Below the pieces are notes generated by a model. It had not been told where the DNA came from. It saw nothing but the letters and a program-made list of their open reading frames with translations, and did not search any database. Both the position numbers and the translations under genes were made by a program. 64,000 nt of DNA from Natrinema ejinorense (GTDB lineage: Archaea > Halobacteriota > Halobacteria > Halobacteriales > Natrialbaceae), in NCBI RefSeq assembly GCF_002494345.1, contig NZ_NXNI01000001.1:1550001-1614000 (forward strand), read 5' to 3'. Each line of letters opens with the position of its first letter. The first letter of the stretch is position 1. Of this stretch, positions 1-64,000 are shown one piece after another.

Positions 1-6
1 GGGTTC

Positions 7-25
7 GTGATCGCTCACTACAGAT
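7..25 (+). repeat. Left copy of a 19-bp direct repeat
   Basis: Nineteen bases reading gtgatcgctcactacagat recur at 1542-1560 with one mismatch and in the same orientation. The two copies bracket the DUF1254/DUF1214 gene. This may be a short duplication or an eroded mobile-element end; no transposase lies between the copies. Confidence 0.45.
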
Positions 26-187
26 ACAGATAGAATATATGATTCAGACAAATAATATCAAGCTAATACTACCAATATGTCAGGAAATTATCTTTAAGTG
101 TCGTCACTGATTTATATGAAATGCTGGTGTGCGGTTGTCTGAGTCGGTCCCAACCCCTGCGGTGGGTCACTCAGAGAGACACGAGCC

Positions 188-1339
188 ATGAGCAACGAAC
201 CACCAGAAACGACGCCAGGATCGACCTCCGAACTGCTGCGGGCAACGCGCCGAAATGCACTTCGCGGGGCGGGCCTCGCCGGACTGCTCGCGCTGGGTGG
301 TGGCAGTGCCACTGCCAGCCAAAACCCCTCGGAGGCGAACACCCAGGGGGCTGAAACCGAGACGTCAGCGGATGACGAGCCAATCCCAGTGACGTGGGAG
401 AACTTCCTCCGCGCCCAAGCGGATGACTACTTCGAATCACATGTCGAAATCGGTGGGTTCGGCGAGTTCAAGCACTACCGAGATATCCCTCCCATCGAAG
501 AGCAGGTCAACCAACCCAAGGCACCAAATCACGAGGTGCTTTACTCGTGGGGAATATTCGACCTGACCGAGCCGGTTACCATCACGAAACCGGACACCGG
601 TGACCGGTACCAGTCGATAGTTCTTACCAACCAAGATCAGTACGTGAAAGGGGTTCTCTCCGATCCCGGCGAGTACACGTTGACGCAGGATGAGATCGGA
701 ACGCGGTACGTCAGCGCCCTCATGCGTACGTTTGTCGACCTGAACGATCCGGACGATGTGAACGAAGTTCATAGGCTACAGGATGAAACGACGGTACGTC
801 AACAATCGTCGGGAACGTTCGAAATACCCGACTGGGATCGAGGATCGTTGGAAGAAATTCAGGAGGCGCTCATCACGGTCGGAGAGACGATGGACGACTT
901 AGGAGGCGTCTATGGCGACGTCGACGAGGTCGACCCCGTCAAGTTTTACCTTGGCACTGCGGCGTTCGGCCCGGGTGGACTTCCTGAATCGGAGTCGTTA
1001 CTTGTAATGCGGTACCCCGAACAGAACGACGGCGAAACACCGTACACACTCACCGTCGAGGAGCCGGACGCCGTCCCCGTCGACGCATTTTGGTCGGTTA
1101 CCGTCTACAACAGCGACTGGTTGCTCGAGGAGAACGAGTACGACGCGTACTCGATCAACGACGTGACCGCAGAGCGGGCCAACGACGGGAGTGTCACGGT
1201 TCACCTCGGCGGTGATCCCGATCAACCGAACTACCTCTACACCCCGGAGGGGTGGCGCTATATCGTCCGACTCTACCGACCACGCGAGGAGGTTCTCGAC
1301 GAGAGCTATCAGTTCCCCGAAGCCCATCCGGTCGAGTGA
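188..1339 (+). CDS. Secreted DUF1254/DUF1214 domain protein
   Basis: A 383-residue protein with a twin-arginine signal near residues 20-45 (RRNALRGAG followed by a hydrophobic Leu/Gly/Ala run), so it is probably exported folded. No lipobox is obvious. The C-terminal third has the DUF1214 pattern: a VDAFWSVTVYNSD core, then a YSIN segment, a GSVTVHLGG strand and a terminal RLYRPREE segment. The part before it matches the DUF1254 layout. The biochemical role of this family is not established. ATG 188 is chosen because it places the Tat motif close to the N-terminus. The gene stands alone, with AT-rich DNA upstream. Confidence 0.8.
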   Translation: MSNEPPETTPGSTSELLRATRRNALRGAGLAGLLALGGGSATASQNPSEANTQGAETETSADDEPIPVTWENFLRAQADDYFESHVEIGGFGEFKHYRDIPPIEEQVNQPKAPNHEVLYSWGIFDLTEPVTITKPDTGDRYQSIVLTNQDQYVKGVLSDPGEYTLTQDEIGTRYVSALMRTFVDLNDPDDVNEVHRLQDETTVRQQSSGTFEIPDWDRGSLEEIQEALITVGETMDDLGGVYGDVDEVDPVKFYLGTAAFGPGGLPESESLLVMRYPEQNDGETPYTLTVEEPDAVPVDAFWSVTVYNSDWLLEENEYDAYSINDVTAERANDGSVTVHLGGDPDQPNYLYTPEGWRYIVRLYRPREEVLDESYQFPEAHPVE

Positions 1340-1541
1340 CAAAGGCGCGAACAGCACTGTCCTGATGACCGAATCGGCGTGACTCGACTGTCGCTCGTCT
1401 TCCGCGTCGTACTGACGGTCGTGCTGAACTTATCCTTCTATATCGCGCAACGGTTTCTGACTAAACTCTGGTAGTTTGTTCAGGCGCTGCTGAATATAGG
1501 GTGCGAATGTCGTGCGAGATCGGGGCCGATTTGCGAAGGGG

Positions 1542-1560
1542 GTGATCGCTCAGTACAGAT
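1542..1560 (+). repeat. Right copy of the 19-bp direct repeat
   Basis: Reads gtgatcgctcagtacagat and matches bases 7-25 except for one base. It lies in the 296-bp interval after the DUF1214 gene, where I see no gene. Confidence 0.45.
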
Positions 1561-1635
1561 GGAGTAGATAACGGAGCGACAATCAATTCCACGGGTAGCT
1601 GTCATGAAGCCGTTCTGAATGCGCTTTTGTGAACC

Positions 1636-2064
1636 TTAACCACAGACAGATTGGTCAAATTCAAAATATTTATGGTCTCTCTCACGGTTTTCCCGTATCT
1701 CCGCTACGAACAAATCTGCTGTCATATCACGCTCATTGCACACCATCTGGAACCCTCTCTCTTCTGACTCGCCGCTGGAAAGTTCAATAACAATATTAAA
1801 CGTATCACCATTAACTGCTTCAGTAAATCCGTCTTCGCGAATTGCAGTTGCTTCACCATTCGGCTTTCGCTCATCGATTTCATACGAGTTATCCAATACC
1901 GTCTCTCCACCTTCCTCGGAGATGGTAATATCAATATCTTGTATCTCCTCAGTGAAATTCAAGAGTACGAAATCGATAGGGCCAGCCCGTTCAAAAAAGA
2001 AGCACCCAGCACTACTCGCTGTTGCCGAAGTGCCAATCATCTCAAGGGCCGTTCGACGCTTCAT
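1636..2064 (-). CDS. Small Tat lipoprotein, hypothetical
   Basis: 142 residues. The N-terminus reads MKRRTALEMIG and reaches a lipobox-like SSAGC at about residues 17-21, the usual form of haloarchaeal Tat lipoproteins, so the mature protein should be anchored on the outer face of the membrane. The remainder (VLLNFTEEIQDIDITIS and later strands) suggests a beta-rich, immunoglobulin-like fold with two Cys (C-N-E-R and the C-terminal SVCG). I do not recognise a function. Base composition is more AT-rich than the nearby housekeeping genes, which fits accessory DNA. It stands alone on the minus strand. Confidence 0.65.
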   Translation of the reverse strand: MKRRTALEMIGTSATASSAGCFFFERAGPIDFVLLNFTEEIQDIDITISEEGGETVLDNSYEIDERKPNGEATAIREDGFTEAVNGDTFNIVIELSSGESEERGFQMVCNERDMTADLFVAEIRENRERDHKYFEFDQSVCG

Positions 2065-2523
2065 ATTAGTTATGAGATATAAAGAAATAAATTCTTTTTG
2101 CAGACAAGTCGCAGCAGCGTTCAGTGCGCAGGCTTTAGCAAGCGACTGTTTCGTGTGAATATATCCGAAGAATAAGATTTCAACAAAGCCAGTTAACGTT
2201 AATTAGTGGGGTACAAGAGAGGGTGGTTTCTCAGACAATCCTGTAGAAGACAAGGAGGATTTCACATCAGAAATACCAACACCCATAATCACCGTAAATT
2301 AGTCGCAATGACCAAATGGAACGCCTGTCTCATCAAGACAGTCCTGGAACTGGTTTGTTGCTTTTTATTGCTGGTTCAAGATTATGTCTCCGAGTCTACC
2401 CCACTTCTCGGACAAGGTACTCGTGAGGGGCATATGTGACGATCGAGTAGGCTATACTGATTATATACCTGAAACAATGCAAACAAGGGTTGATGGTTGT
2501 TGATGTGATAGCGGAAGCAAGGG
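2065..2523. other. 459-bp interval without a convincing gene
   Basis: AT-rich DNA between the lipoprotein and the zinc-ribbon gene. A 77-codon open frame at 2206-2439 has no acidic bias and no recognisable motif. A small hairpin (ctgtct...agacag) lies near 2325-2341. Probably remnant accessory DNA. Confidence 0.4.
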
Positions 2524-2670
2524 ATGGGATTGCTCAGAGCTCTCCGTAAGACAGTAACCGGCAACAATGCCGCCCTGTACGAGTGTCGTAATTGTGGGGA
2601 GAAACTCTCGGAAGAAACGGATGAGTGCCCCAATTGCGGTTCTACCGAAATCGCGTACTACAGGTTCTAA
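2524..2670 (+). CDS. 48-residue zinc-ribbon protein
   Basis: A short frame from ATG 2524 to TAA 2670. It encodes a basic N-terminus (MGLLRALRKTV), then two CxxC knuckles, YECRNCGEKL and DECPNCGSTE, 15 residues apart: the standard zinc-ribbon layout. Codon use and the knuckles argue for a real gene despite its size. Such mini zinc ribbons are common in haloarchaea and are usually thought to bind nucleic acid or protein; the role here is unknown. It ends 15 bp before the end of the oppositely oriented trk operon. Confidence 0.7.
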   Translation: MGLLRALRKTVTGNNAALYECRNCGEKLSEETDECPNCGSTEIAYYRF

Positions 2671-2685
2671 GTAGCAGATTAGATA

Positions 2686-2910
2686 CTATTGTCCGTCTCC
2701 CATCATTTCGCCCCGAATCCCTTTATAAAATACATAGCCGACAAACAACGCGATATACACGATCGCAGTACCTGTTGTGAAGAGCGACCGTCCGACAACC
2801 GCAATCAACGGGATCAGGACTAAGCCGACGAGTAAAAGCGAATCAAAGACTCGATCTTCGGCACCAGATTTGAGCACCTGTCCGACAATCGGGATGTCGC
2901 TCAGCTTCAT
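2686..2910 (-). CDS. Small membrane protein at the end of the trkH operon
   Basis: 74 residues from ATG 2910 (MKLSDIPIVG...). Two hydrophobic helices, about residues 24-41 and 48-62, are followed by a short charged tail. Its start codon overlaps the trkH stop by 3 bases (ATGA-type junction), which implies translational coupling. It could be an accessory or stabilising subunit of the Trk transporter, but that is inferred only from position. A longer frame upstream in the same register is a shadow of trkH. Confidence 0.65.
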   Translation of the reverse strand: MKLSDIPIVGQVLKSGAEDRVFDSLLLVGLVLIPLIAVVGRSLFTTGTAIVYIALFVGYVFYKGIRGEMMGDGQ

Positions 2911-4463
2911 CGATAGACCCCTCCGCGGCGGAAGACCGACCGTAACAGCACAAGAACGGGGATGATCTCGAGGCGGCCGATCCACATGTTGAACAGGAAC
3001 ATGAGCTTGCCGACCGTCGGCAGCGATTCGGGGCCGGTGATGCCCGCGGAGAGGCCAACGTTCCCCTGTGCACTCGCGACCTCGAAGATAACGTTCTCGA
3101 GCGCGTATTCGCCTTGTGGAAGGACAAGGAGGAGCACAAACATCCCAATGCCGAGGAAGACGAACCAGAGGAATCCGATGATCGCTGCTTCTTCGAACTC
3201 CTGACGCACTTCCCGTTCGTCGAGGCGGCGCCCGTTGATCTTCAACCGCCGAACGGCGGTTTCTGGGTAGAAGACGTCCGAGATGCGGAATCGGATCCCC
3301 TTCAGTAGTGTGAGTACTCGGATGAGCTTGATCCCGCCGACCGTCGACCCAGCCGCACCGCCGACGATCATGCCAAACGTGACAGTCAGTTGGGCTTGCG
3401 CCGACCACCGGCCCAGCGCTACGTTAGTCGAGTCGACAGCGGTCTGGAAGCCGGCACAGGTCGCCGCCGAGACGAACTGGAACGAGCCGTACCGGAAGGC
3501 GGTGAACAGAGAGTCATAGGTGTCGCCCATGTACACCAACGCGGTCAAGAGGGCCGTCCCGGCACTCATGTATATGAACACCCACCGGGTCTGAAGATCC
3601 GTATACAAGTTCCGCAGATCGCCTTGCAGGATAAGATAGTGGACCGGGAACGCAATGCTCCCGAGGATCATGATGGGGAGGAGCGCGAAGTCGATGGCTA
3701 CGCTGTCGTACGTCGCGATCGAGTTATCGGTGATCGAGAACCCGCCGGTCGCGAGCCCGGTCATGCCGTGGTTGATCGCACCCCAGAGCGGCATTTTGAC
3801 GACCCAGAGGAGGAGAATCGAGACGAACGTAAAGAGGATGAAGATCCACCAGATCGTCTGGACGGTCGAGACGATGCTCGGATGGATCCGTTCGGACCGT
3901 GCCTCGCTCTCGTAGAGCGTGAGTGATCCACTTCCAGGACGGGAGAGAATCGCCGTCGTGAGGACGATCACGCCCACGCCGCCGATCCACTCGATGAACG
4001 AGCGCCACCACTGCAGCGTCCGCGGCAGGACCTCCTCGTTGTCGGTCATCGTCAGCCCGGTCCCGGTAAAGCCGCTCATGCTCTCGAACAGCGCGTTGAG
4101 CGGGTTGGTAAACGCCGCGAGCGTCGGTGTCGACGCTTGCGACGCTTGCTCGAGAGTCGGCGGCGCGAACTCGACCGTCCACGCGATGAGGTAGAACGGC
4201 ACCGACCCGAAGATCGCGACGCAGAACCACCCCAGTGCGGCGATGATCATCCCGTGGAGTTTACCCGGTCTGGCCGCTTGCCTGAACCTCGAGGTCAGGA
4301 GGGTCCCGACGGCAAACGGGATCACTCCCGAGACGATTAGCGCCGGAATCGTATAGTATTCGCCCCAGACCAGCGGAATGAGCAGCGAGACGAACATGAG
4401 TCCGGCGAGCGCCTGAAACATGCGCCCCAGGTCCCGGCCGATCGTTTCAGTTGCCTCATTCAT
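2907..4463 (-). CDS. trkH: Trk potassium channel subunit TrkH
   Basis: 518 residues, the usual TrkH/KtrB length, with four membrane-pore-membrane repeats. The four selectivity-filter segments are visible: SMSGFTGTG (about 128-136), GMTGLATGGF (233-242), VSAATCAGFQ (331-340) and VASAQGNVG (about 465). Each supplies the conserved filter glycine. TrkH conducts K+ across the membrane and is gated by cytosolic TrkA rings. trkA lies 127 bp upstream on the same strand and a small membrane protein overlaps the 3' end, so all three should be co-transcribed. ATG 4463 gives a normal cytosolic N-terminus. For a salt-in haloarchaeon this is a main K+ uptake route. Confidence 0.95.
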   Translation of the reverse strand: MNEATETIGRDLGRMFQALAGLMFVSLLIPLVWGEYYTIPALIVSGVIPFAVGTLLTSRFRQAARPGKLHGMIIAALGWFCVAIFGSVPFYLIAWTVEFAPPTLEQASQASTPTLAAFTNPLNALFESMSGFTGTGLTMTDNEEVLPRTLQWWRSFIEWIGGVGVIVLTTAILSRPGSGSLTLYESEARSERIHPSIVSTVQTIWWIFILFTFVSILLLWVVKMPLWGAINHGMTGLATGGFSITDNSIATYDSVAIDFALLPIMILGSIAFPVHYLILQGDLRNLYTDLQTRWVFIYMSAGTALLTALVYMGDTYDSLFTAFRYGSFQFVSAATCAGFQTAVDSTNVALGRWSAQAQLTVTFGMIVGGAAGSTVGGIKLIRVLTLLKGIRFRISDVFYPETAVRRLKINGRRLDEREVRQEFEEAAIIGFLWFVFLGIGMFVLLLVLPQGEYALENVIFEVASAQGNVGLSAGITGPESLPTVGKLMFLFNMWIGRLEIIPVLVLLRSVFRRGGVYR

Positions 4464-4590
4464 CTGTTAGTTCCTGTCCAATTTGGACTCGTGGATTCGA
4501 CTGCGTTGCAATCGCACGCTCGAGAGGATCTGTTCGAAGACGTCCGCTGTGATATACCGAGGCGGCCCTTCGATCCGCTACGTTCGAGTA

Positions 4591-5277
4591 TCATTGTGTC
4601 CGGTCTTCCGGGTGGCCGAACACGTCCGTGAGTTCGGGTTCCGCTCCGAACGCCGAATAGACGGTGAGCATATCGCCGGCCTGGATCCTTGTATTCCCCC
4701 GCGGCGTGATCGGCGGATCCTCTCCTTCACGTTCGATCGCAACGATCAGAACGTCCTCGGGAAGGAGATCGCTGTCGGCCGCCTCAATGAGGGTCTTCCC
4801 GCCGATCGGTGCGTTTTCCGTGACGGTGATCTCGAATACCTCCGCTTTCTCGCCGATTCGCATGTAGTCGACAATCGCCGGGCGGGCGACCGCCCGGTAA
4901 AGGTATCCGGCAATGAGTTGCTGCGGGTTCTCCATTGTGTTGACGCCGATCTGGCGGAACACGTTCATGTGCTCGGGGTCGTGAACGACGGAGATGATAT
5001 TGGGGACCTCGTGTTCTTGTGCGAGCAAACAGACCATAATATTGGTCGGATCTCGATCTGTCGTACTGATCAGGGCATCCGCGTTCTCGATTCCGGCATC
5101 CACCAGCACGTTGTGGGCCGTCGCATCGTCCTCGAGCACCAGACAGTCGTACTGACCGGCCACACGGTCCGCGCGTTTGGGGTCGTTCTCGATGACAACG
5201 ACCTCGTTGCCTGACCGGGTCGCGATGTTAATAAGCGGTGTTCCGATATCACCTGCTCCGACTATGATAATATACAT
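4591..5277 (-). CDS. trkA: Trk potassium uptake regulatory subunit TrkA
   Basis: 228 residues: an N-terminal RCK_N Rossmann domain (MYIIIVGAGDIG, dinucleotide-binding GxGxxG, with an acidic residue at the end of the second strand in VVVIENDP), then an RCK_C (TrkA_C) domain from about residue 140. This is half the length of the duplicated E. coli TrkA and typical of archaeal single-unit TrkA. It is a cytosolic gating ring for TrkH. In known systems RCK_N binds NAD(H), ATP or ADP, and some RCK_C domains bind c-di-AMP; a c-di-AMP synthase gene lies at 32901. Only 6 bp separate it from the permease gene upstream. Confidence 0.93.
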   Translation of the reverse strand: MYIIIVGAGDIGTPLINIATRSGNEVVVIENDPKRADRVAGQYDCLVLEDDATAHNVLVDAGIENADALISTTDRDPTNIMVCLLAQEHEVPNIISVVHDPEHMNVFRQIGVNTMENPQQLIAGYLYRAVARPAIVDYMRIGEKAEVFEITVTENAPIGGKTLIEAADSDLLPEDVLIVAIEREGEDPPITPRGNTRIQAGDMLTVYSAFGAEPELTDVFGHPEDRTQ

Positions 5278-5283
5278 GAGATA

Positions 5284-7665
5284 TTATACCTCGAGCCGCC
5301 GTGTGATCGCTTCTCTAATCGACATTGGTGATTCCTCCGGTCCACGAGCCATCACGACTGTTCCGTCTGCGTGCTCACCGATGTTCTCCGGGAGTGAGCC
5401 GAACACAGCCTGCGAGACGGTTCCGGACTGCGTTGCGCCCACGCAGATCGTGTCGTACTCGTCTGTGGCGTCGAGGATCGCTCGTTCGACGTTCTCGGCT
5501 ACTTCGACGCGCGTGTCGAAGGTCATGTACTCGATTCCCGCCTTCTGGGCCAACTCGTCGATCAGGACTTCACCCTGTTGGATGAGGTCTTCGCCGGTAT
5601 CGTCATCAGCTGGCGGTTGAACGTTAAACAGTGTGAGCGACGCGTCGTCGGACGCGGACACGAACTCGGCGGCGCGCCGTGCGGCGACGGGAGCGTGTGG
5701 CCCCTCACCGGCGAGGACCATGATGTCTCCTTCGGCACGGCCACCCTCCGGCCCGAGTTTTACGAGTGTCGCGTCACACGCTGCGCGGCCGATGACCGGA
5801 TCGATCGTCGAGCCGAGGACGTGATCGCGAGCGCTTCGCGTTCCCTGCCAGCCGATGAGCACGTGGTCAGCGTCCTCGTCTTCGATGACGTCGAGAATCG
5901 CCGACCCGGCATCCCGGCCGACGATTGCCCGCGTGCGCAAGCCAACGTCGAGATCCGCCGCGATGTCTCGAGCAGCATCGAGCAGTTGTTGCTGTCGTTC
6001 GACGCGCTCTTCCTCGAACGCGAGATTCTGAGACAACGATGTCTGTTGTGGAACTTCGATGACGTTCATCGCGATTACTTCGGCATTTTCCGCGTCGTGA
6101 GCGTGTGCACTGGCAGCTGCCATGCGGAGGAGATCACGTTCCGTTTCAGGGTTCGCGACCGGGACGACGACGCGGTATCGCCCCTCACCGTCTGCGACCG
6201 GCGACCGTTCGGGCGCGATTGCTTCCCCCACAAGACTCTCGCTGAGTGCTCGTTCGCGGGCGTAGAAATGATACCAGAGGAGCCCAGCGCCGACGATGAT
6301 GACTCCGATAATGCCGACAGGCGTCGGTGTCACCGGCAGCGTGAGGGTGGTGGTGCCGATCCCCAACTCCGCAGGTACCCAATCAATAGCCATCTGGACG
6401 AGAACTGCGAGGCAAGCCAGCATCCCGACAATCGGCACGACAGGATAGAGCAGAGTAGGAATCCGAAACGACGGTTCGTAGGATTCCGGGTTCGCACGGC
6501 GCAATACGACCACGGCAACATGGACGAGCGCGTAGGTCACGAGGTACATGAAACTCGCAACCTCGGCCAGCGTCCCGATGCCCACGCCGATCGCGATCAG
6601 TACGAGCGTAATGATACCCGTCGCGGTGATCGAGCGGTACGGCGTCCGGAACCGGCTGTGAACTTCGTTGAGCCAGTTGATCAGAATTCGGTCTCGACCC
6701 ATAGCGAAGTTGACGCGAGCGGCCGAGAGGATACTCGCATTCGCGCTCGAGACGGTCGCGAGGACGGCACCGACGATCATCGCGAGCGCACCGAGACTAC
6801 CAATCGAGATCTCGAGTCCGAAAATCGAGAGCATCCCGAATCGACTCATGACCGCCGTGGCCACGTCAGCGACGGGAATCGGTGACTCAACGAGTGCGTC
6901 CAGCGACAACGTCCCCGTCGAGACGAACATGACGCCCACGTACAGGAGCGTCGGCGTCACGACGGACGCGATCATCGCCAACGGGAGGTTTCGGCTCGGG
7001 TTCTTGATCTCCTCGGCGCTGGTCGCGATCACCTCGAAGCCAATAAACGTGACGTAGACCGTGCCAACCGTCGCGGCGACCGCGGGCCATCCGTAGGGGT
7101 TGAATTCGCCAATTGATGGGCCGGAGGACGCTCCGAACCCGAGGAATGCGAGGATGAGTCCGACGAGCGTAATGACGATCACGTTCTGGAGCGCACCCGT
7201 CTCCTTGACGCCGTAGTAGTTCACACCCGTCAGGAACGCAGCCATCACTAGCGCAGCGACTGTGATCCCGAGGTCTCCCCATCCAGCGAGTAGATCAATG
7301 TATTGACCTAGGCCAGGAAGGAGGTACTGGCCGAACCCGATCATGTAGAACGCCGACGCAAAGGTCAGCCCGGCCCACATCCCCCAACCGACGATGCTAC
7401 CGAAAAGCGGTCCAAGCGCCCTGTTGACGTAATAATAACTCCCACCGGCTTTGGGCATCCCAGTTGCCAGTTCCGACAGTGAGAGCGCGGCGAGTAGCGA
7501 CACCAACCCACCGACAAAAAAGGAAATCATGCTCGCCGGACCGGCCTGGTCGGCAGCGATACTCGGTAAGACGAAGATCCCTGCACCGATCATCGTCCCG
7601 AGGCCGATCGTGTAGGCCTCGAGGAAGCCGAGATCGCGAGCGAGTTCCTGCTCGGCGTCACTCAT
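5284..7665 (-). CDS. APC-family permease with two C-terminal UspA domains
   Basis: 793 residues. The first ~470 form an APC superfamily transporter of about 12 helices, opening with the family-typical LGTMIGAGIFVLPS. Two universal-stress-protein domains follow (about 495-640 and 645-775). They contain nucleotide-binding-like glycine motifs such as VGRDAG and GWQGT in the first, and FGSLPENIGEHADGTVVMARG in the second. Permeases fused to Usp domains are known in haloarchaea; the substrate is probably an amino acid or polyamine, but the sequence does not settle it. The gene lies between a free uspA and trkA in one operon, suggesting that transport is tied to stress or nucleotide level. Confidence 0.88.
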   Translation of the reverse strand: MSDAEQELARDLGFLEAYTIGLGTMIGAGIFVLPSIAADQAGPASMISFFVGGLVSLLAALSLSELATGMPKAGGSYYYVNRALGPLFGSIVGWGMWAGLTFASAFYMIGFGQYLLPGLGQYIDLLAGWGDLGITVAALVMAAFLTGVNYYGVKETGALQNVIVITLVGLILAFLGFGASSGPSIGEFNPYGWPAVAATVGTVYVTFIGFEVIATSAEEIKNPSRNLPLAMIASVVTPTLLYVGVMFVSTGTLSLDALVESPIPVADVATAVMSRFGMLSIFGLEISIGSLGALAMIVGAVLATVSSANASILSAARVNFAMGRDRILINWLNEVHSRFRTPYRSITATGIITLVLIAIGVGIGTLAEVASFMYLVTYALVHVAVVVLRRANPESYEPSFRIPTLLYPVVPIVGMLACLAVLVQMAIDWVPAELGIGTTTLTLPVTPTPVGIIGVIIVGAGLLWYHFYARERALSESLVGEAIAPERSPVADGEGRYRVVVPVANPETERDLLRMAAASAHAHDAENAEVIAMNVIEVPQQTSLSQNLAFEEERVERQQQLLDAARDIAADLDVGLRTRAIVGRDAGSAILDVIEDEDADHVLIGWQGTRSARDHVLGSTIDPVIGRAACDATLVKLGPEGGRAEGDIMVLAGEGPHAPVAARRAAEFVSASDDASLTLFNVQPPADDDTGEDLIQQGEVLIDELAQKAGIEYMTFDTRVEVAENVERAILDATDEYDTICVGATQSGTVSQAVFGSLPENIGEHADGTVVMARGPEESPMSIREAITRRLEV

Positions 7666-7718
7666 GGCTCGACACCCGCGCGAACTGTTCGTCCGGTTCT
7701 AGTCGGTCACGTCTGCGG

Positions 7719-8141
7719 TCAACCGTCATCGACGACCTCCTCCTGAAGCGCGATAACCGGCCGATCAGACTCCGTGATGAGTTTGAGCGCTGTATCCCCG
7801 GAGAGGAACTGAACGATACGGCTGCCGCCTCGAGGACGGAACGCGATGGAACTGGCCCCAACGTCCGCGGCGACATCGATGATCGCACCGACGACGTCTC
7901 TGGAGTATGCAGTCTCGTCGTCCGCGTCAGGGATGGTTTCACGAAACGCGGCAAACGCATCATCAGCCCTCGATTCGGCCTGCTCAAGGGGGAGCTTATC
8001 GGGGACGCCTTCGCCTTTCTCGATGACGTGGACAGCTGTGATTCGGTCGAACCGATAGCGTTCGAGAACGGCTGCCGTCGCACGTGCGTCTTCCTCGTCA
8101 GCGACTGGCACGAGTGTATGTTCTGTCAGTGATTGCATCAT
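7719..8141 (-). CDS. Universal stress protein, UspA family
   Basis: 140 residues, one standard Usp domain: strand one [11 protein letters not shown], and near the C-terminus the segment [35 protein letters not shown]. The latter has a degenerate G-x2-G-x9-G(S/T) nucleotide loop, so ATP binding is doubtful. Usp proteins are cytosolic stress modulators. It lies 4 bp after the small hypothetical gene and 53 bp before the Usp-fused permease, inside the K+ transport operon. Two adjacent ATG codons are available at the start. Confidence 0.85.
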
Positions 8142-8145
8142 CGGA

Positions 8146-8496
8146 TCACTCCTGAACGTCTCCCAGAAATGCCCAGTGGAGGGTTTCTTCTCCGTCCGGG
8201 TGTCGCTCCCGCGTCACATGATAGAGGCTGATGGGCCCTGAGTCCGCTTCGGACTCCTCCTGAGCGGGCGGACGCACTCGCACGAGTGTGTATATTCCCT
8301 CGTCCTCGATATCGACTACCTCACCGGTTGCATCCTCGAGAATTTGCTTCTCGAGTGGTGGGTGAATCGACTCGAGACGTCCTTCAACGTATTCTTGTAC
8401 TGCATGAAGTTCCGACGGATCAAGCGTATCGAGTGTCTCGATGAGGCTATCCGGGAGTTGCTCTGTTAGTGATGGCTCGTCATCTGCGTTGCTCAT
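8146..8496 (-). CDS. Conserved haloarchaeal hypothetical, first gene of the trk operon
   Basis: 116 acidic residues with no signal peptide or membrane segment. The N-terminal helical part ([20 protein letters not shown]) is followed by a beta-rich half with [10 protein letters not shown] and [28 protein letters not shown] do not recognise a named family. As the promoter-proximal gene of the UspA/permease/TrkA/TrkH operon it may be a regulatory subunit, which is only an inference. A TATA-like box on the minus strand at about 8521-8528 is placed for a leaderless start at ATG 8496. Confidence 0.7.
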
Positions 8497-8520
8497 ACAG
8501 AAGAGGCTATTCCCGTAGAC

Positions 8521-8528
8521 AAAATAAG
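8521..8528 (-). promoter_or_regulatory. TATA box of the K+ operon
   Basis: Read on the minus strand this is cttatttt, centred about 27 bp upstream of ATG 8496, the archaeal spacing for a leaderless mRNA. Confidence 0.45.
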
Positions 8529-8690
8529 TTCCGCTGCAAGTTTTGATTCGTTTATTCAGACGCAGTATTCTTTCTTATCGTTTCCCAGCCAAGGGGCGCT
8601 GTATCTCCGGCGATATCACCAGTTCTCCGTTCGATAGTAGATGTCCTTTGGAGAGAATTATGCTGTTTTCCAATCAAGACCCAAAATGAA

Positions 8691-8698
8691 CTTAAAAG
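8691..8698 (+). promoter_or_regulatory. TATA box of the Lrp/RCK_C regulator
   Basis: cttaaaag, centred about 34 bp before ATG 8729, predicts a leader of only a few bases. A second AT-rich run (ttataaat, 8721-8728) abuts the start codon and is too close to serve as the TATA box. Confidence 0.45.
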
Positions 8699-8728
8699 TA
8701 GCTGGGGAACCAATTATGCGTTATAAAT

Positions 8729-9472
8729 ATGGGCCGACGTATCGATGAGATTGATGAGCAGATACTGTATTATCTCGCACAGGAGGGGCGGCATACGTCT
8801 GCACCCGATATCGCAGCGGAAGTAGACGTCTCCCCCCCGACCGTCCGCAATCGGATTCGCCGACTCGAGGAAGACGGTGTCATTCAGGGGTACCACGCTC
8901 ACGTGAATTACGAACGAGCAGACGGTCGACTGACGAACTTATTCATTTGTACCACATCAGCGACTGACCGTCAGGAACTTGCTCAGCGTGTGCTCGACGT
9001 TCCGGGTGTTATCAACGTGAGAGAGATCATGACGGGTAAAGGAGATCTCCAAATTAAGGTAGTCGGAGCGGATACCGACGATCTCACGCGAGTTTCACAG
9101 GACATCACTGCTCTCGGCATCGAAATCGACGACGAGGGACTCATTCACCGAGAGTACTTCCGTCCGTACGCGCAGTTCGGCCCACGAGAAAAAGAACCGA
9201 TTTCGCCAGTAACTGGCGTTGCAGGACTTTCGGGGGATGCAGACGTAATCGAAGTTATTGTCAAAGACGAAGCGCCGATTGCTGGCAAGACTCTCCAAAA
9301 GGCGAACGAGGAGGGACTGATTCCACCAGGTGTACTAGTCGTGAGAATCGACCGAGACGATCAGGCTATCACCCCTACAGGAGAGACCATAATCAAGGAG
9401 GACGACTTCGTGACAATCCACTCGCGGTCGGGAATCACTGATGAGACCTTAGAGATGTTTACTGGCACATAG
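8729..9472 (+). CDS. Lrp/AsnC-type regulator fused to a TrkA-C (RCK_C) domain
   Basis: 247 residues in three parts: an AsnC-type winged helix (about 5-55, DIAAEVDVSPPTVRNRIRRL as the recognition region); an AsnC/Lrp effector-binding ferredoxin-like domain (about 65-135); and an RCK_C domain (about 160-245) whose core, APIAGKTLQKANEEGLIPPG, parallels APIGGKTLIEAADSDLLPED of the TrkA encoded at 4591. It should be a DNA-binding oligomer that senses a small ligand through RCK_C. It is divergent from the Trk operon across a 232-bp gap, so control of that operon is likely. Possible ligands are K+, a nucleotide or c-di-AMP; none is shown by sequence. Confidence 0.88.
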   Translation: MGRRIDEIDEQILYYLAQEGRHTSAPDIAAEVDVSPPTVRNRIRRLEEDGVIQGYHAHVNYERADGRLTNLFICTTSATDRQELAQRVLDVPGVINVREIMTGKGDLQIKVVGADTDDLTRVSQDITALGIEIDDEGLIHREYFRPYAQFGPREKEPISPVTGVAGLSGDADVIEVIVKDEAPIAGKTLQKANEEGLIPPGVLVVRIDRDDQAITPTGETIIKEDDFVTIHSRSGITDETLEMFTGT

Positions 9473-9649
9473 ATTTGCTGGATACCACAATCTGGCAGAG
9501 ATCTTCTTTGACGTTGTAGAGCGTCTTGTTGAACCGCCAGCCTTGAACGCCATTTCCGTGAGACGGACGTCATCTGGATTGTCCTCGACCAACAAGATGT
9601 CCGCGGCTCGTAGTCCCACCGCCCAGTCATTGGGTTCCCTTCTCGTCAC
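9473..9649 (-). pseudogene. Truncated, frameshifted response-regulator receiver relic
   Basis: On the minus strand, DILLVEDNPDDVRLTEMAFK is the exact start of a haloarchaeal CheY-like receiver domain (strand 1, acidic pocket and helix 1). Near 9540 the frame shifts: the continuation FNKTLYNVKED is read in another register. The phospho-acceptor Asp, the conserved Lys and the rest of the domain are missing, and the fragment ends against the 3' end of the Lrp/RCK_C gene. This is a broken remnant, not a working regulator. Confidence 0.7.
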
Positions 9650-9924
9650 CCAGCAATGTGATGCTCACTGTCGCGCACCCTCCGCGCGACATAGTCGATC
9701 CAATCACCCAGCCTCCCGTTCCGACCCTTCCCGGTGACCGTCCTCCCCCGACCCCGGGATTTGAGGTTTTCTCGTCGCGACGATACACCGAGCTATGGGC
9801 CTCGAGTGATGGCACCTACCCGAGCTCGAGTGCCGAGGCCCGCGATTTTGAGAGGAACGGGCGGGAGCGAACACCACTCTGAAACCGTCGGTAACACGGG
9901 GATCGATAGCAGCAGTAGCGTACG

Positions 9925-10887
9925 TCACTGGACTCCGTGATCACCGCCCAGCTGAAGCGTCTCCGGGCGTTCCTCGAGGTCTAAGTGCTTCAGGAACCGC
10001 GCGACGATATCGACGTCCACGAGGTCGCTGTGAGCGTCCAGCAGCCGTTCGGTTATCGGGCCGGGACGACCGGATCCGATTTCGGTCCCGTCGACCTTCG
10101 TGATCGGCGCGACGACGTGTGAGGTGTTCGTCCAGAACACCTCGTCGGCATTGTAGACGTCGTACAGTTGCAGGTCCGTCTCCTCGACGGGAATACCGAG
10201 TTCCTCCCTCGCGAGTCGAATCGTGGTTTCTCGGGTGATCCCGGGGAGCGCATCGGTAAGCGGCGGCGTCCGGAGTGTTCCGTCGGTGACGACGAATATG
10301 TTCCCGATAGCGGTTTCCGTGACGTTCCCGTCGCTATCCAACAACAGCGGATCGGCGTTCGAATCCCGCTGTTTGGCCTCGATGTCGGCTAACACGAAAT
10401 GCATCCGCGACCGGTGTTTGACCAGTGGGCTGATCGACTCGTTCGGTACTTGTCTGACGCTCGAGGTGACGAAGTGTTTGCCGTCGATGAAATCCCTGGC
10501 CATCCGCTCGAAAGGGAGCGGCCTCGCCGACACGATGACCCGGGGTGGCTCGTGACACCCCTCGTATACGTTCCACCCGCCGGAGACGCTGATGAAGACC
10601 ATGAAGTCCTCGTCGGGACCGGCGAGATCGACGTTGCGATCGACGACATCGCGGACGATGCCCGACAGCTCTTCGGGACGCATCTCGAGGGGCATTTTCG
10701 AGGCCCGGCACGATTTGAACGTTCGCTCGACGTGTTCGGCCAGTTGGTACGGCTCGTGTTCCAACGTGATCAGCAGATCGTAAATGTTGTATCCCCACTG
10801 GAACCCCGGATCATCGATGGGGACTTTCGCTTCGGATAGTGGGACGATGTCGCCGTCGTGGTAAGCCTCGAGCTCGCTTTCGTTCAT
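9925..10887 (-). CDS. Class IV PLP aminotransferase (branched-chain/D-amino acid type)
   Basis: 320 residues with the fold-type IV pattern: N-terminal DGDIVPLSEAKVPIDDPGFQWG, a lysine for the PLP Schiff base in SISPLVKHRSRMHF (about residue 157), the substrate-carboxylate segment ETAIGNIFVV, and the C-terminal VFWTNTSHVVAPITKVDG. Relatives are branched-chain amino acid aminotransferase, D-alanine aminotransferase and aminodeoxychorismate lyase. Sequence alone does not tell them apart; a transaminase is favoured. It is monocistronic, and ATG 10887 is the only reasonable start. Confidence 0.85.
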   Translation of the reverse strand: MNESELEAYHDGDIVPLSEAKVPIDDPGFQWGYNIYDLLITLEHEPYQLAEHVERTFKSCRASKMPLEMRPEELSGIVRDVVDRNVDLAGPDEDFMVFISVSGGWNVYEGCHEPPRVIVSARPLPFERMARDFIDGKHFVTSSVRQVPNESISPLVKHRSRMHFVLADIEAKQRDSNADPLLLDSDGNVTETAIGNIFVVTDGTLRTPPLTDALPGITRETTIRLAREELGIPVEETDLQLYDVYNADEVFWTNTSHVVAPITKVDGTEIGSGRPGPITERLLDAHSDLVDVDIVARFLKHLDLEERPETLQLGGDHGVQ

Positions 10888-11494
10888 CGCTCCCAGGAGG
10901 TTTCGGAGAGAAGCTAATAACCCTGTGGGCTGGTGACATTCGACAGACTATTACAGCCTTCTTCGGTATCGTCCCGCGTGTGGCAGTGAGGCGAGACACG
11001 CCGCATGGCCGAGTTCGGATTCGGCCGACTGTGTGGACGCAACCGACGACATCACTCCGGCAGTAGTATAGTAGCGACCGCAAGTCACTGCACGCCTGCC
11101 CGCATGACGGCGTTGTGGTCAGTGTGTAAATCGTTTCAGTAGCTACTATAACAACCGTGTCGACGGCAACCGGTGTCTCCGCGTGGGGTCCGTCGCATCG
11201 GTATCAGCGGCTCCCGTTTTCCCTCCCGGTCCGGTTACCACCAAGATGCGAATCACGATCGAACTTCTTTTCGTCTATATCACCACGGTAACAACGTGCT
11301 ACGAACTGGCAGCCAGCGATCCTGGCGTTGGCTACGCAGCTGCCAGCACCGTGTCGTGAGAGTGGCAATGGTCTTCTCAGCGATCGGACGGCTATCACTC
11401 GAGTATCCCGAATTCGAGTAGACGAGTATTTTCGTCTGCGGTTCTGATAGCTAGTAATGCAATCGGAAACCCAACACACTCGAGCGGTCGAGAG
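10888..11494. other. 607-bp non-coding interval
   Basis: Divergent intergenic region between the aminotransferase and the repeat protein. It holds the MITE-like element described separately. I see no gene with haloarchaeal codon character in the rest. Confidence 0.5.
11065..11152. mobile_element. Candidate MITE with short inverted termini
   Basis: An ~88-bp stretch begins agtatagtagc and ends gctactataac, giving nine matched bases (tatagtagc) in inverted orientation. It encodes nothing. Non-autonomous elements of this size are frequent in haloarchaeal genomes, but no clear target duplication is visible. Confidence 0.4.
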
Positions 11495-12211
11495 GTGTCG
11501 ACGATGAACCCGACTCGCGTCGATTTCCTCGTCGATCTCGCGTACGGCGTTATGATCTTCGCAGCGGTCGTGTTCATTCTCGTCGTCGAGACCGGCGTTG
11601 GCGTCGCGTTCGGGCTCGGCGTGTTAGTCTCCTACGTCATCCACGTCGCCTGGAAGATGGCTCGGTTCGATCCCGACTGGATGACGACGGAGGTCGCCCA
11701 GCGGGTCGAAGAGACAGTCAGCGACACGGTCAGTAAGGAGGTCGAAGAGACGGTTACCGGAACGGTCAGCAAAGAGGTCGAAGAGACAGTCAGCGACACG
11801 GTCAGTAAGGAAGTCGAGGAAACCGTCAGCGACACGGTTAGCAAAGAGGTCGAAGAAACCGTCAGCGATACGGTCAGCAAAGAGGTCGAAGAGACCGTCA
11901 GCGATACGGTCAGTAAGGAAGTCGAGGAAACCGTCAGCGACACGGTTAGCAAGGAAGTCGAAGAAACCGTCAGCGACACGGTCAGCAAGGAAGTCGACAA
12001 CGTGGCCGAGAAAGTCGGGAAAACCGTTAGCGAGGACGTGAACAAAACGGTCGAGGAGACCGTCAGCGATACGGTCAGCAAGGAGGTCGAAAAGACGGTC
12101 GGTAAGGTCGACGGTGACGGATCGACGACCGACGAGTCGGCCGAGACGGACGACGATTCGACGTCCGATGACGAGCAAGAGTCCCAGCCCTCGAGTTCGG
12201 AGTCACGATAA
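11495..12211 (+). CDS. Membrane-anchored protein with tandem 12-residue VxxxVxxxVxxx repeats
   Basis: 238 residues from GTG 11495 (ATG 11504 is an alternative). Two hydrophobic helices (about 17-32 and 34-50) form an N-terminal hairpin. From residue 71 come eight consecutive copies of VEETVSDTVSKE, then a diverged insert (VDNVAEKVGKTVSEDVNKT), a ninth copy and an acidic Ser/Thr/Asp tail. Valine falls at every fourth position, giving a long amphipathic rod of about 110 residues, presumably alpha-helical and cytosolic. I do not recognise a named family. Synonymous differences among copies suggest the protein repeat is maintained by selection. Neighbours give no hint of function. Confidence 0.75.
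   Translation: MSTMNPTRVDFLVDLAYGVMIFAAVVFILVVETGVGVAFGLGVLVSYVIHVAWKMARFDPDWMTTEVAQRVEETVSDTVSKEVEETVTGTVSKEVEETVSDTVSKEVEETVSDTVSKEVEETVSDTVSKEVEETVSDTVSKEVEETVSDTVSKEVEETVSDTVSKEVDNVAEKVGKTVSEDVNKTVEETVSDTVSKEVEKTVGKVDGDGSTTDESAETDDDSTSDDEQESQPSSSESR
11705..11992 (+). repeat. Eight tandem 36-bp coding repeats
   Basis: Eight in-frame 36-bp units, each starting gtcga(a/g)ga and coding for VEETVSDTVSKE (unit two reads VEETVTGTVSKE). Copies differ at synonymous sites such as agt/agc, gac/gat and aag/aaa. The regularity leaves the opposite strand open as well; those frames are artefacts. Confidence 0.9.
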
Positions 12212-12358
12212 CTCGAGTCGGCTCGGTCTCGAAATCGGATCCGGAAGTCACGTCGAGGGCAGTTGCGGCCCCGTAGCCGTTCCCCGATCGGCCCTGATCG
12301 ACGTTTGGGGCAGTCGAGGGGGATCGATCGGTCCGTTCGCGGCCCGCCTCGCGCACCC

Positions 12359-13048
12359 TCAGAACTCGGTCCCGCGGCGTGCCCGCTGGCCGTCGTCGAT
12401 CGGGTGTTTCACCTTGCGGACGTTCGTGATCAGGTCCGCACGATCCGCGAGGTACGACGGCTCGGTGTGGCTCCCCGAGAGCACCAGTTCGAGCTCCGTC
12501 GGCTTCGCGTCGATGAGGTCGTGGACCTCCCCCTCCGAGAGCAAGCCACGATCCGCGGCGTAGAGCACTTCGTCCAGAATCAGCATGTGCATTCCCGCTT
12601 CCGGCTCCGCGTCGGGGTCGATCGGCTCGTCGAGATCGGCTTCCCCCGCTGCCTCGAGCAAGTCGTGTGCGCGCTCGAGTCCGGCCTGCGCTTCGGCTTC
12701 GTGGTCGGCCTCGTCGCTCCCGTCTGCCATCCCGTGCCAGCCGTAGTGCCCGAGGTTCTCGTAGCTGAACCCCGGGAGCGCGGCGATGGCGTTGTACTCG
12801 CCGCGGACTGCGTCGACGCTCGAGGCCCCGCCTTTCATGAACTGGAGCATGTGAACGCGGTAGCCGTGTCCCACAGCGCGCATCCCCATGCCGAGCGAGG
12901 CCGTCGTCTTCCCTTTTCCGTCGCCCCACCAGACCTGTACGAGGCCGAACTCCTCGGGAGCGGCGGGTTCGATCCGCTCGGCTTCGGGCGTTCGCCCCTG
13001 TCCGGGGGTGTTCTCGACCGCGGATTCCGGTGTTCGATCGTCGCTCAT
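12359..13048 (-). CDS. cobA: Cob(I)alamin adenosyltransferase, CobA/BtuR type
   Basis: 229 residues from ATG 13048; an earlier in-frame ATG at 13075 only adds a basic non-conserved tail. The P-loop WGDGKGKTTAS (about 43-53) is the CobA/BtuR signature, with LQFMKGG and the Walker-B-like HMLILDEVLYAADRGLL downstream, then ELVLSG and the C-terminal KVKHPIDDGQRARRGTEF. It transfers the 5'-deoxyadenosyl group from ATP to Co(I) corrinoid in coenzyme B12 synthesis or salvage. An acidic N-terminal extension of about 30 residues is typical of haloarchaea. No other cobalamin gene is in the window. Confidence 0.92.
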   Translation of the reverse strand: MSDDRTPESAVENTPGQGRTPEAERIEPAAPEEFGLVQVWWGDGKGKTTASLGMGMRAVGHGYRVHMLQFMKGGASSVDAVRGEYNAIAALPGFSYENLGHYGWHGMADGSDEADHEAEAQAGLERAHDLLEAAGEADLDEPIDPDAEPEAGMHMLILDEVLYAADRGLLSEGEVHDLIDAKPTELELVLSGSHTEPSYLADRADLITNVRKVKHPIDDGQRARRGTEF

Positions 13049-13161
13049 ACGAAATCGGTCGGCCCGATCGTACATGTAGTTGCTCCATCGGTCCGTGACA
13101 CACCTGTGTCCGCGCTAACCAAACGTGTCTTTAGTCCTCGCTCCTAACCAGGTGGCATCCA

Positions 13162-13521
13162 ATGTCCCTCGAGATCTCCGCATCGGACGATGCGCCCGCC
13201 TTCGAGTGCGTTGTTGCCGCACTCGACGACAGTGGCTGCCGGGAGATCATCGCGGTGCTCGAGGAGCCGATGACGGTCGAGGCGATCGCCGAAACGACTG
13301 GGCAGCCCCTCTCGACGACCTATCGCAAACTCGACTGCCTGACCGAGGCCGGGGTCGTCGAGGAAACCGTCGGCGTCCGCCGGGGCCGACACCGGAAATC
13401 GCGATACGTCGCAAATCTCGACCGGATCTCGATCACCCTCGACGACGACAACGAACTGTGCGTCGATATCGACCACACGACGGAGCACGGGCTTTGGTCG
13501 GACCTCAAACGGGAGTTTTGA
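13162..13521 (+). CDS. Small winged-helix (ArsR-like) transcriptional regulator
   Basis: 119 residues. A winged helix-turn-helix occupies about 25-80: CREIIAVLEEPMTVEAIAETTGQPLSTTYRKLDCL with the wing VVEETVGVRRGRHRKSRYV. A beta-rich C-terminal tail (ISITLDDDNELCVDI) may form a dimer. This arrangement is common in haloarchaeal regulators of one or two neighbouring genes. It is divergent from cobA across a 113-bp gap, so that gene is a candidate target, but no operator is evident. Confidence 0.75.
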   Translation: MSLEISASDDAPAFECVVAALDDSGCREIIAVLEEPMTVEAIAETTGQPLSTTYRKLDCLTEAGVVEETVGVRRGRHRKSRYVANLDRISITLDDDNELCVDIDHTTEHGLWSDLKREF

Positions 13522-13757
13522 TCCGGCCGGCCAGCCCGCCGTCGGCTCGAAGGGCTCGTCCTTCCGATCGTTCGGTCGACCCGCCCTCGACGGAACGACG
13601 GACGGCGTCGCCACGGGACAGGCCGAGGGGGGCGCTCCTGTACGGTCTCGATCGACCATCGCCGTAGCACACCTGCGGCCGTCTACAGCATTGTCACACC
13701 GGTGGCCGTCTGTAGCACTGTCCCGACGGGGGATTCGATCGCGACGCGGACCCGGGA

Positions 13758-14978
13758 CTATCGACCGACGAGATCGCTATCGGTGGGTCCCTGTCCGTCG
13801 AACTGCCGGACGAACTCGTCGAGCAGCGCCGGCTCCAACGCGCCCGGCAGTCGCTCGTCAGCAGTCGAACACGTCGCCTCCACGCCGAGTCGATCGCAGA
13901 CGAGATCCGCGGTCGCCTCGGCCATCCGGCGGTACGTCGTCAACTTTCCGCCGACGATGCTACAGCAGTTCTCGACGCCCTCGTCGCCGTGATCCAGCAG
14001 GTGAAACCCGCGGGAGATGCCGCGGCCACCGCGAGCGGCTTCGTCGGGTTCGTACAGCGGGCGGACGCCCCACCACGTCCGAACGCGATCGGCGTCGGTG
14101 ACCGGCGGGAGCATCGCCGCGCATTCGGACGCCGTCTGCTCGATCTCCCAGTCAGCCCGCTCGTAGTCGTCGGGGTCGTCGACCGACACGCTCGTCGTTC
14201 CGAGAACGACCTCCCCGTCGTGTGGGACGATGATATCTCCGTCCGCCGGCTCGCGACATCGGTTGAGTACCGGCTCGAGGTCGTCGTACGCGACCGAGAC
14301 CATGACGCCGCGGGTCGGACGCATCTCGACGGAGACGCCGGCCAACTCGGCGACGTGGCCGGCGTGGGGGCCTGTCGCGTTCACGACGTAGCTCGGTCGG
14401 ACCGTTTCGTCGACCGCGCCGCCGAGCGTGACGGTCGTTACCCGGCCGCCCTCGACGGTCATCGACGTGACCGGTGCGTGGGTGCAGATTCGTGCGCCGT
14501 GCTCGCGAGCGTCGGCCGCGTTGGCGGCGACCAGCCGGGACGGGGCGACCACGCCGTCCGGAACCCACATCGCCCGTTCGACCTCGTCGGCGAGCTCCGG
14601 GACCGTCTCGCGGGCGGTCTCCCCGTCGACCACTTTGGTCGGGATTCCGATGTCGGCACAGGCGTCGCGCTTCGCCTCGAAATACCCCGGATCGTCGTCG
14701 CCCAGTTGCACGAACAGGCCGCGGGTCTCCCGGATGCACGCGCCCGCAATTCGGCGCAGGGTTCGGTTTTCCTCGAGACATCCGCGAGCCTCGGGACCGT
14801 CCGCTTCGGCATAGCGAGCCCCGCTGTGAAGCAGGCCGTGGGAGCGTCCCGACGTTCCCGAAGAGAGGCCATCCCGCTCGACGAGCGTGACGTCGACGCC
14901 TCTGAGCGCGAGGTCCCTGGCGATTCCCGTCCCGGTAGCACCGCCGCCGATAACGAGGGCGTCCGTTCGGCTATCCAT
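13758..14978 (-). CDS. FAD-dependent oxidoreductase, GlpA-like, short form
   Basis: 406 residues, DAO superfamily. N-terminal FAD site ALVIGGGATGTGIARDLALRG, GlpA-like DGLSSGTSGRSHGLLHSGARYA, and the C-terminal GGKLTTYRRMAEATADLVCDRLG, which contacts FAD. These match the catalytic half of anaerobic glycerol-3-phosphate dehydrogenase subunit A. Haloarchaeal GlpA proteins are usually near 560-590 residues with a C-terminal BFD-like iron-sulfur domain; here that domain is absent, and no glpB, glpC or glpK is adjacent. It may be a paralogue with another hydroxyacid or polyol-phosphate substrate, so no gene symbol is given. Confidence 0.8.
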   Translation of the reverse strand: MDSRTDALVIGGGATGTGIARDLALRGVDVTLVERDGLSSGTSGRSHGLLHSGARYAEADGPEARGCLEENRTLRRIAGACIRETRGLFVQLGDDDPGYFEAKRDACADIGIPTKVVDGETARETVPELADEVERAMWVPDGVVAPSRLVAANAADAREHGARICTHAPVTSMTVEGGRVTTVTLGGAVDETVRPSYVVNATGPHAGHVAELAGVSVEMRPTRGVMVSVAYDDLEPVLNRCREPADGDIIVPHDGEVVLGTTSVSVDDPDDYERADWEIEQTASECAAMLPPVTDADRVRTWWGVRPLYEPDEAARGGRGISRGFHLLDHGDEGVENCCSIVGGKLTTYRRMAEATADLVCDRLGVEATCSTADERLPGALEPALLDEFVRQFDGQGPTDSDLVGR

Positions 14979-15128
14979 ACTCCACCTACGGCCCCCAGAC
15001 GGACGAACGTTTCACCGCACTGGGTCGGTGGTCGGTCCGGATGGAAAACCGACGACGGAAGGGGACGACGTTGAGGATCGGGATCGAATCGAGGCGGAAA
15101 ACGTCGGTTCGGTCATCGGATCGCTGCG

Positions 15129-15554
15129 TTACGGACTGTACTCGGGCGACTGTGCCTCGATCGTGGCGGCGACGTTCTCGAGTTCCTCGCCGATCGTCGC
15201 GACCAGGTCGTCCAGCGTCGCGATGCCCGCTAATTCGCCGTCGTCGTCGACGATGGGGAACCGGCGGACGTTGTTGTCGCGGATCGCCTCCGAGATCGCC
15301 AACGGGTCGTCATCCTCGTGGACCGTCACTGGATTGTCCGTCATTACGTCTTCGACCGACGCCGAACCGACGTCGTCGTGCTCGTGGATCGCGAGGGCCG
15401 CATCGCGGTCGGTAATCATGCCGACGGGTTCGTCGTTTTCGGTGACGACGACCGAACCGACGTTTTCCGCCTCGAGCGTGGCCGTGATCTCCTCGAGGTC
15501 GGTGTCTGGACTCGTCGTGACGACGTTCTGTGGGCCGAGTTTGCCGAGTGACAT
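15129..15554 (-). CDS. Tandem CBS-domain protein
   Basis: 141 residues with two CBS motifs. The first (about 8-62) has GSVVVTENDEPVGMITDRD; the second (about 70-130) has RRFPIVDDDGELAGIATLDDL. A CBS pair forms a Bateman module that binds adenine nucleotides. With no other domain, the protein probably works as a free sensor or dimerises with a partner. The C-terminal VAATIEAQSPEYSP tail is common in haloarchaeal stand-alone CBS proteins. It is not tightly linked to either neighbour. Confidence 0.88.
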   Translation of the reverse strand: MSLGKLGPQNVVTTSPDTDLEEITATLEAENVGSVVVTENDEPVGMITDRDAALAIHEHDDVGSASVEDVMTDNPVTVHEDDDPLAISEAIRDNNVRRFPIVDDDGELAGIATLDDLVATIGEELENVAATIEAQSPEYSP

Positions 15555-15623
15555 GGGTCACCCGTACTCGGGCGAAGCGTGGTATTCAAGCTGGAGCTTT
15601 TGTGTGACCGCAAGTCAGCGAAC

Positions 15624-16154
15624 CTACTGTTCCGCGGCGACGTTCTCGGCGAACTTCTCGCGGACCTTCTCGACTTTCGGGGCCGCGTGCATCGTACAGT
15701 AGGCGTCGTTGGGATTCTTCTCGAAGTAGTCTTGATGTTTTTCCTCCGCACGATAGAAGGTTTCCAGCGGTTCCAGCTCGGTCACGACGTCGTCGTCGTA
15801 CTCCGCGTCGAGGGCCTCGATGTACGCCTCGGCCTGCTCGTGTTGCTCGTCGTCGTGGGACAGGACGATAGACCGGTACTGCGTCCCGACGTCGGGTCCC
15901 TGTCTGTTCAACTGCGTTGGGTCGTGGGTGGCGAAAAACACCTCGAGCAGTTCGTCGTAGCCGATGACGTCGGGATCGTACTCGACCTGGACGACTTCCG
16001 CGTGGCCGGTGGATCCGGAACAGACCTCTCGGTAGGAGGGGTCTTCGACGTGCCCGCCGGCGTAGCCGGACGTGACCGACGCCACGCCCTCGAGTTCTTT
16101 CATCGCCGCCTCGGTACACCAGAAACAACCGCCGCCGAACGTGGCTCGTTCCAT
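15624..16154 (-). CDS. msrA: Peptide methionine-S-sulfoxide reductase MsrA
   Basis: 176 residues. It starts almost directly with the active-site GGGCFWCTEA, the nucleophilic Cys in the classic GCFWC box, followed by GYAGGHVEDPSYREVCSGSTGHAE and the C-terminal EKHQDYFEKNP. It reduces methionine-S-sulfoxide in proteins, protecting against oxidation in the cytosol. Cys49 (EVCSGSTG) is at the family's usual second conserved position. Its 5' end lies about 100 bp from the insertion sequence at 16255. Confidence 0.95.
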   Translation of the reverse strand: MERATFGGGCFWCTEAAMKELEGVASVTSGYAGGHVEDPSYREVCSGSTGHAEVVQVEYDPDVIGYDELLEVFFATHDPTQLNRQGPDVGTQYRSIVLSHDDEQHEQAEAYIEALDAEYDDDVVTELEPLETFYRAEEKHQDYFEKNPNDAYCTMHAAPKVEKVREKFAENVAAEQ

Positions 16155-16325
16155 AGCGGGGGATAGGGCGTGACCGAGGAAAGATGTGACGGGCGAAACG
16201 GTTCCGTTAGCGGGACGACCGGCCCCTGCCCTGGGGCGTGAATTAGGTGCGAAAGGCTCTGTTGAAATCCTATTTGTTCGACACCTTCACCGCTGAAACA
16301 GCCGTTAGTTAGAACTGCGTATCCA

Positions 16326-16541
16326 TCAAGAACCACGCTGGCGGAGATACACTCCTCCGGCGAGGCAAACCACTGCCACAAGCAACAATCCGCCACTCAC
16401 AATGTCTCCAAGCGTTCCAGAAACTCCCGGATTACTCACTATTCCGAGACTGTTCTGAAACACGACTAATTGGATTACTAAGGCCAGCCCTCCGACCCCT
16501 ATCAATAACTGTTCTCCACTACGGTTTTGAGTATCGTTCAT
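16326..16541 (-). CDS. Two-helix membrane protein carried inside the IS
   Basis: 71 residues with two hydrophobic segments (about 12-29 and 45-64), a polar N-terminus (MNDTQNRSGEQ) and a basic C-terminus (LRQRGS). It has no transposition motif. A TATA-like tatctatatt on the minus strand (16561-16570) is centred about 25 bp upstream of ATG 16541, so it can be made as a leaderless mRNA independently of the transposase. It is bounded by the element's left end, so it travels with the IS. Function unknown; candidates are a toxin-like or immunity-type small membrane protein, or hitch-hiking host DNA. Confidence 0.65.
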   Translation of the reverse strand: MNDTQNRSGEQLLIGVGGLALVIQLVVFQNSLGIVSNPGVSGTLGDIVSGGLLLVAVVCLAGGVYLRQRGS

Positions 16542-16634
16542 AGTGTACCTATCCAGAGAGAATATAGATACTTTGGGGACACAGGATATTCTCGGAGATT
16601 CCTGAATGGGAGATTAGAACCCTATATCTAACGT

Positions 16635-17456
16635 TCAGAGTGCCTTGTCGATGTTGTGAGTGAGACAGCCGACAACGAGTTCACGGAATTGCTTCCACCA
16701 GAGTCGTGAGCGGACGAATGCGCCATATTTCCGTTTAATGCGAGAGTTTACCGTTTCATTCTGACTACGTTGACCGTAGAGGTCGGCGTCCAACCGTGAG
16801 TTCCATGCCTTGTGGAGCGGCGAAAATTCTCGATGTTTGATGACCGGACGAACACCATCTTCACGGGCTAACGCGCGAATCATCTGGTCGTCGTATCCCT
16901 TGTCACCAAGGAGAATCGCTACTTCATCGGTATTCCGCTTGATGAGCGACGGTGCGATTTGTGAGTCGTGTTTTCGTGTCGTCGTCACGTGTAAGTCGAT
17001 GATTGTGTTCACTCTCGTGTCCACGAGAAGTGTGACTTTCAGCTGTTGAATCGTCAGCTTCGTTCGTTTCGTGTAGCGCTTCGAGGCGTGACTGCGGTCA
17101 AAGCCGGAGGCATCGATCCCGACGACACCGTTGGTCGGGAGGAGTGTGATCGAGAGGTTGAGCAGGACGCGCCAAACTGCCATATTGAGTCGATTGAACG
17201 CCTTACACAACGTCGAAGGAGAGGGGAGTTCCTCCAGATCGATGGCTCCCCGAATCCGAGGCATCTCGATAAGTTCGTCGAGAAGCGTCCGGTACGTCGT
17301 ATTCTTCCGAACTTTGAGACAGAGCAAAACGATGTGTTGATGGAGTGTGTATCGCCGTTTCGAGAATTTCGAGGAATAGCGAGCGACAGATCGCCGAGCC
17401 AAGTGCATCGCTTGCTCAACGAATCGGAGCAACTGCGACTTTGGGAGGGCCTTCAT
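16635..17456 (-). CDS. DDE transposase of the IS4/IS5 superfamily
   Basis: 273 residues. An N-terminal helical DNA-binding part is followed by a Transposase_11-like catalytic core: first Asp in VVGIDASGFDRSHASKRYT, second Asp in ILLGDKGYDDQMI, and the Glu within the Y-(2)-R-(3)-E-(6)-K signature YGQRSQNETVNSRIKRK near the C-terminus. No frameshift or internal stop is seen, so the enzyme may be active. ATG 17456 lies 52 bp inside the right end of the element, leaving room for its promoter. Confidence 0.93.
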   Translation of the reverse strand: MKALPKSQLLRFVEQAMHLARRSVARYSSKFSKRRYTLHQHIVLLCLKVRKNTTYRTLLDELIEMPRIRGAIDLEELPSPSTLCKAFNRLNMAVWRVLLNLSITLLPTNGVVGIDASGFDRSHASKRYTKRTKLTIQQLKVTLLVDTRVNTIIDLHVTTTRKHDSQIAPSLIKRNTDEVAILLGDKGYDDQMIRALAREDGVRPVIKHREFSPLHKAWNSRLDADLYGQRSQNETVNSRIKRKYGAFVRSRLWWKQFRELVVGCLTHNIDKAL

Positions 17457-17547
17457 CCGGTCAGACTACCGGGCGAACCTGTAACTCTCTGAGGATTTCA
17501 ACAGAGCCGTGCGAAAGGATATGGCGATCGCTCCCAAACGCGGGGAC

Positions 17548-18318
17548 ATGTCATGGGACACAGTCCGACTCGAGTGGGACGACACCGTCGCGACGCTGAC
17601 CGTCGACCGACCCGACGCGCTCAACGCGTTGAACGTCGACACGCTCGAGGCGATGAGCGAAGCGATCGCGGAAGCCGCGGCCGAAGATGCGCGCGCACTC
17701 GTCCTGACGGGGGCCGGCGATGCGTTCATCGCCGGAGCGGACATCAAGTACATGCAGGACCTGTCGGCGGAAGCCGCACAGGAGTGGGGAGAGCTGGGGC
17801 ACGAGGTGGCCAACGCCCTCGAGGCGTTCCCCGCGCCGACGATCGCGGCGGTCAACGGCTACGCCTTCGGCGGCGGCTGCGAGATGGCACTGGCCTGTGA
17901 TCTCCGCGTCGCGGCCGAGTCGGCGCTGATCGGCAACACCGAGATCGATCTGGGGATCATTCCCGGCTGGGGTGCCACCCAGCGGCTGCCGCGGCTGGTC
18001 GGCGACGAGACCGCGCGACGGATGATCTTCCTTGGCGAGCGCCTCGACGCCGATTCGGCCGCCGAGGCCGGCCTGTTCGGCGAAGTCGTTGCCGACGACG
18101 ATCTCGCGGACGTCGTCTCCGAGTTGGCCGACCGACTCGCCGCGAAACCGGCGTTCGCGATGTGGACCGCCAAGCAAGCGATCAATCAGGGCCAGGAAGG
18201 GTCGCAGGGAAGCGGCCTGGCATACGAGAAACGCGCCTTCGCGAGCCTCTTCGGGACGCACGACCAGCGTGAAGGGATGGCAGCGTTCGTCGAGGATCGG
18301 GAGCCTGAGTTCGAGTAA
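17548..18318 (+). CDS. Enoyl-CoA hydratase/isomerase family protein
   Basis: 256 residues from ATG 17548 (MSWDTVRLEW), the usual haloarchaeal start; GTG 17509 and ATG 17521 lie upstream in frame, but 17509 is part of the IS target duplication. Crotonase motifs: RPDALNALN, oxyanion-hole segments FIAGADIKYM and GYAFGGGCEMALACDLR, and the catalytic-loop region AESALIGNTEIDLGIIPGWGATQRLPRLVG, which carries the second Glu expected of a hydratase. It acts on enoyl-CoA in fatty acid or amino acid breakdown, possibly supplying PHA precursors. The insertion sequence ends 39 bp upstream and may have replaced its promoter. Confidence 0.9.
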   Translation: MSWDTVRLEWDDTVATLTVDRPDALNALNVDTLEAMSEAIAEAAAEDARALVLTGAGDAFIAGADIKYMQDLSAEAAQEWGELGHEVANALEAFPAPTIAAVNGYAFGGGCEMALACDLRVAAESALIGNTEIDLGIIPGWGATQRLPRLVGDETARRMIFLGERLDADSAAEAGLFGEVVADDDLADVVSELADRLAAKPAFAMWTAKQAINQGQEGSQGSGLAYEKRAFASLFGTHDQREGMAAFVEDREPEFE

Positions 18319-18348
18319 CGCGGGCACCGGCGCGCTCTCGGCCACACG

Positions 18349-19014
18349 CTAGCGGTCGTCGACGCGCCACGTCAACACCACGCCGTCGTCGAGCCGGTCG
18401 ACGGCTGCGAGCTCGAGCGTCGGGAACTCCGAAACGAACCCCTCGCCGTCGGCGAGGGTCGGGGCGTCGCGACCGCCGATGATTTTCGGGCCGACGAACA
18501 GCCGTAGCTCGTCGACCAGTCCGGCCTCGAACAGCGAGAAGATGAGTTCGCCGCCACCCTCGACCATGAGTTGCTCGAGGCCTTCCTCCTGCAGCGTTGC
18601 AAAGGCCCGCAGGAGGTCGACGCGCCCCTCGCCCGCCGTAATCAACTCGGCGTGGTCGGCGAGGGCCATCCGTCGATCGACGGGTGCGGCCTCGCTCAGG
18701 CAGACGTACGTCGTCGCCTCGTCGTCGAGGATCGCCGCATCCGTCGGGGTCCGTCCGCTCGAGTCGACGACGACACGCGCGGGGTTGCCGGGGCGGTCGT
18801 CCTCCCGGCGTTGGCTCCGCAGGTCGTCGTCTTTGACCGTCAGATGGGGGTCATCCGCGAGGACGGTCCCGACGCCGACGACGACGGCATCGCTCGCTGC
18901 CCGGAGGCGATCGACGCGTGCGAAGTCGTCGGCACCGCTGATCGCGAGCTGTTCGCGCCGGCGCGAGGAGAGTTTGCCGTCCGCGCTCGCGGCAGCGTTG
19001 ACGATGACGTCCAT
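18349..19014 (-). CDS. Diaminohydroxyphosphoribosylamino-pyrimidine reductase, archaeal RibD-C type
   Basis: 221 residues from ATG 19014 (MDVIVNAAASADGKLSS); the frame extends upstream but the conserved start is here. A RibD_C/dihydrofolate-reductase-like fold: SADGKL, VVGVGTVLADDPHLTV, ARVVVDSSGRTP, and LEQLMVEGGGELIFSLFEAGLVDEL with GPKIIGG. It reduces the ribosylamino-pyrimidine intermediate of riboflavin and F420 chromophore synthesis with NAD(P)H; archaea perform this step before deamination. The deaminase half of bacterial RibD is absent, as expected. It is convergent with the hydratase gene across a 30-bp gap. Confidence 0.9.
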   Translation of the reverse strand: MDVIVNAAASADGKLSSRRREQLAISGADDFARVDRLRAASDAVVVGVGTVLADDPHLTVKDDDLRSQRREDDRPGNPARVVVDSSGRTPTDAAILDDEATTYVCLSEAAPVDRRMALADHAELITAGEGRVDLLRAFATLQEEGLEQLMVEGGGELIFSLFEAGLVDELRLFVGPKIIGGRDAPTLADGEGFVSEFPTLELAAVDRLDDGVVLTWRVDDR

Positions 19015-19163
19015 ACCCGTGGTGGGGCGCCCGCTCGTAAAGAAATGTCCGTCTCTCGTCGATCGGTCTCCTCGGCTGCGAGCGACGGATGCCGGTCTAG
19101 GCGATACTATACGCGGGTATATAGCGATCAATTCGGAACATATAAACGACTTATCCGGTCTCG

Positions 19164-19880
19164 GTGGACGGGTCGAACGGACACGACGTGACGACAACCA
19201 ACTCCGCGTTCGACGACTCCGTATCGTTCGATCACCGCCACATCGACCTCGATACCCGCGACGACGTCTACGTCATCGGTGACGTCCACGGCTGCCTCGA
19301 CTCGCTCGAGGCGCTGTTGGACACGTTGGATGTAGGCGCGAACGACCTCGCCGTGTTCGTCGGTGATCTGGTCCGAAAGGGACCTGAGAGCAAGGCCGTC
19401 CTCGACCGGGTCAGGCGGTCCTCGCAACTGGTCTCGGTCCGCGGAAACAACGAGCAAAAGCTCCTCGAGGGGGAGGCCTCGCTGCCGGACCTCGACGTGG
19501 TCGACTACCAGTATCTGGAGTCGCTGCCGGCGGCGATTTCGTGGGACGGCGGACTCGTCGTCCACGGAGGGATCGATCCGAGCCGTTCGCTGTCGGCACA
19601 CTCGAACGAAGATGTGTTGACGCTGCGGTCGCCCGACGGCGACGGCTACGACGGCCCGTTCTGGTTCGAGAGCTACGAGGGACCGCCACGGGTCTTTTTC
19701 GGCCACACCGTTCTCGCGGATCCGATCGAACGGGAGTGGGCAGTGGGGCTGGATACCGGCTGTGTCTACGGTGGGAAGCTGACTGCCTACGACGTCCGCC
19801 GCGGAGAAGCCATCAGCGTGGTTGGAACGAGCCACGTCGAGCGGTCGTCCGAGAAAATCGTCACGACCGATAGCGAGTGA
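19164..19880 (+). CDS. Calcineurin-type metallophosphatase (PrpA/ApaH-like)
   Basis: 238 residues from GTG 19164 (GTG 19188 is an alternative). The metal-site motifs appear in order: YVIGDVHGCLDSLE, FVGDLVRKGPES, VSVRGNNEQ, VVHGGIDPS and FGHTV, placing it with serine/threonine phosphatases and diadenosine-tetraphosphate hydrolases. A TATA element (acatataaac, 19139-19148) is about 20-45 bp upstream of the candidate starts. The next gene, polyphosphate kinase, begins 18 bp after its stop, so the two form an operon; a role in nucleotide or polyphosphate turnover is therefore plausible but unproven. Confidence 0.85.
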   Translation: MDGSNGHDVTTTNSAFDDSVSFDHRHIDLDTRDDVYVIGDVHGCLDSLEALLDTLDVGANDLAVFVGDLVRKGPESKAVLDRVRRSSQLVSVRGNNEQKLLEGEASLPDLDVVDYQYLESLPAAISWDGGLVVHGGIDPSRSLSAHSNEDVLTLRSPDGDGYDGPFWFESYEGPPRVFFGHTVLADPIEREWAVGLDTGCVYGGKLTAYDVRRGEAISVVGTSHVERSSEKIVTTDSE

Positions 19881-19898
19881 GATGCGGGGGATTTCGGG

Positions 19899-22268
19899 AT
19901 GACCGACCGAGATACGACGGAAAGCGACGAACGAGACATGACGGAGAGGGACGAACGAGACACGACGAACGATCAGCCGCCCGACGAGACGGTAACCACC
20001 GATTCGGCGTTCGCGTTTCGATCGCTGCTCGAAGCGAACGACGAGACATCGGACTCGAACGACGCCGCTCGGGCAACGGAAACCGTGGCGCTCGAGCGCG
20101 CCGACACGACCGCCGAAACGGGCTCGGCAACGGATCCAGACCGGGATACGTTACCGGTTCCCGCGTCCGTGGAGGACCGGGCGACACGCTCGAGCGTCGA
20201 TCTCTCGGACCCGTCCTACTATCTGAACCGCGAACTCAGCGAACTCGCCTTCCAGCGTCGCGTCCTCCACGAGGTCCTCGATGCGGACAATCCGCTGTTA
20301 GAGCGAGTGAAGTTCCTCGCGATCGTCACGAAGAACCTCGACGAGTTCTTCCGCAAGCGTATTGGGGGACTGAAACAACAGATCGCGGCCGGCATCACGG
20401 AAGAGACGCCGGATGGACGAACGCCCGAGGAACAGTGGGCGGCCGCCCTCGAGGAGGCCCGGCCGTTGTTCGAGCGCCAGACCGCGTGTTACCGCGAGGA
20501 GATCCGCCCGGCGCTGGCCGACGAGGGAATTCGAATCCTCGACTACGACGACTTCACGGTCGACGAACGCCAGCAGTTGCGCGAGTACTTCGAGAGTTCC
20601 GTCCTGCCGACCCTGACTCCGCTGACGTTCGATCCGGCCCATCCGTTCCCGTTTATCTCGAATCAGAGCCTCTCACTCGCCGTGTTGACGCGGGGACGGC
20701 CCGGCGACGAGTTGACCTTCTCCCGGGTGAAAATCCCGCGGAATCAGCTCCGATTCGTCCAGGTCGGCGACGACACGCGGTACGTCCTCCTGGAGGACAT
20801 CGTCCGGGCGAACCTCGATCTGCTCTTCCCCGACGTCGAGGTAGTCGACACCGCTCTCTTCCGGGTGACGCGCAACGCGGAGGTCAGACGCGACGAGGAG
20901 GTCGCCGAGGACCTGATCGAGATGATCGAGGAGGTCATCGAGGAACGACGCTTCGCCACCGCTGTCCGGCTCGAGATCGAGCGCGACGCGCCCGAAACGA
21001 TCCGCGACATCCTCACGCGCGAACTCGATCTCGAACCGCGGGAGGTGTTTCACCTCGACGGCCCGCTGGATTACCGCGACTTCGCCGACCTGACCGACCT
21101 CGAGCGCCCCGACCTGAAACTCACCGAGTGGTCACCACAGCCCCATCCGCGACTGGGTCGATCCGAGGACGCGACGAACGTCTTCGACGCGATCAGCGAC
21201 GGCGACGTGCTCGTTCACCACCCCTACCACTCCTTCGAGGGGACCGTTCAACGGTTTCTCGAGACGGCGGCCAACGACCCCGACGTGCTCGCGATCAAGG
21301 CCGCGATCTACCGAACGGCGAGTGACTCACAGATCATCGAGAGTCTGATCGAGGCCGCCCGCAACGGCAAGCAGGTCGCCGTCATGGTCGAACTCAAGGC
21401 TCGCTTCGACGAAGAGAACAACCTCGAGTGGGCGAAGAAACTCGAGGAAGAAGGAATCCACGTCGCCTACGGGACGATCGGCTACAAGACGCACACGAAG
21501 ACCTCGCTGGTCGTCCGCGAGGAGGACGACGGCGTTCGGCTCTATTCGCACGTCGGAACCGGCAACTACCATTCCGAGACCGCCAAGCGGTACGAGGATC
21601 TGGGGCTGTTGACGGCCGATCGGGATATCGGGCAGGACCTCGTCAGACTGTTCAACTACTTCACCGGCCACTCGATGCATCGAGACTACCGAGAACTCCT
21701 CATCGCGCCGGGGAACATGCGAGATCGCTTCGTCGCCCTCATCCGAGCCGAAACCGAACGCGCACGCGACGGCGAGGACGCCCACATCGTCGCCAAGATG
21801 AATCGGTTGGAGGATCCGGAAATCGTCCGGGAGCTCTACAAGGCGTCGATGGCCGGCGTCGACATCGACCTGATCGTCCGGGACATCTGTCGGCTCCGCC
21901 CCGGACTCGAGGGCGTCAGCGACACGGTCGACGTCTACAGCGTCGTCGGTCGCTTCCTCGAGCATTCGCGTATCTTTCACTTCCACGCGGGCGGCGACGA
22001 GCGCTACTACATCGGCTCTGCCGACTGGATGACCCGAAACCTCGATAACCGGGTCGAGGCGGTCGCGCCGATCGAGGATCCCCGCCTCCAGCGTCGACTC
22101 GAAGCCATCCTCGAGACGCTGCTCTCGGACGATCGGAACAGGTGGGTGATGCGATCGGATGGGACCTACGATCGGTGTCAGCCCGCGGACGATGGTCCGA
22201 CCACGAACGTCCACGAGACGTGTATGCGATCCGCGGTAGACGATGCGCAGCGGGACACCCGGCAGTAG
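19899..22268 (+). CDS. ppk1: Polyphosphate kinase 1
   Basis: 789 residues. After an acidic Asp/Glu/Thr-rich extension of about 100 residues come the PPK1 domains: N domain with YYLNRELSELAFQRRVL; middle head domain; and the C1/C2 catalytic domains with KAAIYRTASDSQIIESL, MVELKARFDEENN and the phospho-histidine segment LYSHVGTGNYHSETAKRYED. It transfers the gamma-phosphate of ATP reversibly to inorganic polyphosphate. Length matches the family apart from the extension. It is co-transcribed with the upstream phosphatase and shares the neighbourhood with a PhoU-type regulator at 22944. Confidence 0.93.
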   Translation: MTDRDTTESDERDMTERDERDTTNDQPPDETVTTDSAFAFRSLLEANDETSDSNDAARATETVALERADTTAETGSATDPDRDTLPVPASVEDRATRSSVDLSDPSYYLNRELSELAFQRRVLHEVLDADNPLLERVKFLAIVTKNLDEFFRKRIGGLKQQIAAGITEETPDGRTPEEQWAAALEEARPLFERQTACYREEIRPALADEGIRILDYDDFTVDERQQLREYFESSVLPTLTPLTFDPAHPFPFISNQSLSLAVLTRGRPGDELTFSRVKIPRNQLRFVQVGDDTRYVLLEDIVRANLDLLFPDVEVVDTALFRVTRNAEVRRDEEVAEDLIEMIEEVIEERRFATAVRLEIERDAPETIRDILTRELDLEPREVFHLDGPLDYRDFADLTDLERPDLKLTEWSPQPHPRLGRSEDATNVFDAISDGDVLVHHPYHSFEGTVQRFLETAANDPDVLAIKAAIYRTASDSQIIESLIEAARNGKQVAVMVELKARFDEENNLEWAKKLEEEGIHVAYGTIGYKTHTKTSLVVREEDDGVRLYSHVGTGNYHSETAKRYEDLGLLTADRDIGQDLVRLFNYFTGHSMHRDYRELLIAPGNMRDRFVALIRAETERARDGEDAHIVAKMNRLEDPEIVRELYKASMAGVDIDLIVRDICRLRPGLEGVSDTVDVYSVVGRFLEHSRIFHFHAGGDERYYIGSADWMTRNLDNRVEAVAPIEDPRLQRRLEAILETLLSDDRNRWVMRSDGTYDRCQPADDGPTTNVHETCMRSAVDDAQRDTRQ

Positions 22269-22423
22269 CGGGCGCACTCGCGAAACGGGGCCTGCTTGGG
22301 CCGCCCTCTCCCGTCCCGTCGACTGCCCAGCCAAGGGACGGGAACCGGTCTCTCGACGAACGGAACACCGTTTATCCGCGACGGCACCGTTACGGAGCCG
22401 ATATAATTCGTATTGACCACTCA

Positions 22424-22430
22424 ATATACC
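22424..22430 (+). promoter_or_regulatory. TATA box of the small DUF7511-like gene
   Basis: atatacc core in tcaatatacc, centred about 29 bp before GTG 22456; this supports the GTG as a leaderless start. Confidence 0.4.
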
Positions 22431-22455
22431 AATTACCAGTCGCTTTGTATGTGCC

Positions 22456-22716
22456 GTGAGTACCCGTCCCTACGGACCTCACAAACCCATGAACGGATCC
22501 ACCGGCGGTTACGGCGATCGATCACCCCGACAGCGATTAGCTACGGCAACGCGGTACTCGACGGACGACCTCGACCTCGAGTCGATCGTCGTCCGGCACG
22601 AGCACCGGCCCGACCGATGGACGATCACGCCGCGTGAGTGCCCCGAGGCAAAGCAAGTGACGACCTGGTTGTCAGCGGATGCAGATGCTGTCGTCGACCT
22701 CGAAGAGTGCCGGTAA
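22456..22716 (+). CDS. Small haloarchaeal protein, DUF7511-like
   Basis: 86 residues, GTG start fixed by the TATA spacing (ATG 22489 is the alternative). The conserved C-terminal half reads LESIVVRHEHRPDRWTITPRE and then VTTWLSADADAVVDLEECR, the pattern of the short haloarchaea-specific family I know as DUF7511. It is soluble, and its function is unknown. It follows polyphosphate kinase on the same strand but has its own promoter. Confidence 0.6.
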   Translation: MSTRPYGPHKPMNGSTGGYGDRSPRQRLATATRYSTDDLDLESIVVRHEHRPDRWTITPRECPEAKQVTTWLSADADAVVDLEECR

Positions 22717-22913
22717 CGTGGTGTCTCGAGGGTGTCTGGGCCGTCCGATTCGGTGGCCGCTCGACTGGTCCCGGCCCAGTGTCAGGAATAAATAGTACTA
22801 TATATGTTTCTTGATGTCGCAGTACGTATACCGACCGATAGTTAGTAAAACCCCATCTTCACGGCCACTTCGGCCCCAAATCGGAACTCTGAACGACTCT
22901 ATAGACTGGTGGA

Positions 22914-22920
22914 TTTATAT
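22914..22920 (+). promoter_or_regulatory. TATA box of the AbrB-PhoU gene
   Basis: tttatat, centred about 27 bp before ATG 22944, the spacing of a leaderless transcript. It supports ATG 22944 over the upstream TTG at 22929. Confidence 0.6.
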
Positions 22921-22943
22921 TGTATTAGTTGGAAAGCCATCCT

Positions 22944-23939
22944 ATGGAGACGCGAAAGGTTCAGGTCACGGGCGGATCGACGTTCACCGTCTCGTTGCCG
23001 AAGACCTGGGCGACCGACAACGACGTCAGCAGCGGAACCACAGTCGAATTTTATCCCGAAGGGGACGAACTCCTCCTGACGCCCGAACGCGAGAACCGTC
23101 GCCAGGAAGGGACGCTGGATGTCTCCGGACTCGAGGACGAAGAACTGATGCGAGCAGTGATGACGATGTACGTCAGCGGCTTCGACGTCATTTCCCTCGA
23201 GGCCGGCCGGATTACGACCGACCAACGGAGCGCGATCCGCGACGCGACCCAGCGGCTCGTCGGCGTCGAAGTGCTCGAGGAGACCGCCGACAGCGTGGTC
23301 ATTCAGGACTTGCTCGACTCCTCGGAGCTGTCGATCGTCAACGCCGTCACGCGGATGCGCTTGATCGCCCAATCGATGCTCGAGGACGCGGTCACCGCGC
23401 TGATCGAAAACGACGACGCGATCGCTGAAGACGTGATCGAGCGCGACGACGACGTCGACCGGCTCTGGCTCGTCGTCTCGCGGATCTTCCGTGCGACGCT
23501 GCGCTCGCCCCGTGCAGTCGAGGAACTCGGCGTCTCCCGCGAGGACTGCTTCGACTATCACTCCAGTGCCCGCCAGCTCGAGCGGATCGCCGACCACGCG
23601 GTCAAGATCAGCGACATCTCGCTCAAGCTCAAGGACCTCCCTACCGACGTAGCCGATGCCATCCACGGACTCCACGCCGAAGCCGCGACGGTCTTCGAGG
23701 GATCGATGGACGCGCTGTTCGCCGAGGAGGCCACAGACGCCACCCGTCTCGGCCACGAGGCACTCGCCGGCGTCGTCGACATCGACGAACACACCCGGCG
23801 AATCGACGATATGCTCCGCGACCTCGAGCCCGCCCAGGCCCAATCGCTCGGACTGATCGTCGACTCGCTGTCCAGAAGCGCCGACTACGGCGGCAACATC
23901 GCCGAGACGGCGCTTCAGAAGGCGGCACCGCGTCCCTGA
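22944..23939 (+). CDS. AbrB/SpoVT-PhoU domain phosphate regulator
   Basis: 331 residues. An N-terminal swapped-hairpin AbrB domain (METRKVQVTGGSTFTVSLPKTWATDN) is joined to a PhoU domain of helical bundles (about 115-330), with the characteristic RRIDDMLRDLEPAQ and SADYGGNIAETAL near the end. PhoU proteins modulate Pst phosphate uptake through negatively charged metal-binding helices. With the AbrB part the archaeal form is probably also a DNA-binding regulator. Its location just after polyphosphate kinase fits phosphate homeostasis; no pst genes are in the window. Confidence 0.88.
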   Translation: METRKVQVTGGSTFTVSLPKTWATDNDVSSGTTVEFYPEGDELLLTPERENRRQEGTLDVSGLEDEELMRAVMTMYVSGFDVISLEAGRITTDQRSAIRDATQRLVGVEVLEETADSVVIQDLLDSSELSIVNAVTRMRLIAQSMLEDAVTALIENDDAIAEDVIERDDDVDRLWLVVSRIFRATLRSPRAVEELGVSREDCFDYHSSARQLERIADHAVKISDISLKLKDLPTDVADAIHGLHAEAATVFEGSMDALFAEEATDATRLGHEALAGVVDIDEHTRRIDDMLRDLEPAQAQSLGLIVDSLSRSADYGGNIAETALQKAAPRP

Positions 23940-24044
23940 ACGCTTCCCAGACCCGAAATCCGCTGCTTCGGCTCCTTTTCGTCCTATTAGTCCTCGAGGA
24001 ACTCCGTGGTGGCTTTACTCCGATCCGGAACGAAGGACAACGGC

Positions 24045-25028
24045 ATGGAGTACACGCGTCTCGGAGAGACGGGGCTCGAAGTGTCCCGGCTCTGTCTCGG
24101 CTGTATGAACTTCGGAACCGGCCAGCCGTGGATGGTCCACGACCGCGAGCAGTCCCGTGCGGTGATCGACCGCGCGCTCGAACTCGGGATCAACTTCTTC
24201 GATACGGCCAACGTCTACTCCCACGGCGAGAGCGAGGAGATCCTCGGCAGTGCCCTCGCCGATGCGGACCGCAGCCGGGCGGAACTCGTCGTCGCGACGA
24301 AGGTGTACGGTCGGATGCACGAGGGACCCAACGGCGAGGGACTCTCTCGCAAACACGTCCTCGAGCAGGCCGACGCGAGCCTCGAGCGGTTGGGAACCGA
24401 CTACATCGACCTCTACCAGATCCACCGCTGGGACGACGGGACGCCCATCGAGGAGACGCTCTCGGCGCTCGACCGCCTCGTCGACGACGGCCGGGTCCGC
24501 TACGTCGGCGCAAGCACGATGCCGGCCTGGAAGCTGATGAAGGCACTGTCCCGAGCCGACGTCGGCAATCACGAGCGCTTCGTCTCGATGCAGTGTGAGT
24601 ACAACCTCGTCGACCGACACGAGGAAGCGAACGCGTTGCCGCTGTGTGCCGACCAGGACATCGGGGTCGTGCCGTGGTCGCCGCTGGCCGGCGGCTTCCT
24701 GACTGGCAAATACGAGCGCGACGAGGATCCCGACTCGGGCCGGGCCGCGACGGACGAATTCATGGCCAAGCGATTCACCGACGAGAACTGGGCCGTCCTC
24801 GAGCGGGTCCGCGATATCGCCGACGCCCACGACGCGACGCCGGCGCAGGTGGCACTCGCCTGGCTGCTCCACAACGACATCGTCGACGCACCCATCGTCG
24901 GCCCGCGGACGATCGAGCACCTCGAGGACGACGCCGGGGCGCTCGCGGTCGATCTCAGTGACGGGGAACTCGAGCGGCTGGCGGACCCGATTACGCCCGT
25001 CTGGAACCCCGCTATCGGGGACGTGTGA
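24045..25028 (+). CDS. Aldo/keto reductase
   Basis: 327 residues from ATG 24045 (MEYTRLGETGLEVSRLCLG), the conserved AKR start; GTG 24006 would only add a tail. The TIM-barrel catalytic tetrad is visible: Asp and Tyr in NFFDTANVYSHGESE, Lys in VVATKVYG, and His in LYQIHRWD. NADPH contacts lie near the C-terminus (PIVGPRTIEHLED). It reduces aldehydes or ketones; the physiological substrate is unknown. It is related to the YajO/Tas and voltage-channel beta-subunit AKR branch (LGCMNFGTGQPWM). Monocistronic. Confidence 0.9.
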   Translation: MEYTRLGETGLEVSRLCLGCMNFGTGQPWMVHDREQSRAVIDRALELGINFFDTANVYSHGESEEILGSALADADRSRAELVVATKVYGRMHEGPNGEGLSRKHVLEQADASLERLGTDYIDLYQIHRWDDGTPIEETLSALDRLVDDGRVRYVGASTMPAWKLMKALSRADVGNHERFVSMQCEYNLVDRHEEANALPLCADQDIGVVPWSPLAGGFLTGKYERDEDPDSGRAATDEFMAKRFTDENWAVLERVRDIADAHDATPAQVALAWLLHNDIVDAPIVGPRTIEHLEDDAGALAVDLSDGELERLADPITPVWNPAIGDV

Positions 25029-25120
25029 TGCGACGTGACGAGCGGGCTGTGGCGACAGGGACAGTACTCGCTATCGGACGAGGCTGTCACGAGTCGCGAT
25101 ACCTCGAAAATCAGTCCGCG

Positions 25121-25492
25121 TTAGTCGAGGAGAACGGCGTTGACCTGACCGGTCTGTCCGGGACGGGAGGTGACGCGAGCGCGACCTTCGCTCGTCTCGA
25201 TGACGGCACCCTTCGTGATGATGTTCCGGCGGATGTAGTTCGGGTTGGCGTCGTTCTCGACGACGTCCTCGATCTCCGCGGAGACCGTCTCGTCGCCCTT
25301 GTTGACGCTCGCGACGTCCGTTGCGAGTGCGCGGGTCTTCGTGACGTTCCCGCGAGCGTCGACGGTCCGGAATCGCTGTTCGCCGACCTCAGTCTCGGTC
25401 GGGAGTCGACCGAGTTCGTCCTTGCGGCGCTTTCGAACGTTCTTCAGCCGACCACCGGTTCGCTTGCGCGTAGAGCGTCCCTGATCTTGCAT
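25121..25492 (-). CDS. rps8e: Ribosomal protein eS8 (S8e)
   Basis: 123 residues, the archaeal length. It opens MQDQGRSTRKRTGGRLKNVRKRRKDELGR, a basic rRNA-binding region, and has the conserved NPNYIRRNIITKGAVIET with the C-terminal ARVTSRPGQTGQVNAVLL. It is a small-subunit protein shared by archaea and eukaryotes and independent proof of domain. A minus-strand TATA-like aagtatac lies at 25512-25519, about 24 bp upstream of ATG 25492, consistent with leaderless expression. Confidence 0.97.
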   Translation of the reverse strand: MQDQGRSTRKRTGGRLKNVRKRRKDELGRLPTETEVGEQRFRTVDARGNVTKTRALATDVASVNKGDETVSAEIEDVVENDANPNYIRRNIITKGAVIETSEGRARVTSRPGQTGQVNAVLLD

Positions 25493-25622
25493 ACCCGATC
25501 ACAATCCGGGCGTATACTTGAATGCACTGCTACGAAATTTCACCCTGCGTTCTGGCGCGCTCGCAACAGGGTCTCCCTGGCGCGCTCGCGCTGTCCCTCG
25601 GTAAAATTTCGATCAAAAGCAC

Positions 25623-25645
25623 CGGAAGACGCTTCGCGTCTTCCG
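25623..25645. repeat. Perfect hairpin in the rps8e upstream gap
   Basis: cggaagacgc / gcgtcttccg form a 10-bp stem with a 3-base loop. The 275-bp gap around it has a frame rich in Arg/Glu typical of haloarchaeal intergenic repeats but no gene I can support. It lies 3' of the minus-strand propeller gene, so it may act in transcript termination or stability. Confidence 0.5.
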
Positions 25646-25767
25646 AACTCTCGTTCACGAGAACACTCCTTCCTCCGTTCACTCGCTCCTGGTAGTCGCT
25701 CCTTCACATCGGTCGTCGGCCCGCTCGCTCCCGCCGGTCGCTCGCGGTTACTGACAGTGGACCGCAC

Positions 25768-27228
25768 TCATTCGTCCGGAACCAGACAGTACGCATGGCC
25801 GGGCTCCTCGAGAACCGTCTCCTCGTCGTCGTCGTAGTAGTTCGAGACGACGCCGCGCTCGGCGTAATAGATGCGGTCGCCTCGCGGGATCGCACCGCTG
25901 GTGACGTGACCGCGGTTTTCGACCCGCCAGCGTCGCTCGCCGGTGTCCCGTTCGAGGGCGTACAGATGCGTGTCGTAGGAGCCGACGAGGATCGATTCGG
26001 CAGTTGCCGTTATCGACCCGATGACGCGACCGCCGACGTCCGCCGACCACAGCTCGTCGCCCGTTTCGGTATCCAGTGCGTACACGTGGTGATCGTCGCT
26101 TCCGACGTAGACGACTCCCTGATCCGGATCGATCGCCGGGTTCGACATGTTAACTCGGCCAGTCTCGAAGGACCACTCCTCGCTTCCGTCCGCGAGGTCG
26201 AGTCGGTAGTAGCGCCCGTCCCAGGAGCCGACGAACGCAGCCCCGTCGTAGGTCGGAATCGTGCCCTTGATCTGGGCACCGAGATTGAACCGGCCGCCGG
26301 CCTTCGATTTGCCGTCGGGGCCGCCCTCGCCGCCGGCCTGGAACGACCAGGCAAGCTCGAGCGAGGGGAACTCCCAGCAATAGACCACGCCGTCGTTCGA
26401 CCCGGTGACGAGCCGGCCGGCCTCGCAGTCGATCGCGGGCGAGGGATGGGGCATCCCCCAGAGGCGGTCGTCGCTCCAGGTCGGGGTGCCGGTCGCGGCA
26501 TCGAGTTCCCAGAGAGCGCCGCTGTCCGGGTTGCTGTACTCCGCGAGGAGGTACAGAGTGCCGTCGATGTAGGCTGGACTCGAGCCGATCGCGATCGCGC
26601 CGCCGAACTCGCGTGCGGCCGTTCGCCAGATCACCTCGCCGGAGTCGATGTCGATGGCGTAGCAATCGCCGTCGTAGCCGCCGATATAGGCCGTGCCGTC
26701 GACGATCGCCGGCGTGCCGTGAAAGCCGAGGCTTCTGGACGCGCCGGTGTCGAGTTGCCAGCGACGCTCGCCGGTCGGGGTGTAGGCATCGATTCGCCCG
26801 GTGTCGCTCGCGATCAGGATCGTCTCGCCGTCCGGCGTCGGCCGAGGCGTCGACTTGGCAGCAGTGTGACCGATCTCGTTAGTCGGTATCGACCAGTCGA
26901 CGCGAACGGCGGACGGAACGGTTTCGTCGGGATAGTATCCGTACCGGCGCAGACCGCGACGGAACATCGATATGTCGTCGTCCGCCGGAAGCGGGACGTA
27001 GCCGTCTTCGCGTTCCGCAGCGGCAGCGACGGCTGAACAGTCCGGGGGCGACCGGTACGCTCGCCCGACACAGCCTGCGAGGCCGACGGTTCCAACAGTC
27101 GCCCCGATAGAGAGCAGCTGCCGCCGGGAGATCGGCGTCTCACCGGCTTCGCGGCCGTTCCGAGCGGCGGCAGCCGTCCCCGAGGCTCGACCGGAGTCGG
27201 TCTCCCGACGGGCAGCGTCCTCGTTCAC
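25768..27228 (-). CDS. PQQ-type beta-propeller Tat lipoprotein
   Basis: 486 residues from GTG 27228, five bases after the malic enzyme stop; a TTG further upstream would overlap that gene. Tat motif SRRQLLSIG and lipobox VGLAGC put the mature protein outside, lipid-anchored. At least six propeller blades repeat patterns such as TAYIGGYDGDCYAIDIDSG, VVYVGSDDHHVYALDTETG and SILVGSYDTHLYALERDTG. These match PQQ-like repeats of the BamB type and lack the Ca2+/PQQ residues that would mark a dehydrogenase. It may be a surface scaffold or ligand-binding protein. Translation is probably coupled to maeB. Confidence 0.85.
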   Translation of the reverse strand: MNEDAARRETDSGRASGTAAAARNGREAGETPISRRQLLSIGATVGTVGLAGCVGRAYRSPPDCSAVAAAAEREDGYVPLPADDDISMFRRGLRRYGYYPDETVPSAVRVDWSIPTNEIGHTAAKSTPRPTPDGETILIASDTGRIDAYTPTGERRWQLDTGASRSLGFHGTPAIVDGTAYIGGYDGDCYAIDIDSGEVIWRTAAREFGGAIAIGSSPAYIDGTLYLLAEYSNPDSGALWELDAATGTPTWSDDRLWGMPHPSPAIDCEAGRLVTGSNDGVVYCWEFPSLELAWSFQAGGEGGPDGKSKAGGRFNLGAQIKGTIPTYDGAAFVGSWDGRYYRLDLADGSEEWSFETGRVNMSNPAIDPDQGVVYVGSDDHHVYALDTETGDELWSADVGGRVIGSITATAESILVGSYDTHLYALERDTGERRWRVENRGHVTSGAIPRGDRIYYAERGVVSNYYDDDEETVLEEPGHAYCLVPDE

Positions 27229-27232
27229 GTGT

Positions 27233-29488
27233 TTACTCCTGTTGGGCGTCGACGACCGCAACGCCGGCCAGGTTCACGATGTCCTTGACCTCGTCGCCCC
27301 GCTGGAGGACGTGGACCGGCTTGTCCATCCCGACCAGCATCGGGCCGATGGCGTCCGCGCCGCCGAGTCGCTGGAGCAGCTTGTAGCCGATGTTGCCCGA
27401 CTCGAGGTTCGGGAAGACCAGCACGTTCGCGGGTTCATCGAGTTCGGAGAAGCCGTAGGTTCCCTCGAGGATGTCCTCGACGACGGCGGTGTCGGCCTGC
27501 ATCTCGCCGTCGACCGTGAAGTCGACCTCGGGGTCGTCCTGCAGCATCGACGCTGCCTTGCGGGGTTTCCGGGTCCCTTCGTTGTTGACGCTGCCGAAGT
27601 TCGAGTAGGAAAGCAAGGCGGCGCGCGGTTCAATGTTGAACCGGCGTGCGAGCTTCCCCGTCTGCTTGGTGACCTCGGCGAGGACTTCCTCGTCGGGGGC
27701 CTGATTGACCGTCGCGTCGGCGACGAAGATCACGCGGTTCTTGAACGTCAGCATGTAGACGCCCGCAGCGTAGTCGACGTCCTCGTCGGTGCCGATGACC
27801 TGCAGCGGCGGTCGGAGCGCCGACGGATAGTGATGGGAGAGCCCCGTCAGGAGTGCGTCGGCGTCGCCCTGTTCGACCATCACGCTCCCGAAGTAGTTCG
27901 AATCGCGTTCGATGAGTTCGCCGGCTTCGCTGCGCGTAATCCCCTTGCGTGCGCGGAGTTCGTGGAGCCGTTCGGCGTACTCCTCGTAGTCGCCGACGGT
28001 CGGATCGGCGACCGTCGGATCGAAGTCCAGCCCGAGATTTGCGGCCGTCGCCCTGATCTCGTCCTCGTCGCCGATCAACACCGGCAGAGCGATTCCCTGT
28101 TCCTGGATCTGGTAGGCCGCGCGGATCATCTTCTCGTTTTCTCCCTCCGCCAGCGCGACCGTCTTGGGATCGCTCTTCGCCTTGTTGAGGACGACCCGCA
28201 TCATCTCGCGCGATTTCCCGAGGCGGGCCTCGAGTTCCTCCTCGTAGGCCTCGAGGTCGATCTCGGTGCGAGCCGCACCGGACTCCATCGCGGCCTCGGC
28301 GATCGCCGGTGCCACGCGGAAGAGCACGCGGGGGTCGACGGGCTTTGGAATGATGTAGTCGGGACCGTACTGGATCGGATCGTCGCCGTAGGCCTTGACG
28401 ACCGCGTCGGGGACGTCCTGGCGAGCCAGTTCGGCCAGCGCCTCGGCACAGGCGACCTTCATGTCCTCGTTGATCTCGGTGGCGCGCACGTCGAGTGCGC
28501 CACGGAAGATGAAGGGGAACCCGAGCACGTTGTTGACCTGATTGGGGTAATCCGAGCGGCCGGTCGCCATGATGACGGTGTCGTCGCGGGCCTCCTTGGC
28601 GTCCTCGTAGGCGATCTCCGGATCGGGATTGGCCATCGCGAAGACGATCGGATTCGAGCCCATCGACTGCACCATTTCCTGGGAGACGATGCCGCCGATC
28701 GAGAGGCCGACGAAGACGTCTGCACCCTCCATCGCGTCCGCGAGGCCGCCCTCGGGCACGTCGCGGGCGAACTGCTGTTTGTATTCGTTGACGTCGCCCG
28801 CCGCCGCGCGCTCCTCGGTGATGATCCCCGAGGAGTCACACATCGTGATGTTCTCCTTCTTGCAACCCAGCGAGACGTAAAACCGCGCCGTCGCGATGGC
28901 GCTTGCGCCCGCGCCAGAGAAGGTGATCTCGAGTTCCTCGAGGCTCTTTCCGGCGATGTCGGCCGCGTTGAGCAATGCAGCGCCGGAGATGATCGCGGTG
29001 CCGTGTTGATCGTCGTGGAAGACCGGGATATCGATCTCCTCGCGCAGGCGTTCCTCGACGGTGAAACAGCCGGGGGCTTTGATGTCCTCTAAGTTGATCC
29101 CGCCGAAGGTCGGCTCCATCATCTTGATGGCCTCGACGAGTCTGTCGGGGTCGGAATCGTCTAGTTCGATGTCGAAGACGTCGATGTCGGCAAAGCGCTT
29201 GAACAGGACACCCTTCCCTTCCATGACGGGTTTCGACGCCTGCGCGCCGATGTCCCCGAGCCCCAGCACGGCCGAGCCGTTCGAGACGACGCCGACGAGG
29301 TTCCCCTTCGCCGTGTAGCTGTAGGCATCCGTTTCGTCCTCGTCGATCTCGAGACACGGCGCGGCGACGCCCGGCGAGTAGGCGAGCGAGAGGTCACGCT
29401 GCGTATTCGTCGGTTTCGTGGTCGATATTTCGATCTTTCCCGGTGGATCGGTCCGGTGGTACTCCAGTGCGTCCTCGTCTAGTCCCAT
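27233..29488 (-). CDS. maeB: NADP-type malic enzyme with phosphotransacetylase-like domain
   Basis: 751 residues from ATG 29488 ([19 protein letters not shown]). The malic enzyme half (about 1-420) has [15 protein letters not shown], the metal-binding [33 protein letters not shown] region and the Rossmann [16 protein letters not shown]. The C-terminal half (about 430-751) is PTA-like ([61 protein letters not shown]). It decarboxylates malate to pyruvate with NAD(P)H formation; the PTA domain is generally a regulatory acetyl-CoA-binding module, not an active transferase. It supplies reducing power that PHA synthesis could use. Confidence 0.94.
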
Positions 29489-29603
29489 ACCGGGGACACT
29501 GCAGGGGAGTACTAAAAACAATGCGAAGGGGAGTTTCGACAGCTGTCGTAAACGGTCCCGAACCAACCACCCCGTTCGTCGCGAAAATACGTCGATTCGA
29601 CCG

Positions 29604-29610
29604 TTTTATA
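29604..29610 (+). promoter_or_regulatory. TATA box of coaD
   Basis: ttttata, centred about 28 bp before ATG 29635; it fixes a leaderless start. Confidence 0.55.
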
Positions 29611-29634
29611 CGCACCGCGGGAGTGACCTGTGAT

Positions 29635-30099
29635 ATGGACGTCGCGCTTGGTGGGACCTTCGACCCCGTTCATGACGGCCATCGACGGCTGTTCGAACGG
29701 GCGTTCGAACTCGGGGACGTGACGGTCGGGCTGACCAGCGACGAGCTCGCACCGAAGACGCGAGACGTCGACCGGAACGTCCGCTCGTACGAGGAACGGA
29801 AACAGGATCTCGCGGCCGAACTCGAGTCGATCGCCGCCGACTACGACCGCGAGTTCGACATTCGGATGCTCGAAGCGCCGACGGGGATCGCGACCGAACC
29901 GCAGTTCGAGTATCTCGTCGTCTCGCCGGAAACCCGCGAGGGCGGCGCACGAATCAACGAGATCCGCCGCGAACGCGGCCACGACCCCCTGGAAGTGGTC
30001 GTCGTTCCCCACGTCCTCGCCGACGACGGCGATATCATCTCGAGTACGCGGATCGTCGCGGGGGAGATCGACGAACACGGTGCCGTCGTCGACGACTGA
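29635..30099 (+). CDS. coaD: Phosphopantetheine adenylyltransferase, archaeal type
   Basis: 154 residues from ATG 29635. The nucleotidyltransferase start VALGGTFDPVHDGHRRLFERAF holds the HxGH-like nucleotide motif, and near the end DIISSTRI is the ISSTxI signature that binds the triphosphate. Short archaeal CoaD proteins convert 4'-phosphopantetheine and ATP to dephospho-CoA. The alternative, a different cytidylyltransferase-like enzyme, is unlikely given the ISSTRI end. It is divergent from maeB and leaderless. Confidence 0.9.
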   Translation: MDVALGGTFDPVHDGHRRLFERAFELGDVTVGLTSDELAPKTRDVDRNVRSYEERKQDLAAELESIAADYDREFDIRMLEAPTGIATEPQFEYLVVSPETREGGARINEIRRERGHDPLEVVVVPHVLADDGDIISSTRIVAGEIDEHGAVVDD

Positions 30100-30318
30100 G
30101 ACGGAGTATCACCGAGTTACGACACGGTCGGTTGCCCAGCGCGAATCGCAACGACGCCGGTACTGACGGCGAAGGCGAATTCCGCCCCTCTCCTGTCGGT
30201 CTGTCTGTCGGGACAACGCCACAGCCGCGGCACCTCACACGAGGTGTAGCGGCTGACGGCGACGGTATCGGGACCCATGCCGTCAGTGGGGCGGTGACCG
30301 GTCACCTGTAGGAGTCCG

Positions 30319-30627
30319 TTACCAGCGGGGCGGCTCGAGTCCGGCCGACTCGAGGAGGTCCTTCCAGCGCGACTGGATCGAGAGTCGAGAGACGTCGGCG
30401 GCGTCGGCGACTGCGCCCTGCGTCCGGCCGTCGCCGGCGACGAGCGACCCCGCGTAGAGGCTGGCTGCAAGGACCGCTCGTTTCGAGCGATCGGACGCCG
30501 GCACGTCGGCGAGGAAGAGGTCGACCGCACACGACCGCGCTTCCGTCGATAGCTCCAGGCGCTCGGCGGCGGTCTCGAGTTCCTCGAGCCACGGTTCGTA
30601 CTCGATGCGATCACGGGCGCTGTGCAT
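30319..30627 (-). CDS. TFB-related single cyclin-fold protein
   Basis: 102 residues from ATG 30627, chosen because a minus-strand TATA (ctttatg, read at 30652-30658) lies 28 bp upstream. It shows half of a TFIIB core: AAERLELSTEARSCAVDLFLADVPASDRSKRAVLAASLYAGSLVAG, then a TQGAVADAADVSRLSIQSRWKDLLE segment that resembles the helix-turn-helix of the second cyclin repeat. The zinc ribbon, B-finger and other cyclin repeat are missing. It may be a transcription modulator competing with TFB, or a decayed copy. Haloarchaea carry many TFB paralogues. Confidence 0.65.
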   Translation of the reverse strand: MHSARDRIEYEPWLEELETAAERLELSTEARSCAVDLFLADVPASDRSKRAVLAASLYAGSLVAGDGRTQGAVADAADVSRLSIQSRWKDLLESAGLEPPRW

Positions 30628-30866
30628 GCCCCTGCATATCGGTTCGGTCGGCATAAAGCTCCGGTCCACGAGCAAGGCGGTGTTCGCCAGGCCCGTTGCC
30701 ACGACCGTTCGCCGATCGGCTTTTCCAGATCGACCGCTACTCGAGTATCAGTCCGTGAGAGTCCCGATTTCGGTCGGGTTTTCTGTCCGAATACGAGACG
30801 ACTACTAAACCGCGTACCGACTCGAGTATCGAGCCACCGGGCGGTCGGTATGATTCGGGCCCCGAT

Positions 30867-31040
30867 ATGCAAGCGCCAACCTGTAAACTCGTCTGTACCG
30901 GCTGTGGGCTCGAGATGCCCTATCGGGAGCGGTGGCTGGCCGAACAGGCCGCGGAGTTGCATCAGCTTCGAGATCCCGAGCACGTCACGCACATCGTCCC
31001 GCCGGACTGGTCGCCGGAGGAACCGGTCACGCACGGGTAA
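30867..31040 (+). CDS. 57-residue Cys-motif protein
   Basis: A short frame from ATG 30867 to TAA 31040. It reads MQAPTCKLVCTGCGLEMPYR, with a CxxxCxxC cluster at residues 6-13, then an amphipathic helix RERWLAEQAAELHQL and an acidic end with two His. It could bind one zinc through Cys and His, but the full ligand set is uncertain. The haloarchaeal amino acid composition supports coding. It sits 46 bp upstream of tRNA-Leu on the same strand. Confidence 0.5.
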   Translation: MQAPTCKLVCTGCGLEMPYRERWLAEQAAELHQLRDPEHVTHIVPPDWSPEEPVTHG

Positions 31041-31086
31041 CGTGGACCGACAGGTACTTACTCGATTCGCGAAAACTCGGTGGTGA

Positions 31087-31171
31087 GCGCGGGTAGCCAA
31101 GCCAGGCCAACGGCGCAGCGCTTAGGACGCTGTCCCGTAGGGGTCCGCCGGTTCGAATCCGGTCCCGCGCA
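31087..31171 (+). tRNA. tRNA-Leu (anticodon UAG)
   Basis: An 85-nt gene with no intron. The acceptor stem is gcgcggg/cccgcgc with discriminator A at 31171; CCA is not encoded. The anticodon arm is gcagcg-cttagga-cgctgt with TAG at 34-36. A long class II variable arm (cccgtagggg) and the T-arm ccggttcgaatccgg confirm leucine identity. The last 23 bases recur twice downstream. Confidence 0.96.
31149..31171 (+). repeat. tRNA-Leu 3' tail, copy 1 (within the gene)
   Basis: Bases from the T-arm to the discriminator, starting cggttcgaatccggtcccgc and ending gca. Identical to 31271-31293 and 31440-31462; presumed attB-like core. Confidence 0.85.
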
Positions 31172-31270
31172 TGGCTGTCGCGAGCAAACTCGCGAGCGAC
31201 AGCGATCGTCGACCGGTTCGAACCCTGCAAGGAACGCGCAGCGACCAGCGGGAGCGAGCATTTCTTGCTT

Positions 31271-31293
31271 CGGTTCGAATCCGGTCCCGCGCA
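31271..31293 (+). repeat. tRNA-Leu 3' tail, copy 2
   Basis: Exact 23-bp copy of the end of tRNA-Leu, 122 bp downstream of the first. Confidence 0.85.
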
Positions 31294-31439
31294 TTGTCTG
31301 CGAATCGTAGACTCGCAGGCCAGCAAATCTCTGATTTGCGCTGCTGTCGCGAGCAAACTCGCGAGCAACAGCAATCGTCGACCGATTCGAACCCCGGAAG
31401 TCGCAGCGCTCGAGCAAAGCGAGAGCGACCGTCTTCCGT

Positions 31440-31462
31440 CGGTTCGAATCCGGTCCCGCGCA
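31440..31462 (+). repeat. tRNA-Leu 3' tail, copy 3
   Basis: Exact 23-bp copy, 169 bp beyond copy 2. The PhiH1-type repressor gene lies just to the right. Confidence 0.85.
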
Positions 31463-31595
31463 GGCCACGCCTCACGGACAGCGTGGGCCGCCACAGTGTG
31501 AGACTCGGTTGCAGCGAGACGGTATTCCGCTGGCAAGAGAAGGGATTCCGAAACCCACTCCGGCGTCGCCGTGTCCCCAGTGACAATAGACCGCC

Positions 31596-31853
31596 TCAGT
31601 CGTCCTGAACGAGCGAACTCGCGTCGAACTCCCCCTCGAGATACGATTTCCCCTCGTCGGTGATCACGTAGAAGCCTCGAGACGGCCGCTCGAGCAGGCC
31701 ATACGACACGAGTTTGCGACAGCGGACGCCGATATAATTGTTGTTCCGATCGAGCGCATCCGCGATTACTTTCGGAGTGCCGGCCTGGTTCGATCCGAGG
31801 TACTCGAGGATTTCGTCATCTGCCCGCGTCATCCACTCGGCACGCTTTCGCAT
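31596..31853 (-). CDS. PhiH1-type phage repressor, winged helix
   Basis: 85 residues: MRKRAEWMTRADDEILEYLGSN opens the family of small PhiH1-repressor-like proteins, followed by the helix-turn-helix TPKVIADALDRNNNYIGVRCRKLVSYGLLERPSRGFYVITDEGKSYLEGE. It binds DNA as a small winged helix. Such genes are found in haloarchaeal proviruses and integrated plasmids. Its place directly beyond the tRNA tail copies supports an integration hotspot. No integrase is present, so any provirus has been lost. Confidence 0.8.
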   Translation of the reverse strand: MRKRAEWMTRADDEILEYLGSNQAGTPKVIADALDRNNNYIGVRCRKLVSYGLLERPSRGFYVITDEGKSYLEGEFDASSLVQDD

Positions 31854-32093
31854 TGGAAGAACTATGCTAAGCAGTGATTCATGAATGTCCGTAGAAACAT
31901 TGCTATAGAGATTGTAAAAATCTAGATTGAGAGCTACAAAATCTCATTTACATCGTAAAGCATAGTTTTATGTTGGATTAGAAAACAATATGGAGATGCG
32001 GAAGCCACACTCGGAACGAGACCGTCCGCAAAACGGCAGGGCGGTGCTAGGACAGCGCCCTGCGATGGCTTCCGTAGTCGAGGGACAGAAGCC

Positions 32094-32588
32094 ATGCCAC
32101 TTGACGATTCGCGGGGGCTTGAATCCCCCGACCGACGAGCTGTATCGACCGATTCGACGCCTCGAGTCCGCACCGACGGCGGTGAGCGACCCGGTGGGTC
32201 GCGATCCTCGTCCGACGGGGAGCCCGACGGTGGTGAGCGACCGTCATCGAACGAGGGGGCCGCTGCTGGGGAGGCACCCGCGTCCCGCCTGCGCCTCGAG
32301 GCGCTCGATACGATCGACGCCGCGGCGCGAGCCCTGCTGGCGGACGTCCGGCGACTGCAGGGAGGGGACGGACTCGAGGTGGGGACACGACGAGACGTGA
32401 CTCGGACCCTCCACGAGATCCGGGAGGCTACGGGTCGCGTCGGCCGACTGCTAGAGGGGGACGGAGAGTGTGGGGGTGGCGACGACGGACGAGTATCGGA
32501 ACTCGCCTATCGCGGGAACGGCGTGCGGTCGGTGCTCGGCCCCGATCTGATCTCGTTCGAACGCGAACACGACGATCGCGACGACTGA
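32094..32588 (+). CDS. Haloarchaeal hypothetical protein
   Basis: 164 residues. The N-terminal ~65 are low-complexity Ser/Gly/Glu/Asp; then a helical part LRLEALDTIDAAARALLADVRRLQ and VTRTLHEIREATGRVGRLLEGD; then an acidic tail. The acidic composition fits a genuine haloarchaeal protein more than the overlapping Arg/Pro-rich frames do. I do not recognise a family, and no regulatory element is clear. The 240 bp upstream is AT-rich. Confidence 0.45.
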   Translation: MPLDDSRGLESPDRRAVSTDSTPRVRTDGGERPGGSRSSSDGEPDGGERPSSNEGAAAGEAPASRLRLEALDTIDAAARALLADVRRLQGGDGLEVGTRRDVTRTLHEIREATGRVGRLLEGDGECGGGDDGRVSELAYRGNGVRSVLGPDLISFEREHDDRDD

Positions 32589-32900
32589 CGACCGTCTCGC
32601 GACCCCAGCGGGGGGACCTCGAAGGCGGAACCGCGACGGCATCCGCCCTCGAGCGTGCTACAGGACCGTCGTCCGCCCTCGTGGGGTCAAACCGGCCCAC
32701 ACGTCGAAACGGGTCGTGCTGTCGACCGGCGGCGCTCGATCACTCGCGGTGAGGGGGTTCCGGGATCGAACGACGAGTGTCGTCGACCAAATGACGACTC
32801 GCCGTCAGATAATTGAACCCAGTCGAACGGAGAGAGAAGCGACAGACAAACGTCAGACACTCCATAACGCTTATTCGCGCAGGAACGGGTTGTAGTATCA
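32589..32900. other. 312-bp interval upstream of dacZ
   Basis: No gene seen. The right end holds the dacZ promoter: cttatt (32870-32875), centred about 28 bp before ATG 32901, so dacZ is probably leaderless. Confidence 0.45.
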
Positions 32901-33713
32901 ATGGTCGGGTTAGACGACGTGTTCGGGGATCTCTTTGCGAGTGTCGATTCGGTCGTCCTCTTCTCGCCGAGTGGCTCGTACTACGAACGATTCGCGGCCG
33001 TCGACGATCTCGACGTCATCGTCGTCGGCACCGAAAACGCCGTCGGCGCGGAGCCGTTCGTCGAGTTACCGCTCGAGTTCGAGGAGATCACCGATCGGAT
33101 CCGCTTCGGCCTCGAGGGGGCGCTCGAACAGGGGGTCATCGAGGACGGCGACACGCTCGCCTGTGCGACGAGCGTCTTCAGCGACGAGATCGATACCGTC
33201 TCTCGCGTTCGGGCGGACGCGGAGGCGCAAACGGGGATCTACGACCTGTTCGTCAAATCCCGTGCGGACCCGGAGGTCGTCAAGGCGGTCCTCGAGTTGG
33301 CGATCGAACTGGGGAAGAAGGGACAGAAGGGCAAGCCCGTGGGCGCGCTGTTCGTCGTCGGCGACGCGGGCAAGGTGATGAACAAGTCCCGGCCGCTGTC
33401 GTACAACCCCTTCGAGAAGTCCCACGTTCACGTCGGCGACCCGATCGTGAACGTCATGCTCAAGGAGTTCTCGCGGCTCGACGGCGCGTTCATCATCTCC
33501 GACGCGGGGAAGATCGTCTCCGCGTATCGCTACCTCGAGCCCTCGGCGGAGGGCGTCGACATTCCGAAGGGACTGGGGGCGCGGCACATGGCCGGCGGCG
33601 CGATCACGCGGGACACGAACGCGATCGCGATCGTGCTCTCCGAAAGCGACGGGCTCGTTCGCGCGTTCAAGGCCGGCGAGCTCATTCTCGAGGTCGATCC
33701 GGAGGCGTACTGA
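32901..33713 (+). CDS. dacZ: Diadenylate cyclase DacZ (c-di-AMP synthase)
   Basis: 270 residues, archaeal DacZ layout: an N-terminal pyruvate-kinase-like alpha/beta domain (about 1-105), then the DAC catalytic domain (about 125-265). Active-site motifs are LDGAFIISDAG, the DGA box, and LGARHMAGGAIT in the position of the RHR box. It condenses two ATP into cyclic di-AMP, a second messenger that in bacteria and in Haloferax is tied to osmotic and potassium balance. ATG 32901 is leaderless. An MscS channel gene starts one base after the stop, so both are co-expressed. Confidence 0.93.
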   Translation: MVGLDDVFGDLFASVDSVVLFSPSGSYYERFAAVDDLDVIVVGTENAVGAEPFVELPLEFEEITDRIRFGLEGALEQGVIEDGDTLACATSVFSDEIDTVSRVRADAEAQTGIYDLFVKSRADPEVVKAVLELAIELGKKGQKGKPVGALFVVGDAGKVMNKSRPLSYNPFEKSHVHVGDPIVNVMLKEFSRLDGAFIISDAGKIVSAYRYLEPSAEGVDIPKGLGARHMAGGAITRDTNAIAIVLSESDGLVRAFKAGELILEVDPEAY

Positions 33714-33714
33714 T

Positions 33715-34482
33715 ATGGTAGAGTGGCAGCCGCTTCTCAACGAACCGGCCGTCATAGCGGCGGCGGTACTGACGCTTGGCCTGATCGTCGGCTACCTCGT
33801 CGGCCGGCTCAACGAGGAGTTACTCTCCGCGTCGGGCGTCCCGGAAGCAGTCGAGGGGACCCCTTTCGAGCGGACCGCCCAGTCGATCGGCACCTCGACG
33901 GTCGAGATCGTCGCACGGCTGAGTTCGTGGTTCATCTACGGGATCGCCGTGTTGACCGCGATCCATATCGCACAGTTGCTGGACACCGACGCCTTCTGGC
34001 TTCGCATTACCGAGTTCGTTCCCCAACTGTTCATCGCCGTCCTCGTGCTCATTCTTGGCTTCATCGTCGCGGACAAGTCCGAACTGATCGTCAGCGAGTA
34101 TCTGCGGGGCGTCAAGCTCCCCGAAGTGTCGGTCATCCCGAAGCTGGTCAAGTACTCCGTCCTCTATGTCACCTTCATTATCGCGCTGGGCCAGGTCGGC
34201 GTCCACGTGCTGGCGTTGCTGATCTTGCTGACGGTCTACGCCGTCGGCGTCGTGATCGTCGGCACCGTCGCCTTCAAGGACTTCCTCGTCTCGAGCGCGG
34301 TGGGGATCTACCTGCTGCTCAACCAGCCCTACGGGATCGGCGACGAGATCCGGATCGGCGACCAGACCGGCATCGTCCAGGAAGTCGATCTGTTCGTCAC
34401 CAAGATCGAGGACGACTCCGAGGAGTACATCGTGCCGAATCGGAAAGTCTTCGAGGACGGAATCGTCCGAATGCGGGACTGA
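33715..34482 (+). CDS. Small-conductance mechanosensitive channel-like protein (MscS family)
   Basis: 255 residues. Membrane helices lie at about 12-31, 68-88, 102-122 and 140-180. The MscS-type pore and beta-domain junction follows: VIVGTVAFKDFLVSSAVGIYLLLNQPYGIGDEIRIGDQTGIVQEVDLFVTKIED. The protein stops soon after the beta domain, so the cytosolic vestibule of E. coli MscS is largely missing. It would release solutes under osmotic downshift. Separated from dacZ by one base; the pairing suggests c-di-AMP-linked osmoprotection. Confidence 0.88.
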   Translation: MVEWQPLLNEPAVIAAAVLTLGLIVGYLVGRLNEELLSASGVPEAVEGTPFERTAQSIGTSTVEIVARLSSWFIYGIAVLTAIHIAQLLDTDAFWLRITEFVPQLFIAVLVLILGFIVADKSELIVSEYLRGVKLPEVSVIPKLVKYSVLYVTFIIALGQVGVHVLALLILLTVYAVGVVIVGTVAFKDFLVSSAVGIYLLLNQPYGIGDEIRIGDQTGIVQEVDLFVTKIEDDSEEYIVPNRKVFEDGIVRMRD

Positions 34483-34485
34483 ATT

Positions 34486-34502
34486 CGCGAATTCGATTCG
34501 CG
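34486..34502 (+). terminator. Hairpin just after mscS
   Basis: cgcgaat-tcg-attcgcg: a 7-bp stem and 3-base loop, four bases after the mscS stop codon. No U-tract follows, so it may be a transcript-end stabiliser and not a true terminator. Confidence 0.4.
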
Positions 34503-34931
34503 GCGGCTCCCGCTTCCGATCCCCGCAAGAACCGAGCGGAGACTCGAGAAGCCGATCAGCGAACGGTTCGGGTGAGCCGTGCCTGATGCAGTAGTACGTC
34601 GAACGCACGTTGCCTCTCGGACCGAACAGTACGTAGTATGACTGTTCACGCGACGGCTCCGCCGCGTCCGGACGGACCAACCATGCGTCGTCAGATATGA
34701 CGATAAGTGGACGATCTTTTCGAATTTAATCACCTAATAGGGCGATCGGTTCGTAACTCGACGGATCTCAATGCTCGTCCGCAGTACCCCGACTCTCGTC
34801 ACGACAGCGAGACGGAGAGCGGAGGTTCGCTTCGGTTATTCGTTTGTCCATGTCGCAGAAATATAAGGATACGAATGGAATTACTATCGTATTTCGACAT
34901 TGGGTTATGTTTGGATGATATGCCGAGAATC

Positions 34932-34940
34932 CTTATATAT
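34932..34940 (+). promoter_or_regulatory. Strong TATA box upstream of urtA
   Basis: cttatatat, predicting transcription start near 34962, about 80-95 bases before the urtA starts. A weaker TATA-like tcatatt (about 35014-35020) would give a leaderless GTG 35045. Confidence 0.5.
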
Positions 34941-34968
34941 CACCTCTGATTGTCGAAGTACTGTAGAA

Positions 34969-35064
34969 ATGACTGGATATTCAGACTCATTCGTGCCGAA
35001 CTCTGGGACGTTAGTCATATTGAACAATCGGATCTGTAACGGCGGTGACCGTCTCCATGCGTAA
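34969..35064 (+). CDS. Possible 31-codon leader ORF overlapping the urtA start
   Basis: ATG 34969 opens a frame MTGYSDSFVPNSGTLVILNN and stops at TAA 35062-35064, just past the urtA ATG at 35057. It is the first start codon on a transcript from the 34932 TATA box. The peptide has no family features; if translated it could affect urtA initiation. Speculative. Confidence 0.25.
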   Translation: MTGYSDSFVPNSGTLVILNNRICNGGDRLHA

Positions 35065-36307
35065 TGCTTCTCGACGTTCGTTGTTGGCCGCCGGCGCTTC
35101 AGGAATCGGTGCCGCTCTAGCCGGCTGTACGGGGTCCGGCAGCTCCAACGGGCCGACCGTCGGTATTCTCGAGGACCGGTCGGGCAATTTCCAGCTCAAC
35201 GGGACCTCCAAGTGGCAGGCGACGCGACTCGCCATCGAGGAGATCAACGAGGACGGTGGCATCCTCGGTGAGGAGATCCAGATCGAGGATCCCGACCCCC
35301 AGTCGGACAACGAGCGCTACCAGGAGCTGACCGAGCAGATGATCCTCGAGCACGAGGTCGACGCCCTGTGGGCCGGGTACTCGAGCGCGACCCGCGAGGC
35401 GATCCGGCCGATTATCAACGATTACGACCAGCTGTACTTCTACACGACCCAGTACGAGGGCGGCGTGTGTGACAACACGATCTTCCCCGTCGGCGCGACC
35501 GCGCGCCAGCAACTCGGCGTGGTGACGCCGTACATGGCCGAGGAGTACGGCGAGGACATCTACATCATCGCGGCCGACTACAACTTCGGCCAACTGTCGG
35601 GCGACTGGGTCAACGTCATCGCCCAGGAGAACGACTACAATATCGTCGGCGAGGAGTACATTCCGCTGAACGAGACCGACTTCTCGTCGGTCATCAACCG
35701 GATTCAGTCCGAAGACCCCGACTTCATCATGTCGATGCTGGTCGGTGCCAACCACGAGAATTTCTACGACCAGCGGGATGCCAACGACATGTTGATCCCC
35801 ATCGGGACCTCCACGACGATGGCGCAGGGGCACGAACACATCCGCTACGAACCCGACGCCCTGACCGACGTCTACGCCGGCGTCAGCTACATGGAGGAAC
35901 TCGGCGACGAACGCGGTGAGGGCTTCGTCGAGGACTTCTACGACCGGTGGCCCGACGCCAACTACCTCAATCAGGAGGCACAGAACAACTACTTCTCGGT
36001 GTACATGTGGCGCGACGCCGTCGAGGAGGCGGGTACCTTCGATCAGGAGGAAGTCATCTCGGTGCTCGAGGAGGGCATGGAAGTCGCTGCTCCCTCGGGG
36101 AACATCGAACTCGACGGCGCGACCCACCACATGACGCACAAGATGCGCGTCGCCCACGCCGACGAGAACCACGACATCAGTTTCGACGGCGAACAGTTCA
36201 TCGAACCGACGTTCCTCCGCGAGGAGGTCGAGGGTGGCGAGGGCTGTGACCTCCGCGAGGAGTCCAAACAGACCCAGTACGAACCCGGAGACGTCTACGA
36301 CGTGTGA
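35045..36307 (+). CDS. urtA: Urea/short-chain amide ABC transporter, substrate-binding protein
   Basis: 420 residues from GTG 35045 (ATG 35057 possible). A Tat-type start NASRRSLLAAGASG and lipobox AALAGC anchor it outside. The periplasmic-binding-protein type 1 fold follows UrtA: VGILEDRSGNFQLNGTSKWQATRLAIEEIN, ALWAGYSSATREAIRPI, FYTTQYEGGVCDNTIFPVG and the late THHMTHKMRVAHA. It binds urea or short amides and delivers them to UrtBC. It heads the five-gene cluster urtABCDE. No urease genes are in view. Confidence 0.9.
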   Translation: MTVSMRNASRRSLLAAGASGIGAALAGCTGSGSSNGPTVGILEDRSGNFQLNGTSKWQATRLAIEEINEDGGILGEEIQIEDPDPQSDNERYQELTEQMILEHEVDALWAGYSSATREAIRPIINDYDQLYFYTTQYEGGVCDNTIFPVGATARQQLGVVTPYMAEEYGEDIYIIAADYNFGQLSGDWVNVIAQENDYNIVGEEYIPLNETDFSSVINRIQSEDPDFIMSMLVGANHENFYDQRDANDMLIPIGTSTTMAQGHEHIRYEPDALTDVYAGVSYMEELGDERGEGFVEDFYDRWPDANYLNQEAQNNYFSVYMWRDAVEEAGTFDQEEVISVLEEGMEVAAPSGNIELDGATHHMTHKMRVAHADENHDISFDGEQFIEPTFLREEVEGGEGCDLREESKQTQYEPGDVYDV

Positions 36308-36350
36308 TGATGATCGAACACAACGCGATCAGATCCGGCGGTGATCGCTC

Positions 36351-37280
36351 GTGACCTCGAGCACAGCGGCGGGACCGATGGCGGCGGCCACGGTCTACGA
36401 CGGACTGTCGCTCCTGTTCCAGTTTCTGAACAATTTCGGATTCCTCGTGTTAGTGACGGTCGGTCTGGCCATCATCTTCGGGATGATGGGTGTCATCAAC
36501 CTCGCACACGGCGAGTTCATCCTCGTCGGTATCTACGGGACGGCACTGGCCTACCACGCCGGCGCGCCGCTCCCCCTCGCGATGGTCGCGGGCGTCGCGG
36601 TGACGACCGTCTTCGGCGTCGTCGTCGAGCGGCTCATCGTCCGGCACCTCTACGACCGGCTGCTGGACTCGATGGTCGCGACCTGGGGGCTCTCCCTGGT
36701 GGTCGCACAACTGTTGCTCATCGTCTTCGGGTCCAGCCTCGACAGCATCTCGACGCCGATGGGAAACGTTGCGTACGGACCGTACACCTCGTCGGTCTAT
36801 CGGAGCGTATTCCTGCCGGCGGCCGCTCTGGTCGTCCTCGGCGGTCTCTACCTCCTGTTTACCCGGACGGAGTTCGGGGTCAAGGCCAGGGCGACCATCG
36901 AGGATCCCGAGACGGCGCGTGCAATGGGCGTCGATACCGACCGGATGTACGTCACGACGTTCGCGATCGGGTCGGCGCTCGCGGGACTGACCGGCGCGCT
37001 GTACGCACCGGCGATCGGCGCGATCACTCCCGACCGGGGCAGCACCTTCCTCGTCGAGTCGTTCGTCGCCGTCGTGGTCGGCGGCTCGTCGGTCGTCGTC
37101 GGAACGCTGTCGGCGTCGACGCTTCTGGGGCTGGTCAACGCGGCGTTCAGCTGGCAGCTCGGCACGTTCGTCGGACTGATGGCGATGTTGCTGGTCGCGA
37201 TCGTCCTGCTTCGGCTGCTCCCCAACGGCATCTCGGGATACGTCGAGGACTGGCGTGAACGCAGGAGGGCCGACCAATGA
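36351..37280 (+). CDS. urtB: Urea-type ABC transporter permease UrtB
   Basis: 309 residues from GTG 36351. A LivH-type permease with about eight helices; the conserved VGLAIIFGMMGVINLAHGEFILVGIYGTAL marks the N-terminal core, and a LivH/LivM-type loop occurs at ARAMGVDTDRMYVTTFAIGSALAGLTGALYAP. It forms the membrane channel with UrtC. It overlaps urtC by four bases (ATGA), so translation is coupled. The long N-terminal periplasmic domain of bacterial UrtB is absent, as in other archaeal copies. Confidence 0.9.
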   Translation: MTSSTAAGPMAAATVYDGLSLLFQFLNNFGFLVLVTVGLAIIFGMMGVINLAHGEFILVGIYGTALAYHAGAPLPLAMVAGVAVTTVFGVVVERLIVRHLYDRLLDSMVATWGLSLVVAQLLLIVFGSSLDSISTPMGNVAYGPYTSSVYRSVFLPAAALVVLGGLYLLFTRTEFGVKARATIEDPETARAMGVDTDRMYVTTFAIGSALAGLTGALYAPAIGAITPDRGSTFLVESFVAVVVGGSSVVVGTLSASTLLGLVNAAFSWQLGTFVGLMAMLLVAIVLLRLLPNGISGYVEDWRERRRADQ

Positions 37281-38410
37281 GTTCCGACTTCGACTCACGC
37301 GAATCGTCCGCGGGGCCGCTCGGTCGGATTCGCGCCCGGTTCGAGGGGCCGAACACGCTCGGCAACTCGACACCGTTCTGGGTCACGTTCGCGCTAGCCG
37401 TCGTCGGCCTCGCCGCCTACCCCCAGTTCGTGGGCCTGTACTCGGTCTTGACGTCCACGAAGTACTTCGCGCTGGCGTTTCTGGCGTTGAGCCTGACCCT
37501 CGTCTGGGGGTACTGCGGCGTGCTCAGTTTCGGTCAGGTCGCGTTCTTCGGGATCGCCGCCTACGCGTTCGGTGTCATCGGCGTGAACTTCTCGTCGGCG
37601 GGCGGAATTACGGCCGCAGTCGTCGGCGCGGTCGTCGCCGGGACGCTGTTTGCGCTGGTGCTGGGATACTTCATGTTCTACGGCGGCGTGAGCGATGTCT
37701 ACGTTACTATCATCACGCTCGTCGTGGCGCTGGTGTTGAACACGTTCATGGCCCAGACCGCCGGCAGCGAGTGGGCCGTCGGCGAGGCCCAACTCGGCGG
37801 GTTCAACGGAATGCCGGACATCCCCGATCTCGTCATCGGTATCGGTGAGACGAACGTCGGGTTCGGCGACATCGTCCCGCTGTACTACGCGCTGTTGGTC
37901 TCGCTCGTCATCACCTACCTCGCGTTGCGCGTCCTCGTCAACAGCCGCTTTGGCATGACGATGGTCGCCGTCCGCGAAGACGAACAGCGGACCGCTACCT
38001 TCGGCTACGACATCGCGTTCGTGAAACTCGTCGCGTTCACTATCGGCGGTGCGCTCGCGGCCGTCGGCGGCGTCTTCTACGCCGCCTGGGGGAACTACGT
38101 CGACCCGACCGTCTTCGGTATCCAGTTCGCCGCGTTGCCCGTGGTATGGGCCAGCGTCGGCGGTCGCGAGTCGCTGCTCGGCACCATCGGCGCGACGCTG
38201 GTCATCGAGCGGATGCGAACCGGATTGGCGGAAGGCATCGGCCCAATCGGACCCGAATGGGCGTTCGTCATCATCGGCGGGCTGTTGATCAGTATCATAG
38301 TGCTACTGCCATCGGGCGTCGCACCGTCTCTCGACCGGATCGGAAAGCGGTTGCTCGATCGACTCGGAAACCGCTCGTCCAGCCGTCCAACGGAGGAACC
38401 AGTGGAATGA
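37277..38410 (+). CDS. urtC: Urea-type ABC transporter permease UrtC
   Basis: 377 residues. A LivM-type permease with VLTSTKYFALAFLALSLTLVWGYCGVLSFGQVAFFGIAAYAFG and the coupling loop MVAVREDEQRTATFGYDIAFVKLVAFTIGGALAAVGG. It pairs with UrtB to form the translocation path. About ten membrane segments. The 74-bp gap to urtD is the longest inside the cluster after urtA/urtB and shows no promoter I can support. Confidence 0.9.
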   Translation: MSSDFDSRESSAGPLGRIRARFEGPNTLGNSTPFWVTFALAVVGLAAYPQFVGLYSVLTSTKYFALAFLALSLTLVWGYCGVLSFGQVAFFGIAAYAFGVIGVNFSSAGGITAAVVGAVVAGTLFALVLGYFMFYGGVSDVYVTIITLVVALVLNTFMAQTAGSEWAVGEAQLGGFNGMPDIPDLVIGIGETNVGFGDIVPLYYALLVSLVITYLALRVLVNSRFGMTMVAVREDEQRTATFGYDIAFVKLVAFTIGGALAAVGGVFYAAWGNYVDPTVFGIQFAALPVVWASVGGRESLLGTIGATLVIERMRTGLAEGIGPIGPEWAFVIIGGLLISIIVLLPSGVAPSLDRIGKRLLDRLGNRSSSRPTEEPVE

Positions 38411-38483
38411 TCGAAACTCTCATCGACCAGTCGCGAATCGCCGTCGCTACCCACCGACCGCTCGCCGTTGGGGGTGGTCCGTC

Positions 38484-39260
38484 GTGAGCACACCGAGCGA
38501 TCCGAACGCCAGAATCAAACCCGCCGTGGCGGCGACGGGTCTCGATCGCGATGCGGTGCTGGCGACGGAGAACCTCACCAAACGCTTCGGCGGATTGACC
38601 GCCGTCGATAGCGTCGACTTCACGGTCGCCGAAGGGGAGTTGCGGTGTCTCATCGGCCCCAACGGTGCCGGGAAGAGCACGCTGCTCGAGTTGATCACCG
38701 GACAGCTCTCGCCGACCGAGGGGAGCGTTTACTTCGACGGTATCGATCTCACCGACATGCCGTCACACGAACGGATCGACGCGGGCCTCAGCGTGAAGTT
38801 CCAGTCGCCCCATATTTACGAGGACCTCAGCGTCGCCCAGAACCTGCAGATCCCGCTCCAGCGAACTGACCGCGCCGACGTCGACTCGGCGACCTGGGAG
38901 ACCCTTACGGAAGTCGGACTCGCCGACCGGGCCGATACGCCCGCCGGCGACCTCTCGCACGGGCAACAACAGCGCCTCGAGATCGGGATGGCGACGACGC
39001 TCGAGCCGACGCTGATGTTGCTCGACGAACCCGTCGCGGGTATGTCGGTCGAGGAGACCGCGAGCGTCGCGGAGTTGATACGGTCGCTCAACGCCGACGG
39101 CATGGCCTTCGTCGTCATCGAACACGACATGGAGTTCGTCCGCAAGATCTCCGATCGGGTAACGGTGCTGAACCAGGGGGCGATCTTCCAGCAAGGCTCC
39201 ATCGAGGAGATCGAGGCGGACGAAGACGTCCAGCGCATCTACCTGGGTGAAGACACATGA
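38484..39260 (+). CDS. urtD: Urea-type ABC transporter ATPase UrtD
   Basis: 258 residues from GTG 38484. LivG-type ATPase: Walker A IGPNGAGKSTLLEL, Q-loop at VKFQSPHIYEDLSV, signature LSHGQQQRLEIG, Walker B LMLLDEPVAGM and switch histidine VIEHDMEFV. It powers UrtBC. A haloarchaeal N-terminal extension of about 30 residues precedes the domain. It overlaps urtE by four bases. Confidence 0.92.
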   Translation: MSTPSDPNARIKPAVAATGLDRDAVLATENLTKRFGGLTAVDSVDFTVAEGELRCLIGPNGAGKSTLLELITGQLSPTEGSVYFDGIDLTDMPSHERIDAGLSVKFQSPHIYEDLSVAQNLQIPLQRTDRADVDSATWETLTEVGLADRADTPAGDLSHGQQQRLEIGMATTLEPTLMLLDEPVAGMSVEETASVAELIRSLNADGMAFVVIEHDMEFVRKISDRVTVLNQGAIFQQGSIEEIEADEDVQRIYLGEDT

Positions 39261-39955
39261 GTCTCGAGATGACGACCGTTACCGCCGGCTACGAGGGCAC
39301 GCCGATCCTCCGTGACGTCAACTGTCGCGTCGCACAAGGCGAAATCGTCGGCGTCATGGGCAAGAACGGCGTCGGCAAGACGACTCTGTTGAAGACGGTG
39401 ATGGGACTGCTCGAGCCCGATTCCGGCTCGGTTCGGTACCGTGACGCGGACCTCACCGACCGGTCCGCCGACGCGCGTGCCGGCCTCGGTATCGGCTACG
39501 TTCCCCAGGGACGAGACGTCTTCCCGGGGTTGACCGTCGAGGAAAACCTCCTGATCGGCGAGAACGTCGGAAGCGGCGACGAGACGCTGTACGACCGCGT
39601 CTACGAGTACTTCCCGATCCTCGAGGAGCGGGCCACTCAGGACGCCGAGACGATGAGCGGCGGCCAACAGCAGATGCTTGCGATCGGTCGCGCACTCGTC
39701 GGTGACCCCGACTTGCTGCTGGTCGACGAACCCTCCGAGGGCGTCCAGCCCTCGATCGTCCAGTCCATTACCGAAGACCTCGCACGCATCAACGAGGAGC
39801 TCGGGACGACGATCCTGTTCGTCGAGCAGAACCTCTCGGTCATCCAGAGCCTGGCGGACCGCTGCTACGCGATGGATAAGGGGCGTATCGTAAACGAACT
39901 CGACGACACGGACATCGAGGACCGCGAGAAATTGGCGGAGCATCTCGTGGTGTGA
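39257..39955 (+). CDS. urtE: Urea-type ABC transporter ATPase UrtE
   Basis: 232 residues. LivF-type ATPase: Walker A MGKNGVGKTTLLKT, signature MSGGQQQMLAIGRAL, Walker B LLLVDEPSEGVQPSIV, switch VEQNLSV. UrtD and UrtE form the nucleotide-binding heterodimer. The phrase EPSEGVQPSIV is characteristic of UrtE/LivF of urea- and amide-type systems and supports the assignment. It ends the cluster and is convergent with the phosphorylase gene. Confidence 0.92.
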   Translation: MSLEMTTVTAGYEGTPILRDVNCRVAQGEIVGVMGKNGVGKTTLLKTVMGLLEPDSGSVRYRDADLTDRSADARAGLGIGYVPQGRDVFPGLTVEENLLIGENVGSGDETLYDRVYEYFPILEERATQDAETMSGGQQQMLAIGRALVGDPDLLLVDEPSEGVQPSIVQSITEDLARINEELGTTILFVEQNLSVIQSLADRCYAMDKGRIVNELDDTDIEDREKLAEHLVV

Positions 39956-39997
39956 TTCCGGACCCCCGAGCGGGACCGTCGTCGGCCCTCACTCGGG

Positions 39998-40819
39998 CTA
40001 CTCGAGCGAGAGGCCGGCGTGCCAGCGATCCGCGCCGGCCTCGCGTTTGACGGCGTCCATCTTCGCGAGCAGGTGCGTCGCGAGCGTTGCGGTTTCGGCG
40101 GCGCGGGACTCGCCCTCGGTTCTGAACTCGCCGGTTTCGCGGTTGGCGTAGACGGTACAGACCGCGCCGGCGCGGAGGCCATACAGGTTCGCCAGCGTGA
40201 GGATGGCGCTGGCCTCCATCTCGATGTTCGCGACGTTGGCCGCTTTGAGTTCATCGACCAGGTCGTCGGCACCGGCGGCTTCGAACCCGCCGAACCCCGG
40301 CCGTCCCTGGCCGGCGTAGAACGAGTCCGAACTCATCGTGACGCCGGTGTGGTAGTCGTACCCGAGACGCTCGGCGGCGGCGACCAGCGCCGAGACGACC
40401 TCTTGATCCGCAGTGGCCGGGTAATCAGCCCGGACGTACTCGTCGCTGGTCCCCTCCTGACGGACCGCGCCGGTGGTGATCACCAGATCGCCGACGGCCA
40501 TCCCGGGCTGGATCGCCCCACAGGAGCCGACCCGAACGAACGTATCCACGCCGACGCGAGCCAGTTCCTCGACGGCGATCGCCGCCGATGGGCTGCCGAT
40601 GCCGGTCGAGGTGACCGAGATCGGCGTCCCCTCGTAACTCCCGGTCGCCGTTCGGTACTCGCGGTGGTGGCCGCGGATCTCGTGATCGTCCCAGAACGCC
40701 ACGATCTTCTCGAGTCGTTCGGGGTTGCCCGGCAGGAGGGCGGTCTCGGCCACGTCCTCGGGACCGACCTCGAGGTGGTACTGTACGTCGGCGTTCGGAT
40801 CTTCGCTGTCGCGGGACAT
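39998..40819 (-). CDS. udp: Nucleoside phosphorylase (uridine/purine type)
   Basis: 273 residues from ATG 40819 (MSRDSEDPNADVQYHLE); longer frames upstream lack conservation. PNP_UDP_1 fold: LLPGNPERLEKIVAFW (phosphate-binding GNP), GIGSPSAAIAVEELARVGVDTFVRVGSCGAIQPGMAVGDL, and the ribose-contact NIEMEASAILTLANLYGLRAGAVCTVYANR. It cleaves nucleosides to base and ribose-1-phosphate, which haloarchaea feed into the pentose-bisphosphate route. Substrate (uridine or guanosine/adenosine) is not settled by sequence. It shares a ~60-bp divergent gap with the DUF488 gene. Confidence 0.85.
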   Translation of the reverse strand: MSRDSEDPNADVQYHLEVGPEDVAETALLPGNPERLEKIVAFWDDHEIRGHHREYRTATGSYEGTPISVTSTGIGSPSAAIAVEELARVGVDTFVRVGSCGAIQPGMAVGDLVITTGAVRQEGTSDEYVRADYPATADQEVVSALVAAAERLGYDYHTGVTMSSDSFYAGQGRPGFGGFEAAGADDLVDELKAANVANIEMEASAILTLANLYGLRAGAVCTVYANRETGEFRTEGESRAAETATLATHLLAKMDAVKREAGADRWHAGLSLE

Positions 40820-40878
40820 CGAATAGCGAGGGTTCGGCCCGGCACCGTATATAAATGCGGGGCGGCCGTAGCGAGCGT

Positions 40879-41310
40879 ATGGCACGCGGAACGCTCGCGG
40901 ACACCTACGTCGCCGCGATCCAGCACGATCTGGTCGAGCTACCGGCGGACGCGACCCGCGTCGGCGTCGTCCGCCAGCCCACGTCGTGGTTTCACGCGGC
41001 CGTCGACGAGAACCGGCCGGCACTCGGCCCGCCGACCGAACTGCTCGAGTCGATGCGCGACCGCGAGGAGGACATGAAGATGCAGGGGCTCTGCGAGGAG
41101 GGCGCGCACAACGCCGCGTGGGACCAAGTCGGGTTCGGCGAGACGTACCGGGAGTACCTCGAGACGGACGACGCGCAGGCGGCCCTCGCAGCGCTCGAGG
41201 ACCGGCTGGCCTCGGGGGAGTCGCTGGCGCTGGTCTGTTACGAGAACACCGAGAAGAAGCGGTGTCATCGGACGATCCTCAGAGAGTGGCTCGAGGAGAA
41301 CGGACCGTAG
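40879..41310 (+). CDS. DUF488-family protein
   Basis: 143 residues from ATG 40879. The C-terminal LALVCYENTEKKRCHRTILREWLEENGP is the DUF488 hallmark (a CYE...CHR pair after a strand). The N-terminal TRVGVVRQPTSWFHAAVDEN has the early Arg-containing strand. The family is small and cytosolic with no agreed activity. The Cys/His pair could be catalytic or metal-binding. The divergent promoter region with the phosphorylase is only 59 bp. Confidence 0.75.
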   Translation: MARGTLADTYVAAIQHDLVELPADATRVGVVRQPTSWFHAAVDENRPALGPPTELLESMRDREEDMKMQGLCEEGAHNAAWDQVGFGETYREYLETDDAQAALAALEDRLASGESLALVCYENTEKKRCHRTILREWLEENGP

Positions 41311-41416
41311 GGCCGATCGGGTCCCACCGTGACCGCAAGCGAGACGCTCGAAACGAGTCCCGCGAAATCATGCAACTCGAGCGCGGACGTGTAAATGGTC
41401 GAACGGAGACGGAACG

Positions 41417-42334
41417 ATGACCGCACCGGGAGAGGACGACGCAATCGACAGCGACGAGACGAGCGACGGCGAGGAGCCCGCCGAGCGCCGAGCGCCGGCC
41501 GACGCGTTTTCGGCGCTCAGCGATCCGCTCCGGGTCTCGATCCTGCAGGAACTGAGCGCCCACTACCGGACCAGCGACGAGGCGGCGATCGGGTTCGCCG
41601 ACCTGCGCCGACGCGTCGGCGTCCGGGACCCGGGGCGGTTCCGCTACCATCTCAACGAACTCCGCGACGGGTTCGTCGAGAAGGCCGACGGCGGTTACCG
41701 GCTCACCCACGCCGGCGTGCAGGTGGTTGCAGCGATCCTCGCGGGAACCTACACGGAGGCCGTCTCGATGGGACCGACCGAACTGGACAGCGACTGTCCG
41801 TTCTGCGGTCGCCCGGCGGTCGCGACCTGCGAGGACGGCCGCTGTCTCGTCACCTGCGACAACGAGCACCCACTCTTCCAGTGGAGCGTGCCCCCCAACG
41901 CCACCGCCGACGCGACGCTGCCGGAGGTCGTCGATCTGGCCGAGTTGCTGGCGTCTCAGGCCATCGAGCAGTCGCTGCTCGGCGTCTGTCCGCAGTGTTA
42001 CGACTCCATCGAGCCGACGGTCCTCGTCGACGGCCCGCCGCGCCCGCTCTTTCGTGCCGTCTGTGGCACCTGCGGCGGACGGATCGTGGGCCCGGTGGGC
42101 TTCTGTCTGCTCGTCGATCCCGACGTGACCGCGTTCTGTCGCCGGCACGGACTCACGCTGCGGGACGACCACGTCTGGGAGTTCCCGTTCGTCCGCGACG
42201 ATTCGAGCGTCACCGTCCTCGAGGAGGACCCGCTCCGCCTCGCGTTCGATGTCACGCTCGGCGGCGAGTCGCTCTCGGCCACCGTCGACGGCCGCGGGCA
42301 CGTCACCGCGGACGAGACGGGCGGCGCCGAGTGA
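41417..42334 (+). CDS. ArsR-type HTH regulator with zinc-binding Cys clusters
   Basis: 305 residues. The winged helix (about 32-95) runs FSALSDPLRVSILQELS, FADLRRRVGVRDPGRFRYHLNEL and GGYRLTHAG. A C-terminal sensor-like region has three Cys groups: DCPFCGRPAVATCEDGRCLVTC, CPQCYDS and VCGTCGG, then CLLVDPDVTAFCRRHG; enough Cys for two zinc sites. This layout (HTH plus DUF7351-like tail) is frequent in haloarchaea. It may sense redox or metal; targets unknown. A frameshifted membrane-protein gene follows seven bases after its stop. Confidence 0.78.
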   Translation: MTAPGEDDAIDSDETSDGEEPAERRAPADAFSALSDPLRVSILQELSAHYRTSDEAAIGFADLRRRVGVRDPGRFRYHLNELRDGFVEKADGGYRLTHAGVQVVAAILAGTYTEAVSMGPTELDSDCPFCGRPAVATCEDGRCLVTCDNEHPLFQWSVPPNATADATLPEVVDLAELLASQAIEQSLLGVCPQCYDSIEPTVLVDGPPRPLFRAVCGTCGGRIVGPVGFCLLVDPDVTAFCRRHGLTLRDDHVWEFPFVRDDSSVTVLEEDPLRLAFDVTLGGESLSATVDGRGHVTADETGGAE

Positions 42335-42340
42335 CGGGTG

Positions 42341-42689
42341 ATGAGCAGCGACGGCTGCCGGACCGCCACCGACACCCACACTCAAATTCGCCACACGCGA
42401 AGTTCTCGAGTGCGTCGAGGTCACGTTCGACCTCGAGGACGGTTACGATCCGATCCACCACTCGGTTCACCCGACGCGACCGATCCGGCGTTCGGTCTAC
42501 GCCGTCGTCGTCGCTGCGCCGGGGATCGTGCTCGGGTTCGTTCCCGCCACGATCGCCCTCGTGACCGGCAACCCCCTCACGATGCTCGTCAGTGTCGTCA
42601 GTGTCGTCCTGTTCTCGACAGACGTCGGCTCACTCATCACCGCCTGGCGCGACCTCGATTCGATAGCTGTCCCGGATCCGGCGTACTGA
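42341..42689 (+). pseudogene. Frameshifted two-helix membrane protein gene
   Basis: From about 42381 to the TGA at 42687-42689 the sequence reads LKFATREVLECVEVTFDLED, then a membrane hairpin (SVYAVVVAAPGIVLGFVPATIALVTG and MLVSVVSVVLFSTDVGSL) and a soluble end DSIAVPDPAY. This frame has no ATG, GTG or TTG before a stop at 42342. ATG 42341 opens the adjacent frame (MSSDGCRTATDTHT), so a +1 shift near 42380 would join them into about 115 residues. Either a mutated gene, a sequencing error or a real recoding site. No family recognised. Confidence 0.55.
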
Positions 42690-42825
42690 ACGCTCCCTCG
42701 CGGTTCGGTGGCTACTACCGGGTCGGACTGTAGCCGGTGTGACTCAACTCAAGTATGTACTATTTCTAATAGAAAATCCGTTCTCCGAGCGTTCAAGCGG
42801 TCTCCAGCCGTCTCCCCAGATACCG

Positions 42826-43827
42826 ATGTCGGACCCGAATACGCACCCGAACCTGCCGTCGGTCGACCGATCGAACGGACTGCGCTCTCGCCTCCCGAGC
42901 CCGACGTCTCTCGCGCTGCTGTTTTTCCTCGGGATTCCCGGCTCGCTGATCCCGTCGCTCAAGCGCCTCGAGTGGTTCTACCTGTTCGGGCTGTTCACGC
43001 TTTGGCACATGGTGACGGGCATCGTGCCGTCCCCGAGCGACGACGCCGAGGCAACCAACTGGATCTCGATGGGGACGCCGTCGGGGTTGCGGCCGCTCGT
43101 CTCGATGGTGTCCCTCCAGTTGAACCCGCTCATCCAGTGGCAGGGAGTGAAACAGATCGCCGGCCACGGTCTCACCTTCCTCCGGTATCGGCTTCGACTC
43201 CCCGATCTCGACCGGTTCGACCAGCAAGTCGACTACCGGCTGCCGGTTGAGGGCGAGTGGACCGTCGTCAATGGCGGGCCGACACGAGACACCTCCCACT
43301 CGTGGGGAATACTCGCCCAGCGGTACGCGTACGATCTGGTCGTGACCGACGACGACGGGCGAAGCTACGAGGGCAGCGGCGACCGTCCGGCGGAGTACCA
43401 CTGTTTCGGCGAGCCCATCGTCGCGCCCGCCGATGGCGTTGTGGTCGCGGCCAGCGACGGCCACCGGGACTATCACCGTGCCGGCGGCTGGTTGGACCCG
43501 CGTCAGCGCGATCTGCGCGGGAACTTCCTGACGATCGAACACGCCACCGGCGAGTACAGCGTGCTCGCACACCTACGGAATGGGAGCCTCGAGGTCTCGA
43601 AAGGGGATCGCGTCGAGCGCGGGGAACGGGTCGCCCGCTGTGGCAACTCCGGGAACTCGTCGGAGCCACACCTCCACTTTCAGTTGCAGGACCGTCCCTC
43701 GTTCTTCCGTTCGATGGGGCTGCCGATTCACTTCTCGAACCTGCGACTCCGAGAGCCGGACGGCGAGGAGACGGTCCACGAACGCGCCTACATCGCCGCG
43801 GGACAGCGTGTGGCGTCCACAGAATGA
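42826..43827 (+). CDS. M23-family metallopeptidase with membrane anchor
   Basis: 333 residues from ATG 42826 (MSDPNTHPN); an upstream GTG frame adds non-conserved residues. Hydrophobic stretches near 24-40 and 45-62 anchor the N-terminus. The M23 (LytM-like) domain occupies about 165-310: TSHSWGILAQRYAYD supplies the first His and Asp ligands, EPIVAPADGVVVAA is the usual strand, and SSEPHLHFQLQD is the HxH motif. Since haloarchaea lack peptidoglycan, the target is not murein; surface proteins or peptides are possible. Monocistronic. Confidence 0.85.
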   Translation: MSDPNTHPNLPSVDRSNGLRSRLPSPTSLALLFFLGIPGSLIPSLKRLEWFYLFGLFTLWHMVTGIVPSPSDDAEATNWISMGTPSGLRPLVSMVSLQLNPLIQWQGVKQIAGHGLTFLRYRLRLPDLDRFDQQVDYRLPVEGEWTVVNGGPTRDTSHSWGILAQRYAYDLVVTDDDGRSYEGSGDRPAEYHCFGEPIVAPADGVVVAASDGHRDYHRAGGWLDPRQRDLRGNFLTIEHATGEYSVLAHLRNGSLEVSKGDRVERGERVARCGNSGNSSEPHLHFQLQDRPSFFRSMGLPIHFSNLRLREPDGEETVHERAYIAAGQRVASTE

Positions 43828-43856
43828 GCACCTCGACGTAGCAGTGTCGACGCCAG

Positions 43857-44246
43857 TTACTCGAGCGTCTCCTGACTGATCGTGTTCGGCAACAGTTCGC
43901 CGAGCGTGTACTCGGTTACCTCGCTTTCCCCCTCGTCACAGCACACGACGAGGTCGTCGTCGCAGAACTCCGCGAGCGTCTGCCGGCACATCCCACAGGG
44001 GGTGACACCGTCGCGCCGGCCCGAACTCACGGCGAGCCGCGAGAACTCGCGGTGGCCGTTCTTGACCGCCTCCGCGACCGCGACCTCCTCGGCGTGGAGG
44101 CTGTTGCTGAAGTTCGCGTTCTCGAGGTTGCAGCCGACGAAGACCTCACCGTCGGCCGTCTCGAGGGCGGCACCGACCCGGTAGTCGGAGTAAGGGACGT
44201 GGGCCCTGTCTTGGACGTCTCGAGCGGCGGCTATCAGTTCGTTCAT
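43857..44246 (-). CDS. cdd: Cytidine deaminase
   Basis: 129 residues from ATG 44246 (MNELIAAARDVQDRAHVPYSDYRVGAAL). Zinc and catalytic motifs are NANFSNSLHAEEVAVAEAV (a Cys-type CDD has C at the first position; here His-Ala-Glu) and TPCGMCRQTLAEF with the two Cys ligands. The His ligand marks the HAE variety more typical of dimeric CDD. It deaminates cytidine and deoxycytidine in pyrimidine salvage, fitting the nucleoside phosphorylase nearby. It ends 30 bp after the M23 gene, convergent. Confidence 0.9.
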   Translation of the reverse strand: MNELIAAARDVQDRAHVPYSDYRVGAALETADGEVFVGCNLENANFSNSLHAEEVAVAEAVKNGHREFSRLAVSSGRRDGVTPCGMCRQTLAEFCDDDLVVCCDEGESEVTEYTLGELLPNTISQETLE

Positions 44247-44287
44247 GGGACGTGCTTCGACGAGCGGGCACCAAAGAATGTCGACTC

Positions 44288-45691
44288 CTATCGCCCGTCC
44301 TCGACCGCCGCTTCGATGACCGTTCGCGCGTCGGCGACGAGGTCGTCGACGGCGTCGCTCTCCGCGTAGAGGCGCACGTACGGTTCCGTTCCGCTCGGGC
44401 GGACGAGGAGCCACGAGGCGTCCGCGAACTCGAGGCGGACGCCGTACTCCGTCTCGACCGCGGCCTCGGGGAACGCCTCGGGGAGGGTCGTCTCGAGGGT
44501 GGCCATGGCGTCGGCTTTGGCCGGGTCCGGACACTCGACGCTGACCTTTCGGTACGGCCGTTCGGTGACCGGCTCGCGAAGCGTCTCGGTATCGCCGGCA
44601 GCGGCGACGAGTGCAGCGACGACCGCGGCGCTGACGACGCCGTCGATCCAGCCGCCGAACGCGGTGTGGATGTGCTTCCAGGGCTCGGCGGCGAAGGCGA
44701 GTTCGGTGTCGGGGGTGCCCCGGGAGCGCTCCCGTGCGATCCCCTCGTGAAGCGACCCGAGACGGACGCGTTCGACCCGTCCGCCGGCCTCACGAACCCG
44801 CTCGTCGATGCGTGCGGAGGCGTTGGGCGTGGTGACGACGACGGGATCGTCGGCGTCGCTGGCCGCCGTATAGTGAGCCGCGACCACGGCGAGGATCGTG
44901 TCCTCGTGGATCACGTCACCGTCGGGGCCCAACACGACGAGGCGGTCGGCGTCGCCGTCGTGTGCCAGTCCGAGGTCGAACTCGCCACTCCTGAGGAACG
45001 CGGTGAACTCCGACAGCGTCTCCGGCGTGGGCTTGCTCTCTCGGCCCGGGAAGTGGCCGTCGACGGACGCGTTGATCGCCACGACCGTCGCGCCGAGTCG
45101 TTCGAGGACCTGCGGCGTCGCGAGCGCGCCGACGCCGTTCCCGCAATCAACGGCGATCCGCAGTCCCGAGAGGGGATCGCTCGCGGACACCTCCCCTGGG
45201 TGGCCGTCCGGGCTCCGATCCGCGAACTGCTCGCGAACGTAGCGGTCGACGGCGGATCGATACTCCTCGAGCACTGCGAGGCGCTCGGAGTCGCCCCACT
45301 CGTCCCAGGGAGCGAGCCGGGAGTCGTCGCTGGCGACCCGGTCGTCGATGGTCCGTTCGGCGTCCCTGTCGTACTCGACGCCGTCGACGAAGAGCTTGAT
45401 GCCGTTGTCCGCGGGCGGATTGTGACTCGCGGTGAGCATCACGCCCCGTCGTCCCTGCGAGGCGAAGGCGAGTGCTGGCGTCGGCACCGCACCGACGCGG
45501 CGAACGTCCGCGCCGGCGCTTTCGAGGCCGGCTTCCATCGCGGCCGCGAGCGCCGGCCCCGTCTCTCGACCGTCGCGGCCGACGACGAACGTGTCGCCGG
45601 AATCGCCGGCGGCCTGGCCGACGGAAAGTGCCAGCGAGGGCGATACCTCCGTGACCGGACCACGGATTCCTGCGGTCCCAAACAGCGTCAT
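44288..45691 (-). CDS. Phosphohexomutase, GlmM/ManB type
   Basis: 467 residues from ATG 45691 (MTLFGTAGIRG). Four-domain alpha-D-phosphohexomutase: phosphoserine loop GVMLTASHNPPADNGIK, metal-binding loop LAHDGDADRLVV, sugar-binding loop in the AAEPWKHIHTAFGGWIDG region (family GEQSGH position, here diverged) and phosphate-binding RPSGTEPYVRLYAES. It interconverts hexose 1- and 6-phosphates. The altered sugar loop leaves glucosamine, mannose or glucose specificity open. It may supply precursors for the glycan locus at 53782. Confidence 0.85.
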   Translation of the reverse strand: MTLFGTAGIRGPVTEVSPSLALSVGQAAGDSGDTFVVGRDGRETGPALAAAMEAGLESAGADVRRVGAVPTPALAFASQGRRGVMLTASHNPPADNGIKLFVDGVEYDRDAERTIDDRVASDDSRLAPWDEWGDSERLAVLEEYRSAVDRYVREQFADRSPDGHPGEVSASDPLSGLRIAVDCGNGVGALATPQVLERLGATVVAINASVDGHFPGRESKPTPETLSEFTAFLRSGEFDLGLAHDGDADRLVVLGPDGDVIHEDTILAVVAAHYTAASDADDPVVVTTPNASARIDERVREAGGRVERVRLGSLHEGIARERSRGTPDTELAFAAEPWKHIHTAFGGWIDGVVSAAVVAALVAAAGDTETLREPVTERPYRKVSVECPDPAKADAMATLETTLPEAFPEAAVETEYGVRLEFADASWLLVRPSGTEPYVRLYAESDAVDDLVADARTVIEAAVEDGR

Positions 45692-45770
45692 GTGCGCCCG
45701 TTCCGCGAGCAACTACTTAGCAACGTTGCAACGCGTTCTCCGACCGAAGGCGTAGCATGGGCGAAAACAG

Positions 45771-46409
45771 TTATTCGGCGGGCATGTCGTCGATCAGCAC
45801 GACGGCTTCGCCGTCGATCACGGTCACGTCGTCGTCCTCGTCGCGGACGACCGTCTCGAGTCGGTACTGATCGTTACCGAGATCCTCGACGATTTCGACG
45901 CGAGCGGATACTCGGTCGCCGATACCGACCGGGCCGCTGAACTCGAGGTCCTGGGAGAGATAGATAGTGAGTCCGGGAAGGCGAGCCAGCGCGGAGCTGA
46001 TGAGTCCGGAGACGAGCGTGCCGTGGACGATGCGTTCGCCGAAGCGAGTGTCGGATGCGAACTCCTCGTCGAGGTGAAGACGGTTCGTGTCGCCGCTGAC
46101 GGCGGCGAACGCTCGCACGTCCTGGTCGCTGAGGACCTTCTCGAAGGTGACCGTATCGCCGACGCTGATTCCGTCCGGATCGTCGACGGTGCGATCGAAC
46201 TGCCAGTCGAGATCGGAGTAGTCGATCGACGGGATCGACGGGGCGATTCTGTTGCTATTCGATCCGTTTTCGGCAGTAGTGGACGGGAGCATCGCAGAAA
46301 CTGCCGCTCGGTTCGCAGCAGTGGCGGTTCGAAGGAACCCCCGAGTCATGGCCGACCATGCGTCCGTCATGGCGGTAAGGTTGTCTTCGCCAGCGTTCTG
46401 GTGGGACAT
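45771..46409 (-). CDS. phaJ: MaoC-type (R)-enoyl-CoA hydratase, PhaJ-like
   Basis: 212 residues. The hot-dog hydratase domain (about 85-205) has the MaoC signature FAAVSGDTNRLHLDEEFASDTRFGERIVHGTLVSGLISSAL, including the Asp/His pair. A ~65-residue N-terminal extension (Ala/Thr/Ser-rich, helical) is unusual and could bind PHA granules as phasin-like helices do. It converts enoyl-CoA to (R)-3-hydroxyacyl-CoA for polymer synthesis. Divergent from phaR across 259 bp. Confidence 0.83.
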   Translation of the reverse strand: MSHQNAGEDNLTAMTDAWSAMTRGFLRTATAANRAAVSAMLPSTTAENGSNSNRIAPSIPSIDYSDLDWQFDRTVDDPDGISVGDTVTFEKVLSDQDVRAFAAVSGDTNRLHLDEEFASDTRFGERIVHGTLVSGLISSALARLPGLTIYLSQDLEFSGPVGIGDRVSARVEIVEDLGNDQYRLETVVRDEDDDVTVIDGEAVVLIDDMPAE

Positions 46410-46610
46410 CTACGACCGGGTAAGTGTGGGGTGTATATGACTTCTTTGGCTGACCTAACAGCGTTTTACTGACCGAAATACGGAGTAATAGTCTCTTAGG
46501 AGGGCTGAGATGAAAAAATTCACCTCACAGCGAGTCGTCACGTTTCCTTCGACCGCGGGCCGCGTACGGCCGCCCTCGACAGCGACGAACCGATCCACCT
46601 TGCACCATCC

Positions 46611-46630
46611 AATGGCATCTAATGGTATCT
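46611..46630 (+). repeat. Tandem 10-bp repeat upstream of phaR, candidate operator
   Basis: aatggcatct followed directly by aatggtatct: two copies one helical turn apart, ending five bases before the BRE-like gaaagg. Placement is that of an archaeal regulator site. PhaR autoregulation is an inference from Haloferax mediterranei work. Confidence 0.45.
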
Positions 46631-46634
46631 AGTG

Positions 46635-46647
46635 GAAAGGCTTATTA
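46635..46647 (+). promoter_or_regulatory. BRE/TATA of the phaRPEC operon
   Basis: gaaagg then cttatta, centred about 25 bp before ATG 46669; leaderless phaR start. Confidence 0.6.
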
Positions 46648-46668
46648 TGTCCGCGATCCAACGAACTG

Positions 46669-46992
46669 TTGATGACGGACGACTCCGACCGATCGCCCTG
46701 GTTCCCGCCTGCGATGTTTACAGAGCAGATGCAGGAAGCGGGCGAGCAGGTCGCCGAATCCCAGCAGGAGATGATGAAACAGTTGCTGCAGGCCACGTCG
46801 GCGAATCCGCTCGAGAACACGTCGGCCTTCGGGCCGATGAACATGGGCACGGCCACGTTCAAGGCCCGCGTCCAGAGCGGCGGTCGGATCAGCATCCCCG
46901 GCCCCGAACGGGAAGCCCTCGACATCGAAGAGGGCGACATCGTCCAGACGATCGTCGTCCCCGTCAAACGCAACCGAGAGGACCAATCATGA
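46669..46992 (+). CDS. phaR: PHA regulator PhaR (AbrB-type)
   Basis: 107 residues. The N-terminal half is amphipathic and helical (FTEQMQEAGEQVAESQQEMMKQLLQA), suited to sitting on granule surfaces. The C-terminal half is a SpoVT/AbrB domain: ATFKARVQSGGRISIPGPEREALDIEEGDIVQ. In haloarchaea PhaR binds DNA and represses PHA genes and is titrated by granules. It overlaps phaP by four bases (ATGA), which couples translation. It is the first gene of phaRPEC. Confidence 0.9.
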   Translation: MMTDDSDRSPWFPPAMFTEQMQEAGEQVAESQQEMMKQLLQATSANPLENTSAFGPMNMGTATFKARVQSGGRISIPGPEREALDIEEGDIVQTIVVPVKRNREDQS

Positions 46993-47474
46993 CTCAGAAC
47001 CCATTCACCGCAGTCTTCGACGCACAGCGCACCGCACTCGAACAGAGCCAATCACTCACCCACGACGCGATCAAGGCCCAGGAGAACTCGATCAGCGCCT
47101 TCGCCGACGCCGTCGAAACGTCGAACTCGCTGTTCGAATCCAACGCCGAACTGACCAAGGGCGCGATTCACGCCTACTTCGACGCCCTCGAGGCTTCCCT
47201 CCCCGAGGAGGCGGCCGACTTCGGCGAACTCCGCGAACTCGTCGACGAAGGCTTCGATTCGGCCACCGAGGCCCAGTCGCAGTCGATCCAGGCCTACCTC
47301 AACGCCCTCGAAGAGTCGGAAGTCGCTTACGAGGAGTTCGCCGCCAGCTACTCCGAGGTCGTCGACACGTCCTTCGACGCAGCGCTGGAGGCCCACGAGC
47401 AGGTCGAGGAGAACGTCAGCACCGTCGCCGAAAACGTCGAAGAGGCTGCCGACGAGTTCGACGTCTCGGCGTAG
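46989..47474 (+). CDS. phaP: Phasin PhaP, PHA granule protein
   Basis: 161 residues from ATG 46989 (MTQNPFTAVFDAQRTALEQSQ). Nearly all helix with strong acidic amphipathic repeats (NALEESEVAYEEFAASYSEVVDTSF) and no Cys. Phasins coat PHA granules, limiting size and preventing coalescence. The MxxNPxxxVxDxQR start is shared with PhaC ([14 protein letters not shown]), a feature of haloarchaeal granule proteins that may be a common anchoring helix. Between phaR and phaE. Confidence 0.88.
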   Translation: MTQNPFTAVFDAQRTALEQSQSLTHDAIKAQENSISAFADAVETSNSLFESNAELTKGAIHAYFDALEASLPEEAADFGELRELVDEGFDSATEAQSQSIQAYLNALEESEVAYEEFAASYSEVVDTSFDAALEAHEQVEENVSTVAENVEEAADEFDVSA

Positions 47475-47525
47475 ATCGTCGAACCGGCCGTACCCTTTTC
47501 ACACTCGGCACCCAATTTTATTCCA

Positions 47526-48071
47526 ATGACAGATTCACAGCCCCAGGCACAAAACTGGAACGCGTTCGTCGAACAGTGGAACGAGCAATTCCTCGAGGCC
47601 CTCGAGGACAATATGGAGGCCCAGGCCCAGTTCGTCGAGAGCTGGTCCGAGACGGTCGGTGAGATGAGCGAGGAGGAGGAATTCTCCGACGGCGTCGAGG
47701 GATACGCCCGCGCCTACGAGACCTGGATGAACGCCTCCCAGCAGATGGTCGACCGGATGAACGACCAACTCGAGGGGGAAGACGTCGACATCGAGGAGTT
47801 CCGCGACATCTGGCTCAACACGTCCAACGAGGCGTTCAAGGAGGTCATGTCGACGACGGCCTTCGCCAAGATGACCGGCGAAACCGTCGGCGACGTCCTC
47901 GAACTCCAGGAACAGGCCGACGAAGCCGCCGAGGAGACGCTACACACTCTCGGCTTCGCGACGGAGGGCGACGTCGTCGAAATCGGCGACCGACTCGTCG
48001 AACTCGAGCGCCGCCAGCACGCCGTCGAGGAGAAACTCGACCGCGTTCTCGAACACCTAGAGGAGCAATGA
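47526..48071 (+). CDS. phaE: PHA synthase subunit PhaE
   Basis: 181 residues, acidic and helical. It opens [29 protein letters not shown] and has [14 protein letters not shown] and the C-terminal coiled coil [23 protein letters not shown]. This is the partner subunit of class III PHA synthase; it is needed for PhaC activity and lacks catalytic residues. Shorter than bacterial PhaE, as is normal in haloarchaea. Its stop overlaps the phaC start by four bases. Confidence 0.9.
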
Positions 48072-49645
48072 AGAACCCATACGCGACCGTTCTGGACATG
48101 CAACGGCAGGCCTGGGAGGCGACGGCCGACCTCGCCGAGAAGACCCGGGTCGCCCCCGAGCGGACCGAAACGTTCGAGAACGTCGAGGTCGGAGCGACGC
48201 CAAGCGAGGTCGTCTACGAGGAAAACAAACTCGAGCTCCTCCACTACGAGCCGATGACCGAGGAGCAACACGACATCCCCATCCTCATCGTCTACGCGCT
48301 GATCAACAAGCCGTACATCCTCGATCTCCAGCCGGATCGTTCCGTGGTCCAGACGCTGCTCGAGGCCGGCTTCGACGTCTACCTGATCGACTGGGGCGAG
48401 CCCTCGAAGCTGGACCGCTCGCTTTCGCTGGACGATTACGTCAACCGGTACATCGACAACTGCGTCGACGTCGTCCGCGAACGCTCCGGGCAGGACTCGA
48501 TCAACATCCTCGGCTACTGCATGGGCGGCACGAAGTCGGCCATGTACGCCTCGCTGTACCCCGAAAAGGTCGAGAACCTGGCGCTGATGGCCGCCGGACT
48601 CTGCTTTACCGGCGACGGCGGCGTCCTCGAGCTCTGGGGCGGGGAGGAGTACTACGACCCCGACCGGGTCACGGACACCTTCGACAACGTCCCCGCGGAG
48701 TTCCTCGACGTCGGCTTCGCGCTGATGGACCCCGTCGCGAACAACGTGACGAAGTACGTCCGGTTCTACGACAACGTCGAAGACGAGGACTTCGTCGAGA
48801 ACTTCGCCCGGATGGAACGCTGGCTCGACGAGGGGATCGACGTCGCGGGTGAGGCCTACGAGGAGTTCATCCGCGACATCTACCAGGACAACAAGCTCTA
48901 CGAAAACGAGCTGTACCTGGGCGGCGAGCACGTCGATCTCACGAACATCGACATGCCCGTCCTCCAGATCGTCGCCGAGTACGACCACCTCATCCCGCCG
49001 GCGGCCTCCAAACCGTTCAACGACGTGATCGCCTCGGATGACACCGAGATCCTCGAGTTCGCGACGGGCCACATCGGCATGTCGGTCTCCTCACGGAGCC
49101 ACGCCGAGCTCTGGCCCGATGTCTGTGAGTGGTTCGAGGACCGCTCGAACGGCGCGGATGCCGACGCCGAGCCGGAGACGCCAGTGGCTGAGGAACCGGA
49201 CGCTGCCCTCACGGAAGACGTCGCGGGCGACGAATCGGGGACGGAGGAACTCGCGGACGGCAACTCGAGCGTCGAGGCGAGTTCCGATACCGGTCTCGAC
49301 GCCGAGACGAGCGAGCTCCACGGGACGGATCGGTCGGACGAGGAAATCGTCGAGCGCGGCGAAGACGACGTTCAGGAAGAGCCCGCAGCGCCCGGCGAGA
49401 TGACCGTCGACGAGGGCGTGGTCGAGGAAGTCGCCGGCGAGGACGCCGCGTCGGAGATCGAGTCCGAAACCGACGATTTGACCGACCTGAGGGGAGTCGG
49501 CGAAGCCTACGCCGAGGATCTCACCGCCGCGGGGATCGAAACGTTCGACGCGCTCGCGGCAGCCGACGTGGCGGAACTCGCCGCCGAAACCGGCATCGCC
49601 CCGAGCCGCATCGAAGACTGGATCGAACAGGCTCGAGAGCAGTAG
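48068..49645 (+). CDS. phaC: PHA synthase PhaC, class III, with C-terminal helix-hairpin-helix
   Basis: 525 residues. The alpha/beta-hydrolase synthase core (1 to about 355) has the lipase-like box NILGYCMGG with nucleophile Cys151, Asp306 in [10 protein letters not shown] and His335 in FATGHIGM. It polymerises (R)-3-hydroxyacyl-CoA on the granule. Beyond the core comes an acidic Glu/Asp/Ser linker (about 356-470), then a helix-hairpin-helix domain (about 473-525): [20 protein letters not shown] and [16 protein letters not shown]. Long C-termini are known in haloarchaeal PhaC, but this one looks like a complete nucleic-acid-binding-type module. Start overlaps phaE. Confidence 0.93.
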
Positions 49646-49737
49646 TCGCGGCCCCGCCAGTGGGCACCGCTCGAGGACGTCTTCTCGCCCCTCCCTCGGA
49701 GTGTTCTCGGGTCAGATAACGTGATACCTAACAGGTC

Positions 49738-49745
49738 GTTATTTA
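49738..49745 (+). promoter_or_regulatory. TATA box of phaB
   Basis: gttattta, centred about 29 bp before ATG 49771; the reductase gene has its own leaderless transcript. Confidence 0.5.
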
Positions 49746-49770
49746 CCATCGGACGTTGAATGTGTGACCT

Positions 49771-50514
49771 ATGTCCATGGATGGTCGTACCTGCGTCATC
49801 ACAGGGTCAGCGCGGGGTATCGGTCGCGGTATCGCTCAGTACCTGGGAGAGGAAGGCGCAAACGTCGTTATCAACTACCGGTCGTCGGAGGGAGCTGCAC
49901 AGGAAGCCGTCGACAGGATCGAGTCCACCGGCGGCTCCGCCGTTGCAGCCAGGGCGGACGTCTCCGATCGCGCGGAGGTCGAACACATGCGCGAGGTCTG
50001 TCACGAGGCCTTCGGTCCGGCCGACGTCCTCGTGAACAACGCCGGTATTACGGCTGATAAGCAGTTCACCGAGATGTCCCGCGAGGAGTGGGATCGGGTC
50101 ATGGACGTCAACCTCGGTGGCATGTTCAACTGCACCCAACTGTTCTACGACGACATCTGGAACGCCGACGAGGGGCGGCTGATCAACATCTCGAGCGTCG
50201 TCGGCAAACAGGGCAACTTCGGCCAGGCCAACTACGCGACCGCAAAAAGCGGCATGTTCGGCTTCACGCGGACGATCGCCCTCGAACTCGCCAAAGGCGG
50301 GTCGACGGCCAACTGCGTCGCGCCCGGCTTCACCGCAACCGACATGCTCGAGAGCGTCCCCGACGAGGTCCTCGACCGGATCATCGCAGGGATTCCACTC
50401 GAGCGGCTTGCGGAAGTCGAGGACATCGCCGCGGTGGTCCGATTCCTCGCGAGCAAGGACTCCTCGTACGTTACCGGCGAAGTGATCGACGTCAACGGCG
50501 GAATGGATCTCTGA
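49771..50514 (+). CDS. phaB: Acetoacetyl-CoA reductase PhaB (SDR family)
   Basis: 247 residues. Short-chain dehydrogenase: cofactor loop VITGSARGIGRGIAQYLG, VLVNNAGITADKQF, catalytic Ser in INISSVVGKQ and YxxxK in ANYATAKSGMFGFTRT, terminal ITSPV-like DVNGGMDL. FabG/PhaB-like reductase that makes (R)-3-hydroxybutyryl-CoA with NADPH. The place right after phaC and the NADPH-type loop (Arg after GSA) favour PhaB over FabG of lipid synthesis, which archaea lack. Ends the PHA cluster. Confidence 0.92.
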   Translation: MSMDGRTCVITGSARGIGRGIAQYLGEEGANVVINYRSSEGAAQEAVDRIESTGGSAVAARADVSDRAEVEHMREVCHEAFGPADVLVNNAGITADKQFTEMSREEWDRVMDVNLGGMFNCTQLFYDDIWNADEGRLINISSVVGKQGNFGQANYATAKSGMFGFTRTIALELAKGGSTANCVAPGFTATDMLESVPDEVLDRIIAGIPLERLAEVEDIAAVVRFLASKDSSYVTGEVIDVNGGMDL

Positions 50515-50606
50515 GTTCTGCCGGAGCATCGGTTCTTCTCGATACGCATCTGTAACGCGGGCGCGTCTCTAAGTAAACGGTGAGCAATGTCCGAACCGAG
50601 CGACAG

Positions 50607-51353
50607 TCATTCGTCGTCCGGTTCGTCGGTTCGTATCTCGGTTGCCGGCGGCTCCGGCGGTTCGAACACCGCAACGAGGAGCTGGACTGCCTGCATCTCG
50701 AGAAGGTCCTCGAGACTCCGTCGCGAACGGAGTCCGAGAGCCGCCAAGACAGCGGCGGTGAGGTGAACCCCGAGCAGCGGGAGATCGAGCGAGCCGCTGA
50801 GTCCGAGCACGATGAGCGAAACAGCAACGGTGGGGAGTGCGAAAACGCTCGCTGCTGCGAGCGGTCGGTCACGAACGGCGGTCCCGACTCGAGTCACAAC
50901 TTCGGTGACGGCAGACGTCGGCATCGCGCCCGTCGCGCCATCCAGTACGCGATCGAGAATATCGAGGAACGGGCCGATCGCGTTGGTTTCGCGGAGATCG
51001 ATGACGATAACGTCCGGCTCCGGCTCCGTCGTGAGCCACCGATAGCCAAACGACGATGTCGCGTACCGAGAGCACGTCTCTCCAAGGGCTGTGAGTCGCG
51101 CGCTCGAGGCGACCGCCTGTGCTCGCGTCCTCGTGGCCGTCATCGCGGACCGAAGTGCCGACCCGCTCGCGATCCGCTCGAGCACTGACGGCGATGGCGT
51201 AGCGGTCGTCTCTTCGGATTCGGAGGCCTGAGAGTCGTTTTGCCAGTGGGACAGCGATCCGAGCCGTGAGCGGTCGATAGCCGTCCGCATGCGATCGGCT
51301 ACCGTCCGTCCGACCCGGACGACCACCGATCCATCGCGTGCGTTGGTGCTCAT
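50607..51353 (-). CDS. Haloarchaeal membrane protein, hypothetical
   Basis: 248 residues. The soluble N-terminal two thirds has a DVIVIDLRETNAIGPFLDILDRV segment; two hydrophobic helices follow (about 168-190 and 196-214), with a charged acidic tail. I do not recognise a family. It is 12 bp upstream of nothing on its own strand but directly follows the DUF4330 gene (stop 51366), so it probably shares that transcript. A role at the membrane is all that can be inferred. Confidence 0.65.
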   Translation of the reverse strand: MSTNARDGSVVVRVGRTVADRMRTAIDRSRLGSLSHWQNDSQASESEETTATPSPSVLERIASGSALRSAMTATRTRAQAVASSARLTALGETCSRYATSSFGYRWLTTEPEPDVIVIDLRETNAIGPFLDILDRVLDGATGAMPTSAVTEVVTRVGTAVRDRPLAAASVFALPTVAVSLIVLGLSGSLDLPLLGVHLTAAVLAALGLRSRRSLEDLLEMQAVQLLVAVFEPPEPPATEIRTDEPDDE

Positions 51354-51365
51354 CTGTGTTCGCTG

Positions 51366-52490
51366 CTACTCGATCTGTGTGACCGTTCCGCTGACGGTCG
51401 TCGTCCCGAAGTCGAGGACCACCCTATCGCCGGTCCGAAGCGAGTCACCGTGGAATCGCACGCCAGTGTCGGTCCGTCGCGTCTGTAACTCGACGGAAAG
51501 CGTGACATCCTTGTTCTTCGGATGCTCGCGGAGGTAGATCTCTCCGCTCTCGCTCTCGAGGACGACGTCAGCCGCCTCAGTATCGACCGACTGGATCGTG
51601 ACCAACGTCTCGCCACGGACGGTCTCGGTCATTCCCGAACTGAACTCGTCCGCGACCGCGGGCTGTATGTTCTCGAGTTCGATCTCGGCATCGACCGTCG
51701 TCGATTCGCCGGATTCCTGGTCAGTTCCGCGCCTGACTACTTTGCCGGAGAGATCGTAGCCGCCGGGGCTCAGACTGATCTGACTGCCGACGGTAACCGG
51801 CTGGCCGCCATACGTCGGCATGGATCCCTGCTGGTGCGTATTGAGTTCGGTACCGACGAGCGCCCGATACTGATCCCCGCCGACCGGGTACAGTTTGACG
51901 TTCGTTATCGTCGCCGTGGTGTACGGGCCGAGGGTAACGCTATCGCCCTCGGCGATCTCGTCAGCAGTCCGATCCGAGATCGTCGACTCGAGCAGCACGG
52001 GCGTTTCGTCGAGCGAGAGTGTCGAGCCGTCGGGTTCGAGGTTCGTCAAACGACCGGTGGCGGTGTACTCGTCCGTTTGAATCGCGAGTTCCGAACCGAC
52101 GCGAAGGCGCTTCCCGGCGTACTCGAAGACCGGCTCCTCCCGGTCCTCGAGGTCGGCGGCTTGGCCGTTGATTTCGGCGCGGACCAGAACCTGTGACTGG
52201 TTTCCACCGTCGCTCGTCATCGAGGGTGTGACGTAGACATCGGTCACGGTGAGATTATGTGACGAGCCGTCGGCCCTGACGGTATCGCCCTCGGCCACGC
52301 GGTCGGCGACGTAATCGGGCTGTCCGCCGAGGTCGATAGTGGCATATCTGGTTTCGGATTCCCCATCCGAGCCGAGCACCCCAACGAACGCGACTCCCGC
52401 GACGAGGACGGCGAGCAAGAGGAGGACCGCCAGCGCGTCGATGACGTTGACGATCCCGAAGAGGTTGCCCTCGTCGTCAATCAGCGGCAT
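51366..52490 (-). CDS. DUF4330-type membrane-anchored protein
   Basis: 374 residues. The opening LIDDEGNLFGIVNVIDALAVLLLLAVLVAG is the DUF4330 signature: a short polar start and one N-terminal membrane helix. The remaining 330 residues are outside and beta-rich, in repeated units with strands such as DTVRADGSSHNLTVTDVYVTP, AEGDSVTLGPYTTATITNVK and QPVTVGSQISLSPGGYDLSGKVV; three or four similar domains seem to be present. Function of DUF4330 is unknown. The repeats suggest an external scaffold. It is co-directional with the hypothetical at 50607. Confidence 0.75.
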   Translation of the reverse strand: MPLIDDEGNLFGIVNVIDALAVLLLLAVLVAGVAFVGVLGSDGESETRYATIDLGGQPDYVADRVAEGDTVRADGSSHNLTVTDVYVTPSMTSDGGNQSQVLVRAEINGQAADLEDREEPVFEYAGKRLRVGSELAIQTDEYTATGRLTNLEPDGSTLSLDETPVLLESTISDRTADEIAEGDSVTLGPYTTATITNVKLYPVGGDQYRALVGTELNTHQQGSMPTYGGQPVTVGSQISLSPGGYDLSGKVVRRGTDQESGESTTVDAEIELENIQPAVADEFSSGMTETVRGETLVTIQSVDTEAADVVLESESGEIYLREHPKNKDVTLSVELQTRRTDTGVRFHGDSLRTGDRVVLDFGTTTVSGTVTQIE

Positions 52491-52631
52491 GTATCACTCC
52501 GGATGACCATAGGCGAGAGAGTCGGTTCCTGTACCATAGGTATTGTCATGTCATATCTTCCACTGTCCGTCACAAGGGTAGACGGCTCCCGGGTAAAACT
52601 ACTTGAGACGCCGATACTCATGCCCCTCCGA

Positions 52632-53108
52632 CTAGATCACGCGATCAACCGCGATCGTGATCGTTGCGATCAGGGCCGCCACCGCGAGGACCGCCGGCTC
52701 CGACGAGACGTACAGACTCGGCGTCGGATGGCGAGCCCACGTGAACGGGTAGAGCCACACCCCGGCAGCGCCGTCGGCGTAGGCCTTGATGCCGTCGACG
52801 ACGAGGTGTGAGAGCGCACCTGCGAGCAGCGCGGTGAACGTCCGTCGGTGCCTGTCGGCGACGACCATCGCACCCATCCCCGCGAGGACGATCGCTCCCC
52901 CGAGCGTCGACAGCGCGTCGAGATCGAACGGAACGCCGAGTGCCGCCTCGAGCGTCCCGCTCGCGACGAGCAGCGTCATTCGGTTGAGGTCCGGCAGAAC
53001 CGCGCCGATCATCACGACGGCGATCCACCGATCCGGGATCGGGCGGTACCAGCCCGCGATCGTACAGCCCGCGTACGCGAGGAGGACGTGAGAGAGGAGA
53101 TCAGCCAC
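52632..53108 (-). CDS. Membrane-bound metal-dependent hydrolase (DUF457/YdjM-like)
   Basis: 158 residues from GTG 53108, which overlaps the upstream stop by eight bases; an earlier ATG at 53138 would overlap more. The early VADLLSHVLLAYAG, the VLPDLNRM motif, and SHLVVDGIKA give the His/Asp pattern of the YdjM/DUF457 family (SH...PD...H..D). Four membrane helices. Presumed metal-dependent membrane hydrolase of unknown substrate. It is coupled to the gene at 53101. Confidence 0.8.
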   Translation of the reverse strand: MADLLSHVLLAYAGCTIAGWYRPIPDRWIAVVMIGAVLPDLNRMTLLVASGTLEAALGVPFDLDALSTLGGAIVLAGMGAMVVADRHRRTFTALLAGALSHLVVDGIKAYADGAAGVWLYPFTWARHPTPSLYVSSEPAVLAVAALIATITIAVDRVI

Positions 53109-53637
53109 GGCGGTTCTCCTCCGATTTCGGTCCACCATCTGACGTCGCTGGATCGACTCTCGGCTCGAAGGCGAGTTCGCGGCCGGTCACGCGCCAGTGC
53201 CGGAGGAAGTAGCCGACCGCCAACAGGAGACCGACGACCGAGGCCCCGAGTTTGTAGGTCGTCGCCGACGGATCACGGTTCACGACGACCGTCCGATCGG
53301 CGGCGAGCTCCGTTTCGGACTCGAGAAGGCCATAGACCTGTACGTCACCGCCCGATTTCACGTCGCTTGCGACGCCCCGAACCTCGAGTTCGGCGGCCAC
53401 CTCGCCGCTGTCGTCCGTGACTTGGATGGTAATGGTCTCGGCTTCGGCGTCGACGCTTCGTACCTCGCCGAACAGGAGTACCCGGTCGCCGACGGACTGC
53501 TCGAGTCCCGCGTCCTGGATTCGATCGCCGGTCGGGTGAGGCCAGTTATCGTCGTAGGTCGCGCCGTAGTGAACACAGAGCCCGCCGAGAACGAGGAGTA
53601 ACGCGGCGACGACGACGACTCTGGTCGCGGGGCGCAT
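53101..53637 (-). CDS. Membrane protein with external OB-like domain
   Basis: 178 residues. Helix 1 (about 6-26) and helix 2 (about 130-148) flank an extracytosolic beta-rich domain: DRVLLFGEVRSVDAEAETITIQVTDDSGEVAAELEVRGVASDVKSGGDVQVYGLL. That strand order resembles an OB-fold. The C-terminal tail is cytosolic. No named family is certain. It overlaps the hydrolase gene by eight bases, so both are made together. Confidence 0.65.
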   Translation of the reverse strand: MRPATRVVVVAALLLVLGGLCVHYGATYDDNWPHPTGDRIQDAGLEQSVGDRVLLFGEVRSVDAEAETITIQVTDDSGEVAAELEVRGVASDVKSGGDVQVYGLLESETELAADRTVVVNRDPSATTYKLGASVVGLLLAVGYFLRHWRVTGRELAFEPRVDPATSDGGPKSEENRRG

Positions 53638-53781
53638 TCGTCACTCTCCTGGCACAGCGGTTCCTTTATCGTATCGATGTCCGAAGGAGCGTGCCGTCTA
53701 TATCCGTCAGCACTCGTTATTCGAGTACGCGGGTCGAGGCGGAGTCGACAGGGGCGGACGCTCTCGGACCACGAGACTGAC

Positions 53782-54768
53782 CTACGATGACCGGACGAGC
53801 GGATCGTACCACTCCCGATTCTCGCGATACCAGTCGATGAATTTCGAGACTCCCTGGCGGATGTCGACTGTCGGCTCGTAGCCGAGGACCGCGTTGGCTT
53901 TCGAGATGTCGGCGTGGGTGTGTTCGGCGTCGCCCTCGCGGGGCTCGCCGAACTCGAGTTCGAGGCTCGGATCGATCTCGTCGCGGACGACTTCCGCGAG
54001 GGTGTGAATGTCGATGTTGTCCGTCGAGCCCACGTTACAGATCTGGCCGTCCGCGCTGTCATCTTCGAGAAGCTGTTCGTTGACCCGAACGATATCGTCG
54101 ATGTAAGTGAAATCACGGGTCTGTGTACCGTCCCCGTAGATAACCGGCGGTTCGCCGTGGAGACACCGCGAAACGAAATTCGTCATCGCCATGTTCGGCC
54201 GCATCCGCGGGCCGTAGACGGTGAAGTACCTGAGTGCGACCGTCGGGAGCCCGTAGACCTCGTTGTAGACGCGCGCGTACTGTTCGCTCGCGAGCTTCGA
54301 AACGCCATACGGTGAGACGGGGTTCGTCGGATGCTCCTCGTCGTAGGGCAGATACGCCGGCTTGCCGTAAACCGACGACGAGGAGGCGAGGACGACGCGC
54401 TCGAGATCGGTGTGTCGGGCGGCCTCAAGGAGGTTCATCGTCCCGTCGACGTTGTACGCGTTGACTTTTTGTGGTTGCTCGACACTTGTCCGGACGCCTG
54501 CCTGAGCCGCCTGGTGATAGACGACGTCAGCGTCGGCGACGAGGTCGTCGACGAGCGATCCGTCGGTGATCGAGCCGTCGATGAGATTATAGCTCGCAGC
54601 GGCCTCGGCGGCGGCCGTTTTCGCGGCCTCGACGTTGTGTTCCTTGATGCCGAGATCGTAGTAGGCTTCGAAATTGTCCAGTACGGTCACGTCGTGGCCG
54701 CGGCCTGCAACGGCTTCAGCAATGTGGCCGCCGATAAAGCCTGCACCGCCAGTAACGAGCACGTCCAT
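53782..54768 (-). CDS. NAD-dependent nucleotide-sugar epimerase (extended SDR)
   Basis: 328 residues from ATG 54768 (MDVLVTGGAGFIGGHIAEAV), the NAD-binding GxxGxxG. Catalytic Ser in VVLASSSSVYG and YxxxK in YGVSKLASEQYARVYN; substrate-side ALRYFTVYGPRMRPNMA. Belongs to the UDP-glucose/UDP-glucuronate 4-epimerase group. It supplies a sugar nucleotide for surface glycan assembly. A minus-strand TATA-like run at about 54793-54804 fits its start. It opens the glycan locus. Confidence 0.9.
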   Translation of the reverse strand: MDVLVTGGAGFIGGHIAEAVAGRGHDVTVLDNFEAYYDLGIKEHNVEAAKTAAAEAAASYNLIDGSITDGSLVDDLVADADVVYHQAAQAGVRTSVEQPQKVNAYNVDGTMNLLEAARHTDLERVVLASSSSVYGKPAYLPYDEEHPTNPVSPYGVSKLASEQYARVYNEVYGLPTVALRYFTVYGPRMRPNMAMTNFVSRCLHGEPPVIYGDGTQTRDFTYIDDIVRVNEQLLEDDSADGQICNVGSTDNIDIHTLAEVVRDEIDPSLELEFGEPREGDAEHTHADISKANAVLGYEPTVDIRQGVSKFIDWYRENREWYDPLVRSS

Positions 54769-55168
54769 TAGGTGAATCTGTGCTACCATCCCTACAAAAA
54801 GAATACGTCTTCGGTGTGTGGAATAGGAGCGTGCACGAATTACAACGCGGCGAATAACGTCGACTGGAAATCCTTCCGTTGCAGACCACAGTCCTCGCAG
54901 CAGACGGCCACGGCCGAACGGTCCTGACGTTGGGCATTGTGACGCCGAATCGGGATATACACCCAACTCCGACTCGGAGGTAGAAGCCCAGGGTACTGAC
55001 AAGCCCAGTTTGATTGAAATATCGAGTATTGAATGTAATTTTACCTACTCTCAATTCTCCGAAAGTCGTTCTATATTGGCAATCAGTATATACACAGTGA
55101 AGGACAGAATCAAGCCCAGCGACATATTCAATAAGTTTATACCATTACCCTACAATCGCTCGTATCGA
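54769..55168. other. 400-bp divergent promoter region in the glycan locus
   Basis: No gene seen; the right half is AT-rich. TATA element tttata at 55136-55141 is about 30 bp before ATG 55169, supporting that start for the sugar transferase. Confidence 0.5.
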
Positions 55169-56608
55169 ATGCTCACCGGATGGCGGTATCGTATTGTCAG
55201 TTTTGTTGGAGTAATACTGGCGACCGGTATCGCTGTCACCACCGCTAACCATCCGGTGTCCCAGTCTCTGTTCACGACGTATGTTCCACTCTTCGACCGT
55301 CTCGAGGAGACCGTTTTAACTGGGGAATCACTGCAGTTGGCGTTGCTTCTAAGTATCGGTATCGTCGCTGGCTGTTTACTCCCGCTCTACAAACCCCGTC
55401 CTCGTCGACTCCTCGAGACGGTGTTCATCGCGCAAAAACGAGTCGGGGTAGCAGGACTTGCATTGGCGACACTCGGGTTTTTCCAGTGGAGCCATCGACT
55501 GCCGCGGGCGACGCTGGTCATGATCATCGGAGTATTGATGTTCTTGATCCCCGCGTGGTTCGTATGGATCCGCCGGCGGCCGACTGCGTCGGACGGCCGC
55601 ACGCTGATCGTCGGCGATGATCTGGCCCAGATCGAACGGATTGCGCCTGAGGTCGACGCACTCGTACTTGGATATCTGTGTCCGACCGCCATTAACTGGC
55701 ACACTGTCACTGATGGTGGTGTGACCGTACAGAAAGACGACGGTCTCACGGAAATCGAAAACGAGGTCGATACGCTCACGGATAGCGATTCGCTTACTCG
55801 ACTCGGTGGGCTTTCACGAATTGAAGACACCCTGATCGAGTACGATATCGATACCGTCGTACTTGCGTTCCATCATCCTGACCGTGCAGAGTTTTTCGGT
55901 GCACTCGATGCCTGCTACGAACACGGTGTTAACGCGAAAGTTCACCGGGAGTACGCGAATAAGGTACTCGTTTCCCAAGACGCGGTTGGAACGCTCATCG
56001 ACGTAGAGGTAGAGCCATGGGATCCATTCGATTATCTCATGAAACGAACGTTCGATATTGTCGTTTCGGGGACGGCTTTGCTCGTTCTCTCACCACTTAT
56101 TCTGCTTATCGTCCTCGCGATTAGACTAGAGGGCGAAGGTCCGGTCTTTTTCAGCCAAAAGCGGACCTATCTGTACGGCGAAACGTTCCAGATAAAGAAA
56201 TTCAGAACGCTGAAACCGAAACGGGGTGGGGAAGTGGGGACGGTTATCGAAACGGACCGTCGGACACCACTCGGGACATTCCTTCGAACGACTCATCTCG
56301 ACGAAATCCCGCAGCTATGGTCGATCCTAACCGGAAGTATGAGCATTGTTGGTCCACGGCCAGCACAGACCGAACTCGAGTCCGAATTTGAGAGCGAAGC
56401 AATCGAGTGGCGACAGCGATGGTTCGTCAAACCTGGACTGACCGGACTCGCCCAGATCAACGACGCGACGAGTCAGGAGCCTACCGAGAAAGTTCAGTAC
56501 GATCTCCAGTACATCCGAAATCAGTCACTTCTGCTCGATCTGAAGATTTTGCTCCGTCAACTTTGGAAGGTCGTTGAGGACGTCGCCGAACTCGCCGGTC
56601 GCGAGTGA
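55169..56608 (+). CDS. Polyprenyl-phosphate sugar-phosphate transferase (WcaJ/WbaP type)
   Basis: 479 residues from ATG 55169 (MLTGWRYRIVSF), chosen by TATA spacing; an open frame extends upstream but is AT-rich and unconserved. Five membrane segments and a degenerate Rossmann-like region precede the bacterial sugar transferase domain (about 290-479): MKRTFDIVVSGTALLVLSPL, FFSQKRTYLYGETFQIKKFRTL, DEIPQLWSILTGSMSIVGPRP and KPGLTGLAQIN. It starts glycan synthesis by moving a sugar-1-phosphate to a polyprenyl carrier. Its 3' end overlaps the convergent dehydrogenase gene by 52 bp. Confidence 0.9.
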   Translation: MLTGWRYRIVSFVGVILATGIAVTTANHPVSQSLFTTYVPLFDRLEETVLTGESLQLALLLSIGIVAGCLLPLYKPRPRRLLETVFIAQKRVGVAGLALATLGFFQWSHRLPRATLVMIIGVLMFLIPAWFVWIRRRPTASDGRTLIVGDDLAQIERIAPEVDALVLGYLCPTAINWHTVTDGGVTVQKDDGLTEIENEVDTLTDSDSLTRLGGLSRIEDTLIEYDIDTVVLAFHHPDRAEFFGALDACYEHGVNAKVHREYANKVLVSQDAVGTLIDVEVEPWDPFDYLMKRTFDIVVSGTALLVLSPLILLIVLAIRLEGEGPVFFSQKRTYLYGETFQIKKFRTLKPKRGGEVGTVIETDRRTPLGTFLRTTHLDEIPQLWSILTGSMSIVGPRPAQTELESEFESEAIEWRQRWFVKPGLTGLAQINDATSQEPTEKVQYDLQYIRNQSLLLDLKILLRQLWKVVEDVAELAGRE

Positions 56609-57924
56609 GCGTCCGATAGCGATTCTCCATCACCGAGTCGAAGGACGGGCATTGCCGTCTCCGTTGGTAGCGCGTTCTGGGCATCGAAGACGAACGGCGC
56701 GTCTTCGAGGGCATCATACTCGAAGACATCGTGATCGACCAGCAGGAGCGTGACGTCCGCATCGGCGATTAGTTCGCGATCAATTTCGTTCTCTGGCTCG
56801 ATCGGATCGTTGGCGAGAGTCGTACTATCGACGTACGGATCAATAGCTGTGAGAGTCGCATTCTTCGCACAGAGGTTCTCACAAATCGCCATCGCAGGCG
56901 AGTTACGAATATCGGAGACATTCGGCTTGTACGTTAGTCCGAGTACGACGATCGAGGCATCATCGATCGGGACGCCGCGGGCTCCCAGTCCAGTCTCCAC
57001 CTGATCGACGACGTGTGCTGGCATCGTCTCGTTGATCGCGTTTGCCTGTTCGACCAGTCGGAGCGGGTTGCCCTCACGTCGACCGAGCCAGGTCAAAAAC
57101 TGGGGATCGACTGGGATACAATGCCCACCGACACCAGGACCGGGATAGAACTCCTGAAATCCGAATGGCTTCGTTCCCGCTGCGTTGATCACTTCCCAAA
57201 TGTCGACGTCGACTTCCTCAGCGTGGCGCGCGAGTTCATTGACGAGCGCGATATTCACCATTCGGTAGGTGTTCTCGAGCGTCTTGGCCATCTCGGCGGC
57301 TTTCGTCGACGTTACTGGCGCGGTTCCGACAGTGACCGCATTGAACAGTTTCTGTGCCGTAGTCCGCTCGATATCACTATCCGCACCGACGATCAGAGGG
57401 ATATCCTCGAACTCGTATCGGCCACCGGGATTGATTCGCTCCGGAACGACGGCGACGAGGGTATCCTCACCCGGACGGCGACCACCTGCTTGAAGCGCCG
57501 GGCGGACGATCTCATCGGCCGCTCCCGGGAAGACCGTACTACTACAGACGTACAAGATCTCACGATCGGGTGCGTGTTCTGCGATCGTCTGACTCGCTTG
57601 CCTGATCGCTTCCATGTCTGGTTCTCCCTCCTGGATCCCCGTCGGGACGGCGACGATGAATGCGTCCGCTTCGGAGAGTTTCTCCGGATCACTTGTCGGG
57701 ACGAAATCGTTGTCGAGCGCACGCTCGAGGCGCTTGTCGTCGATATCGTCGATATACGAATCGCCGCGCTGGAGGGATTTCATCCGGTCCTCATCGATGT
57801 CGAATCCGACGACACGAAAGCCGGCTTTCGTGAAGTGACAGGCCAGCGGCAGGCCGACGTATCCGACGCCGATTACTGCGACGGTTGCCGCCCGTTCTTC
57901 GATCCGCTCTCGAACGCCGGTCAT
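56557..57924 (-). CDS. UDP-sugar 6-dehydrogenase (UDP-GlcNAc/ManNAc type)
   Basis: 455 residues. NAD site VAVIGVGYVGLPLACHFTKAGF, catalytic Cys in GPGVGGHCIPVDPQFL, and the C-terminal UDP-binding domain with VLGLTYKPNVSDIRNSPAMAICENL. The VGGHCIPVDP phrase and the KTLENTYRMVNIALVNELA helix point to UDP-N-acetylmannosamine or -glucosamine dehydrogenase (WecC/WbpA group). It makes a UDP-uronic acid for the surface glycan. Start ATG 57924 overlaps the epimerase stop (TAATG), so translation is coupled. The terminal Ser/Thr-rich tail overlaps the sugar transferase gene. Confidence 0.9.
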   Translation of the reverse strand: MTGVRERIEERAATVAVIGVGYVGLPLACHFTKAGFRVVGFDIDEDRMKSLQRGDSYIDDIDDKRLERALDNDFVPTSDPEKLSEADAFIVAVPTGIQEGEPDMEAIRQASQTIAEHAPDREILYVCSSTVFPGAADEIVRPALQAGGRRPGEDTLVAVVPERINPGGRYEFEDIPLIVGADSDIERTTAQKLFNAVTVGTAPVTSTKAAEMAKTLENTYRMVNIALVNELARHAEEVDVDIWEVINAAGTKPFGFQEFYPGPGVGGHCIPVDPQFLTWLGRREGNPLRLVEQANAINETMPAHVVDQVETGLGARGVPIDDASIVVLGLTYKPNVSDIRNSPAMAICENLCAKNATLTAIDPYVDSTTLANDPIEPENEIDRELIADADVTLLLVDHDVFEYDALEDAPFVFDAQNALPTETAMPVLRLGDGESLSDAHSRPASSATSSTTFQS

Positions 57925-58901
57925 TAGACTACCTCCTCAGTTTCGAGTCGCGACCGCCGTTCCGCGATCACGTCCTCGAGAATGCGGTCGAGTTCCGTCT
58001 CCGGATGCCATCCTAGCGTCTCCTCGAGTTTCGTGACGTCGGGTTCGCGCTGCTGTGGTTCTTCGAAGTTCTCGTCGAAGGCGACCTCATAGGGGATATG
58101 TTCGATTTCGGAGTCGGAGTCCGTGAGTTCGATAATTCGTTCCGCGAGATCGTTGATACTCGTCGGATGCGGTGAGCCGATATTAAACACCGAGCCGTAG
58201 GCCTCGAGTGAGTGTAGTAGTTGGTACGTCACTCGGACGGCATCTCGGACGTGTGTGAAGCTCCGTGTCTGTGTGCCGTCCCCGTAGACGGTCAGTGGTT
58301 CGCCCGTAAGCGCTTGCTCAACAAATGTCGGAATGACCATCCCGTATTGACCCGTCTGGCGTGGGCCAACGATGTTGAAGTACCGTCCGACGACAACGGG
58401 AAGATCGTGTTTCCGGTTGTACGCGAGAGCCAATGCCTCGTCGACTGCCTTTGCGGAGGCGTAACTCCAGCGGAGGCTCTCAGTTGGGCCGAGCACTCGG
58501 TCATCCGACTCCGCGAACGGAACCGCCTCGGACTTCCCGTATACCTCAGACGATGACGCGATGAACACCTGCGTTTCGTCTTCGACTGCGGCCTCGAGTA
58601 CCAGTTCGGTTCCCCGTAGATTCGTCCGCAGCGAGTCGAGCGGTGAATCGACGATCTTCTGGACGCCGACGGCGGCCGCGAGGTGGTATACAGTATCCGC
58701 GCGACCGACCTGTTTCGAAACTACTGCGTCGTCACAGACATCGCCATCGACGACCTCGAGTCGATCCGAGTTCGGCAGGTTGGTTTTCGTTCCTGTCGAG
58801 AAGTTATCGAGGACCACGATGTCGTGATTCGTCCTCTCGAGTACGAAATCGACCAGATGAGAGCCGATAAAACCGCTGCCTCCGGTTACGAGTATGCGCA
58901 T
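57924..58901 (-). CDS. NAD-dependent nucleotide-sugar epimerase/dehydratase
   Basis: 325 residues. Rossmann start MRILVTGGSGFIGSHLVDFV, active-site Ser in VFIASSSEVYGKSE, YxxxK in SYASAKAVDEALALAYNRKH, and VVGRYFNIVGPRQTGQYGMVIPTFVEQAL. It is close to UDP-glucuronate decarboxylase and UDP-glucose 4-epimerase types; SPHPTSINDLAERI is shared by both, so the exact reaction is open. ATG 58901 with a minus-strand TATA (gcttaacc read in reverse, 58931-58938) about 32 bp upstream. Coupled to the dehydrogenase downstream. Confidence 0.88.
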   Translation of the reverse strand: MRILVTGGSGFIGSHLVDFVLERTNHDIVVLDNFSTGTKTNLPNSDRLEVVDGDVCDDAVVSKQVGRADTVYHLAAAVGVQKIVDSPLDSLRTNLRGTELVLEAAVEDETQVFIASSSEVYGKSEAVPFAESDDRVLGPTESLRWSYASAKAVDEALALAYNRKHDLPVVVGRYFNIVGPRQTGQYGMVIPTFVEQALTGEPLTVYGDGTQTRSFTHVRDAVRVTYQLLHSLEAYGSVFNIGSPHPTSINDLAERIIELTDSDSEIEHIPYEVAFDENFEEPQQREPDVTKLEETLGWHPETELDRILEDVIAERRSRLETEEVV

Positions 58902-58941
58902 TAACTATTCTCTTCTCTATGAACACATCCGCTTAACCGTT

Positions 58942-59002
58942 CCGGCCTGTACGCAACTATTTTATGGGCCCTCCCGGCCTGTGTGCAACTATTTTATAGG
59001 CC
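58942..59002. repeat. Tandem 29-bp AT-core repeat between divergent glycan genes
   Basis: Copy 1 (58942-58970) and copy 2 (58974-59002) match at 26 of 29 positions with a 32-bp period. Each unit reads ccggcctg, gcaactattttat and ggcc, so a TATA-like core is flanked by inverted ggcc bases. The palindromic core works as a TATA box on either strand. Neither copy is at leaderless distance from a gene; a duplicated operator or promoter. Confidence 0.65.
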
Positions 59003-59094
59003 ATCTAAGAGCCGGAAGTTCATTCGTAGATCTCATTCTCCGGATCGGAATAGACCAGCATACTCATAGGTGTTCGATCCACACCCCCTAGCGA

Positions 59095-60186
59095 ATGCGT
59101 ATTCTTCGCGTCGCACAGAAGCTCTATCCCGATACGAAGGGCGGTGGACAGTATCACGTCCATGCGATGAGTCGCGATCAGGCGGCACTGGGTCACGACG
59201 TGACCGTCGTCACGGTACGATCCGATCCCGACCTCCCTCACATCGAAACTCGAGACGGATATACAGTGATTCGGTACGATCCGACAGCAAGTCTCCTCGG
59301 AAACGACATCAGTTCAGGGGTCGCACAGTATCTGGCTTCGGCTGCGGAATTCGATGTCATGCATGCTCACTCCCATCTCTATTTCTCGACGAATCTGGCG
59401 GCGCTGAAGCGCCGTCTCGGGAATATCCCGCTGGCGATTACGAACCACGGACTCTACTCGCAGAGCGCTCCCGAGAACGTCTTTCGGCTGTACCTGCGAA
59501 CGCTCGGTCGGTGGACGTTCGATCAGGCCGATGTGGTGTTCTGCTATACCGAGACGGACCGGGACCGCGTGCGGGAGTTCGGCGTCTCGAGTCGGATCGA
59601 AGTCGTCTCGAACGGAATCGATACAAACCGATTTGGTTCTGACGGGCGTGAGAGTACGTTGATCAATAGTACGGAGCCGGTCGTTCTCTTCGTCGGGCGG
59701 TTAGTAGAGGGAAAACGCCCCTCGGTGGCTCTCGAGGCGCTCCCACAGATCAAGCGTACGCATCCAGACGCGCAGCTTTATTTGTGTGGCGACGGGCCGT
59801 TGCGAAGCGATCTGGAGTCGCTCGCTCGCGAGCTAGATATCGATGACTCGGTCCACTTCCTGGGTCACGTTCCCTACGACGAGATGCCGCGGGTTTACCG
59901 CAGCGGCGACGTACTCGTCCTTCCGAGTCGAGCTGAGGGCGTCCCACGGACCGTTCTCGAGGCGATCAGCACCGGATTACCGGTCGTTTGCTCGCACCTC
60001 GACCAACTCGAGGAACTCGTCGCAGGACGCGGTGAACTCGTCGATTTGGACGCCGGAGAGTCGATCGCTCCCCGCGTTTCCGAGTGGCTCGAGACGGGGC
60101 AACGCGTTCGGCCCCTCGAAGACGATTACGCGTGGCAAACAACTGTCGAACGGACGACAGCGCATCTCCGGTCCATCGCCTACTGA
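59095..60186 (+). CDS. Glycosyltransferase family 4
   Basis: 363 residues. GT-B fold: N-terminal DTKGGGQYHVHAMSRDQAALGHDVTVVT (glycine-rich acceptor loop), then the nucleotide-sugar domain VVLFVGRLVEGKRPSVALEAL and VLPSRAEGVPRTVLEAISTGLPVV, the E-x7-E signature of GT4. Cytosolic or peripheral. It adds a sugar to the lipid-linked glycan. A weak TATA (about 59060) precedes ATG 59095. Its last seven bases overlap the convergent sulfatase-like gene. Confidence 0.92.
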   Translation: MRILRVAQKLYPDTKGGGQYHVHAMSRDQAALGHDVTVVTVRSDPDLPHIETRDGYTVIRYDPTASLLGNDISSGVAQYLASAAEFDVMHAHSHLYFSTNLAALKRRLGNIPLAITNHGLYSQSAPENVFRLYLRTLGRWTFDQADVVFCYTETDRDRVREFGVSSRIEVVSNGIDTNRFGSDGRESTLINSTEPVVLFVGRLVEGKRPSVALEALPQIKRTHPDAQLYLCGDGPLRSDLESLARELDIDDSVHFLGHVPYDEMPRVYRSGDVLVLPSRAEGVPRTVLEAISTGLPVVCSHLDQLEELVAGRGELVDLDAGESIAPRVSEWLETGQRVRPLEDDYAWQTTVERTTAHLRSIAY

Positions 60187-61664
60187 AGGTAGCCGAGATC
60201 CTCGAGTCGTTCCTTCGTTTCGTCTCGCATCGAGACGGTACCGTCGGCGTCAGCGTGGTCGAACGACTGGAGCCAGTCGTCGAGTGTTGACTCGAGTTCG
60301 GCTACTTTCTCCGGATTCGCTTTCACGAGGTTTTCACTTTCCTCGGGATCGTCGGCGACGTTGTACAATTCTTCGGAGCCGTTGGAGCCGCGGATGTACT
60401 TCCATTCCGTTGATCGAATCGCCCGCAGCGATCGATCATACTCGTAAACGCCATCGGGGAGGTCGCCAACGCGTTTCTCGAGGGCGTCCATCGAGGGCTG
60501 GGGTGCCATATACTCCGCGAACGCGTACTCGCGCGGCTCGGTGTCCGCATCAGGGTGGAACGATCGACCCTGCATTTGGTCGCGGAACTCCGGGGCTTCG
60601 ATACCGACGGCATCGAGGAGCGTCGGTGCGATGTCGGTGAGTTGGACGAGATCATCGATCTCGCGACCACCGGTGAACTCACCGCCGTGGGTGAGCAGCG
60701 GCACGTGGAGCAACGTGTCGTAGAGGCAGTACTGGTGATCCATCAGCCCGTGGTCGCCGATGTTCTCGCCGTGATCGCCGGTGACGACGAAGAGCGTGTC
60801 TTCCCACTCGTTTTGTTCCTCGAGGAGCGCTTTGAGCTCGCCGATTTGCTGATCGAGATACGCAATCTCGGCCCGGTAAAGACATCGAAGGATCTCGAGG
60901 TCCTGCTCGGACATCTCGACCGTGCCGGCAATGTAGCCCCATGCATCCTGCGGAACGTCCATCGCCTCCTCGTAGGAGATGTCCGATGGAAGGAATCGTT
61001 CGGCGAACTCCTTTGGTGGGTGATACTCGAGATGCGGCTCGAGATAGTTGACGAACAGGAAGAAGGGACTCGAATCGGTCCTCTCGGTGAGCCAGGTTTC
61101 GATCCACTCGTTGGTCTGTTTCGCACCGTCGTCGTACTGCTTGCGGACGAACTGCCCATAGATGGCGTTCGTGACGTTGACAAGGGGATTGCCCGTGACC
61201 AGCTCCCGCCCGAGCGCCGTGAGTTTAGCTATCCCTTCCTCGGTTCGTGCGATCCGACCGAGATCGACATCTGACTGGACGTACTGCCACGTCTTTCGGA
61301 ACTCGTCGAACCCCCGTCCGAAGCCGAACTCCTCGCTGATCCAGGTGTTGTTCGAGACGGCCACGGTCTCGTACCCGTTCGATCGGAAGACCTCCGCAAG
61401 CGTCACCGGGCCCTCCGCGAGATGTTTGTGGCCCGCGTTCGCGCCGTGACTCGAGGAATGGAGTCCGGTAAACAGCGAAGCGTGTGAGGGGAGGGTCCAC
61501 GGGGCAGCGGTGAACGCATTCTCGAACGTGGCACCGTTTTCTCGGAGCGATGAAAACGTCGGAAGGTCGGCGGCGACTTCGAATTCCTTCGCTCTGAAAG
61601 TATCTAGAACGAGAATAATCACGTTCTTCTTCGATTCCTCGTTGTGATCGTGTCTAGCGTTCAT
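60180..61664 (-). CDS. Sulfatase-fold hydrolase/transferase with Thr nucleophile
   Basis: 494 residues. Alkaline-phosphatase superfamily: metal Asp in NVIILVLDTFRAKEF, the nucleophile region AFTAAPWTLPSHASLFTG, and metal-binding FVVTGDHGENIGDHGLMDHQYCLYD, then a C-terminal MQGRSF and the EWKYIRG...ELYNVADDPEE segment seen in sulfatases. Classical sulfatases need Cys or Ser at the first place of a C/S-x-P-x-R motif; here it is Thr-Leu-Pro-Ser-His, closer to phosphoglycerol transferases. So either a sulfatase relative without formylglycine or a phospho-group transferase decorating the glycan. It follows the GT4 gene at 61676 by 11 bp. Confidence 0.85.
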   Translation of the reverse strand: MNARHDHNEESKKNVIILVLDTFRAKEFEVAADLPTFSSLRENGATFENAFTAAPWTLPSHASLFTGLHSSSHGANAGHKHLAEGPVTLAEVFRSNGYETVAVSNNTWISEEFGFGRGFDEFRKTWQYVQSDVDLGRIARTEEGIAKLTALGRELVTGNPLVNVTNAIYGQFVRKQYDDGAKQTNEWIETWLTERTDSSPFFLFVNYLEPHLEYHPPKEFAERFLPSDISYEEAMDVPQDAWGYIAGTVEMSEQDLEILRCLYRAEIAYLDQQIGELKALLEEQNEWEDTLFVVTGDHGENIGDHGLMDHQYCLYDTLLHVPLLTHGGEFTGGREIDDLVQLTDIAPTLLDAVGIEAPEFRDQMQGRSFHPDADTEPREYAFAEYMAPQPSMDALEKRVGDLPDGVYEYDRSLRAIRSTEWKYIRGSNGSEELYNVADDPEESENLVKANPEKVAELESTLDDWLQSFDHADADGTVSMRDETKERLEDLGYLQ

Positions 61665-61675
61665 TGGTATGATCC

Positions 61676-62788
61676 CTACGCCCGATTCTTAGCCATGAGT
61701 TGATCATAGAGATCCATATGAGACTCGACGATACTCTTGATGTCGAAACGTTCGGCGGCACGTTGAAAACCCGCTTTTCCGAACGTACGGCGTTTCTGTT
61801 CGGATTGCAGGTCTTTCATTGCGGTTGCAAACTCGGCAGGTTCGCGTGGCGGAACCAGAAACCCGGTTTCTCCATCCGCAACGACCTCACGAACGCCTGG
61901 AATATCGGATGCGACGACTGGTAGAGACGCTGCCATTGCCTCCGTCAAACAGATCCCAAACCCTTCAGAAATAGACGGGAGAACGAATACATCCCCTAGC
62001 GCATAGTACTCGTGAATCTCATCCTTCGGGACTCGGCCAGTCACGGTCACGCTGTCGGCGATGCCGAGATCGGTCGCCAGCTGCTTCAGATCTTCCTCTA
62101 ATGGTCCCCAGCCGACGATCAGCAGGTGGCTATCCGAGAACTGGTCGACTCCCGCCGCCATCGCGCGGATCGCGTCTTTCTGTGATTTCACGGGCACGTA
62201 GCGACCGACGTTTAGAAATATCAGCTCATCCTCAAGACCGAGTTCGGATCGCAACTGATCTGGATCGGCAGCCGCCACGTTTTCGGCGAACTTGGGGATG
62301 TCAGTCCCGTTATAAATCGTGTACCAATCTGTTCGAACGGGGGACTCGCGAAACGCCTGTGTGATCGCTTCAGTAATACCAACAGTTGCATCGTCCAACC
62401 ATCGCGTGTGTCGCTCTAAGAACCGCGTGATCGGATGATAATTATCGGGAAAACTCTGTTGGGTACTTACGATCGTGTCTACGTTTCCGGCTCGGCCAAT
62501 CGTTCGCGCGAGTGTCTGTGAGTACGGGAGATGGGCATGGAGTATATCGAACTCATTCTGACGGAAGAACGAAATCATCCGTGCGATCGCTCGAGGGTCG
62601 AATTTGAAATCCGCCCCGAAGTTGACGACCTCCGCTCCGGCTTCGGTCAACTTCTCAGTCAAATCCGTATCGCCCTCGATCTGGCAAACGGTAACAGAAA
62701 CGCCCTCGTCCATATTCCGGGCGATATCGAGTAGTAAGGTGGGTGCCCCACCCGGAGCAAGTTGGTTGATGAGATAACAGACCTTCAT
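61676..62788 (-). CDS. Glycosyltransferase family 4
   Basis: 370 residues. GT-B: MKVCYLINQLAPGGAPTLLLDIARNM, donor domain IFLNVGRYVPVKSQKDAIRAM and VFVLPSISEGFGICLTEAMAASLPVVASDIPG, the usual GT4 signature with E-x7-E. It is promoter-proximal on the minus strand: a TATA (ctttaatc read in reverse, about 62815-62822) sits about 30 bp upstream of ATG 62788. It forms an operon with the sulfatase-like gene. Confidence 0.92.
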   Translation of the reverse strand: MKVCYLINQLAPGGAPTLLLDIARNMDEGVSVTVCQIEGDTDLTEKLTEAGAEVVNFGADFKFDPRAIARMISFFRQNEFDILHAHLPYSQTLARTIGRAGNVDTIVSTQQSFPDNYHPITRFLERHTRWLDDATVGITEAITQAFRESPVRTDWYTIYNGTDIPKFAENVAAADPDQLRSELGLEDELIFLNVGRYVPVKSQKDAIRAMAAGVDQFSDSHLLIVGWGPLEEDLKQLATDLGIADSVTVTGRVPKDEIHEYYALGDVFVLPSISEGFGICLTEAMAASLPVVASDIPGVREVVADGETGFLVPPREPAEFATAMKDLQSEQKRRTFGKAGFQRAAERFDIKSIVESHMDLYDQLMAKNRA

Positions 62789-63119
62789 TCTCTATGGGTA
62801 GGAGTAGTTGCCAGTGATTAAAGAACGTCGGTTAAAGACATGTTGATATGATTGGACAACAACTACAAAAAATATATGCGTAATGGTGAACATGCCAGAT
62901 AACTTGGCTTGTTCTAACATCTCAAAACCACCTATGGATCGTTGAAATATTATTGAAGTAGCCAACAACAGATCTCTTCCACAAGAATATGCACTAGTAA
63001 TATCCCACTCATAATTTATTAACTGGCAATAATACATAATCATCCTGCTTTTGTCTGCGGTAAAAAGGTTAATCTAAATAGATAAAGTATTATGTCTCCC
63101 AATACTTGCCTAAGCAAAT
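62789..63119. other. 331-bp AT-rich interval
   Basis: Divergent gap between the GT4 gene and the membrane protein. An 83-codon minus-strand frame here lacks haloarchaeal composition and is not called. Base composition drops sharply at this boundary. Confidence 0.5.
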
Positions 63120-64000
63120 ATGGCGAGTTCTAAATGGAGTGCTCCTCTTATAACCCTTTGTCTGGCTTTACTTTTCCGGTTGATTATGATACCTGCCTCA
63201 CTTCTTCAGATCCATCCTTACGCATCCGATGACGCAATTGGTTTTGCTAAAACTGCTGCTCTAATCGCTACTGAATTCTCACTCTCAACGCCTAGAAGTT
63301 CCACATACGAAATTTGGGGTATATTCCTTGCACCCTTCTGGATTCTTCCCGGTCCAAGTAGTATATATGCTCATATTTTCGTTGCGATACTTGGTGCAAT
63401 CGCAGTTTATAATATCGCTGTTATTGGACAAACGCTCTATTCTCCACATGCTGGTGTTTTGGCAGCTCTCCCGGTTGCAGTTTATCCTAGTATTGTCTTA
63501 ACTCACAGTACTCTCTTACGTGAGGCGGCGATTCTGTTCGGTTTAACAACTGCCGCAAGGCTTCTTATTGCCCGTCCGCCTCAACTTTCACGTCACTGGG
63601 CAGCTATTGGTGCAGTAATAGCAATCATATTCACAACTATACATCGACAAGAAAACCTCCCTGTGTATGGATTAGCAATTCTTAGCGCAGTTACTATGAA
63701 TTACTGGAACCATCGATTCACAAAGACTACCATAGTTTCTTTTTCCATTAGTAGTCTTACCGCTATTCCTTTTCTTGGCCCCATAATCAAACAGATAAAT
63801 AACTTGCGTAGCCATCGTGTTGGTGGTCGAACAAAGTATCTTGGAAGCGTACAATTTGATGGAATTAGCGAGATAATCGTATTCACTTGGATCGGCATCG
63901 GATATTTTCTATTCACCCCATTTCCGTGGATGGTAGAGACTCTCTCGGATGTACCGATAATGTTTGAGTCTTTGCTGTCTTTTTTCTATCTGCTCTTCGC
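63120..64000 (+). CDS. Multi-spanning membrane protein, GT-C-like, partial at the window end
   Basis: An open frame from ATG 63120 runs 293 codons and off the window. It starts MASSKWSAPLITLCLALLFR; YASDDAIGFAKTAALI carries an Asp-Asp pair in the first outer loop, like the metal/base Asp of GT-C glycosyltransferases. Then come at least seven hydrophobic segments, including HIFVAILGAIAVYNIAVIG and VLAALPVAVYPSIVLTHSTLLREAAILFGL, the latter like the second loop of PMT/GT39-type enzymes. Codon use is AT-rich, unlike the genes before it, so horizontal acquisition is likely. A polyprenyl-linked glycan transferase or polymerase is plausible; the missing C-terminus could change the call. Confidence 0.7.
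   Translation, partial: MASSKWSAPLITLCLALLFRLIMIPASLLQIHPYASDDAIGFAKTAALIATEFSLSTPRSSTYEIWGIFLAPFWILPGPSSIYAHIFVAILGAIAVYNIAVIGQTLYSPHAGVLAALPVAVYPSIVLTHSTLLREAAILFGLTTAARLLIARPPQLSRHWAAIGAVIAIIFTTIHRQENLPVYGLAILSAVTMNYWNHRFTKTTIVSFSISSLTAIPFLGPIIKQINNLRSHRVGGRTKYLGSVQFDGISEIIVFTWIGIGYFLFTPFPWMVETLSDVPIMFESLLSFFYLLF

Follow-up and report, generated by a model that had tools for sequence, protein, structure and literature searches.

The hairpin-rich units downstream of the tRNA-Leu(UAG) gene analyzed here stand, in our judgment, about an even chance of being a polymorphic array of miniature DNA-hairpin cassettes that were inserted serially at the 3' end of the tRNA gene. The array is one instance of a much larger haloarchaeal pattern. 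The window, which is the whole 64-kb stretch of DNA that was analyzed, spans positions 1550001 to 1614000 of contig C1 in a haloarchaeal genome of 4.48 Mb (G000, referred to below as the window genome). The host is Natrinema-like, since a 777-aa protein encoded close by shares 95% identity with Natrinema species. Haloarchaeal tRNA genes often carry one to five downstream cassettes in the order T, hairpin A, T', hairpin B, T, where T is a direct copy and T' an inverted copy of the tRNA gene tail, and most cassettes are about 80 to 260 bp long. The features of the Leu(UAG) locus are listed below, with window positions.

31087-31171, plus strand: tRNA-Leu(UAG) gene, the putative insertion target (ARAGORN; Rfam RF00005, 49.1 bits)
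31149-31171, plus strand: T0, the tRNA gene tail and putative template for the copies (exact 23-mer again at 31271 and 31440)
31172-31293, plus strand: cassette 1, 122 bp, A - T' - B - T (present likewise in the same-species genome G061)
31174-31203, unstranded: hairpin A of cassette 1, GCTGTCGC-GAGCAAACTCGC-GAGCGACAGC (an A type common to several relatives)
31207-31224, minus strand: T'1, a decayed inverted tail copy (cognate match, permutation z = 10 over 114 units)
31225-31270, unstranded: hairpin B of cassette 1, stem GCAAGGAA..TTTCTTGC
31271-31293, plus strand: T1, an exact 23-base copy of the tRNA tail
31294-31462, plus strand: cassette 2, 169 bp (missing in G061)
31298-31339, unstranded: two additional small hairpins of cassette 2 (similar sequence 3' of the array in relatives L065 and L071)
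31343-31372, unstranded: hairpin A of cassette 2 (91% identity with cassette 1 over the 58-nt repeat D1)
31376-31393, minus strand: T'2, a decayed inverted tail copy
31394-31439, unstranded: hairpin B of cassette 2, GGAAGTCGCAG..CGACCGTCTTCC (a widespread type, 20 isoacceptors)
31440-31462, plus strand: T2, an exact 23-base copy of the tRNA tail
31596-31853, minus strand: small winged-helix gene outside the array (Pfam Mrr_N, E 2.4e-6, below its cut-off; AbiEi_4)

The last 23 bases of tRNA-Leu(UAG), CGGTTCGAATCCGGTCCCGCGCA, were found at 31149, 31271, and 31440, as an earlier note on this DNA had reported, and no fourth copy was present elsewhere in the 64-kb window on either strand. The conserved internal order that the note described for the two spacer units was also verified: both contained GCTGTCGCGAGCAAACTCGCGAGC.., a TTCGAACCC segment, and a GC-rich hairpin. 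The second unit was longer than the first (169 versus 122 bp) because of the two additional small hairpins at 31298-31339. The TTCGAACCC segment had been read as a degenerate T-arm; instead, it was an inverted copy of the tail (GACCGGTTCGAACC and GACCGATTCGAACC, compared with the reverse complement GACCGGATTCGAACC), which pairs with the next T copy and encloses hairpin B. Because this segment is an inverted tail copy, T-A-T' and T'-B-T are both long palindromes, and the unit resembles an unrolled dumbbell. Two minus-strand open frames (31058-31468 and 31027-31536; MRGTGFEP.. and RDRIRTDGRR..) were the array read backwards, and frames of this kind probably give rise to false hypothetical proteins in the annotation of haloarchaeal genomes. 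Upstream of the tRNA gene, the window encoded a short TFIIB-repeat protein (30319-30702, minus strand; Pfam PF00382, E 1.1e-6).

All 44 tRNAs of the window genome were located, and the DNA downstream of each was read. With up to 4 mismatches allowed, cassettes were present at 14 of 42 tRNAs in the window genome (roughly one tRNA gene in three) and at 15 of 43 in G061, and the tail copy in both genomes always matched the tail of its own tRNA. The arrangement, which the note held to be nonrandom, was far above chance and recurred at many other tRNAs, each with its own tail. Using the symmetric signature GATTYGAA-N30-60-TTCRAATC, with the reversed pattern as the control, we found matches in 57 of 61 relatives; the control yielded zero. 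In the phylum sample, 41 of 43 haloarchaea carried the signature (1 to 18 matches each), as did 25 of 204 non-haloarchaeal genomes, the latter with merely one or two chance-like matches each, which we regard as background. Forty loci were fetched from five genomes of other haloarchaeal families, and 53 of the 54 signature matches in these distant genomes were located 19 to 550 nt downstream of a tRNA. The single match away from a tRNA (L269) resembled an orphan Arg unit. Altogether, 197 of 284 distinct tRNA loci had cassettes (300 cassettes, 32 isoacceptor types), figures that are not an estimate of prevalence because the loci were partly picked for having cassettes. With a looser cut-off, at least one unit was present at 55 of 64 distinct Leu(UAG) loci.

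The T copies formed a sharp block that corresponded to tRNA nucleotides ~52 to 73 (122 units), and identity to the left of the block was random. Mismatches between T and the cognate tRNA were 0 to 9% inside the block and 66 to 75% at nucleotides 49 and 50; the 27% at the last T base falls where end-calling is ambiguous. A block with these limits fits an identity block that runs from the T-loop to the end of the gene. The T' copies matched the tail of their own tRNA in register in a gapped test (permutation z = 10, 114 units), and an ungapped comparison of T' with the cognate acceptor gave a weak signal (4.38 versus 4.62 mismatches). Decay was clearly greater in T' than in T.

When 148 distinct units from 28 isoacceptors were clustered, B types were widely shared, with one cluster of 64 units covering 20 isoacceptors; A stems were more local than B types, yet they had an apex in common. 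The 26-nt B core GTCGCGCGCAGCGAAGCGAGCACGTC was conserved across many families and was exact in 160 of 293 haloarchaeal genomes. It adjoined a tRNA at 29 of the 30 loci examined (27 according to ARAGORN and 2 more according to Rfam). The palindromes were maintained: the inner stem of B covaried, with two pairs being Watson-Crick in 76 to 77 of 93 sequences versus 32 to 34 when shuffled, and the stem beside the B core existed in at least 10 different perfect 4-bp versions with compensatory changes. Most hairpin apices were GNA triloops of the d(GCGAAGC) type, which have very high stability in DNA. Of the 148 units, 105 opened with a run of T at which transcription could end. B modules from different tRNAs of one genome were no more than about 85% identical, and the spread across tRNAs therefore looks old, with recent turnover apparently occurring mostly at the same tRNA between lineages. 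The hairpin apex GCGCGCAGCGACCAGCGGGAGCGAGCAC was also found in intergenic DNA of haloarchaeal plasmids that had no tRNA there (L261 1495-1530 and L263 1495-1530).

Comparisons between the window genome and G061, whose upstream regions were about 96 to 97% identical, showed that several tRNAs differed by the precise presence or absence of a cassette. For tRNA-Phe, Arg(gcg), and Ser(gga), the flanks of occupied and empty alleles aligned from the very first base behind T (base 0); Arg(cct), Arg(tct), and Glu(ttc) were left out as evidence of precision because their flanks misalign at base 0. Across the genus, 18 of 29 species had a cassette at Arg(gcg) and 19 of 29 had one at Ser(gga), the A-B combinations differing, and an identical trailer commonly followed either the bare tRNA or the cassette at Arg(gcg). 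Modules were exchanged as well. Between the same two genomes, the A-T' part was kept and B differed at Ile and Lys(ttt), the B part was kept and A-T' differed at Gly(gcc), and the difference at Leu(taa) was the one expected from T'-T' recombination. A and B types combined freely at one orthologous tRNA, and the Leu(UAG) loci, whose arrays vary across relatives as shown by the missing cassette 2 of G061, were A-B mosaics. The window genome also contained two tandem tRNA-Asp genes with one cassette each (C1 3110000-3116000; L052), and within each genome the two Asp cassettes were more alike than either was to its counterpart in the other genome, a pattern of concerted evolution.

The arrays were polar. 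In 80 arrays with two or more units, the proximal T had 0.75 mismatches per 20 and the second T had 2.40, and the first T had fewer mismatches than the last in 55 arrays, an equal number in 18, and more in 7 (p = 3e-9). Because the tRNA-proximal T is the least decayed, the arrays seem to gain new units next to the tRNA, and gene conversion whose effect falls off away from the tRNA could also produce or add to this polarity. Rates throughout were deduced from genome comparison. Two longer arrays, one with identical B cores at a regular 152-bp spacing (G267:C1 2351632-2351961) and one at Ser(tga) with alternating B types (G116:C1 705396-705937), look like recent tandem duplications of whole units.

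The earlier note had also proposed a tRNA-derived satellite that grows by tail-targeted recombination next to a PhiH1-type repressor. The limits of T (nucleotides ~52 to 73), the precise presence or absence of cassettes, and the polar arrays supported the first part, and the link to the repressor did not stand. A homologue of the winged-helix gene, which is the note's repressor, was present at 10 of about 72 related loci, where units were present or absent independently of it, and no viral or plasmid cargo was seen. An ordinary provirus remnant with this repressor was ruled out, given that the repressor is sporadic and that units exist without it, and the adjacency of the repressor is incidental.

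In the serial insertion model, each event would add one copy of the last ~22 nt of the tRNA (T) and leave the tRNA intact. The new cassette would adjoin the tRNA, and older copies would shift outward and decay; T would be the attachment core or a duplicated target. The most likely agent would be an enzyme of the tyrosine recombinase type that is supplied in trans, crosses over in the T-loop, and takes as its substrate the palindromes that contain hairpins A and B. Exchange between T copies in direct orientation would excise cassettes precisely, and A and B would be shuffled by exchange at T and T'. We infer from the genome comparisons that the insertion is enzymatic and site specific and that the hairpins act as DNA. 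A tyrosine recombinase is our best guess because the T block is the identity block of tRNA-targeting integrases and because archaeal integrases prefer tRNA 3' ends (PMC8371274). On the other side, a circle of 100 to 220 bp is very small for a double-stranded substrate of a tyrosine recombinase, and no linked enzyme, cargo, or circular form was seen with the cassettes. Recent change could also be ordinary homologous exchange between lineages that is anchored in the tRNA.

A rival reading, which we judged to be rather unlikely, if well worth weighing, takes the arrays as plain tandem repeats with no dedicated enzyme. General homologous recombination, gene conversion, and strain import alone would add, remove, and reshuffle ancient tail-flanked hairpin units, while template-switch correction would keep the palindromes perfect. 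The direct T repeats would account for precise loss, and the Leu(taa) difference, the concerted evolution of the two tRNA-Asp arrays within each genome, and the divergence of B copies between the tRNAs of one genome are all consistent with it. However, it leaves unexplained the origin of units with cognate tails at 32 isoacceptor types and of those at the end of aspS, as well as the sharp T block, the polar decay, and the B core conserved across many families. A function at the RNA level, which we consider improbable, would have the array cotranscribed with the tRNA, with the hairpins and T copies serving as a trailer, a processing signal, a decoy for tRNA enzymes, or a source of small RNAs, as in the RtT repeat of Escherichia coli. 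That repeat, which annotation classes as a small RNA, shows the same order, and the covarying stems and the fixed order relative to the tRNA point the same way. Against this, isolated G.T mismatches were no commoner than A.C mismatches (93 versus 95 in T'-B-T, 19 versus 22 in A, and 43 versus 66 in T-A-T'), which gives no indication that a sense-strand RNA is under selection. The test is suggestive rather than final because the balance was uneven within B, where the inner part had 20 G.T and 57 A.C mismatches and the T'/T arms thus had more G.T than A.C. Arrays were also cleanly missing in close relatives, and the T-run that opens 105 of 148 units is a possible transcription end. Finally, a B-type hairpin occurred among decayed copies of the aspS 3' end (60 to 77% identity) in G257:C1 at about 321600-322000 (L401); this similar array, a single decayed example, follows a gene that is not a tRNA and is therefore evidence against a purely tRNA-processing role. 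The tRNase Z-cut small RNAs that the earlier note had suggested may exist, but the palindromes lack a sense-RNA signature and a similar array follows the protein gene aspS.

Mobile elements of known kinds were weighed in the same way. Repeated integration and loss of viruses or plasmids at the tRNA would leave cassettes that consist of an att site and the ends of the departed element, and T is the kind of block that such integrases leave. The tRNA-Gly(tcc) gene of the window genome is followed by a 2.35-kb insertion (C1 about 452980-455335; L048 2982-5335) and then by a cassette, and the insertion holds a DUF7342 gene and an open reading frame without a Pfam match that, on visual inspection, looks like part of an integrase. 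We nevertheless regard scars of this type as very unlikely, since the order and the hairpin types are identical at 28 to 32 isoacceptors, and since the att block at Gly(tcc) is longer and reaches the anticodon, and no A hairpin follows that tRNA. When cargo-bearing relatives of the units were sought, phage records gave no match, plasmids matched at the tRNA-Gly unit of a Natronorubrum megaplasmid and otherwise at the isolated hairpin apex, and the viral-contig matches listed were chance-like, with no strong B-like hairpin among them. Casposons use tRNA ends, and insertion by a CRISPR- or casposon-like Cas1, with the tail as the duplicated repeat, would produce the repeat-spacer appearance and the growth at one end. 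A miniature element of the IS200/IS605 type (Y1 transposase) would bring in palindromes, given that near-terminal palindromes are known in IS605-type elements and PATEs (PMC3119063). We give these two options a very slim chance. Of 45 haloarchaeal genomes, 31 had no Cas1; almost all of these 31 carry cassettes, and they include the window genome, G061, and G047 (14 signature matches). Y1 was missing in 19 of 45, including G061 and G058 (16 signature matches). Their absence from many carrier genomes ruled out Cas1 or a Y1 transposase as the necessary enzyme. Moreover, the cassettes duplicate their target, with a ~22-nt cognate copy at every cassette, whereas IS605-type elements and PATEs do not (PMC3119063).

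The nearest known system is the tyrT/RtT repeat of E. coli. In strain K-12, the tyrT/tyrV locus (L504, 1286700-1288000, minus strand) has three downstream exact copies of a 19-base tail, and 10 bases of the tail recur there in inverted form, GGGGAAGGAT, pairing with the tail so as to enclose hairpins (11 of 2,000 shuffles reach this). Like the haloarchaeal arrays, the locus has tandem units behind a tRNA that end in its tail and contain an inverted tail copy, in the order tail, inverted tail, hairpin, tail. Unlike them, it is known here at one tRNA type and has near-identical 178-bp units with no modular A and B hairpins, whereas the haloarchaeal units cover 32 isoacceptor types, are class-wide and modular, and turn over fast. 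The RtT covariance model RF00391, with which the E. coli copies score 133 to 138 bits, gave no match in the window at the gathering threshold or in L001 and L267 at E 0.1, and Rfam searches of units and orphan loci gave only tRNA and E. coli RtT above the cut-off.

Elements with tyrosine integrases that target tRNAs (the SNJ2 and pNOB8 families) share with the cassettes an identity block that covers the 3' end of the tRNA and reconstitutes an intact gene, and a newest insertion that adjoins the tRNA, and archaeal att sites favor tRNA 3' ends, with variable 5' limits (PMC8371274). The cassettes differ from these elements in measuring about 95 to 220 bp, in having an inverted tail copy and hairpins common to several tRNA types, and in having no integrase gene or cargo between the att copies, for which the cassettes, mostly 80 to 260 bp, are too short. 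CRISPR arrays and casposons likewise alternate a repeat with nonrepeat DNA, grow at one end, and copy the repeat from the insertion site, but the spacers of the cassettes are related hairpins, the repeat is a tRNA tail, and Cas1 is not required. The attC site of integrons is a folded palindrome (R''-inner stem-R') with internal loops and a G|TT boundary in its outer box. By analogy, the haloarchaeal units may be likened to it through their folded palindrome, G|TT boundary, and outer box GTTCRAATC, but they have no gene cassettes, and their outer box is the tRNA T-loop. REP/BIME elements, MITEs, PATEs, and haloarchaeal SMRs (PMC3119063) are also small noncoding palindromic repeats. They are dispersed, whereas the cassettes are bound to tRNA ends (53 of 54 signature matches and 29 of 30 core matches were linked to a tRNA) and carry direct and inverted copies of the target's own tail. 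Palindromic elements of haloarchaea, archaeal integrases, and the tRNA-like t-elements of Haloferax, which are marked by tRNase Z cleavage at a tRNA-like fold, are described in the literature, and no description of such arrays was found in a search of open-access papers.

The observation that prompted this analysis is real, and the interpretation that came with it was half right. Almost all of the haloarchaeal genomes examined carried the pattern, which extends to most types of tRNA gene. A bolder reading, which we hold tentatively and think is probably not correct in full, is that the arrays belong to a new class-wide DNA acquisition system of haloarchaea. In such a system, a conserved recombinase would capture short DNA hairpins and stack them at the 3' ends of tRNA genes (and occasionally of other conserved genes), duplicating the gene tail, and the arrays would be a polar record of insertions that is CRISPR-like in form and independent of Cas1. 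The haloarchaeal arrays also open the tyrT repeats of E. coli to comparative study because they display the same architecture on a large scale, and the insertion idea is directly testable in culturable species. If the arrays are the work of an active insertion system, that system would be a new way to rearrange DNA at the most used integration sites of microbes, and it would account for the hypervariability behind tRNAs and for some spurious open reading frames annotated as hypothetical proteins.
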